Assembly: GCA_012517155.1 (NCBI GenBank)
Contig: JAAYVN010000146.1
Coordinates: 1-37,485 of the forward strand
Source of the DNA: Ignavibacteriales bacterium
GTDB taxonomy: Bacteria > Bacteroidota > Ignavibacteria > Ignavibacteriales > Ignavibacteriaceae
Reading direction: 5' to 3'
Length of the DNA stretch: 37,485 nt
The position numbers were made by a program, and so were the translations under genes. This document shows positions 1 to 37,485 of this stretch, piece by piece. The stretch's first letter is position 1. Every line of letters begins with the position of its first letter. The notes below the pieces were generated by a model. It was not told the DNA's origin. It saw nothing but the letters and a program-made list of their open reading frames with translations, and did not search any database.

Positions 1-2
1 GA

Positions 3-1064
3 AAAGAGATGCTCTCTACCCTGACGAACAAGGATAATGTAAAATTGGCTTATTGCTGTTGCTATGGGGCTCAAACGGAAGTTATTTTCGATGGAGCAAG
101 TATGTGTTTTGATAATAAGGGAAATTTAGTAAAACTTGGAGCTTTTTTTAAGGAGGACTGCATCTTTTTTGACACAAAGGAATCTTATCCCGCAATAGGC
201 AATATCGAAAGGTCTTTTGAGGAGGAGATTATTGATGCGCTCACTCTCGGAATAAAAGACTATTGTGAAAAGCTTAAATTTGAAAATGTTATTCTGGGAC
301 TAAGTGGTGGAATTGATTCGGCGATAGTTACTTATCTGGCTGTTAAGGCATTAGGACCTGACAGGGTAACGGCGGTGCTATTGCCCTCAGAGTATTCAAG
401 TGAAGGAAGCATAACAGATTCGCTTAAACTGATAACCAGTCTTGGGATTAAACACGAACTAATCTCAATTCAGCCCGTGTTTGAGGAATTCCTTGAGAGT
501 CTGGAACCGGTTTTCAGAGATGTCCCTTTAGATATCACAGAAGAGAATCTTCAATCGCGTTCAAGAGGAGTTATCCTTATGGCTCTTTCAAATAAGTTCA
601 GGAGTCTCCTGTTAACCACAGGAAATAAATCTGAAATCGCAGTTGGTTATGCAACTTTATATGGCGATATGTGCGGTGCTCTCGCTGTGATCGGGGATCT
701 TTACAAAACTGAAGTTTACAGAATCGCAAATTATGTGAACAGATCCGGGGAAGTTATCCCTTACAACATAATCTCGAAACCTCCTTCAGCTGAGCTTCGT
801 CATAATCAGACGGATCAGGATTCCCTTCCTCCTTATGACATTCTCGATAACATTTTAAGAATGTATCTTGAGGAGAATAAAGAATTTAACGAAATTAGCG
901 ATATTACCAAACTACCCGAGATAACCCGCAAAGTGCTCGCACTTGTGGACAATAATGAATTTAAGAGACGACAGGCAGCCCCGGCACTTCGCGTTTCGAA
1001 AAAAGCCTTTGGATACGGAAGGAGATATCCGGTAGTACAGGGATGGAGAAAACTCAATAATTAA
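3..1064 (+). CDS. nadE: Glutamine-dependent NAD+ synthetase, 3' part (5' end outside window)
   Basis: This enzyme makes NAD+ from deamido-NAD+, ATP and glutamine in the cytoplasm. Only the C-terminal part is here. The frame is open back to the window edge, so the ATG at position 9 is probably internal; roughly 190 residues, including the glutaminase (nitrilase) catalytic residues, would lie upstream if the protein has the usual length of about 540. Residues 14-40, counted from that ATG, match the end of the nitrilase domain (VIFDGAS). The synthetase domain has the ATP-pyrophosphatase P-loop SGGIDS at 99-104, TTGNKSE further on and the typical basic C-terminus with RRQAAPALR and GYGRRYPVVQGW. 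dsbD follows after 33 bp on the same strand with no terminator between, so co-transcription is possible. The identification is secure; the start cannot be seen. Confidence 0.95.
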   Translation, partial: KEMLSTLTNKDNVKLAYCCCYGAQTEVIFDGASMCFDNKGNLVKLGAFFKEDCIFFDTKESYPAIGNIERSFEEEIIDALTLGIKDYCEKLKFENVILGLSGGIDSAIVTYLAVKALGPDRVTAVLLPSEYSSEGSITDSLKLITSLGIKHELISIQPVFEEFLESLEPVFRDVPLDITEENLQSRSRGVILMALSNKFRSLLLTTGNKSEIAVGYATLYGDMCGALAVIGDLYKTEVYRIANYVNRSGEVIPYNIISKPPSAELRHNQTDQDSLPPYDILDNILRMYLEENKEFNEISDITKLPEITRKVLALVDNNEFKRRQAAPALRVSKKAFGYGRRYPVVQGWRKLNN

Positions 1065-1097
1065 AAATTGTTTTTTAGAATTAAAGAAGGTTATTTA

Positions 1098-2870
1098 ATG
1101 CGATTAATGAAATATTTTACACTTATTTTCTTTTTATTAACTACTTTTTCCTCTGCACAATTTGGACAGGACGTAAATGTCGTTACTGTAAAATCTTTCT
1201 TGTCTCTTGACAAACTTACCGCAAACAGTGAGGCAAAATTTGCTCTTAAAGTAAAAATCGAGGATAAGTGGCACATAAATTCCATAAAACCAAATGAAGA
1301 TTTTTTAATCCCAACTGAGGTTAAACTAATAAGTGATGAAGGCATCTTCCTTTCAAATATATCCTTCCCTCAAGCTAAGGAATTGAAGTTTGGTTTCTCA
1401 GATAAACCATTGAGCGTTTATGAAGGGGAATTTTACGTTACAGGTCTCTTAAAAGTACCTGGTAATGTAAAACCCGGGGATTTTAAGACAATTGTTGAAT
1501 TTTCTTATCAACCATGTAACGATGTTACTTGTCTGGCACCTTCAAGTATTTTTGACACATTGCAAATCAAAATTGCTGAAAATAATTCCGGGATAAATGA
1601 AATCAATCAGGATATTTTCAATAATCTCGATGTAAGCTATACAAAAATAGAAAACTTCGAAAAGAAATCCGATGACGGAGATTTCCTATCGGACACCCTT
1701 GAAGGCAGCGGTTTATTTATTGGTTTAATCGTAATTTTTCTTGCAGGACTGGCCCTGAATCTAACTCCTTGTGTATATCCGCTCATTCCAATAACAATCG
1801 GGTTTTTCGGTGCACAAACCGAGGGTAAAACAAGCAGACTTGCTCTAATGGGAGTTTTATATGTTTTAGGATTGGCTTTAACATACTCAGCCATTGGGGT
1901 TATTACATCGCTGAGTGGTGCAGTATTCGGTGCACTTTTACAAAATACATTTGTTATAATTATTATCGCCATGATATTCGTGGTTTTAAGTTTAAGCATG
2001 TTCGGAGTATATGAATTTAAAATGCCTGATTCTTTAGTTGCAAAAGCTGGCGGAGCAAAATCGGGTTATTATGGAGCCTTCTTTATGGGACTGACAATGG
2101 GAATAGTTGCGGCTCCCTGTGTGGGTCCTTTTGTTATTAGCTTAGTAACATTTGTTGCCGCAAAAGCAGATCCTTTCCTTGGATTTCTTTTATTCTTTGT
2201 TTTGGCACTTGGTCTTGGTCTTCCCTACTTTGTACTGGCAATATTCTCCGGAAAAATAAAGAGCCTTCCGAAAGCGGGGGCTTGGATGGAGGCTGTCAAA
2301 CACATATTCGGATTAATAATGCTCGCCATGGCACTCTATTTTCTATTACCCCTGATTCCAAATGAAATTTCAGGTTATGTTTTACCCATATTCATGATTT
2401 TATCAGCAATATATTTACTTTTCTTCGATAAATCATCAGTGGGAAATAAAGGTTTCAAAATATTTCAAATTGTACTATCTGTGCTTTTAATTGTCATAGC
2501 TGTCTATTCCTTGATTCCATCAGAAAAGGAATCAATTAAATGGGAAAAGTATTCGGAAGAAGCTTATAACACAGCTATTAGCAAAAATCAACCGGTTATA
2601 CTTGATTTCTATGCTGACTGGTGTATTCCTTGTAAGGAACTTGATGCAATGACATTCACGGATCCCGGGGTTATCAGGGCAGCTGCTGAATATGCAACTT
2701 TTAAAGCTGATTTGACCAAATCCCTTTCACCTGAAGTGGAATTATTAAGAGATAAATTCAAAATTATTGGTGTCCCAACTGTAATTATACTGGATGCTTC
2801 AGGCAAAGAAATAAGCAGAATTACAGGTTTCTTGCCGGCAGATGAATTTCTTAAATTAATCAAAAGATAA
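1098..2870 (+). CDS. dsbD: DsbD-type thiol:disulfide interchange protein (cytochrome c biogenesis)
   Basis: An inner-membrane electron carrier that passes reducing power from cytoplasmic thioredoxin to the periplasm, for cytochrome c maturation and disulfide isomerases. I chose the ATG at 1098 over an in-frame TTG at 1068: AAAGAAGG lies 7 bases upstream and the protein then starts with a signal peptide (MRLMKYFTLIFFLLTTFSSA). The 590 residues show a periplasmic N-terminal domain with a cysteine pair at about 140 and 145, a membrane domain of about eight helices (residues 205-475) with the two DsbD cysteines in LTPCVYP (225) and AAPCVGP (341), and a C-terminal thioredoxin domain with WCIPC (cysteines 509 and 512). 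All six redox cysteines expected for a full three-domain DsbD are present. A rho-independent terminator follows at 2884. The assignment is firm. Confidence 0.93.
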   Translation: MRLMKYFTLIFFLLTTFSSAQFGQDVNVVTVKSFLSLDKLTANSEAKFALKVKIEDKWHINSIKPNEDFLIPTEVKLISDEGIFLSNISFPQAKELKFGFSDKPLSVYEGEFYVTGLLKVPGNVKPGDFKTIVEFSYQPCNDVTCLAPSSIFDTLQIKIAENNSGINEINQDIFNNLDVSYTKIENFEKKSDDGDFLSDTLEGSGLFIGLIVIFLAGLALNLTPCVYPLIPITIGFFGAQTEGKTSRLALMGVLYVLGLALTYSAIGVITSLSGAVFGALLQNTFVIIIIAMIFVVLSLSMFGVYEFKMPDSLVAKAGGAKSGYYGAFFMGLTMGIVAAPCVGPFVISLVTFVAAKADPFLGFLLFFVLALGLGLPYFVLAIFSGKIKSLPKAGAWMEAVKHIFGLIMLAMALYFLLPLIPNEISGYVLPIFMILSAIYLLFFDKSSVGNKGFKIFQIVLSVLLIVIAVYSLIPSEKESIKWEKYSEEAYNTAISKNQPVILDFYADWCIPCKELDAMTFTDPGVIRAAAEYATFKADLTKSLSPEVELLRDKFKIIGVPTVIILDASGKEISRITGFLPADEFLKLIKR

Positions 2871-2883
2871 GAGAATTTGTAAA

Positions 2884-2932
2884 AGTGACCTCAAAAATTC
2901 AACAAATTCAGAGGTCGCTTTCCTCTTTTTTT
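2884..2932 (+). terminator. Rho-independent terminator after dsbD
   Basis: A 9-bp stem (AGTGACCTC at 2884-2892 with GAGGTCGCT at 2911-2919, one G-U pair) encloses an 18-nt A-rich loop. A T-rich stretch follows, ending in seven T (2926-2932). It lies 13 bases after the dsbD stop and separates dsbD from korA. The long loop makes it a moderate rather than a strong terminator. Confidence 0.6.
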
Positions 2933-3022
2933 ACCCCAGACGCATTTTTTAAACCCAAATCCCAGAAACTTCGCTGAAAATACTGTTAAAAGAGGTCATT
3001 TTCATCATTTTAAAGGACTGGC

Positions 3023-3069
3023 GACTTTAAAAAGTCTGGTTGACATAAAAGAGTCAGAAGGCAACCAGA
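3023..3069. repeat. Two adjoining inverted repeats upstream of korA
   Basis: The first is GACTTT-AA-AAAGTC at 3023-3036, a 6-bp palindrome with a 2-nt centre. The second begins at its end: TCTGGTTG at 3035-3042 pairs perfectly with CAACCAGA at 3062-3069 across a 19-nt spacer. As RNA they could not both form fully because they share bases 3035-3036, so they could be alternative or stacked helices. Whether they act as DNA operators or as RNA structure is unknown. Confidence 0.5.
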
Positions 3070-3107
3070 AGGGAAGGGTAACAAAACCTGAACGAAGCAG
3101 AATCTCT

Positions 3108-3150
3108 GACAAAAGTTTGATGATAGTGAAAATTAATCTGAACTTTTGTC
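3108..3150. repeat. 10-bp perfect inverted repeat upstream of korA
   Basis: GACAAAAGTT at 3108-3117 and AACTTTTGTC at 3141-3150 are exact reverse complements separated by 23 bases. The bases after the right arm (TTGTTAAATT) are T-rich but not a continuous T run, so on the + strand this could be a weak terminator closing a small RNA, or an operator about 140 bp before korA. Confidence 0.5.
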
Positions 3151-3287
3151 TTGTTAAATTATCAAAGCGGATATTAATAATTTATTGGCAAAAGAACAAT
3201 TATGCGAAGCTATTTTAACTTTTTTATATCTGATTAAATTAATAACTTTACTAGACAATATTTTTTAATTATTCGAGTAAACAAAAA

Positions 3288-5135
3288 ATGGCAAAAGAAA
3301 CTGAGTTAATTATTCTTGATGAAGTTACAGTCCGCTTCGCAGGTGACTCCGGAGACGGTATGCAACTCACAGGTTCACAGTTCATGGACACTACCGCTTT
3401 CGTCGGTAATGACCTCAACACTCTTCCCGATTTTCCGGCCGAAATCCGCGCCCCTGCCGGTTCACTTTCCGGAGTAAGCGGTTTTCAACTTCATTTCAGT
3501 AGTAATGATGTTCAAACACCGGGAGATAATCCCGATGTACTAATTGCAATGAATCCGGCTGCGCTGAAAGTAAATTTGAAAGACTTAAAGAAAAATGCAA
3601 CGATAATTGTTAACACAAGCGCATTTGATACAAAAAATTTAAAACTCGCTAAGTATGATTCAAACCCTCTCGAAGATGGAAGTCTTCAGGGCTATCATTT
3701 AATCCCGGTCGCACTGACTCAAATGACTATGAACACACTTGAGGGACTTGAAATGTCTCTTAAGGAAAAGGAAAAATGCAAAAACTTCTTTGCTTTGGGA
3801 ATAATGTACTGGATGTACAACAGGCCCCTGGATATAACTGATAAATGGCTTGAATCCAAATTCGCTAAAAAACCGGTGATCCTGGAAGCCAATAAAAGAG
3901 CACTAAAAGCCGGTTACAACTATGGAGAAACTACAGAATTATTTACAGCTCGTTACAATGTTCTTCCGGCAAAATTAAAAAAAGGCAAATATCGAAATGT
4001 AACCGGTAATGAAGCTGTGGCACTGGGATTTGTTTCGGCCTCGCTCAAAGCAGGTATCCCTCTCTTTTTAGGTTCTTATCCTATTACTCCTGCATCAGAA
4101 ATTCTCCAGGAACTCAGCAAGTACAAAGCTTATGGTGTTAAAACATTCCAGGCAGAAGACGAAATATCCGGTATTTGTTCTGCTATAGGCGCATCGTTTA
4201 CTGGTTCCCTGGCAATAACGTCAACAAGCGGTCCGGGACTCTCATTAAAAAATGAAGCGATGGGACTTGCGGTAATGACTGAACTTCCGCTTGTAATTAT
4301 TAATGTTCAACGAGGTGGTCCTAGTACCGGTCTTCCAACAAAGACGGAACAAGCAGATTTATTAATGTCCTTTTATGGTCGGCATGGCGAGGCACCACTA
4401 CCTGTTCTTGCTGCTTCATCTCCGGCAGATTGTTACTGGATGTCAATAAACGCGGCTAAAATAGCAATCAAGTATATGACTCCGGTTATTCTGTTAACCG
4501 ATGGTTATTTGGCATTAGGTAGTGAACCTTTAAGGATTCCTGAAATTTCTGAAATTCCGGAAATTCCTGTAAACTACAGAAAAGATCCTGAAGGTTTTTA
4601 TCCTTATTTAAGAGATGAAAACGGTGCGCGACCCTGGGCTGTTCCGGGAACTCCTAATCTGGAGCATAGAATCGGCGGTCTCGAAAAAAAGGATGTATTC
4701 GGAAATATTAGTTATGAACCCCTGAATCATGAAATCATGATCAATAACAGAGATAAAAAAGTGAAGAACGTAGTAAACGATATTCCGGATGTGGAAGTTA
4801 AAGGTCTGCAGGAAGGTGATTTGCTGGTTCTTAGTTGGGGAAGCACTTTAGGTCCGATACATGAAGCTTTGAGAAGAATAAACAAAAATGGTCCCAAAGT
4901 TTCGCATGTTCACCTTAGCTATCTGAATCCTTTCCCCAAGAATCTTGGCGAAGTGCTGAAGAAGTTCAAGAGAATTCTTATACCGGAATTGAATCTGGGT
5001 CAGCTTGCTTTCATTATAAGAAGCAAATATTTGATAGATGTAATACAGTACAACAAGGTACAGGGTCAAACATTCAAATCAATTGAAATCGAAAACGAAG
5101 TTAACAGACTCTTGGGAGGGAAAGATGGAAAATAA
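3288..5135 (+). CDS. korA: 2-oxoacid:ferredoxin oxidoreductase, fused gamma-alpha subunit (2-oxoglutarate type)
   Basis: With KorB this forms an enzyme interconverting 2-oxoglutarate plus CoA and succinyl-CoA plus CO2 with ferredoxin as electron carrier, used in oxidative or reductive TCA metabolism. The 615 residues are a fusion. The gamma-type domain (about 12-190) starts with RFAGDSGDGMQLTGSQF. The alpha-type pyrimidine-binding domain begins near 240 with GNEAVALGF and has GSYPITPASE, the TSTSGPGLSL segment near 312 and RGGPSTGLPTKTEQADL. A transketolase C-terminal-like domain ends the protein. The start at 3288 has only an A-rich stretch before it and no clear Shine-Dalgarno sequence. The last 11 bases overlap korB, implying translational coupling. 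Substrate is assigned by family resemblance; another 2-oxoacid is possible. No separate ferredoxin-like delta subunit is seen. Confidence 0.92.
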   Translation: MAKETELIILDEVTVRFAGDSGDGMQLTGSQFMDTTAFVGNDLNTLPDFPAEIRAPAGSLSGVSGFQLHFSSNDVQTPGDNPDVLIAMNPAALKVNLKDLKKNATIIVNTSAFDTKNLKLAKYDSNPLEDGSLQGYHLIPVALTQMTMNTLEGLEMSLKEKEKCKNFFALGIMYWMYNRPLDITDKWLESKFAKKPVILEANKRALKAGYNYGETTELFTARYNVLPAKLKKGKYRNVTGNEAVALGFVSASLKAGIPLFLGSYPITPASEILQELSKYKAYGVKTFQAEDEISGICSAIGASFTGSLAITSTSGPGLSLKNEAMGLAVMTELPLVIINVQRGGPSTGLPTKTEQADLLMSFYGRHGEAPLPVLAASSPADCYWMSINAAKIAIKYMTPVILLTDGYLALGSEPLRIPEISEIPEIPVNYRKDPEGFYPYLRDENGARPWAVPGTPNLEHRIGGLEKKDVFGNISYEPLNHEIMINNRDKKVKNVVNDIPDVEVKGLQEGDLLVLSWGSTLGPIHEALRRINKNGPKVSHVHLSYLNPFPKNLGEVLKKFKRILIPELNLGQLAFIIRSKYLIDVIQYNKVQGQTFKSIEIENEVNRLLGGKDGK

Positions 5136-6156
5136 TAAAATTCCGGAAATTAAATTAACCGCAAAGGATTTTGCATCGGATCAGGAAGTTAAATGGTGCC
5201 CGGGTTGCGGAGATTATTCAATTCTGGCTCAGGTTCAGAGAAGTTCTCCGGATTTTGGAATTGAAAAAGAAAAAATGGTCTGGGTATCAGGAATTGGTTG
5301 CTCAAGCAGATTCCCATATTACATGAATACCTATGGATTCCATTCAATTCATGGAAGAGCAGCTTCAATAGCAACGGGTGTGAAACTTGCTAATCCTGAT
5401 CTTCAAGTATGGGTAGCTACAGGAGACGGAGATTTACTATCGATAGGCGGGAACCATTTCATTCACGCATGCAGAAAAAATGTTGACCTTAAAATTATAA
5501 TGTTCAACAACAAAATTTATGGTTTAACCAAGGGACAGTACTCTCCAACTACGGATAAAGGTACGGTTACAAAAACAACTCCATACGGAAGCATAGACTG
5601 GCCATTTAACGCCATAAAACTTGCAACCGGATCGGGGGCTACATTCGTTGCCCGCTCAATTGACAGAGAACCCAAGCATCTTCAGGATATGATAACCAGA
5701 GCATCAAAACATCACGGTGCAGCATTTATTGAAGTATATCAAAACTGCCCGATATTCAACGATGGAGTACATGCTCACGTAACCGAAAAAGATGTTAAAG
5801 CAGAAAACACCCTGGTAATGGAGCATGGAAAACCTCTTGTATTCGGTAAAAATATGGACAAGGGAATAATGCTTGACGGCTTGAATCCGAAAATTATAAA
5901 CATCAACGACGGCAACCTTTCAATTAATGATGTTTGGGTACATGACGAGTATGACGATAATCCAACCAGAGTATTTTTACTTGCCAGATTCACCGACATA
6001 CCGGGATTTCCTGTACCAATTGGTGTGTTCAGACAGTTTAATAAGGCAACATACAATGAGGATGTGACGGGACAGATTGAACATATCCAGAAAACCAAAG
6101 GTGTTGGCACCTTCGAAACCCTATTCGCTGGTGGTAATACTTGGGAAGTTCAATAA
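5125..6156 (+). CDS. korB: 2-oxoacid:ferredoxin oxidoreductase, beta (TPP-binding) subunit
   Basis: This is the thiamine-diphosphate subunit that pairs with KorA. I chose the ATG at 5125 because GGGAGGG ends 4 bases before it; an upstream in-frame ATG at 5083 would add 14 residues lying inside korA and has no such site. The 343 residues carry WCPGCGDY near 24-31, the GIGCSSRFPYY segment, the TPP-Mg motif GDGDLLSIGGNH at 100-111 and the following FNNKIYGLTKGQYSPT near 127-142. KorB subunits usually also carry a [4Fe-4S] cluster; CPGC (25-28), C59 and a later cysteine in YQNCPIF are candidate ligands (inference). The gene ends 22 bases before a strong terminator, so korAB is a complete two-gene unit. 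Confidence 0.94.
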   Translation: MENNKIPEIKLTAKDFASDQEVKWCPGCGDYSILAQVQRSSPDFGIEKEKMVWVSGIGCSSRFPYYMNTYGFHSIHGRAASIATGVKLANPDLQVWVATGDGDLLSIGGNHFIHACRKNVDLKIIMFNNKIYGLTKGQYSPTTDKGTVTKTTPYGSIDWPFNAIKLATGSGATFVARSIDREPKHLQDMITRASKHHGAAFIEVYQNCPIFNDGVHAHVTEKDVKAENTLVMEHGKPLVFGKNMDKGIMLDGLNPKIININDGNLSINDVWVHDEYDDNPTRVFLLARFTDIPGFPVPIGVFRQFNKATYNEDVTGQIEHIQKTKGVGTFETLFAGGNTWEVQ

Positions 6157-6178
6157 CTTCAAATCTTGTTGAATTTAG

Positions 6179-6209
6179 AACCCTCCCCTGTTTCGGGAGG
6201 GTTTTTTTT
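6179..6209 (+). terminator. Strong rho-independent terminator after korAB
   Basis: CCCTCCC at 6181-6187 pairs with GGGAGGG at 6195-6201, extendable by two A-T pairs, around a 7-nt loop, followed by eight T (6202-6209). It is GC-rich against an AT-rich background and lies 22 bases after the korB stop. Confidence 0.92.
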
Positions 6210-6222
6210 GAGATTTTGTCAT

Positions 6223-6235
6223 TGATTCTGAATCA
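6223..6235. repeat. Small palindrome TGATTC-T-GAATCA
   Basis: A perfect 6-bp inverted repeat with a single central base, in the 278-bp gap between korB and the DHH phosphoesterase, about 200 bases before the next start codon. It has the size of a repressor site, but nothing else supports a function and chance is possible. Confidence 0.2.
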
Positions 6236-6434
6236 TTCAATAGCCCTCCTATATGGCCTGCGAATGCGTACAGGAATCAGCCAAACGACCTTTTGAATCC
6301 TTCACCGTAGAGTCTAAAATGAAATCTATTCATTCCGAAAATCGTATTAAAATAATTAAAATCCTTTTTTAAGGTTTAGTATTTTTTTATATTTATAATT
6401 TGAATCTCTTTTAAGTTTAAATTGTTTATTTTTC

Positions 6435-7442
6435 ATGATTAACTTTGAACCGTTAGCAGATGTAGTAAATAACGGGAAAAATTTCCTGATAACAACACAT
6501 GTAAATCCGGATGCAGATGCAATCGGCTCCGAGATCGCTTTGTACTTTATTCTGAAATCACTTCAAAAGAAAATAAACATTGTAAACTATTCTTCTACAC
6601 CTTATTATTTACAATTCTTAGATCCGGATAATGCCATTCAACAATTTAATCCGGAAAAGCATGAATCTCTTTTTTCAGAAGTAGATGTGATCATTCATGT
6701 TGATTTGAACAGATGCTCCAGAACGGTAAAAATGGAACCGTATATTAAGGGAAGTAAAGCCTTGAAGATAATTATTGACCACCACGAGGATCCTGAGGAC
6801 TTTCATGATCATCTGATTGCTGATACTAGCTACTCATCAACCGGGCATATAATCTATGATTTTTTAGAAAAAACAAAAATAACGCCCATCTCACCCGATA
6901 TCGCAATTCCAATATATGCGGCAATTATGACAGACACCGGGTCTTTCAAATATGACAGAACTACACCCCGGGTTCACAGAATTGCTGCTCATCTGCTTGA
7001 AATTGGGGTTAATCCTACAGATGTATACAGACAAATTTATGATGAAAGTAAATTTACAAAGTATAAACTTCTGGGACGCGGTTTGGAATCAATGACTTTA
7101 TTTAATGATGGTAATCTTGCAGTAATGACAATTTACCAAAAAGACCTTGCTGAGTGCGATGCGCTCGAGACTGATACTGATGGATTTATTAACTTTTGTA
7201 TGGGAGTTGAGAAAGTTGTTGTCGGTCTTTTTTTCCTGGAATTGGAAGACGGATTTAAGGCAAGTCTCCGAAGTAAAGGGAACTACTCGGTACATAAATT
7301 AGCAGCTTTATTTGGCGGCGGTGGTCATCGAAACGCCTCAGGTATCAGAATAAGAAACCATAAAATGTACGAATTTAAAGATAAAATTATTGAGGAAACA
7401 ATTATAATGATTAATAAAGGTTATGATGAAGTACAGAATTAA
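6435..7442 (+). CDS. nrnA: DHH-family phosphoesterase, NrnA-like (nanoRNase / pAp phosphatase)
   Basis: Members of this family degrade 2-5 nt RNAs and dephosphorylate 3'-phosphoadenosine 5'-phosphate in the cytoplasm. The 335 residues show every DHH-DHHA1 landmark: HVNPDADAIGS at 22-32, an aspartate in VDVIIHVD (90), the DHH triplet at 115-117, MTDTGSF at 165-171, and the DHHA1 motif GGGGHRNASG at 294-303. The length is typical of NrnA. The start has no clear Shine-Dalgarno sequence. The end overlaps the aminopeptidase start by up to 20 bases, so the two are probably one operon. Whether its main substrate is nanoRNA, pAp or a cyclic dinucleotide breakdown product cannot be told from sequence, as some relatives also act on pApA. 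Confidence 0.88.
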   Translation: MINFEPLADVVNNGKNFLITTHVNPDADAIGSEIALYFILKSLQKKINIVNYSSTPYYLQFLDPDNAIQQFNPEKHESLFSEVDVIIHVDLNRCSRTVKMEPYIKGSKALKIIIDHHEDPEDFHDHLIADTSYSSTGHIIYDFLEKTKITPISPDIAIPIYAAIMTDTGSFKYDRTTPRVHRIAAHLLEIGVNPTDVYRQIYDESKFTKYKLLGRGLESMTLFNDGNLAVMTIYQKDLAECDALETDTDGFINFCMGVEKVVVGLFFLELEDGFKASLRSKGNYSVHKLAALFGGGGHRNASGIRIRNHKMYEFKDKIIEETIIMINKGYDEVQN

Positions 7443-8928
7443 TATTAAAATTGATGAAAAGAAAAATTTAGCAAACAGTTCAGCCGAACTTTTAGCTTTT
7501 ATTGTGGAAAATGACAAAAATGGAGACAAAGTCAATGAAATAAGTAATAAACTGAATATCCTGCTTACACCCACACAGAAAAAAATATTAATTGACGAAG
7601 GTAAACTCACAGTATTAAAACCGGTAAACAAACCCGAGATAATAAATCTTATATACGTAAAAAGAGACAGGAAATTCAGAAATGATTTCTTTAGAAATAA
7701 TTTGGCCAAATATATAGCCGAAAGAAATTCAATTTACAATGAACTTTTTATAGCTCTTCCTAATTATCAGGATTTTACCAACTTTTTTGAATCTGAATCT
7801 TACTTTTATCAGACATTTATAGAGGGGATTTATTATGGCAACTATGAATTTGATAAATATAAAAGTGAAGCCAGGGAAAAGAAACCACTTAATTTGATAT
7901 TAGGTGCTGATGAGTCATCCCTTAGTAATAAAGTACTCGCAAAAATAATTGAATCAACTACCCACTTAATGGACGCATTGGATTTTGCTCGCGATTTACA
8001 GAATGAGCCGGCTAATGTGATAACACCGGAGACGTTCTGTCTCGCAGTTAAGAGTAAATGCTCACACGCTAATATAAAAGTTACCGTATGGGATGAGAAC
8101 GATCTCAAACGAAAAAAATTAAACGGAATACTTGCTGTGGGGGGAGGAAGTATTAATTCTCCAAGACTTCTTAAAATGCAGTACTCACCGAAATCGGTAA
8201 ATTCGAAACATATTGTGATCGTAGGAAAAGGAATTACATTTGACACAGGTGGAATTTCAATTAAACCGGCTGCAGACATGTGGGAAATGAAGGGGGATAT
8301 GGCCGGAGCTTCCATAGCTGCATCTATTCTGGTGGCCGCAGAAAGAATTAACCTACCCATAAAACTAACAGCATTAATTCCGCTAGCTGAGAATATGCCT
8401 TCAGGTTCGGCATTCAGACCGGGAGACATTATTACAACAGCATCGGGAAAGACAGTAGAGATAGACAATACAGATGCCGAAGGTAGAATTATTCTGGTTG
8501 ACGCATTACACTTAGCAACAATTGAAAAACCTGATCTTATAATCGATATAGCCACTTTAACCGGTGCAATAACAGTTGCTCTTGGTCTTTATGCCGCTGG
8601 AATCTTTAGTACCAATGAGGATTACGCAAAGAAATTATACACCTCAGGTATTAAAACCTACGAATATGTCTGGCAAATGCCATTATGGGATGAATACGAT
8701 AAACTAATTAAAAGTGAAGTTGCAGATCTTACCAATTTAAGCGGAAGATTGGGAGGCGCAATCAAAGCAGCAAAATTTTTACAGCATTTTGTTGATGAAA
8801 ATATACCCTGGATACATGTTGACATTGCAGGACCATCTTCTCCTCATGATTTGACAAATTACACAAAAAAATATATGACCGGGTACGGCCATAGACTTTT
8901 AGTGGACTTTTTATCACAAATCAGTTAA
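7426..8928 (+). CDS. pepA: Leucyl aminopeptidase (peptidase M17)
   Basis: A cytoplasmic di-metal aminopeptidase that removes N-terminal residues from peptides. The catalytic C-terminal half is fully conserved: GKGITFDTGG (metal and catalytic lysine near 268-273), MKGDMAG, and the family signature NTDAEGR near 348-354 with its metal-binding Asp and Glu and catalytic Arg. The N-terminal third is divergent, as is normal for M17. Two ATGs are adjacent (7423 and 7426); I prefer 7426 because AAAGG at 7416-7420 is then 5 bases away. The gene overlaps the DHH gene and is followed after 42 bases by a POT-like transporter, which suggests hydrolysis of imported peptides. Length of about 500 residues is standard. 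Confidence 0.93.
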   Translation: MKYRINIKIDEKKNLANSSAELLAFIVENDKNGDKVNEISNKLNILLTPTQKKILIDEGKLTVLKPVNKPEIINLIYVKRDRKFRNDFFRNNLAKYIAERNSIYNELFIALPNYQDFTNFFESESYFYQTFIEGIYYGNYEFDKYKSEAREKKPLNLILGADESSLSNKVLAKIIESTTHLMDALDFARDLQNEPANVITPETFCLAVKSKCSHANIKVTVWDENDLKRKKLNGILAVGGGSINSPRLLKMQYSPKSVNSKHIVIVGKGITFDTGGISIKPAADMWEMKGDMAGASIAASILVAAERINLPIKLTALIPLAENMPSGSAFRPGDIITTASGKTVEIDNTDAEGRIILVDALHLATIEKPDLIIDIATLTGAITVALGLYAAGIFSTNEDYAKKLYTSGIKTYEYVWQMPLWDEYDKLIKSEVADLTNLSGRLGGAIKAAKFLQHFVDENIPWIHVDIAGPSSPHDLTNYTKKYMTGYGHRLLVDFLSQIS

Positions 8929-8970
8929 TAATGTTTTTACTAATAATAAACTAAACCAGACCGGAGTTTT

Positions 8971-10248
8971 ATGTCAGAAAAAGAAAAAAAATCATTATTT
9001 AAAGCTTTCCCGGGAACCTTTTGGCTAGTTATCATGATGGAATTCTTCGAGAGAGGTTCTTATTACGGAATGATGAGTATTTTATCGGTTTATTTTACTG
9101 ACCAGCTGAGTTTCACAAAAGAGAGTGTGGGAGTAATTAAAAGCGTTATCCAACCCTTACTGTATATTCTTCCTATTCTTGCAGGTGCTATTGGTGATCG
9201 CTTTGGATATCGCAAGACTCTTATCTTTGCCTTTTCCCTTCTTGGGCTTGGCTACTTTCTAACCGCGCAGGCAACCGAATATGCATTGGTCTTCGGGAGT
9301 TTGGTAATAATGGCTATTGGTGCGGGTTCATTTAAGCCAATGATATCAGGGACAATTGCAAGAGTTACAAATGAATCAAACAGCACTCTTGGATTCGGAG
9401 TATTCTACTGGTCTATTAATCTGGGTGCTTTTCTTTTTCCACTGATACTTGTTCCATACTTGAAAAACAATTTCGGATGGGAGTATGTTATTTATGCTGC
9501 TGCTGTAGCTACTGCAGCAATGCTTATCCCTACCATCTTCGTGTATAGAGAACCTCCAAAACAAGAATCGAAGAAAAACATACCGCAAGTATTAAAAGAA
9601 ATGCTTATGGTTATTACAGATGTTAAATTTATAACTCTAATCGTAATATATTCGGGATTTTGGATCTTGTACTTCCAGATGTTTGATTCGGTTCTTTGGT
9701 ATGTCAAAGATTATGTGGATGCGACTGCATTAAATAATTCTGTTAACAGTTTTCTTGGAATTTTCGGGATTAACATTAACTGGACTTTTGATGTTGAACA
9801 TGTAACGGTAATTAATGCCGGGACTATTATTCTTCTTCAGATGCTTGTCTCTGGAATCGTAAAAAACACAAAAGCATTGCCCACAATGATTACGGGCATA
9901 TCAATGGGAACTCTTGGTATGGCTATTCTGGCAATCTCTGCAGATATATGGGTATTTATGATTGGAACAATAATATTTTCCTTAGGTGAAATGACTGCTC
10001 ATCCTAAGTTTTTGAGTTATGTGGGACTTATTGCTCCACCCGAGAAAAAAGCGACTTATCTTGGTTATGCTTTTCTATACGGAGTAATTGGTTCATCAAT
10101 CGGGGGAATACTCGGAGCTAATCTTTATGTCCATTTTGTTGATAACTTAAAGGATCCTCAGACTCTATGGATCATATTCAGTCTTATAGGTGTTGCAACT
10201 ATTGTAGGATTGTTAATTTATTCAAAGGTAGTGAAAACAGATAAATAA
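8971..10248 (+). CDS. POT/PTR-like major facilitator transporter (probable peptide:H+ symporter)
   Basis: A polytopic membrane protein of 425 residues with about 12 predicted helices. Near the N-terminus EFFERGSYYGMM (24-35) matches the ExxER(F)xYYG signature of proton-coupled oligopeptide transporters, with Gly replacing the usual Phe after ER. AGAIGDRFGYRKTL is the MFS loop 2-3 motif. It is shorter than many bacterial POT proteins (about 450-500 residues, 14 helices), so it may belong to a side branch, and its substrate is inferred. GGAG at 8963-8966 lies 4 bases before the ATG. Neighbours support peptide transport: aminopeptidase 42 bases upstream, CoA-binding protein 1 base downstream. 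Confidence 0.78.
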   Translation: MSEKEKKSLFKAFPGTFWLVIMMEFFERGSYYGMMSILSVYFTDQLSFTKESVGVIKSVIQPLLYILPILAGAIGDRFGYRKTLIFAFSLLGLGYFLTAQATEYALVFGSLVIMAIGAGSFKPMISGTIARVTNESNSTLGFGVFYWSINLGAFLFPLILVPYLKNNFGWEYVIYAAAVATAAMLIPTIFVYREPPKQESKKNIPQVLKEMLMVITDVKFITLIVIYSGFWILYFQMFDSVLWYVKDYVDATALNNSVNSFLGIFGININWTFDVEHVTVINAGTIILLQMLVSGIVKNTKALPTMITGISMGTLGMAILAISADIWVFMIGTIIFSLGEMTAHPKFLSYVGLIAPPEKKATYLGYAFLYGVIGSSIGGILGANLYVHFVDNLKDPQTLWIIFSLIGVATIVGLLIYSKVVKTDK

Positions 10249-10249
10249 A

Positions 10250-10687
10250 ATGACATCATCAGAAATAATTAATACAGCTGAATCAATTGCTGTAATTGGA
10301 GTCTCAAGGGATAAGAAAAAATTCGGGAACATTATTTACAGAGAACTGCGTGACCGGAACATGAATGTATTTCCGGTAAACCCATTAGTTAATGAAATTG
10401 AAGGTTTCCCTTGTGTTCCGGATATAAAATCGTTGAAAAACATTCCTGAATTAGTAATTATGGTAGTTAAGCCACCTTTAACTCTTCAATTAATTAAAGA
10501 AAACATGAAGAGAGATATAAAGCACTTCTGGTTGCAACCAGGAGCACAATCCCCAGAAGTTATTCAATTCTGCAAAGAGAATAACATTCCGTTCACTGCA
10601 GGCAAATGTGTTCTAATGTACTTGGAACCTGTCAAAGGTATACATTCAGTTCACAGATTTTTCAACAAGTTATTTGGCAAATATTAA
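10250..10687 (+). CDS. Small CoA-binding-domain protein (CoA_binding_2 / YccU-like)
   Basis: A 145-residue single-domain protein with a Rossmann-like fold similar to the CoA-binding domain of succinyl-CoA synthetase. Visible landmarks are IAVIGVSRDKKKFGN near 13-27, VFPVNP near 40-45, a PELVIMVVKP strand near 66-75 and HFWLQPGAQSPEV near 92-104. It begins one base after the transporter stop, so it is almost certainly co-transcribed. Members of this family have no settled function. Its stop codon overlaps the stop of the opposite-strand hydrolase by 4 bases with no terminator between them. Confidence 0.82.
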   Translation: MTSSEIINTAESIAVIGVSRDKKKFGNIIYRELRDRNMNVFPVNPLVNEIEGFPCVPDIKSLKNIPELVIMVVKPPLTLQLIKENMKRDIKHFWLQPGAQSPEVIQFCKENNIPFTAGKCVLMYLEPVKGIHSVHRFFNKLFGKY

Positions 10688-11466
10688 TTATTTGCCAAAA
10701 ATTTATCCAGCTTTTTATTTATGAAAGTATGATTCTCAACTGGTGAGATATGCCCTGCATCAGGCACAACTACAAACTCAGCTGTTTGTATGTTAGCAGC
10801 CATTCCTTCCATTTCCTCAACAGGAGATAGTATATCATGTTCTCCACAAAATATAAGTACCGGGATTTTAATTCCAGGAAGATATTGAGTTGTGCTGCTT
10901 CTTCCCTGCATTGATATTAGGCAACCTTTTACTCCGATTGGGCTAGTCCTTTTTGCCGAAAGTAAGAACGATTCAAATTGTTCGAAATGTTCCTCTCTGA
11001 ACTTTTTTGAAAAACAATTTGGAATAAATCCATTAAGAAAAGGATCGAGTCCCTCAGTATTAATCTGTTTCACATTTGCTGCCCGTTTTATTTTGATCTG
11101 ATCAGTATCTGCATCACTTCGGGTATCGAAGAGAACTAGTTTTGAGAAGAGCGATTCCTCTCGCTCAATAGCTCTTAATGAGACATAGCCCCCCATAGAA
11201 AGACCAACAAGAATCGGCTTGTTAAGACCTAGAAAAGTAATCACACTAATCAGGTCATCCACATGCGAGTCCATTGTGTATTGACCGTCTCCTACATCTG
11301 AGTTTCCTAGTCCTCGTAAATCGTACGCAACGCAAAAATACTTATTAGACAAATAAGTAATTTGCTTAAGCCACATTGCTGAATCATAAACAAATCCATG
11401 AACAAATATTATTGATGGATTATTTTTGTTACCATAAGTATTAATCGATATTCCGTTATTTTTCAT
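10684..11466 (-). CDS. Alpha/beta-fold hydrolase
   Basis: A 260-residue soluble alpha/beta hydrolase. The oxyanion-hole motif IFVHGF is at 20-25, the nucleophile elbow GLSMGG puts the catalytic serine at 90, the acid is probably Asp211 in CGEHDILSP, and the histidine is His239 in DAGHISP. The catalytic triad is therefore complete. Substrate cannot be predicted; an esterase, lactonase or C-C hydrolase is possible. AAAAAGGAAATATA before the ATG gives a good ribosome site. It lies 18 bases downstream of the sodium/solute symporter and probably shares its transcript, so it might act on the imported compound (inference). Confidence 0.85.
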   Translation of the reverse strand: MKNNGISINTYGNKNNPSIIFVHGFVYDSAMWLKQITYLSNKYFCVAYDLRGLGNSDVGDGQYTMDSHVDDLISVITFLGLNKPILVGLSMGGYVSLRAIEREESLFSKLVLFDTRSDADTDQIKIKRAANVKQINTEGLDPFLNGFIPNCFSKKFREEHFEQFESFLLSAKRTSPIGVKGCLISMQGRSSTTQYLPGIKIPVLIFCGEHDILSPVEEMEGMAANIQTAEFVVVPDAGHISPVENHTFINKKLDKFLANN

Positions 11467-11484
11467 TATATTTCCTTTTTAATT

Positions 11485-13059
11485 TTACCAGAACAAAATA
11501 TAAATTGCACCGATAATTGCTGAAAGAACTATTGCGGTGATATTGAATACGTTATCCGTCTTAAAGATTGACTTTTCATACTTAATTGCCTTTGGGTTAT
11601 CACCCTTAGCTTCAAGAACACTAATAATGATAACCACGGCAGAGAGAATAAGAAAAACTATCCCCATCCTGTCTATAAACGGCATAAACGGGAAGATATA
11701 CTTAAAAGTCGCAGAAAGAGGTATTGAGAGAATTGCTCCCCAAAGTGCAGCATTTGCAGATGTTTTTTTCCAGAAAAGTCCAAGAAGAAAAATGGAAAGT
11801 ATCCCCGGACTCACGAAACCTGTAAACTCCTGAATAAACTGAAATGCCTGGTCAAGTGCTTTTAACTGCGGAGCAATAATTATTGCAACAATAACTGATA
11901 TTAATGCTGTAATTCTGCCGGTAGTTACTATGCTTCTTTCTTCAGCATCCTTTTTAATTATCTGTTTATAAATATCGATTGAAAAAATGGTTGCTATACT
12001 ATTCATCATCGAACTTAAGGAAGAAACAATTGCCGCAACTAGTGCAGCGAATGCAACACCTCTAAAACCAGATCCGACGAAGGTACTAAGAAGCCATGGA
12101 TATGCCTCATCTGGTCTGAGGGTATTCGCAGATTCCTGGTGCAGAACAAACGCTGCGATTCCGGGAATAACCACTATCAGTGGTAGCAACAGTTTAAGAT
12201 AACCTGCAAACATTATCCCACGTTGAGCTTCTTTAATGTCCTTAGCAGCAAGTGCTCTCTGAGTAATATATTGGTTGCATCCCCAATAAAACATATTCGC
12301 GATCCACATACCTCCAATTAGAACACTAAGACCAGGTAGTTCTTTATAATTGGGATTGGACACATCAAGAATCATATCAAATTTCTCAGGAGCTTTCTCA
12401 AGAAGTTGCGAAAAACCGGCTATTATACCTTGCCCTTCTGATATGGCATTTAGTGCGAGAAATGTTGTTAACAATCCACCAATGATAAGAATAACAACCT
12501 GGATTACATCTGTAAAGGCTACAGCTTTTAATCCTCCGTAAATACTATATGCTACAGCAAAAAGAGCTAGTCCGATTATTCCCCAGATCATGTTAATCCC
12601 CATAATAGTTTGAATACTAAGCGCACCCAGATATAGGACAGAAGTCAGATTAACAAATACGTAAACTAACAACCAAAAGACAGCAAGGCTAGTTCTTACA
12701 CGTTTATCATATCTGATTTCAAGGAACTGTGGCATAGTATAAATACCTTCTTTAAGGAATATTGGAAGTAGGAATTTTCCAACGATAATGAGTGTAATAG
12801 CTGCCATCCATTCATAAGATGCTATCCCCAAACCGATAACAAATCCGGACCCCGACATTCCAATAAACTGCTCTGCGGATATATTGGAAGCAATTAAGGA
12901 AGATCCGATTGCCCACCAAGGTAATGATTTTGATGCAAGAAAATAATCTCTTGAGTCTTTTTGATGACCTTTTTTCTCCCGGGATACCCACAAACCCGTA
13001 AATACTATAAGCGCTATATATCCAAAGAAAACTATATAATCGACAGTTGAAAAATTCAT
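11485..13059 (-). CDS. Sodium:solute symporter (SSS family, SGLT-like)
   Basis: An integral membrane protein of 524 residues with about 14 helices. Family features are NISAEQFIGMSG in the first helix pair, YGGLKAVAFTDVIQ in the middle, the QYITQRALAAKD segment typical of the SGLT branch, and AALVAAIVSSLSSMMNSIAT in the sodium-site helix. The middle segment strongly resembles bacterial sodium/sugar carriers such as vSGLT, so a sugar or related polyol is the best guess, but the family also takes up amino acids, myo-inositol and other solutes. I placed the start at the ATG ending at 13059, with GGAAA just upstream; an in-frame TTG five codons earlier is less likely. It is divergent from the dipeptidase and followed by a hydrolase in the same direction. 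Confidence 0.88.
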   Translation of the reverse strand: MNFSTVDYIVFFGYIALIVFTGLWVSREKKGHQKDSRDYFLASKSLPWWAIGSSLIASNISAEQFIGMSGSGFVIGLGIASYEWMAAITLIIVGKFLLPIFLKEGIYTMPQFLEIRYDKRVRTSLAVFWLLVYVFVNLTSVLYLGALSIQTIMGINMIWGIIGLALFAVAYSIYGGLKAVAFTDVIQVVILIIGGLLTTFLALNAISEGQGIIAGFSQLLEKAPEKFDMILDVSNPNYKELPGLSVLIGGMWIANMFYWGCNQYITQRALAAKDIKEAQRGIMFAGYLKLLLPLIVVIPGIAAFVLHQESANTLRPDEAYPWLLSTFVGSGFRGVAFAALVAAIVSSLSSMMNSIATIFSIDIYKQIIKKDAEERSIVTTGRITALISVIVAIIIAPQLKALDQAFQFIQEFTGFVSPGILSIFLLGLFWKKTSANAALWGAILSIPLSATFKYIFPFMPFIDRMGIVFLILSAVVIIISVLEAKGDNPKAIKYEKSIFKTDNVFNITAIVLSAIIGAIYILFW

Positions 13060-13132
13060 TTTCCGTTCTCTCAATTACTTAAAATTAATTATTTTATTGT
13101 TGAATATAAAGAGATGAAGTATAAAAAAAACC

Positions 13133-13163
13133 TTTGTAACTTTTTTTTATTCTATTATATTTC
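13133..13163 (+). promoter_or_regulatory. Bacteroidota-type promoter for the dipeptidase gene
   Basis: TTTG at 13133-13136, a 19-nt spacer, then TATATTTC at 13156-13163, one mismatch from the TAnnTTTG -7 element known from Bacteroides. Transcription would begin near 13170, leaving a leader of about 20 nt with GGAAA before the ATG at 13192. This supports 13192 as the start, because the ATG at 13114 would lie upstream of the promoter. Confidence 0.5.
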
Positions 13164-13191
13164 CATTCGTTTTATTAAGAAATTTGGAAAA

Positions 13192-14409
13192 ATGACAAAA
13201 GCACTATTACTATTATCCCTATGTTTATCCTTAAATATTTATGGGCAAACCGAGGAAGAAATCAACCGGCTTGCAGATAAGATACATTCCGAAATAATAA
13301 CAATCGACACTCATACCGATACACCACTGAGAATTCAAAGGGGTAATTTTGATCTTGGAAGTAGAAATAATCCATATAACAGCAACAGTAAACTCGATTT
13401 ACCCAGGATGATTGAAGGCGGGCTTGACGCAGTCTATTTTGCCCTTTATGTTGGACAAGGTAAGCGTGACAATGCTGGGAATGAAAAAGCCATTCAAGTA
13501 ATTGCAAGATTGCATTATCTTGTGGATTCTGTTCTGATTGCACATAGTGATAAAGTAAGTCTGGCAAAATCCTGTAGCGACTTTCAAACAATAAAAAAAG
13601 AAGGAAAGCTGGCAATAGCACTTGGAATAGAAAATGGTTATGGAATTGGAAATGATATCTCCCTGCTTAAAAAGTATTATGACTTGGGTGTAAGGTACTT
13701 GACGCTATGCCACACGAAGAATAATGACATTTGTGATTCATCCACAGATCCGGAAGGAGCGGAGCATAATGGATTGTCCGAATTTGGAACAAGAGTAGTA
13801 AAAGAAATGAATAAACTGGGGATTTTAATCGATCTTTCCCATGCATCTGATAAAACGGTGGAAGATGTTTTGGCGATTTCTAAAGTTCCTGTTTTTGCTT
13901 CACATTCATGCGCGAGATTTTTCAATAATAATCCAAGAAATTTATCCGATGATCTGATTAAGAAAATCGCAGAAAAAGGTGGCGTCATTCAAGTCTGTTT
14001 TTTCAGCGGTTATCTTAGAGAACTGCCAACAAACACCACAAGAGATTCTTTATTAAGAAATCTTAGACAAAGATACAGTAATTTCCAAAATCTTTCTGAC
14101 TCGTTGTCAAGACTTGCTGAGAAGGAATGGTATGAGATAGAAAAAAAGTATCCTGGAAATTTGGCAACTGTCTCTGATATTGTTGATCATATCGACCACA
14201 TTGTTAAAATTGCGGGAATTGATTATGTTGGAATAGGTACTGATTTTGATGGTGGCGGAGGTGTAACTGGGGCATTTGATGTAAGTGAAATGAAAAACAT
14301 AACAAAGGAACTTATACGAAGAGGTTATGTTATAGAGGAAATAGAAAAGATTTGGGGTGGAAACTATTTAAGAGTATTAGGAGAGGCAGAAAAAAAATCG
14401 AAATTTTAA
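13192..14409 (+). CDS. Membrane dipeptidase (peptidase M19), exported
   Basis: A zinc dipeptidase of the renal dipeptidase family, 405 residues from this start. A hydrophobic signal peptide (MTKALLLLSLCLSLNIYG) opens the protein and would place it in the periplasm. Metal ligands can be followed in order: HTD at 41-43, the bridging Glu147 in LGIENGYG, His217 in DLSHAS, His238 in ASHSCAR, and an Asp in GIGTDFDG near 351. An earlier in-frame ATG at 13114 would add 26 residues before the signal peptide and is rejected because a promoter match and a ribosome site lie between the two ATGs. The family cleaves dipeptides, including some D-amino acid ones. The NusG-like gene begins one base after its stop. 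Confidence 0.9.
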   Translation: MTKALLLLSLCLSLNIYGQTEEEINRLADKIHSEIITIDTHTDTPLRIQRGNFDLGSRNNPYNSNSKLDLPRMIEGGLDAVYFALYVGQGKRDNAGNEKAIQVIARLHYLVDSVLIAHSDKVSLAKSCSDFQTIKKEGKLAIALGIENGYGIGNDISLLKKYYDLGVRYLTLCHTKNNDICDSSTDPEGAEHNGLSEFGTRVVKEMNKLGILIDLSHASDKTVEDVLAISKVPVFASHSCARFFNNNPRNLSDDLIKKIAEKGGVIQVCFFSGYLRELPTNTTRDSLLRNLRQRYSNFQNLSDSLSRLAEKEWYEIEKKYPGNLATVSDIVDHIDHIVKIAGIDYVGIGTDFDGGGGVTGAFDVSEMKNITKELIRRGYVIEEIEKIWGGNYLRVLGEAEKKSKF

Positions 14410-14410
14410 T

Positions 14411-14974
14411 ATGGGAATAATTAATAATGAAAAAAAATGGTATGCTCTGCATATCAAACCCAGACAGGAATTTAAAGCTGAGGCAGGATTAATATCATTG
14501 GGGATTGAGAATTATCTCCCTACAATAGTTGTATATAAACAATGGAGTGATCGAAAAAAAAGAGTAACAGAACCTTTAATTAAAAGCTACATTTTTATTA
14601 AAGCTAACGAAAAGGAAAGACTGGCTACATTGGAATTGAAGCAAGTAATACGATGTCTGTTTTATGCCGGAAGACCTGCTGCAATACCTGAATTTGAGAT
14701 AATTAACTTAAAAAATTTCATCTCGGATAAGTATGAATACCGAGTGGTTAATTCAATAGTTAAAGGATCTATTGTAAAAATTAATGATGGTCCATTAGCC
14801 GGTGTAACAGGAGTAGTGATTGATGAACAAGATGGAAAATATTTTGCAGTTTCCGTTGAACTACTGAATAGATCGGTTATTACTCACATTAAAGATCCAA
14901 GAATACTCGAAATTTTTAAAGAACAAAAACCAGCGCGAATTAAAGAAGTAGTAGATCAACCAGGGCTGTCTTAA
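14411..14974 (+). CDS. UpxY/NusG-family transcription antiterminator
   Basis: A 187-residue NusG paralogue. The NGN domain is clear: WYALHIKPRQEFKAE at 10-24, ENYLPT at 33-38, KQWSDRKKRVTEPLIKSYIF at 43-62. A KOW-like segment follows (about 117-137, with DGPLAGVTGVV). In Bacteroides, UpxY proteins head capsule operons and prevent premature termination there; RfaH and LoaP play related roles elsewhere. This copy instead is second in a two-gene unit, one base after a dipeptidase gene, with no polysaccharide operon directly downstream. Its target is therefore unknown. It is not the housekeeping NusG, which normally sits with secE and ribosomal proteins. Its last 35 bases overlap the 3' end of the opposite-strand epimerase gene. 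Confidence 0.86.
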   Translation: MGIINNEKKWYALHIKPRQEFKAEAGLISLGIENYLPTIVVYKQWSDRKKRVTEPLIKSYIFIKANEKERLATLELKQVIRCLFYAGRPAAIPEFEIINLKNFISDKYEYRVVNSIVKGSIVKINDGPLAGVTGVVIDEQDGKYFAVSVELLNRSVITHIKDPRILEIFKEQKPARIKEVVDQPGLS

Positions 14975-15860
14975 GAGGAGTATATTGAAATTGAAAATTG
15001 CTATTTAACAGTTTCTCAGGAACAACCTTTTGACTGGCAGTAATCATTTGTGCTCCCTCCCCCATAATCATTTTAAGTGCAAATCCGGGGACATTAAAAA
15101 AAGAAGGTCTCTTTAAAATACTCCCCAGGGAGCGTGCAAATTCATTCATGGTAACAGAATCGGGCGCAACTGCGTTGACTGGCCCTTCCAGAGATTGAGT
15201 ATCGATAGAATGAACAAAAATATTGACCTCATCCGAATGATGAATCCATGGGAAAAACTGGTTGCCACTCCCTAGTCCACCCCCAATAAAGAATTTAAAT
15301 GTCGGGAGCATTTTAGTAAGTGCCCCCCCCTCAATACTTAGTACAACTCCAGTTCTAATATTTACACACCTAACACCACTGTTTTTCACTTTTTCGCTTT
15401 CGGTTTCCCAATCTTTACAAACATTCGAAAGAAAATCATTTCCCGGTGCAGAGGATTCCCTGAGTGGTTCATTTCCCCTGTCGCCATAAAATCCCACAGC
15501 GGAGGCACATATGAAAGATTCAGGTTTTTTATCTGTTTTCGCAATTGCATCAACAATTAATCGCGTGGTGTGTATGCGACTGTCATAAATTTCCTTCTTA
15601 AACTCAGGAGTCCATTTTTTATCCGATATACTTGTTCCGGCAAGGTGCACAACCGCATCATGGCCACTAATAAGATCCGTTAACTCATCAGACGAATTGT
15701 ATTCCACTTGTTCCATACGAGAGACGAATGAGAAGTCATCATAATTTTTAGCTTTATTTCGAGTAATTATTGTGATTTCGTCCCCCCGATTAAAAAGCTT
15801 TTTAACAAGTTCATGTCCAATTAATCCTGTGGCACCGGATATAAATATTTTTCTAATCAT
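14940..15860 (-). CDS. TIGR01777-family NAD(P)-dependent epimerase-like protein
   Basis: An SDR-fold protein of 306 residues (YfcH/SulA-like). The dinucleotide-binding motif GATGLIG is at 9-15. Further family marks are VVHLAGTSISDKKW near 71-84, SAVGFYGDRG near 119-128, and the DUF1731-type C-terminus with the NVPGFALKMIMGE and ASQKVVPEKL segments. Members are widespread but their substrates are unknown. The gene stands alone on the minus strand between two plus-strand genes, 69 bp from the divergent acyltransferase gene, and its 3' end overlaps the UpxY gene by 35 bases. Confidence 0.87.
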   Translation of the reverse strand: MIRKIFISGATGLIGHELVKKLFNRGDEITIITRNKAKNYDDFSFVSRMEQVEYNSSDELTDLISGHDAVVHLAGTSISDKKWTPEFKKEIYDSRIHTTRLIVDAIAKTDKKPESFICASAVGFYGDRGNEPLRESSAPGNDFLSNVCKDWETESEKVKNSGVRCVNIRTGVVLSIEGGALTKMLPTFKFFIGGGLGSGNQFFPWIHHSDEVNIFVHSIDTQSLEGPVNAVAPDSVTMNEFARSLGSILKRPSFFNVPGFALKMIMGEGAQMITASQKVVPEKLLNSNFQFQYTPLKTALVDLLLL

Positions 15861-15929
15861 TTTGCAAATTTTGTTTTAAAAATAGATATAAAATTAATAA
15901 ATTTCGGGGTAATAAAGAAGGATAATAGA

Positions 15930-17057
15930 ATGTCCACAAAGAGTCGCCTGGATTTCATTGATTTACATAAGGGTTTTGTTCTTTTAATAATGATTGAAGT
16001 TCATGTTTTTAATGCCATGTTACTTCAAGGAATTAAAGATGCAAGTTGGTTTTCAGTCATTAATTTTATTAACGGATTAGTAGCTCCTTCATTTATTTTT
16101 GTTTCAGGATTTGCATTTTCCTTTTCTAGTCCGGAGAAAATTAAGGAGTTGAGAAGGTTAGGGACAATTTTTTGGAAACAAATTTCACGGCTACTTCTTA
16201 TAATTCTTGCCGGATATAGTTTGAGAGTTCCTTTCTCGCTTACCGAAACTTTTGCTAAATCTGATACCAACGCATTAGCTCCATTCTTAATAGTTGATGT
16301 GCTTCAATGTATAGGCGCTGGTTTACTAGTTTTAATGTTTCTCAGAATGGCTATAAAAAAGGATCTGATTTTAATTAGCGCTATTGGATTACTACTAGTT
16401 CTTATAATCGGAATTTCTCCACTCCTATGGCAGATGGAATTGAACAATTATATGCCTTATTACATTGCCAATTATTTTACAAACAAGTACGGTTCCCTTT
16501 TTCCGCTATTCCCTTGGTTAGGCTTTATGCTATCTGGATATATGTTTGGTTATTACTTTACAATTTTCAGAAAAAACGATAAAGTGGCAGAGTACTTTAA
16601 GGTACTATATTATCTCGCTTTTGGTATGCTGTTATTAGGTCACTTTATTGTTACAACAAACTCTCCCCTGCATATAGAAATGCCAAAACCGAATGTTTTC
16701 TTCTTCATACTAAGACTAGGTTATATTCTTCTTATTTTCTCAGTATGTAAATCATTGACCGATAAATTTAATCTAAAAGATTCATTTATTCTCAATATCA
16801 GCAGAGCATCATTACTTATTTATTGGCTTCATTTGATTTTAATGTTTGGTTATTTCTGGGGAGGGAATAGTTTGGTCAGCTTGATTGGTCCAACGCTGAA
16901 TATCTTTGAAGGACTACTGGTTACCCTCGGTTTAATAGTTGTAATGGTTGTTATAGCTAACTATTGGGCAAGAATTAAGATAACAAAACAGGATTTGTCA
17001 CAAAAGATAACAGTTGGCTTTGTAAGCGTGCTGATTATAATTTATTTAATCCGTTAG
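15930..17057 (+). CDS. DUF1624-like membrane acyltransferase (heparan-alpha-glucosaminide N-acetyltransferase-like)
   Basis: A 375-residue membrane protein with about ten hydrophobic helices. The N-terminus has the pattern of DUF1624/acyltransferase-3-like proteins: RLDFIDLHKGFVLLIMIEVH near 6-25, then GLVAPSFIFVSGFAFSFS. A conserved-looking SLLIYWLHLILMFGYFW segment lies near the C-terminus. Family members are thought to acylate sugars or similar acceptors across the membrane; the substrate is not predictable. AAGAAGG 6 bases before the ATG supports the start. A weak promoter candidate (TTTT at 15874, 20 nt, TAAATTTC at 15898) lies upstream. The last 23 bases overlap rlmB on the other strand. 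Confidence 0.7.
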   Translation: MSTKSRLDFIDLHKGFVLLIMIEVHVFNAMLLQGIKDASWFSVINFINGLVAPSFIFVSGFAFSFSSPEKIKELRRLGTIFWKQISRLLLIILAGYSLRVPFSLTETFAKSDTNALAPFLIVDVLQCIGAGLLVLMFLRMAIKKDLILISAIGLLLVLIIGISPLLWQMELNNYMPYYIANYFTNKYGSLFPLFPWLGFMLSGYMFGYYFTIFRKNDKVAEYFKVLYYLAFGMLLLGHFIVTTNSPLHIEMPKPNVFFFILRLGYILLIFSVCKSLTDKFNLKDSFILNISRASLLIYWLHLILMFGYFWGGNSLVSLIGPTLNIFEGLLVTLGLIVVMVVIANYWARIKITKQDLSQKITVGFVSVLIIIYLIR

Positions 17058-17772
17058 CTTCTTTAATCTTGTATAGCATTATTCCTGTTGCAACTGAAAC
17101 GTTTAACGATTGAAGGTTTCCATATACCGGAATTTTAACAACAAAATCACACTGTTCAAGAATTAGCTTTCTTATACCGCGTTCTTCATTTCCAACTACC
17201 AAGGCAATGGGCATATTATAATCTAGATGGTTAAAATCCTTGGCTTCTTTAAGTGAAGTTCCAATAATCCAAAAACCTTGTTCTTTAAGTCCCTGAATAG
17301 CAGACACCAGATTAGGAACATTACAGATCTTAAGATAATTTACACCGCCTGCAGAAGTTTTTACCACGGTATCGTTAATTGGAGCTGAATTATGTTTCGG
17401 AAGAATCACACCATCAACCCCGACACATTCTGCGGTGCGAAGAATTGCACCGAGATTATGTGTGTCCTGTATAGAATCCAAGACTAATATAAGTGGATGC
17501 TTACTCGTTTTACTACTATCCACTATCTGGCTAAATGAATAGTACTTAACTGAAGGTAGGAGAGCAACTACACCCTGAGCTCCTGGATTTTGAGTGTGTT
17601 TTACGAATTTATCGTGAGCAACTTGGGTTAAATTTACTTTCTTTTTTTTAGCAAGAATTCTTATTTGATTAATTATTTCACCGTGCTGGCCGAAGAGAAT
17701 ATAAATTTTCTCTATTTCAGTGTTCTGTTTAAGCGCCTCAAGAACTGGTTTTCGACCGATAATCACATTCAT
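17035..17772 (-). CDS. rlmB: 23S rRNA 2'-O-methyltransferase, RlmB-like (SpoU/TrmH family)
   Basis: A 245-residue SPOUT methyltransferase, probably acting on 23S rRNA. The N-terminal substrate-binding domain (1-75) is followed by the three SpoU motifs: motif 1 LDSIQDTHNLGAILRTAE at 98-115 with Asn106 and Arg112, motif 2 VVGNEERGI at 192-200, and motif 3 IPVYGNLQSLNVSVATGI at 214-231. The N-terminal GRKPVLEAL segment fits the RlmB/TrmH group 3 subfamily rather than the tRNA enzyme TrmH. The start overlaps the lgt stop by 4 bases (ATGA), so it is last in the hisS-lgt-rlmB operon. Mitochondrial-like MRM1 specificity cannot be excluded. Confidence 0.9.
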   Translation of the reverse strand: MNVIIGRKPVLEALKQNTEIEKIYILFGQHGEIINQIRILAKKKKVNLTQVAHDKFVKHTQNPGAQGVVALLPSVKYYSFSQIVDSSKTSKHPLILVLDSIQDTHNLGAILRTAECVGVDGVILPKHNSAPINDTVVKTSAGGVNYLKICNVPNLVSAIQGLKEQGFWIIGTSLKEAKDFNHLDYNMPIALVVGNEERGIRKLILEQCDFVVKIPVYGNLQSLNVSVATGIMLYKIKEANGLNKL

Positions 17773-18623
17773 TTTTTCCCCTTGCTTTTTGCCAAAGTTT
17801 CGGGAACTTCAAACCGAGACAAATCCGGATGTTTAATATAATAATAAGTTGCACTTAACCCTATAATGATTAGAATAACAGAAATAACCTGAGCTTCCGA
17901 TAATCCCCATAATAACTCCGGATTAAGTCGGATAAATTCAACAAGAAAACGTGCTGTTCCGGATAATACCAAATAAACCATGAATAGTCTGCCATCGGAC
18001 CAGAGAGATTTACGATATCTCCAAAGGATATAAAAGATGATAACCGCAACTATAAATTCGTAAATTGGTGTTGGGTGGAGCGGAGTATTATCAGGAACGA
18101 AACCACCAAATTGTTTTTCGATTTCAGAACCACGAAACATAATAGATGGTTTTACAACTCCATTCTCATAATTCGTGCCCCAGGGAAGGCTTGTTGGTAC
18201 TCCATAATCACCATCCCCTGCCAAATGACAACCAATCCTGCCTATTCCGTATGAAAGTGCTAGTGCAGGTGCAGCACCATCAGTAATGAAAAGAAATGGA
18301 ACCTTTTTTATCCTGGCATAGATATATATGGAAATAGTGGCTATAATCAGTCCTCCATAAAAGGTCAATCCTCCGGGATTAAAAGCCATTTCTACCGGAT
18401 CATTTATGAAGTCAGTCCAGTTTTCAAATAAGTGAAAAACTTTTGCTCCGACTATTCCAAAAATGATTGCAAGGAGAGTAACTTCGGAACTAAAATATTC
18501 AGGTAGCAACTTTCGTTTAAATTCAGCACTTAGCAAGTAGCTACCAACAATAAAAGCAATACCAAGCATCAGCCCGTAACTATATACTGTAAGTGGTCCA
18601 ATTTTAAACAATTCGGGAATCAT
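17769..18623 (-). CDS. lgt: Phosphatidylglycerol-prolipoprotein diacylglyceryl transferase
   Basis: The inner-membrane enzyme that adds diacylglycerol to the lipobox cysteine of prolipoproteins. The 284 residues have about seven helices and the family landmarks GLMLGIAF (17-24), GLTFYGGLI (85-93), the signature GRIGCHLAGDGDYG (128-141), HPTPIYE near 183-189 and a final basic tail. Two positions differ from the Escherichia coli enzyme: Tyr89 stands where the functionally important His103 is, and the signature reads GDGDYG instead of NGE(L/Y)(W/Y)G. The invariant Arg (129 here) is kept. Similar sequences occur in Bacteroidota, so I still expect activity. It overlaps the upstream hypothetical gene and the downstream rlmB by ATGA junctions. 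Confidence 0.92.
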   Translation of the reverse strand: MIPELFKIGPLTVYSYGLMLGIAFIVGSYLLSAEFKRKLLPEYFSSEVTLLAIIFGIVGAKVFHLFENWTDFINDPVEMAFNPGGLTFYGGLIIATISIYIYARIKKVPFLFITDGAAPALALSYGIGRIGCHLAGDGDYGVPTSLPWGTNYENGVVKPSIMFRGSEIEKQFGGFVPDNTPLHPTPIYEFIVAVIIFYILWRYRKSLWSDGRLFMVYLVLSGTARFLVEFIRLNPELLWGLSEAQVISVILIIIGLSATYYYIKHPDLSRFEVPETLAKSKGKK

Positions 18624-19147
18624 TTTTTAGTCTCACTTTTTTGAAAAGTAAAATAATCTTTTTCTATTATAAAAGTACAGAAACGACTATTATTCTTTTT
18701 AGGAGGAATCTTTTCAGCAACAAGAGCCATCTCTTTTTTAAAAATATTAAAATTTAATATAGCAGTATTTATACTTCCATCCTGTTTAATAAGATTTATA
18801 GTATATTCACCATATAAATCTTCGAATAACAGCTCCTTATAAGCTGAGCGAGGTTCGACCAAGTAAGAGTGCTTCATATTAAGACCTTGAAGGCTGATGT
18901 CAATAACGTCTTTATTGCGAGCTACTTCCACTGCCACTTCATAGTTAAGATACGAAAACTCTTTAATAGTATTTATAAAAATCACGTAAAACTGCTTTCT
19001 TAGAGCCCCGTCATACTTGAAAAAAAACCTTACTTCAAATTCGATTTCCGTTTTCTTCTTCAGGGGTATGGCCTTTTTTAGTGCAGAAATTGATTTCCTT
19101 CTTGTTTTAGGTATTTTAGGTATTTCATTTGGTTTTTTGAGTGGCAT
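18620..19147 (-). CDS. Protein of unknown function between hisS and lgt
   Basis: I do not recognise this 175-residue protein. It has no signal peptide, no cysteine cluster and no catalytic motif that I can name. The first 33 residues are strongly basic and proline-containing (lysine-rich, KKPNEIPKIPK and KKAIPLKKK). The rest alternates hydrophobic and polar residues as in a beta-rich fold, for example DVIDISLQGL and YTINLIKQDGSIN. It is a real gene by position: its ATG shares a base with the hisS stop (TGATG) and its stop overlaps the lgt ATG (ATGA). The coupling suggests it is translated with both. A soluble nucleic-acid or membrane-surface binder is conceivable from the basic N-terminus, but that is speculation. 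Confidence 0.75.
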   Translation of the reverse strand: MPLKKPNEIPKIPKTRRKSISALKKAIPLKKKTEIEFEVRFFFKYDGALRKQFYVIFINTIKEFSYLNYEVAVEVARNKDVIDISLQGLNMKHSYLVEPRSAYKELLFEDLYGEYTINLIKQDGSINTAILNFNIFKKEMALVAEKIPPKKNNSRFCTFIIEKDYFTFQKSETKK

Positions 19148-20400
19148 CAGTCTGCAGGGAATTTATATTCAGAAATCATTTCAGGTTTAATAGATACTTG
19201 TTCACCGGTTTTCATAAACTTTAGAGTCAACAGTCCATCTTTCTCCTCTTCACCTCCAATAAATACTACTTTTTCTGCATTAAGCTTATTAGCCTCTCGC
19301 ATTTGTGCTTTCACACTACGATCAAGATAATCAAGTTCAACACTGAATCCTCTATCCCGAAGATGTTGGGCAACTGAAAAGGCATTAGCAGAATCATCAT
19401 TTAAACGTATTATGAAATAGTCAAGGGGTTCTGGGGTTAACTTGAGCGCATTTTCATTATCGAGAGCAAGAATTATGCGTTCGATACCAGCAGCAAAACC
19501 TACACCTGGAGTATTTTTACCTCCAAGTGTTTCAATAAGGTTATCATATCTTCCCCCACCACATAGTGCATTCTGCGAGCCGACTTTTCCGCTAAGAATT
19601 TCGAAAGTTGTGTCTGTATAGTAATCAAGTCCACGAACTAGTTTTGGCTCAACTTCAAAAGGAACCGATGCTTTGTCAAGCACTGATCTGACTTTTTCGA
19701 AATGAGCAATACCCGATTCACTTAAATAATCTTGAATATTGGGGGCCGAGGACATGATTTTTACATCGCTCGCATCTTTACTATCAAATATTCGAAGGAT
19801 ATTTCCGCTAAAGCGTTTTTTGCTATCATCCGAAAGCTTTTCAAAGTGGGGATAAAGATATTCCTTAAGGGCATTTTTGAATTTTTCCCTTTCTAATGGT
19901 TTCCCCAGAGTATTTATTTTAAGCAAAATAGCTTTCAATCCAAGTGATGAAAGAATCCGATACGCAATAATAATAATCTCAGCATCAAGCAATGGAGAAT
20001 TGCTGCCAATAACCTCAGCACCAAACTGATGAAACTGTCTAAGCCTCCCGGCTTGAGGACGTTCTTGTCTAAACATTGGAGAGATATAGTAGAGTTTATT
20101 AAGAGATTGTTTTGAGTCAAAATTATGTTCTATAAAAGCTCTGACAACGGCAGCAGTCATTTCAGGTTTAAGGGTAACGCTTGTTCCTCCACGGTCATTA
20201 AAAGTGTACATCTCTTTGGAGACGATATCCGTTTCTTCTCCAATACCCCTTGCAAATAATGGAGTTTCCTCGAAGATAGGGGTTCTTATTTCTCCATAAT
20301 TATAATTGTGGAAAATTTTATGAACTATGTTTTCGATAAAGTGCCATTTGTCAATTTCGGAAGGTAGAACATCTTTTGTTCCGGGAATTCGCTTAATCAT
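19147..20400 (-). CDS. hisS: Histidine--tRNA ligase
   Basis: A class II aminoacyl-tRNA synthetase that charges tRNA-His. The 417 residues contain the N-terminal GTKDVLP segment (7-13), TLKPEMTAA near 76-84, motif 2 FRQERPQAGRLRQFHQFGAE (110-129), the histidine-binding RGLDYYT (256-262) and GGGRYDNL (281-288), motif 3 GVGFAAGIERI (299-309), and a C-terminal anticodon-binding domain from about 328. Length is normal. It lies 13 bases downstream of the EIIA-like gene and overlaps the next gene by one base, so it is in the middle of a minus-strand operon. Confidence 0.96.
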   Translation of the reverse strand: MIKRIPGTKDVLPSEIDKWHFIENIVHKIFHNYNYGEIRTPIFEETPLFARGIGEETDIVSKEMYTFNDRGGTSVTLKPEMTAAVVRAFIEHNFDSKQSLNKLYYISPMFRQERPQAGRLRQFHQFGAEVIGSNSPLLDAEIIIIAYRILSSLGLKAILLKINTLGKPLEREKFKNALKEYLYPHFEKLSDDSKKRFSGNILRIFDSKDASDVKIMSSAPNIQDYLSESGIAHFEKVRSVLDKASVPFEVEPKLVRGLDYYTDTTFEILSGKVGSQNALCGGGRYDNLIETLGGKNTPGVGFAAGIERIILALDNENALKLTPEPLDYFIIRLNDDSANAFSVAQHLRDRGFSVELDYLDRSVKAQMREANKLNAEKVVFIGGEEEKDGLLTLKFMKTGEQVSIKPEMISEYKFPAD

Positions 20401-20413
20401 TGGTGTTTATGGT

Positions 20414-20884
20414 TCAAAGTTCAAAATATGACTTTTCTTCTTCTCGGAATATTTCTAGAATATCATCTTTGGATTCAGCCAATAGAAGTTTATCGCGAAA
20501 AGAGTCTTTGGTCATCATGCGGGAAATTCGGCTGAGTAGTTTAATATGCATGCTTACAAGATTATCTTTGCCGATTAGCAGAAATACAAGATGAACAGGC
20601 TGTGAGTCAAGAGACTGATAATCAATAGGAAGTTTGGACTTACCGAATGCACAAAGAATATCCTTTACGGCGTCAGTCTTTCCATGAGGAATAGCAAATC
20701 CTTTTCCTACTCCTGTTGACATTACTTTTTCCCTATCCATAACGGCAATGCGAACTTTTTCAATGTCGTTCACGCGGGAATCATTCTTAAAGAGATCAAT
20801 TAATTGATTGATTACTTCTTCCTTTGTGTTTCCTGATAAATCAGGTATAATTACCTCTTCACTAAGTAGTTCGGATAGTTTCAT
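20414..20884 (-). CDS. PTS EIIA domain protein, PtsN/fructose-type
   Basis: A 156-residue single EIIA domain. The phosphorylatable histidine is His67 in GFAIPHGKT, preceded by the usual MSTGVGKG segment. LLIGKDNLVSMHIKLLSRI near 105-123 is the matching helix. No EI, HPr, EIIB or EIIC is seen in the window, and the gene sits 13 bases upstream of hisS, so a regulatory role like that of PtsN (EIIA-Ntr) is more likely than sugar uptake. The start at the ATG ending at 20884 is preferred over an in-frame TTG five codons upstream. A short GCAA-loop hairpin lies 41-64 bases before the start. Confidence 0.85.
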   Translation of the reverse strand: MKLSELLSEEVIIPDLSGNTKEEVINQLIDLFKNDSRVNDIEKVRIAVMDREKVMSTGVGKGFAIPHGKTDAVKDILCAFGKSKLPIDYQSLDSQPVHLVFLLIGKDNLVSMHIKLLSRISRMMTKDSFRDKLLLAESKDDILEIFREEEKSYFEL

Positions 20885-20924
20885 CTTGAGCCTATACAAT
20901 TAAGATTTAAAATTAACATAGTAA

Positions 20925-20948
20925 TTTAAGAAACCTTGCGGTCTTAAA
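20925..20948 (-). repeat. Hairpin with GCAA tetraloop upstream of the EIIA gene
   Basis: Read on the minus strand, TTTAAG-ACC pairs with GGT-CTTAAA around a GCAA loop, with a 2-nt bulge (TT) on the 3' side. A GNRA loop closed by C-G is a stable RNA element. No T run follows, so a terminator is unlikely; a processing or stability element between the flavoprotein and EIIA genes is possible. Confidence 0.35.
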
Positions 20949-21001
20949 CAATTACATGATTTTATTTCTACGAAAATATTTTTTCTCTGAGCTTAGCTCT
21001 T

Positions 21002-21949
21002 TTACCCCCTCTTAAGCTCATCAATGGAAGCATTATATTCAGTTAAGAGTCTCTCAAAAATAGTTTTAACTGAATCTACGCAATTGACAAGGGCAGCGCT
21101 TTGCCCGGCTTCTAGCATACCCTCGTTAAGATCCCCCTCAAAAATACCCCTCATTTCCCTTTTTTCTCCAAGGATATTTAATAATTCCTGATTAGTTGCA
21201 CCTTTAGCTTCAGCTTCTGAAATTCGTGCAGTTAGGTTATTCTTAATCATTCTTACTAGTCCAATCTTACGAAATGCAAGGGTAGTATCATTTTCACCTG
21301 AGTTAATAATTGCCTGCTTATAATTGGAATGAGCAGAAGATTCAATAGCAGCTGCAAAGAGGGTTCCAATTTGAATTCCTTCCGCACCTAATACAAATGA
21401 AGCCGCAATTTGACTTCCATGGGCTATTCCTCCCGCAGCTATTATAGGAATTGAAAGATTATTTTTTAATAATGTAATAAGCGTAAAAGTTGTGAGTTCG
21501 TCAATTCCGTTGTGTCCGCCAGCCTCAACTCCCTCTCCTACAACTGCATCGCAACCAACGCTTTCAGCTTTTTTTGCTTGTTTGACACTTGAAACAACGT
21601 GAACAACTTTGATCCTGTGTTTTTTTAATAGGTCAGTATATTTTGCCGGATTACCTGCGGAAGTGAAGACGATTTCAACATTTTTTTCTATAATAAGATT
21701 GATTAAGTCATCTGAATCCTTCCTTAGTAATGGTATATTGACTCCAAATGGTTTGGTTGAGTTCTTCCTAAATTTGTCAATATGCTGAGCTAGTAGTTCC
21801 GCTTTCATTGAACCGGCTCCGATTAATCCTAGTCCTCCACAGTTTGAAACTGCTTTGGCTAGTTTCCAACCCGACACCCATACCATTCCTCCAAGTACTA
21901 TTGGATATTTAATATTAAAAAGTTCTGTTATCCTGTTTTTTATTTGCAT
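21002..21949 (-). CDS. Nitronate monooxygenase / FabK-like FMN-dependent TIM-barrel protein
   Basis: A 315-residue flavoprotein of the 2-nitropropane dioxygenase superfamily. Landmarks are the N-terminal KYPIVLGGM (14-22), EAGGH at 142-146 with the active-site His146, the phosphate-binding IIAAGGI (169-175) and GAEGIQIGT (188-196). The same fold and motifs occur in nitronate monooxygenases, which detoxify alkyl nitronates, and in FabK, the FMN-type enoyl-ACP reductase of fatty acid synthesis; the ELTTFTLI stretch after the histidine resembles FabK. Sequence reading alone does not separate them. No fatty acid genes are adjacent. The next gene (EIIA) starts 117 bases downstream, so the link may be loose. 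Confidence 0.82.
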   Translation of the reverse strand: MQIKNRITELFNIKYPIVLGGMVWVSGWKLAKAVSNCGGLGLIGAGSMKAELLAQHIDKFRKNSTKPFGVNIPLLRKDSDDLINLIIEKNVEIVFTSAGNPAKYTDLLKKHRIKVVHVVSSVKQAKKAESVGCDAVVGEGVEAGGHNGIDELTTFTLITLLKNNLSIPIIAAGGIAHGSQIAASFVLGAEGIQIGTLFAAAIESSAHSNYKQAIINSGENDTTLAFRKIGLVRMIKNNLTARISEAEAKGATNQELLNILGEKREMRGIFEGDLNEGMLEAGQSAALVNCVDSVKTIFERLLTEYNASIDELKRG

Positions 21950-22325
21950 ACTGGTTTTCTGTTTAATTCATTTCAAATTAATATTCAAAATATAGCAAAA
22001 CGGGAAGTAAGTTGGAAACTGGAAATGTTATTTAAAGATATTAAATTTAACCTTTGGTTTAAGGGATAGATTTCAATGCAAATAATTTCAGTTTGTAACA
22101 AAACAATCTGGGGATATAAGTAATAATAAATTTGCCTTCGAAGGGTTTGGAACGAAACTTTATAGCATCTGATTAATCTTAATGATCACTTTGGGAACGA
22201 ATGAAAAGTAAAATGTAATTAATGTAAGAAATGACATACCGGTCAATTAGTAGTATAATTAATTAGTTATATTTGTTATTAAGTTTGAAATTGAATATAT
22301 TTGTAGGTTAAATAAAAAAGGTTAT
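21950..22325. other. Divergent intergenic region, AT-rich
   Basis: 376 bases between the minus-strand flavoprotein and the plus-strand nucleotidyltransferase. It holds a good plus-strand promoter at its right end and a perfect 10-bp palindrome CCTTCGAAGG at 22135-22144. I see no RNA gene, no ORF of note and no convincing minus-strand promoter match. Confidence 0.5.
22272..22303 (+). promoter_or_regulatory. Bacteroidota-type promoter for the nucleotidyltransferase-metK-ahcY unit
   Basis: TTTG at 22272-22275, a 20-nt spacer and TATATTTG at 22296-22303 match the Bacteroides primary-sigma consensus (TTTG / TAnnTTTG) exactly. The start of transcription would be near 22310, giving a leader of about 16 nt with AAAAAAGG before the ATG at 22326. 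Such a short leader leaves no room for a SAM or SAH riboswitch. Confidence 0.7.
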
Positions 22326-23303
22326 ATGAGAGCGATTATTCCGGTAGCTGGATTTGGCAGCAGGTTAAAACCACATACATTTACAATACCCAAGGTACTT
22401 TTAAATGTTGGTGGTAAACCGATTTTAGGACATATTATTGAATCATTGCTAGACCAGAAGGTTAATAGGGCGACTTTTATATACGGACATTTGGGAGAAA
22501 TGATAATCGAATTTGTAAAAAAGAATTATCCTTCTCTGGACGCAGAGTTTATTCAGCAGAAAGAGTTGCTTGGTTTGGGGCACGCGATCTATACAGCGAT
22601 ACCATCTTTTGACAATGAGGAGATCTTTATTATTCTTGGGGATACTATATTTGATGTTGATCTCAAAAAGGTGTTTTCTTCCGAAGAATCATCACTTGGA
22701 GTGAAGTATGTTGAGGATCCGAGTCGTTTTGGAGTTGCAGTACTTGAAAAAGGTTTAATCAAAAAACTGGTTGAAAAACCGGCTAAACCGATTTCGAATA
22801 TTGCACTTGTTGGGTTGTATTATATAAAAAATCCAGATACATTGAAAAAGAGTTTAGAACTTCTGGTAAAGGATGATAGAAAAACCAGAGGAGAGTATCA
22901 GTTGACTGATGCACTCCAAATGATGATTGAGTGGGGAGAGAAGATGACCACATTTAATGTTGAGGGATGGTATGATTGTGGTAAACCGGAAACTTTACTT
23001 GCAACAAATGAGTATTTGTTAAGTAAAAGAGGTACTCATAAAGTATTCCCAAATTCCGTGGTGATCCCACCTGTTTTTGTAGCTGAAAATGCAAGGGTGT
23101 TCAATTCGGTAATTGGCCCTTATACTACTATTGGCGAAAAAGCAGAGGTGAACTCGTCTATTATACAAAATTCAATTATTGGAGATGGGGCATCGGTTCA
23201 TACTGCGCTTCTTGATAAGTCAATCATTGGGAATAATAGCGTGATTAAGGGAAGTTATAAAAAGCTAAATACCGGTGATTCAAGCGAAATAGATTTTTAT
23301 TAA
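22326..23303 (+). CDS. Sugar-1-phosphate nucleotidyltransferase with hexapeptide-repeat C-terminus
   Basis: A 325-residue NDP-sugar pyrophosphorylase. The nucleotide-binding start is canonical ([15 protein letters not shown] at 4-18, then PK at 22-23), with GDTIFDVD for the metal-binding Asp near 115 and VEKPAKP in the middle. [17 protein letters not shown] near 218-234 resembles RfbA/GalU-like enzymes. The last 80 residues carry isoleucine-patch repeats of a left-handed beta helix ([26 protein letters not shown]). Sugar and nucleotide specificity (glucose-1-P with dTTP or UTP, or mannose-1-P with GTP) cannot be fixed from sequence. It sits directly behind a strong promoter and 26 bases before metK, an unusual partner. 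Confidence 0.85.
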
Positions 23304-23329
23304 AATATCAACGAAAGGAAAATAAATTT

Positions 23330-24472
23330 ATGTCATTCTTGTTCACATCTGAATCTGTGTCAGAAGGGCATCCCGATAAAGTATCGGATCAAATATCGGA
23401 CGGAATACTGGATGCAATATATAAGCAGGATCCAAATGCAAGAGTAGCTTGTGAAACATTTGTTACCACAGGCCTAGTGCTGGTTGGAGGCGAGATAACA
23501 ACAAAAGCTTACATCGAAGTCCCGGATATCGTAAGGGAAACGGTTAAAAAAATAGGTTATACAAAAGCAGATTATAAATTCGATTCTGAATCCTGTTCAG
23601 TACTCAATGCAATTCATTCACAATCCCCTGACATTGCAATGGGAGTTGACACGGGAGGTGCAGGAGATCAGGGAATCATGTTCGGTTACGCATGTGATCA
23701 GACTCCTGAATATATGCCTATGCCTATTATGTATGCACACAAGTTAATGAAGAAACTTGCCGATGTCAGGAAGAAAAAGAAAGATTTAATGCCTTATCTT
23801 AGACCGGATTCCAAATCACAGGTTACAATTGAATATGATGATAACAAAAAACCTGTGAGGGTTGATGCAGTTGTCATATCTACTCAGCACGATCCAACAG
23901 TTCAACAGAATAAAATTAAGCATGATGTAATTGAACATGTAATTAAACCCGTAATTCCGGAAAAGTACCTTGATAAAAAAACAAAATATTTTGTAAATCC
24001 GACTGGAAGATTTGAGATAGGTGGACCTCACGGAGATAGTGGCTTAACCGGAAGAAAGATTATTGTGGATACTTATGGAGGATGGGCGCCTCATGGAGGT
24101 GGAGCTTTTTCAGGAAAGGACCCTTCAAAAGTTGACAGAAGTGCAACATATGCAGCTAGACATATTGCCAAGAATATTGTTGCGGCAAAACTTGCAAAAG
24201 AGTGTCTTGTGCAGGTAGCTTATGCAATTGGTGTTGCTCAACCGGTATCGATACTCGTCGATACTAAAGGAACGGGAGTTTTACCGGATAAAGAAATTGC
24301 AAAAATCATAATGAATGATGTTGATCTTACTCCAAATGGAATTATTAAGAGATTACAGTTAAGGAGACCAATTTACCAGATTACCGCATCCTATGGACAT
24401 TTCGGAAGAAAAGAAAAAGAGTTTACCTGGGAAAATCTGGATTTAGTACCTTTATTTAAAAAGTATTTATAA
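23330..24472 (+). CDS. metK: S-adenosylmethionine synthetase
   Basis: Makes S-adenosylmethionine from methionine and ATP. The 380 residues contain the start motif [20 protein letters not shown] (His14), [12 protein letters not shown] near 110-121, [16 protein letters not shown] near 228-242, and the phosphate-binding GGGAFSGKD at 256-264. Length is typical of the bacterial enzyme. AAAGGAAA lies 7 bases before the ATG. It is the middle gene of the nucleotidyltransferase-metK-ahcY unit; ahcY, which removes the methylation by-product, follows after 22 bases. Confidence 0.97.
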
Positions 24473-24494
24473 AACTAATGGAGAATAAAAACAA

Positions 24495-25772
24495 ATGGAT
24501 TATAAACCAGGAAAATACAAAGTAAGAGATCTTAAAATGGCTGCTGACGGCAGGATGAAAATCCAGTGGGCAGAGTCTAGAATGCCGGTATTAATGGAAT
24601 TAAGAAATAAATTTCAGAAAACGAAACCATTAAAAGGATATAAAATTGCCGGTTGCCTTCACGTAACAAAAGAAACTGCGGTGTTAATTGAAACATTACA
24701 GGCCGCTGGAGCAAAGGTAAGCTGGAGTGGATGTAATCCCCTTTCAACTCAAGATGAGATTGCTGCTGCACTTGCAAAAAATGGTATCGAGATTTATGCA
24801 TGGCATGGTATGAATGTGAAGGAATTCTACTGGTGTATTGAGAGAACTCTTGATATGAAACCCAATCTTACTCTTGATGATGGAGCTGATTTAATTTTTA
24901 CGGTACATAATAAATTTCCTAAATTAGCCGCTGATATTATCGGTGGTACGGAAGAAACTACAACTGGTGTTCAAAGATTAAGAGCTATGGCTGCTGATAA
25001 GAAACTTATCTACCCTGTTATCGCAGTAAACGATGCAGAAACAAAATGGGATTTTGATAATGTTTATGGAACCGGACAATCATCTATTGATGGTATTTTA
25101 AGAGCAACTTCAGTATTGCTTGCAGGAAAGAATTTTGTTGTTGCTGGGTACGGACATTGTGGTAAAGGGTGCGCGATGAGAGCTGCTGGACTTGGTGCAA
25201 ATGTTATTGTTACCGAAGTTAAACCCACAGCTGCTTTAAAAGCAGTACTTGATGGTCATAGAGTTATGAAGATGGATGAAGCTGCAAAGATCGGTGATAT
25301 ATTTATCACAGCTACCGGTGTTAAAGACGTAATTGTAAAGAGGCACTTCCAATCTATGAAAGAAGGTGCAATTGTTTGTAATACCGGACACTATGACTGT
25401 GAAATTAATTTGGAAGAATTAGCTCTGGTTGCTAATAAAAAGCGAACTGTAAGAGCTAATAATGAGGAGTACACATTAAAGAACGGAAAGAAAATTTACG
25501 TTCTTGCTCAGGGTAGATTAGTCAACCTTGCAGCAGCTGAAGGACATCCATCTGAAGTAATGGATATGTCATTCGCAAATCAGTTTATGTCGCAAATCAG
25601 ACTTGTAAATGCTCACAAAAAGGGAATCAAAATGGAAAATGAAGTATATGACATTCCTGAAGAACAGGATCAGGAAATTGCAGCTATTAAACTGAAAACT
25701 GTAGGATATAAAATAGATAAGTTGACCCCTGAACAAATAAAATATATGACTGATTATTCTTCAGGCACTTAA
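24495..25772 (+). CDS. ahcY: Adenosylhomocysteinase
   Basis: Hydrolyses S-adenosylhomocysteine to adenosine and homocysteine, keeping methyltransferases from product inhibition. The 425 residues show LHVTKETAVL (55-64), WSGCNPLSTQDE (77-88), DDGADL (128-133), GGTEETTTGV (150-159), VNDAETK (178-184) and the NAD-binding GYGHCGKG (218-225). It is the shorter type lacking the roughly 40-residue insert of many proteobacterial enzymes, and the usual C-terminal YRY is replaced by a tail ending in TDYSSGT. It is the last gene of its operon, followed 18 bases later by a bidirectional terminator shared with truB. Confidence 0.96.
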   Translation: MDYKPGKYKVRDLKMAADGRMKIQWAESRMPVLMELRNKFQKTKPLKGYKIAGCLHVTKETAVLIETLQAAGAKVSWSGCNPLSTQDEIAAALAKNGIEIYAWHGMNVKEFYWCIERTLDMKPNLTLDDGADLIFTVHNKFPKLAADIIGGTEETTTGVQRLRAMAADKKLIYPVIAVNDAETKWDFDNVYGTGQSSIDGILRATSVLLAGKNFVVAGYGHCGKGCAMRAAGLGANVIVTEVKPTAALKAVLDGHRVMKMDEAAKIGDIFITATGVKDVIVKRHFQSMKEGAIVCNTGHYDCEINLEELALVANKKRTVRANNEEYTLKNGKKIYVLAQGRLVNLAAAEGHPSEVMDMSFANQFMSQIRLVNAHKKGIKMENEVYDIPEEQDQEIAAIKLKTVGYKIDKLTPEQIKYMTDYSSGT

Positions 25773-25790
25773 CAGATTGCACTTGAAACA

Positions 25791-25814
25791 AAGCCCGCAT
25801 TTATGCGGGCTTTT
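25791..25814. terminator. Bidirectional terminator between ahcY and truB
   Basis: AAGCCCGCAT at 25791-25800 is the exact reverse complement of ATGCGGGCTT at 25803-25812, with a 2-base centre. T runs continue on the + strand (TTTTAATTTTT) and a shorter T-rich stretch (TTTGTTT) follows on the - strand. It serves both converging operons; the truB stop codon lies in its + strand T tract. Confidence 0.9.
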
Positions 25815-26508
25815 AATTTTTATAGAGATTAGAAAAATCACGCGGTTCCAATGCATCCTCAACACTGTAAATCCCGATTTTTGTTCTTCGCAATTCACTG
25901 AGGTATGCCCCACATCCAATTTTATTCCCGAAATCCTCAGCAATTACTCTTATATATGTGCCCTTTGAACATTCTATCTCAAATTGAATTTCAGGTAGTT
26001 GGATTTTAGTAATTCGAAAAGAGTATACTGTTATCTTTCTTGGTTCTCTAACAACTGTTCGCCCCTTTCGGGCAAGTTGATAAAGTTTTTTTCCGCCATA
26101 ATTGACCGCTGAATGCATTGGCGGAATCTGGTCAATCTCTCCTATAAACAATTCTCTTGTCTGAAGTAAGGTTTCTTCTGAAATATCTCTTACCTCCTTT
26201 TCCTCAATTACTTCCCCTTCGGAATCCATAGTTGATGTTCTTTTTCCCAAGGTAATAGTTCCAGTATAAACTTTAGGAAGGTCCTGATATTTGTTTATTT
26301 CTTTTGTGCGTTTTCCGGTACATACAATTAGTAAACCGGTTGCCTTTGGATCCAGTGTGCCGGCATGCCCGACTTTCTTTACATTAATTACTTTTCTAAT
26401 ACTATGGATTACTTTAAATGATGTCCAATTCAGCGGTTTATCAATTAATATGGTCTCGCCTGATTCAAAATCAACAGAGGATAAATTGGTAACCCCCCGT
26501 TTAATCAT
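25813..26508 (-). CDS. truB: tRNA pseudouridine(55) synthase
   Basis: Makes pseudouridine 55 in the T loop of tRNAs. The 231 residues have the family opening GETILIDKPLNWTSFKVIH (18-36) and the catalytic motif HAGTLDPKATGLL with Asp53. The TruB-type SKGTYIRVIAEDFG segment lies in the C-terminal half. It is short for the family because it lacks a large C-terminal PUA domain. Its start overlaps the end of rbfA by 8 bases; it is the last gene of the rimP operon and ends at the bidirectional terminator. Confidence 0.94.
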   Translation of the reverse strand: MIKRGVTNLSSVDFESGETILIDKPLNWTSFKVIHSIRKVINVKKVGHAGTLDPKATGLLIVCTGKRTKEINKYQDLPKVYTGTITLGKRTSTMDSEGEVIEEKEVRDISEETLLQTRELFIGEIDQIPPMHSAVNYGGKKLYQLARKGRTVVREPRKITVYSFRITKIQLPEIQFEIECSKGTYIRVIAEDFGNKIGCGAYLSELRRTKIGIYSVEDALEPRDFSNLYKN

Positions 26509-26842
26509 TCTCGTGAGTTTTTTTAATTAAACTTTCAATTTTCTCGACATAATCAAGAGTTTCATCAATAAAGAATTTTAATTCAGGAACAAAGCGGAGC
26601 TTAATTCGGTGTGCTAGTTCGCTTCGGATGTATCCGTTTATGGATTCTATTTTACTCAGTGTGTCAGCCCTTTTTTCTTTATTAAACACCGATATATATA
26701 TTTTCGCAATTTTTACATCAGGTGTAACCTTAACATCGGTAATTGTCAACATACCCAAAGCCGGATCATTTATCTTTTGAAGAAAGATAATACTAATCTC
26801 TTTTTTTATTAGTTCTGATATTTTTTCAGTTCTAACACTCAT
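26501..26842 (-). CDS. rbfA: 30S ribosome-binding factor
   Basis: A small KH-like protein that helps 30S subunit maturation and 16S rRNA 5'-end processing. The 113 residues match the family in length and pattern: ISELIKKEISIIFLQKINDP near the N-terminus, LTITDVKVTPDVKIAKIYIS in the middle, and LRFVPELKFFIDETLDYVEK near the C-terminus. AAAAGGAATGAATT before the ATG is a good ribosome site. It lies between infB (44 bases upstream) and truB (overlapping), the classical order. Confidence 0.94.
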   Translation of the reverse strand: MSVRTEKISELIKKEISIIFLQKINDPALGMLTITDVKVTPDVKIAKIYISVFNKEKRADTLSKIESINGYIRSELAHRIKLRFVPELKFFIDETLDYVEKIESLIKKTHEND

Positions 26843-26886
26843 AATTCATTCCTTTTAGCGCACAAGCAAATAAGTCATTTATAGTA

Positions 26887-29682
26887 TTAGTTGGATTCAA
26901 ATTTTTTCTTTGTCTCTATAACTTTGTAGGCCTCTATTATATCACCGACTTTAATATCGTTGAAATTATAAATACTAAGTCCGCACTCGTATCCTGAATC
27001 AACCTCTCTGACATCATCCTTAAAGCGTTTGAGGGACAATAGTGTGCCATCATAAATTACAATTCCGTTTCTTACGAGACGAATTTTATTACTTCTCGCT
27101 ATTTTTCCTTCAGTAACAAAGCATCCCGCAACCGTACCGATCTTGGATATTTTGAACACATCTCTCACTTCTACAGAAGCTGTGATTTCTTCTGATATAA
27201 TAGGAGATAAAAGTCCTTCAAGAGCAGATTTAACTTCATTAATTGCATCATAAATAATATTATAAAGTCGTATATCAACTTTCTGATTTTCAGCAACTTT
27301 TCTTGCATTTATATTGGGTCTTACGTGAAAGCCAATAATAATAGCATTAGAAGCTGCTGCAAGTAGAACATCACTTTCCGAAATCGCACCTACTCCGCGA
27401 TGAATAACTCTGACGATTACTTCTTCCTTGGATAATTTCATTAGAGAGTCGGCAAGTGCCTCAACAGATCCATCAACATCTCCTTTGACTATAACCGGAA
27501 GTTCCTTAACTCCGCCAATTGAAATTTGCTTCGATATTTCGTCAAGGGTTATATGGTGTACTTGCTTCTGATCCTGCTGACGTTTTAACTGCTGTCGCTT
27601 TGTAGCAATTTCCCTGGCGGCTCGTTCACTCTCCAAAACTACAAATGTATCACCTGCTTGAGGAGCTCCTTCAAAACCAAGCACTAAAACCGGCGTGCAT
27701 GGTCCTGCTTCAGTCATTTTCTTGTTCCTTTCGTCAAACATAGCTCTTACTCTGCCGTAGAATGTCCCGGCTATGAATGGGTCACCTATCCTTAATGTAC
27801 CTTTTTGAACAAGAATCGTTGCTGTTATTCCTCTTCCCTTATCAATTTCGGACTCTATCACAATACCTCTGGCACGCCTGTTGGGATTTGCTCTGAGATC
27901 TAGAAGTTCAGCTTCTAAAAGTACTTTCTCTAGGAGTGTTTGTATATTTGTACCTTGCTTTGCTGAAACCTGTACCGACTGATGTTTACCACCCCAGTCC
28001 TCAACTAGAACTTTTCTGTCGGCTAATTGTTGTTTTATCCTGTCAATATTTGCACCAAGCTTATCAATCTTATTAATGGCAACAATTATGGGTACATTTG
28101 CGGCTTGAGCGTGGCTAATCGCTTCTATAGTCTGAGGCATTACTGCATCATCTGCAGCTACAACCAGAATTACAATATCCGTTACCTGTGCACCTCTGGC
28201 ACGCATAGCTGTAAATGCTTCGTGTCCAGGAGTATCTAGGAAAGTAATGTATTTTTCACCTCCGATACCTACTTTATATGCACCTATGTGCTGAGTTATT
28301 CCTCCGGATTCACCAGCCACTACATTAGTCTTACGGATGTAATCGAGTAATGATGTTTTACCATGGTCAACGTGTCCCATTATAGTAACTACCGGAGACC
28401 TTGGCATTAGTTCTTCTTCAGCATCAGGAGTATCTTCAAGTACTTCGGCGGTGTACTCCTTTTCAAATTCAATTTCATACCCAAACTCATCAGCTACTAG
28501 AGTAATCGTTTCTACATCAAGTCTCTGGTTGATCGAAACCATTAGTCCCAGGGATATGCATTTGGCTATAACCTCGCTAACGCTGACACCCATAAGGTTT
28601 GCTAATTCATTAACAGCTATGTACTCTGTTACATGAAGTCTATTCTCTTCAAGTTTTCTTGTTTCCTGTCTTTTCTCCTCAAGTTCAGCACGTTCTTTCT
28701 TTTTCTTTTTGCGGGATATTGCTCTGCCACTTAATGATGATTCGTCTATACTAAGCAGTGTCTTCCGAATTGCACTTTCAACTTCTTTTTGGTCAATTTC
28801 AAATTTCTTAACCTTCTGTCGCTTTTTTGATGCTGGTGTTTCTTCAGTTGTAACAATTTCCTTTTTTGGTTTTGGCTTTGGTCTCTTTCGCTTTTTAACA
28901 ACCTTTGGGGTTCCTTCTTTCGTTTCAGTATCTGACGGCTTTTCAGTCGAAACCACTTTTGATTCTTCGAGATTTATTTTTCCTAAAACTGTTAATCCCT
29001 TCTTCTTTTTTCTTTCTTCGTCAGCTTCTACAAAATATTTAGCTTTCCCAACATCGGTAGTATCTGTAACTTGTGGAACTTCCACAACCTCGGCCGATTT
29101 AATCTCCTCCTCTTCCTTCTTTGTTTCCTCAACGTGAGCTGCTTGAGGAACCTCTGACTCTTCAGGAACGATTTCAGGTTTTGGGGCTTCCTTTTTCTTT
29201 GTAATCTCAGTTTGAATTGTTTTAATTTCTTCCTGAATCTCCTGTAGTATCTCAGAAGCCTTTGTTTTACCCGAACGCTTTTTAGGCTTTTCTATAAGTA
29301 TTTCTTCCGGTTTTTCAGTCGTCTCAGATCCAACTTTAGCCTCTGGCTCTTCTTCTTTGGATTTGGCCTTCGATGCTTTTTTCGCTGTTTCCTTTGAGAC
29401 TGGAGTCGATTCCTCAACTCCCTTTTTAGGTTTCTCCTCCTTGGGTTCCTTCGCTAGTTTTTTATTGAACTCTTCAAGTTTTTGATAATGCTTCGTTGTT
29501 TTCTCAATCTCTTTCTTAAAGTGGCTATTAATAGCCTCCATCATATCAGTACTAACAACGGAGTTCAAGGTCTTAACTTCGAATCCTTGTTTTTTTAAGA
29601 AGTCAACAATCTGATCAGCGGGAATGTTAATTTCCGCTGCAACTTTTGAAATTCTGACCTTTTTTTCTTTTGCTTCTTCCAT
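26887..29682 (-). CDS. infB: Translation initiation factor IF-2
   Basis: The GTPase that brings initiator tRNA to the 30S subunit. The 931 residues begin with an IF2_N domain (about 5-55, [20 protein letters not shown]). A long low-complexity linker rich in Lys, Glu and Pro follows (about 60-345), then a second IF2_N-type domain (about 347-405) and the GTPase domain with GHVDHGKT near 434-441, DTPGHEAF and NKID. Domains II-IV complete the protein. The charged linker is common in IF-2 and varies between species. It follows nusA after an 84-base gap, in which I see no ylxR-like or L7Ae-like gene as found in many Firmicutes. Confidence 0.97.
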
Positions 29683-29766
29683 TTACTCTATTTTTATATT
29701 TTAGTGTCAACAAATACCCGGATCACGACCCATAAGTCAAACACCTTTGCCAACCGGAATCTTTAA

Positions 29767-31011
29767 CTATTCTTCCTCGAATTGGTTTTTAATTATTTGT
29801 ATAATCTCCTCTATCTGTTCATCTGTCAAATCAGGGATCTCTTTTAACTTTTCTGGTCCGGCCTGAAGTACTTCAAGCGCAGTGTCATATCTTGCATCGA
29901 TAAGTAGATTGTAAATATCCTCACCTAGTTCATCTCGCATGTCTATAAGTTCAATATCTTCGTCATACTCTTCAAACGGTTTTTCCTCACGGATCAGATC
30001 TATCTGATAACCGGTAAGTTTCATTGCAAGACGAATATTTACACCATTTCTTCCCACAATTTGTGAAACCTGATCATTGTCAGCATAAACCATTGCTTTG
30101 CGCTCCTTTTGGTTGAGCTCAATTTTTTTAACCTTACCTGGAGCCAGCGCCCGCTGAATATATACCTGTTCATCAGTTGTATAATTAACGATATCTATGT
30201 TCTCATTATTGAGTTCTCTCACAATTGCATGAATTCTTATGCCCTTCATTCCCACACAAGCACCGACTGCGTCTATTCTCTTATCCTGTGATTCAACTGC
30301 CACCTTGGCTTTTTCACCTGGTTCCCTTACAATCCCTTTTATATCAATAATACCATCATAGATCTCTGGAATTTCTATCTCAAAAAGTCTGTGTAGAAAC
30401 ATGTTATCTGCTCTTGATATTATTATCTGTGGTCCCGAAGGTCCTTTTTTCACTTCTTTAACTATTGCTCTTAATGTATCCCCTTTTCTGTATCGTTCGA
30501 ATGGAATCTGCTCTAGCCTTGGAAGCATCAATTCATTTTTATTATGATTAACAAGAATGTCATTCTTTCTTATTTGATAAATATCTCCTATAACTATCTC
30601 ACCTAGTAGATCATTATATTCATTAAATATAATTTCCTTCTCCAGCTCTCTTATTTTCTGATTTAGGTTCTGACGCGCAAGATTAATTAATCTTCTTCCG
30701 AATGATTCAAGTTTTAATTTTTCGTTATATTCCTCACCAACTTCAAGTTCATCTTCGTTACCCGTCTTATTTACTTCATCAATGGATATTTCCGTATCGG
30801 GATTTTCAACTATATCAACTATCATGCGCGAAAGATATATTTCTATATCCCCTCGGTCCATATTGATTACAATATCATAATTAGCATTCTCACCGTATTT
30901 TTTCTTTACGAGTAGCCCGAAAATTTCTTCTATTATGCCAGAAAGAACATCTTTATCCATTCCCTTTTGTTTAACCATTTGCGCAAAAGATTCTACAATC
31001 TCAGCATTCAT
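29767..31011 (-). CDS. nusA: Transcription termination/antitermination factor NusA
   Basis: Binds RNA polymerase and controls pausing, termination and antitermination. The 414 residues show the N-terminal RNAP-binding domain (1-130), an S1 domain (about 137-200), and two KH domains with GACVGMKGIRI (250-260) and IVGRNGVNIRLA (318-329). The tail from about 348 is acidic and helical, with one short repeat-like helical unit instead of the two acidic repeats of Escherichia coli. GGAGG within the end of rimP serves as its ribosome site, and its ATG overlaps the rimP stop (ATGA). It is second in the rimP-nusA-infB-rbfA-truB operon. Confidence 0.96.
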   Translation of the reverse strand: MNAEIVESFAQMVKQKGMDKDVLSGIIEEIFGLLVKKKYGENANYDIVINMDRGDIEIYLSRMIVDIVENPDTEISIDEVNKTGNEDELEVGEEYNEKLKLESFGRRLINLARQNLNQKIRELEKEIIFNEYNDLLGEIVIGDIYQIRKNDILVNHNKNELMLPRLEQIPFERYRKGDTLRAIVKEVKKGPSGPQIIISRADNMFLHRLFEIEIPEIYDGIIDIKGIVREPGEKAKVAVESQDKRIDAVGACVGMKGIRIHAIVRELNNENIDIVNYTTDEQVYIQRALAPGKVKKIELNQKERKAMVYADNDQVSQIVGRNGVNIRLAMKLTGYQIDLIREEKPFEEYDEDIELIDMRDELGEDIYNLLIDARYDTALEVLQAGPEKLKEIPDLTDEQIEEIIQIIKNQFEEE

Positions 31012-31508
31012 TTTTTTCCTCCGTCAGAAAATGTTATTAAAACTTTAGCAGTTTGAATATTTTCAAATTTAACCGGATATTCAGAATCCTTTTCCTTGAA
31101 AATAAGATTATCTCCGTCTATAGATATTAACTTTCCGGTTATTTTCTTTTTATCGGAATTGTCATCCCTGAGAATAACTTCAAAATTCCTGTTTAGATGT
31201 TTTTTATATTGCTTTAGAAATCTTAGCGGTCTGTCAGTACCCGGTGAAGAAACATCAAGTCTGAATGTACCTTTAACAATATCTTCCTGTTCAATTTCAT
31301 CCACAATAAGTCTTGAGATTGTCGCACAATCCTCAACAGACATGTGATCTTCTCTGTCTATAAAAACCTCTATTACTAAATTCCCTTCTCTTCCTCTGAA
31401 AACAACATCGATTAACATGCCGTCATTATCAGAGGAAATTCTCTCACAGATATTGAAAATTTCTTTCTCTACAACTCCAAAAGTTCGGTTTTCTTGATTT
31501 TTAACCAT
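31008..31508 (-). CDS. rimP: Ribosome maturation factor RimP
   Basis: A 30S maturation factor of 166 residues. Family features are the N-terminal GMLIDVVFRGREGNLVIEVF stretch near 30-50, the DHMSVEDCATISRLI segment near 57-71 and LDVSSPGTDRPL near 104-115, followed by an Sm-like C-terminal half. No Shine-Dalgarno sequence precedes the ATG (TTAATTAAA). It is the first gene of its operon, preceded within 50 bases by a promoter match and a terminator-like hairpin. The final codons (GGA GGA AAA AAA TGA) form the ribosome site of nusA. Confidence 0.93.
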   Translation of the reverse strand: MVKNQENRTFGVVEKEIFNICERISSDNDGMLIDVVFRGREGNLVIEVFIDREDHMSVEDCATISRLIVDEIEQEDIVKGTFRLDVSSPGTDRPLRFLKQYKKHLNRNFEVILRDDNSDKKKITGKLISIDGDNLIFKEKDSEYPVKFENIQTAKVLITFSDGGKK

Positions 31509-31528
31509 TTTAATTAATTAAATTAAAT

Positions 31529-31548
31529 AAAAAACGCCCTAACGGGCG
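31529..31548 (-). terminator. Terminator-like hairpin in the rimP leader (candidate attenuator)
   Basis: Read on the minus strand, CGCCC-GTTA-GGGCG forms a compact 5-bp GC stem with a 4-nt loop, followed at once by six T. This is the form of a rho-independent terminator, but it lies between the rimP promoter candidate and the rimP ATG, 20 bases before the ATG, and no minus-strand gene lies upstream in this divergent gap. It could therefore attenuate the operon. On the plus strand it has no T run. Its very early position in the transcript (about 10 nt from the presumed start) is a reservation. Confidence 0.55.
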
Positions 31549-31560
31549 AAAACAGATATC

Positions 31561-31592
31561 CAAATGTATCGAAATTTTATGGAATTTACAAG
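31561..31592 (-). promoter_or_regulatory. Bacteroidota-type promoter for rimP-nusA-infB-rbfA-truB
   Basis: On the minus strand, CTTG (31592-31589), a 20-nt spacer and TACATTTG (31568-31561) fit the TTTG / TAnnTTTG consensus with one mismatch in the -33 element. Transcription would start near 31555, about 47 bases before the rimP ATG. Confidence 0.55.
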
Positions 31593-31613
31593 AAAATAAA
31601 TTTGTAATTCCAT
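31579..31613. repeat. Inverted repeat overlapping the rimP promoter
   Basis: ATGGAATT at 31579-31586 pairs with AATTCCAT at 31606-31613, and after a one-base bulge ACAA pairs with TTGT. A further outer pair GTATC (31566-31570) and GATAC (31615-31619) flanks it. The repeat covers the -33 element and most of the spacer, as expected of a repressor site; a regulator for it is not known. Confidence 0.4.
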
Positions 31614-31770
31614 AGATACTTCGTGAGAAAACCTTGATTTATTTTATCTTAAAAATTCGAAAATGGAAAAACACTGCGAAAATAAGTGGTTGATATTTTG
31701 AAATGAATTTTTTGAATCTTTTCCGTATTTTAAATATCAAAATGTAATAAATTATTTAGCAGAGGTAGCC

Positions 31771-34029
31771 ATGACAGCAAATATTGACATGATCAAAGAA
31801 GTTTACTCTAATTACAGGCGGAAAGTAGAAAAAATAAGACTACTTTTAGGACGCCCGTTGACCTTTACCGAAAAAGTCCTTTATTCCCATTTATTTGAAG
31901 CCCCCACGCAAGTTTTCAAACGAGGAATTGATTTTGCGGATTTTGCTCCGGATAGGGTTGCCATGCAAGATGCTACTGCTCAAATGGCTTTACTGCAATT
32001 CATAAGTTCCGGAAAACCAAGAACCGCCGCACCTACAACAGTTCATTGTGATCATCTTATCCAGGCTAAGGTAGGAGCAAAGGACGATTTGCTAAGAGCA
32101 AAAGATGAAAATAAAGAAGTATTTGATTTTCTTGAAAGTGTTAGCAGGAAGTATGGAATCGGCTTCTGGAAACCCGGTGCCGGTATAATTCATCAAGTTG
32201 TTTTGGAAAATTATGCCTTCCCCGGAGGAATGATGATCGGTACAGATTCACATACTCCGAACGCTGGGGGTTTAGCAATGATTGCCATTGGAGTTGGTGG
32301 CGCTGATGCTGTGGATGTTATGGCAGGACTTCCATGGGAATTGAAAATGCCTAAGTTAATTGGTGTTCACTTGACAGGAAAACTTTCTGGTTGGGCTTCC
32401 CCTAAAGATGTGATTTTGAAATTAGCAGGAATCCTTTCTGTTAAAGGTGGAACAGGATTTATTGTACAGTACTTTGGAGATGGTGCTAAATCAATATCAG
32501 CAACTGGTAAAGGCACTATTTGCAATATGGGTGCCGAAATTGGTGCAACCACATCCGTTTTTGCTTATGATGAAAAGATGGCTGAATATTTGACTGCTAC
32601 TGGGAGAAAAGATGTGGCTGAAATGGCTTCTGAAATCAGAGATATTCTTGCAGATGATCCGGAAATAATTAATTCACCGGAAAAATATTTTGATAAAATC
32701 ATTGAAATAAATCTCTCTGAACTCGAACCTCATGTTAATGGTCCCTTTACTCCTGATCTCGCCTATCCCATTTCTGAATTGAAAAAAGCGGTAACCGAAA
32801 AAGGCTACCCTGATAAAGTGAGCGTGGCTTTAATAGGAAGTTGTACAAATTCCAGCTATGAGGATATTGATAGAGCTTCAAGTATTGCTAAACAAGCGCT
32901 AACAAAAAAATTAAAATCAAAAGCTCAGTTTACAATTACACCTGGCTCTGAACAAGTTAGAGCTACTATAGAACGTGATGGCCAACTTAAAATTCTTGAG
33001 GAAATTGGTGGTGTCGTACTTGCTAACGCATGCGGACCTTGTATAGGAATGTGGAAACGAATGGATGTGAAAACAGGTGAGAAAAATACAATCGTAACTT
33101 CATTCAACCGTAATTTCGCCAAAAGAAATGACGGTAACCCGGAAACTTATGCCTTTGTTGCTGGACCCGAAATAACAACAGCTTTTGCTATTGCCGGTTC
33201 TCTTTCATTTAACCCCATTACTGATTCTTTAGTTAACGAAGATGGTGTTAAAGTCAAATTAGATCCACCGGTCGGGGCTGAACTCCCCTCATTAGGTTTC
33301 AAATCGGATTCGGATGTGTTTATTCCCCCCTCCTCTGATCATAAGGACATTAAGATAACCATTGATCCTAAAAGCGATAGACTCCAACTCCTCGCTCCTT
33401 TCCACAGATGGGATGGAAAGGATTTTGAAAAACTTCCATTGCTGGTAAAGATTAAAGGCAAATGTACAACCGATCATATTTCAATGGCTGGTCCTTGGTT
33501 GAAGTATCGCGGGCATCTTGATAATATATCTGATAACATGTTTTTAGGGGCTGTAAATGCTTTTACTAACGAAGCCGGAAAAACTAAAAACACTTTCACA
33601 AATGAGTATAAGTCTATCCCTGAAGTGGCCCGCGAATATAAAGCTATGAATGTGAACTGGGTTGTTGTGGGTGACGAAAACTATGGCGAGGGCTCAAGTA
33701 GAGAACATGCTGCTCTTGAACCAAGATTTCTAGGCGGTAGAATTATTATCGTTAAAAGTTTTGCCAGAATTCACGAAACTAATCTCAAAAAACAAGGAAT
33801 GTTACCTCTTACTTTTATTAATCCTTCAGATTTTGATAAAATATTAGAGGATGATTTGATTTCTATCTACGGATTAACTGATTTTACTGAGGGTAAGCCT
33901 CTAAAAATGGTTATTCATCATAATGATAATTCTGTGGAGGATTTTTTACTAAATCATTCTTTCAATAACCGTCAGATTGAATGGTTTAAAGCAGGTAGTG
34001 CTCTCAATTTAATTAGCGTAAATAGTTAA
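31771..34029 (+). CDS. acn: Aconitate hydratase, mitochondrial-type
   Basis: Interconverts citrate and isocitrate in the TCA cycle with a [4Fe-4S] cluster. The 752 residues are close in length to mitochondrial aconitase and distinct from the longer bacterial AcnA/IRP1 type and from AcnB. The cluster ligands are Cys358 in GSCTNSS and Cys421 and Cys424 in [10 protein letters not shown], the same numbers as the pig heart enzyme. HCDH lies at 92-95 and GTDSHTPN at 157-164. The swivel domain includes [19 protein letters not shown] near 635. AGAGG 7 bases before the ATG supports the start. It stands alone on the plus strand, divergent from rimP, and its end overlaps the histidine kinase gene by 21 bases. 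Confidence 0.95.
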
Positions 34030-37000
34030 CTTTCTGAGACTTTTTTCAATTGCTTCCTTAAAAACATTCAGATTTACTGGTTTTGCAAATGCATAAGTAA
34101 TCCCGATATCTTCAAAGGCAAGCTTTTCGCTTTTTCCGAGGAAGTCGCTTAGAACAATTACTTGCGGCTTCCCTTTTATATCAGATTCCATTAATCTTCT
34201 AATAAAATCATATCCGGTCATTTCTGGCATATTATGGTCTGTAACTACTAACGCAGGGGAAATCTCTGCGATTAACTTAAGTGCATCTTCCCCATTACTT
34301 GCTGTTACTACATTATATTCGGGAATAATATTCCGCAGAATTTTTGAATAAAGTATCCTGTCTGTATTATTATCATCCACTAACAAAATAGTTGCTGATG
34401 CTATTGGAATTAAAAATCTGAATGAACTTCCTTCGTTTCTTCTGCTTTCAACCCAAATTTTTCCGCCATGCCGTTCAATAATCTCTCTCACAAGTGATAA
34501 TCCTAAACCACTTCCCCTTTCACCCCCCGTTCCCTCGGTTGTAAATTTAGAGTCTACTTGGAATATCTTTGAAAGATTCTCCTCCGGAATTCCCACTCCC
34601 GTATCTGTTACACTCACCTCCAGGAATCTGGCTTGTGAAGATTGCTGTGACGTTATAACAATCTTTCCCCCCGGATTTGTAAATTTTAATGCGTTGGACA
34701 TAAGATTATTTATTGCCTGTAATATGAGGTTTGAGTCAATAAATACATATTCCTCACCTTGAATCTCGCTTACTAATTCTATCTCTTTCTTAATCGCCAT
34801 CCCCCTCATCGATACTATAGCTTTTTCTATTACCTTAGAAAATTCCGTTTTCGCTGGTTTAAACTCTATCCTGCCCGTCTGAAGCCTTGTCCAGTCAAGA
34901 AGACTATTAACAAGCGAAAGCATATTCTGAGAGGATTCCCGTATATATTTTACATACTCTCGAATCTCTTCCGCAGAAAGTTCATTATCTTGTAAAACTA
35001 GATCTGTAAAACCCAGAATAGAACTGAACGGGGTTCTAAGATCATGTGAAATTATTGATATAAAACGGTCTTTAGTGTCGTTCAATTTTTTCAGATTATC
35101 GGTGGTTTGCTTTAATTCTGCCAGATTTTTCTTCTGTATTGATACATCCCCCACTAATCCATAAATTTTTTGAATGACTCCGTCAAGACTCCTTACAGAT
35201 TTAATTTTATTCTTTACCCAGACTACACTCCCGTCTTTTTTTATAATACGGTATTCTATTTCTTCGGAATTCTTATAAAAATTATATTTAAACGCTTTTA
35301 GCTTATTCTTGAATTCTGTAAAGTCATCGGGATAAATAATTCTTATAAATAGTCTTCTGTCAGTTAAAAAATCAGATTGTGAATATCCGGTAATTTTCTC
35401 AACAGATGCTGTGAAAAATACAAAAGTCAGCCATGTATCTCCTCTCTCCATTGTATAGAAGAAATCTTCAATATTTTCTGCAATGCTTCTGTATTTTTCT
35501 TCAGAATCCTGTATAACAAGTTGAGTTCGTTTTCGTTCAGTAATATCTCTGGCAATAATAATACTATGATCGCAATTATTAAATTCAGTCATCGTAAATG
35601 AAATTTCTGCAAAAAATTTGCTTCCGTCTTTTCTTATTGCAATAAATTCGTGTGTCGCTGCTATATCCTTCTTCAAATTTGTCAACTCTGATAGCTTCTC
35701 GACTTTTTGCATATCATTTTGATCAACAAATGAAATAGTTGGCAATCCAACCAAATCCTCAACCGCAGAATATCCGAATAGTTTAGCAAATGATTCATTC
35801 GCCATAATAAAAGCTCCTTGGCAGGCCACTGCTATTCCATCATTTGAAGCTTCAAATACTTTTCTCATCATCAACAATTCATTTTCGGCAGTCTTCTTCT
35901 CAGTTATGTCAATAAATATTCCACTTATCGTAACACTTCCGTCAATTGATGGTTTTGAAGCAGCAAAACTGGCTAGTAGAATTATCGTCTTCCCTTCCCT
36001 GTTTTTGAAAGGAAGTTCAAGACTCCTGTGTGAAGACTCAATAATATCTTGCAAAGTAAACTTTTTCGTTTTTATGAATTCTGCATCCATAAAATCCAGA
36101 ATACTCATTTCCTTCACTTCGGAATCAATATAACCTAAAGTCTCAATAAAAGCATTATTGGCAAAACTGATTCTGCCATTTTCACTAAAATTGCATATAA
36201 GTTCAGCTGTGTTTTCAACAATATTTCTTAATCTCTCTTCCGATTCTTTTAAGTATCTCTCGTTCTCCTCCTTCTCTGTAATATCATTACACCTGACGAT
36301 TAACTTCTTATCATCATTGTCACTAATTAGGTTAAATGTAAACTCCCCTATCTTCTGATTTCCTTTTTTGTTTCTATAATCGAGTTTTAAGTGGAAATCC
36401 CCTCTTTTTTCTGTCTCATTTAGAATTTTCTCTAAAAAATCACTTTCCCATACTTTAATAACTTGCCCGAATTTTTTCCCGAATACTTGACTGCGTTTAA
36501 ATCCAAATAGCAAATCGGCCCCTTCATTCCAGATAACGATACAACCTTTGGTATCAATCCCAACAATAGCATCTGATATTGCTTCATTTATAACCCTGTA
36601 TAAATTAAGCTCCTCAATTATTTTTTGATATGAATTAATTGTCGCTTGAATATCATTTATATTACTTAAATATACCAGATAACCGGATATCTTTGTTCCT
36701 CCCCCTCTTAATCCTGCTACTCGCGTTTCATATACTCTTCTTTGCTTTTCACTCTTTAGGAAAAACTTGATCCTTATTTCCTCACGGGAAGCCTTTTTTA
36801 ATCCGGTCATTACACTATTCCATACTTCTTCTTTTAAAAGTGTGGATAAAAGCATATTGTTTTCTGGTTGGATATCTTTTTTCTTTAGAAGTGAGAGTTC
36901 AGATCCGGAAATATACTGAATCCTGTAGTGATTATCTGTTACTATGAATAGTGCGTTATTCCTTTCCACAATTCCTTCAAAGAACCTTTTGTCAAAGATC

Positions 37001-37479
37001 CGCGAATTTGCCTTTAAATCATTCAGTAATCTGATATCCTCCACTAACAGAATTCCACCCGCAAAAATATCCTCACTTAATAATGGCGCTCCCTTGATTA
37101 TTACTGAAACATCGTCTCCCAGCACCCCGGGTATATTCCTGATAATCTTTTCAAAACCCTTCCCCTTTCTTAGTGCAAGTAAGTCTTCAGTAAGCGATAT
37201 TTCCGTAAACACTCTCCCTTTTAACATATTTACTTTATAATTATTCGGAACTATCTCAGAACTTAAAACTCCGAACTTGAACATAATATTGTTCAAAAAT
37301 AGCACGTTATAATCCTGATCAAATACAAGAATACCCGCAGGCGCTTCCTGTATGTATTCTGATAACCTCTTTTCATTTTTTATCGTATTCTTACTCATAT
37401 CATTTATCTGATTAAGTACCAAGCTGGTTGATGATCTCACTATAGATCTTATCGGTTGCTCCAATATTCGAAAAGACAT
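34009..37479 (-). CDS. Multi-PAS hybrid sensor histidine kinase with receiver domain (5' end may lie outside)
   Basis: A signalling kinase of at least 1156 residues. I count six PAS-like segments (about 41-150, 165-275, 292-400, 412-525, 538-650, 660-780), several ending in the DITE(K/R)K motif. Then come a HisKA domain with SHDLRTP (phospho-accepting His812), an ATPase domain with the N box NNLMSNA (924-930), DTGVGIP (959-965) and GSGLGLSL (989-996), and a C-terminal receiver with the DD pair at 1035-1036, Asp1081 and Lys1133. No DNA-binding output is attached. The frame remains open through the last six bases of the window, and the first 30 residues look like the middle of a linker rather than a fresh start, so an upstream sensor or membrane part is likely. 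The signal is unknown. Confidence 0.9.
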
Positions 37480-37485
37480 AATCTC

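Follow-up and report, generated by a model that had tools for sequence, protein, structure and literature searches.

The rimP-nusA-infB operon carries a hairpin and T run next to its promoter

The window, by which we mean the whole stretch of 37,485 nucleotides analysed, carries a rimP-nusA-infB operon on the minus strand and, divergent from it, an aconitase gene. The identities of RimP and NusA are backed by family searches. The features are as follows:

26887..29682, minus strand: infB (IF2)-like ORF (ORF list; identity from the original prediction and our reading of the sequence)
29767..31011, minus strand: nusA (TIGR01953 above cut-off)
31008..31508, minus strand: rimP (ORF list and family search; ATG at 31508-31506)
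31529..31534, minus strand: T6 run TTTTTT, directly after the hairpin; predicted termination zone at about +23 to +28
31535..31548, minus strand: hairpin CGCCC-GTTA-GGGCG, 5 G-C pairs and a 4-nt loop; predicted positions +9 to +22
31556..31557, minus strand: predicted transcription start, placed by the box position in F. psychrophilum (PMC9723704)
31561..31568, minus strand: –7 promoter box TACATTTG (TAnnTTTG type), read from the sequence and conserved
31589..31592, minus strand: –33-like promoter element CTTG, read from the sequence; TTG is common at this distance in relatives
31771-34029, plus strand: aconitase gene, divergent from rimP (ORF list)
34009-37479, minus strand: PAS histidine kinase gene (ORF list)

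The original prediction placed a GC-rich hairpin followed by six T ahead of the rimP start, and such an element is present on the minus strand (31548-31529, with rimP beginning at 31508). The gap had also been described as divergent, with no minus-strand gene upstream that would need a terminator there; indeed, the next gene on that strand is the histidine kinase gene, which ends at 34009. The aconitase and histidine kinase genes converge and share their last 21 bases (34009-34029). The promoter that had been meant is probably the pair of CTTG and TACATTTG, which agrees with the end at 31592 given for the region and is itself conserved. A site from a sigma-70 scan (31669-31641) is a separate, weak match.

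The type of promoter suggests that the genome belongs to Bacteroidota in the broad sense. Boxes of the TAnnTTTG type occupy positions –12 to –5 in F. psychrophilum (PMC9723704). By this measure transcription would start at about 31556, upstream of the hairpin and not inside or downstream of it. The RNA would then be about 28–29 nt long at the end of the T run, and since the rimP ATG lies 20 nt past that end (31529 to 31508), the predicted leader is 48–49 nt. Its predicted fold contains the hairpin and a weak AT stem only (–11.3 kcal/mol, z –2.77). An AT-rich inverted repeat, ATGGAATTTACAA..TTGTAATTCCAT, with GTATC/GATAC flanks (31579-31613), overlaps the –33 element; no repeat resembling it was noticed when upstream regions of relatives were inspected by eye.

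A single copy of the hairpin is near chance expectation: a consensus scan of 2 kb found 2 sites that resemble terminators, where shuffled sequences gave 1.2 ± 1.1. In a control set of 143 ORFs with a length of 150 aa or more, drawn from 261 kb of the same genome, 12 have any upstream hairpin with a T run (searched between 130 nt before and 20 nt after the ORF start), and rimP alone has one 6–25 nt after a TAnnTTTG box.

The element is nearly invariant within the order

A search of the 79 genomes of the same family or order, own genome included, found RimP in 78. The pattern GCCC-loop-GGGC followed by a T run is present upstream of rimP at every one of these loci (78/78), so that an element unconvincing as a lone copy is, given its conservation, real. 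Loss of the hairpin in close relatives, which would have spoken against the prediction, was not seen. A strict finder recovered it in 72/78 real upstream regions versus a mean of 0.8/78 in shuffled ones, the gap between 72 and 78 being due to misassigned start codons in several loci. The T run is conserved as well: T occupies the first four positions in 78/78 loci and the fifth in 77/78, after which comes A or G in 72/78 and then TT in 78/78. The distance between GCCC and GGGC varies from 4 to 10 nt. The pair immediately outward of them is C-G in 74 loci, T-A in 3 and A-A in 1, and the inner pair is formed in 36/78 loci (shuffle mean 28.7, max 40). Thus, within the order the stem is kept in sequence, beyond pairing alone. 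Because it does not vary, it carries little information on covariation, which is accordingly weak at this level.

The promoter box is conserved as well. A strict TAnnTTTG box ends 9–14 nt before the stem in 46/78 loci (base-shuffle mean 0.7, max 6), looser boxes of this kind occur in 30 more, and in most of the 78 loci TTG starts 42–46 nt upstream of GCCC, commonly about 43–44 nt. Counted from the predicted start through the last T of the five-T run, the RNA would measure 28–30 nt in 42 of the 46 loci with a strict box. This near-fixed distance downstream of a conserved promoter box, together with the divergent gap in the window, led us to reject a terminator of an upstream gene.

A genome-wide repeat was rejected too: in the 79 genomes, 59 of 64 strict-motif places (in 62 genomes) are at rimP, as matched by eye, and 5 are elsewhere, versus 0 places in the reversed control. 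The five are G002:C181, G031:C121, G034:C2, G059:C36 and G068:C1:2389579. A relaxed motif has 5 places in the window's own genome, 1 of them at rimP. No multi-gene regulon was seen with the window-type stem sequence.

Outside the order the pairing persists while the stem sequence is replaced

For the rest of the class and phylum, 94 loci were picked by hand among the matches listed, with at least one for each family sampled (243 of 247 genomes matched; families f16 and f22 left out). A hairpin with a T run was found at rimP in 30/32 loci from other orders of the class (shuffle mean 1.2) and in 59/62 loci from other classes (shuffle mean 3.5). These counts come from a finder that makes no demand for promoter proximity and was loosened (score 18) after the missed rows had been viewed; its strict form gave 27/32 and 40/62 (shuffles 0.75 and 1.4). 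A further set of 20 loci, 19 of them assessed and most from other families, yielded 17/19 with the element (shuffle mean 1.3). At one locus of this set, L238, the matching hairpin follows a stretch that resembles a tRNA and is not clearly a leader hairpin.

Stems are clade-specific, e.g. ATAGCCCG/CGGGCTAT, ATGGGC/GCCCAT, GTCCCGC/GCGGGAC, AAGTGGGG/CCCCACTT and GAGGGGAC/GTCCCCTC. They differ between clades yet still pair, so pairing persists and sequence is replaced. The covariation proposed as a check therefore gave a mixed answer, weak within the order but with pairing kept between orders and classes.

These comparisons bear on two other uses of the hairpin. It might be part of the 5' end of the mRNA, protecting it from decay or tuning translation start, and in 39/78 loci a constant 13 nt indeed separates the stem core from the first ATG. 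However, the T run is kept at other distances too, with 10 to 34 nt from stem core to first ATG and up to about 100 nt in other clades, and we regard this role as very improbable. Alternatively, the inverted repeat could be a DNA operator for a repressor, given that it adjoins the promoter and that its half-sites are invariant within the order. But half-site spacing ranges from 4 to 10 nt, the half-sites differ between families, and the T run is conserved, which leaves an operator scarcely credible.

The element follows nusA where rimP is missing

Family f11 as a whole (e.g. L227-L229) appears, from the sequences at hand, to have no RimP: a profile search of three whole genomes matched in 0/3, and there was no RimP profile match upstream of nusA in 28/28 loci. 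A hairpin with a T run nevertheless precedes nusA in 27/29 assessable loci of this family when 220 nt are searched (21/28 before widening; one more locus was too short, and one of the two misses, L272, seems to have been anchored at the wrong place). A strict TAnnTTTG box stands just before the element in 26 of these loci (shuffle mean 0.4, max 2). The stem is usually GGGC..GCCC, the polarity described by Naville and Gautheret. An element that stands before nusA in the absence of rimP goes with nusA and not with rimP, which makes RimP less likely as the regulator.

Family f13 is more varied. Both of the loci read there (G224 and G265) have rimP without the element, and the hairpin with a T run directly precedes nusA in 6/13 loci. 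The rimP-like gene of G224 lies on a separate contig and is without the hairpin. In genus g67 of this family (L226, L287-L289, L291-L293) nusA has no rimP upstream and the hairpin is found in 1/7 loci, so the element can be lost.

Comparison with known leaders of the nusA operon

Leader termination at the nusA operon, coupled to feedback by NusA, is a known kind of control (PMC12288461, PMC4448216, PMC2965389). In B. subtilis, NusA stimulates termination in its own leader and thereby autoregulates (PMC12288461). The shared feature is a leader terminator at the nusA operon; NusA feedback has been demonstrated there and is predicted here, the phylum is another, and the rimP leader of B. subtilis measures about 180 nt (PMC2965389). 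A closer match in size comes from S. agalactiae, where the rimP-nusA-infB operon (gbs0413-gbs0418) gives a short RNA and a long mRNA from a common start, with termination 31 nt downstream, and where NusA feedback has been proposed (PMC4448216). Both leaders have an intrinsic terminator in the same operon, at 31 nt in S. agalactiae versus a predicted 28–30 nt here, but the former value is an RNA-seq measurement and the latter a prediction, and promoter type and phylum differ. In E. coli, transcripts of the nusA operon go up when NusA termination is reduced (PMC6511841).

Among genes with predicted attenuation rimP is the most frequent, and rimP-leaders have been predicted widely (Naville and Gautheret, PMC2965389; RF01770). 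Like them, the element is a short conserved hairpin with a T run before rimP, lies within 4–130 nt of the first gene and has no visible antiterminator, and NusA was proposed as the factor in that work too. The stem, in contrast, is inverted: the general rimP-leader motif is GGGc..gCCC, as opposed to GCCC..GGGC in 78/78 loci of the order. The RF01770 covariance model had 0 matches in the window's own genome (E. coli was the sole match among 14 controls), a search of 20 phylum loci against Rfam returned no rimP-leader match, and no cis-regulatory Rfam family reached the gathering score. Matches below threshold were weak; the best, mir-786, fell on an AT-rich repeat of the plus strand and was taken as chance.

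On leaders of rimP or attenuation of the nusA operon in Bacteroidetes or Flavobacteria, our literature search found one report within the phylum, of a structured 5' element of rimP in Flavobacteriaceae (PMC9723704). That element shares the operon, the promoter type and the lack of an Rfam match with ours and, in the portion of the report available to us, is given without structure or mechanism. What the present comparison adds, and what was absent from the literature searched, is the invariance across an order, the spread across the phylum with clade-specific stems, the geometry of about 29 nt, and the tracking of nusA without rimP.

A candidate attenuator of the nusA operon

As in a NusA-controlled attenuator, the hairpin and T run lie between the promoter and the first gene of the nusA operon. 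The original prediction proposed an autoregulatory attenuation loop. Its first part, an attenuation element, is strongly supported at the level of sequence by conservation, promoter-proximal position and tracking of nusA, all of them shown by comparison of genomes; its second part, feedback by NusA, is plausible by precedent. We consider it probable that the element is a minimal, weak intrinsic terminator that attenuates the nusA operon under NusA feedback, a reading in which termination, start site and NusA signal are inferred. RNA polymerase would meet the terminator about 23–28 nt after the start; a share of transcripts would end as an RNA of about 28–30 nt, and the remainder would read through into rimP-nusA-infB. 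There is almost no RNA upstream of the hairpin and hence no room for an antiterminator or riboswitch, so control must act on the polymerase. The best-placed factor would be one able to bind both polymerase and hairpin; NusA, a product of this operon, is such a factor. The most likely signal would be NusA itself: more NusA would mean more pausing and termination, lowering its own operon. By analogy with the known leaders, the predicted attenuator may thus depend on NusA. Against an attenuator, terminator stems tend to be longer than 5 pairs, and termination might fail in early complexes from which sigma has yet to depart. The weak covariation within the order and the broken pattern in family f13 also count against it.

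The same short RNA would suit a constitutive weak terminator that cuts operon expression by a fixed fraction, unregulated by NusA or anything else, since about 30 nt fits no sensor, antiterminator or alternative pairing. However, that the nusA operon in particular keeps the element throughout the phylum suggests more than this, and promoter strength could supply a fixed throttle; we see a constitutive terminator as unlikely. Less likely still is a hairpin-stabilised promoter-proximal pause that does not terminate and serves e.g. to set the moment at which NusA loads or sigma is released. Action on hairpin pauses is an established property of NusA; this, the position at about +28 and the interruption of the T run by a purine (A or G, 72/78) would all suit a pause. 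But the T run is almost invariant, although pausing alone does not need it, and the S. agalactiae counterpart releases its RNA (PMC4448216).

A broader and more speculative picture can be entertained, which we offer tentatively as a possibility with the balance against it. The element might be an ancient, near-universal NusA homeostat and the shortest attenuator that could work: a sensor-free terminator at about +29, where sigma leaves and NusA first binds, through which the polymerase would count NusA. Such a device would have outlasted the loss of rimP and complete turnover of the stem, and its geometry would recur in Firmicutes (+31).

Neither E. coli nor B. subtilis can live without NusA (PMC12288461), and for bacteria other than Firmicutes and Gammaproteobacteria our literature search found little on what sets the level of this factor. 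No test of direct NusA feedback could be simpler than a leader of about 30 nt whose sole component is a terminator, and natural variants for comparison already exist across the phylum (different stems, rimP lost, the element lost in g67).
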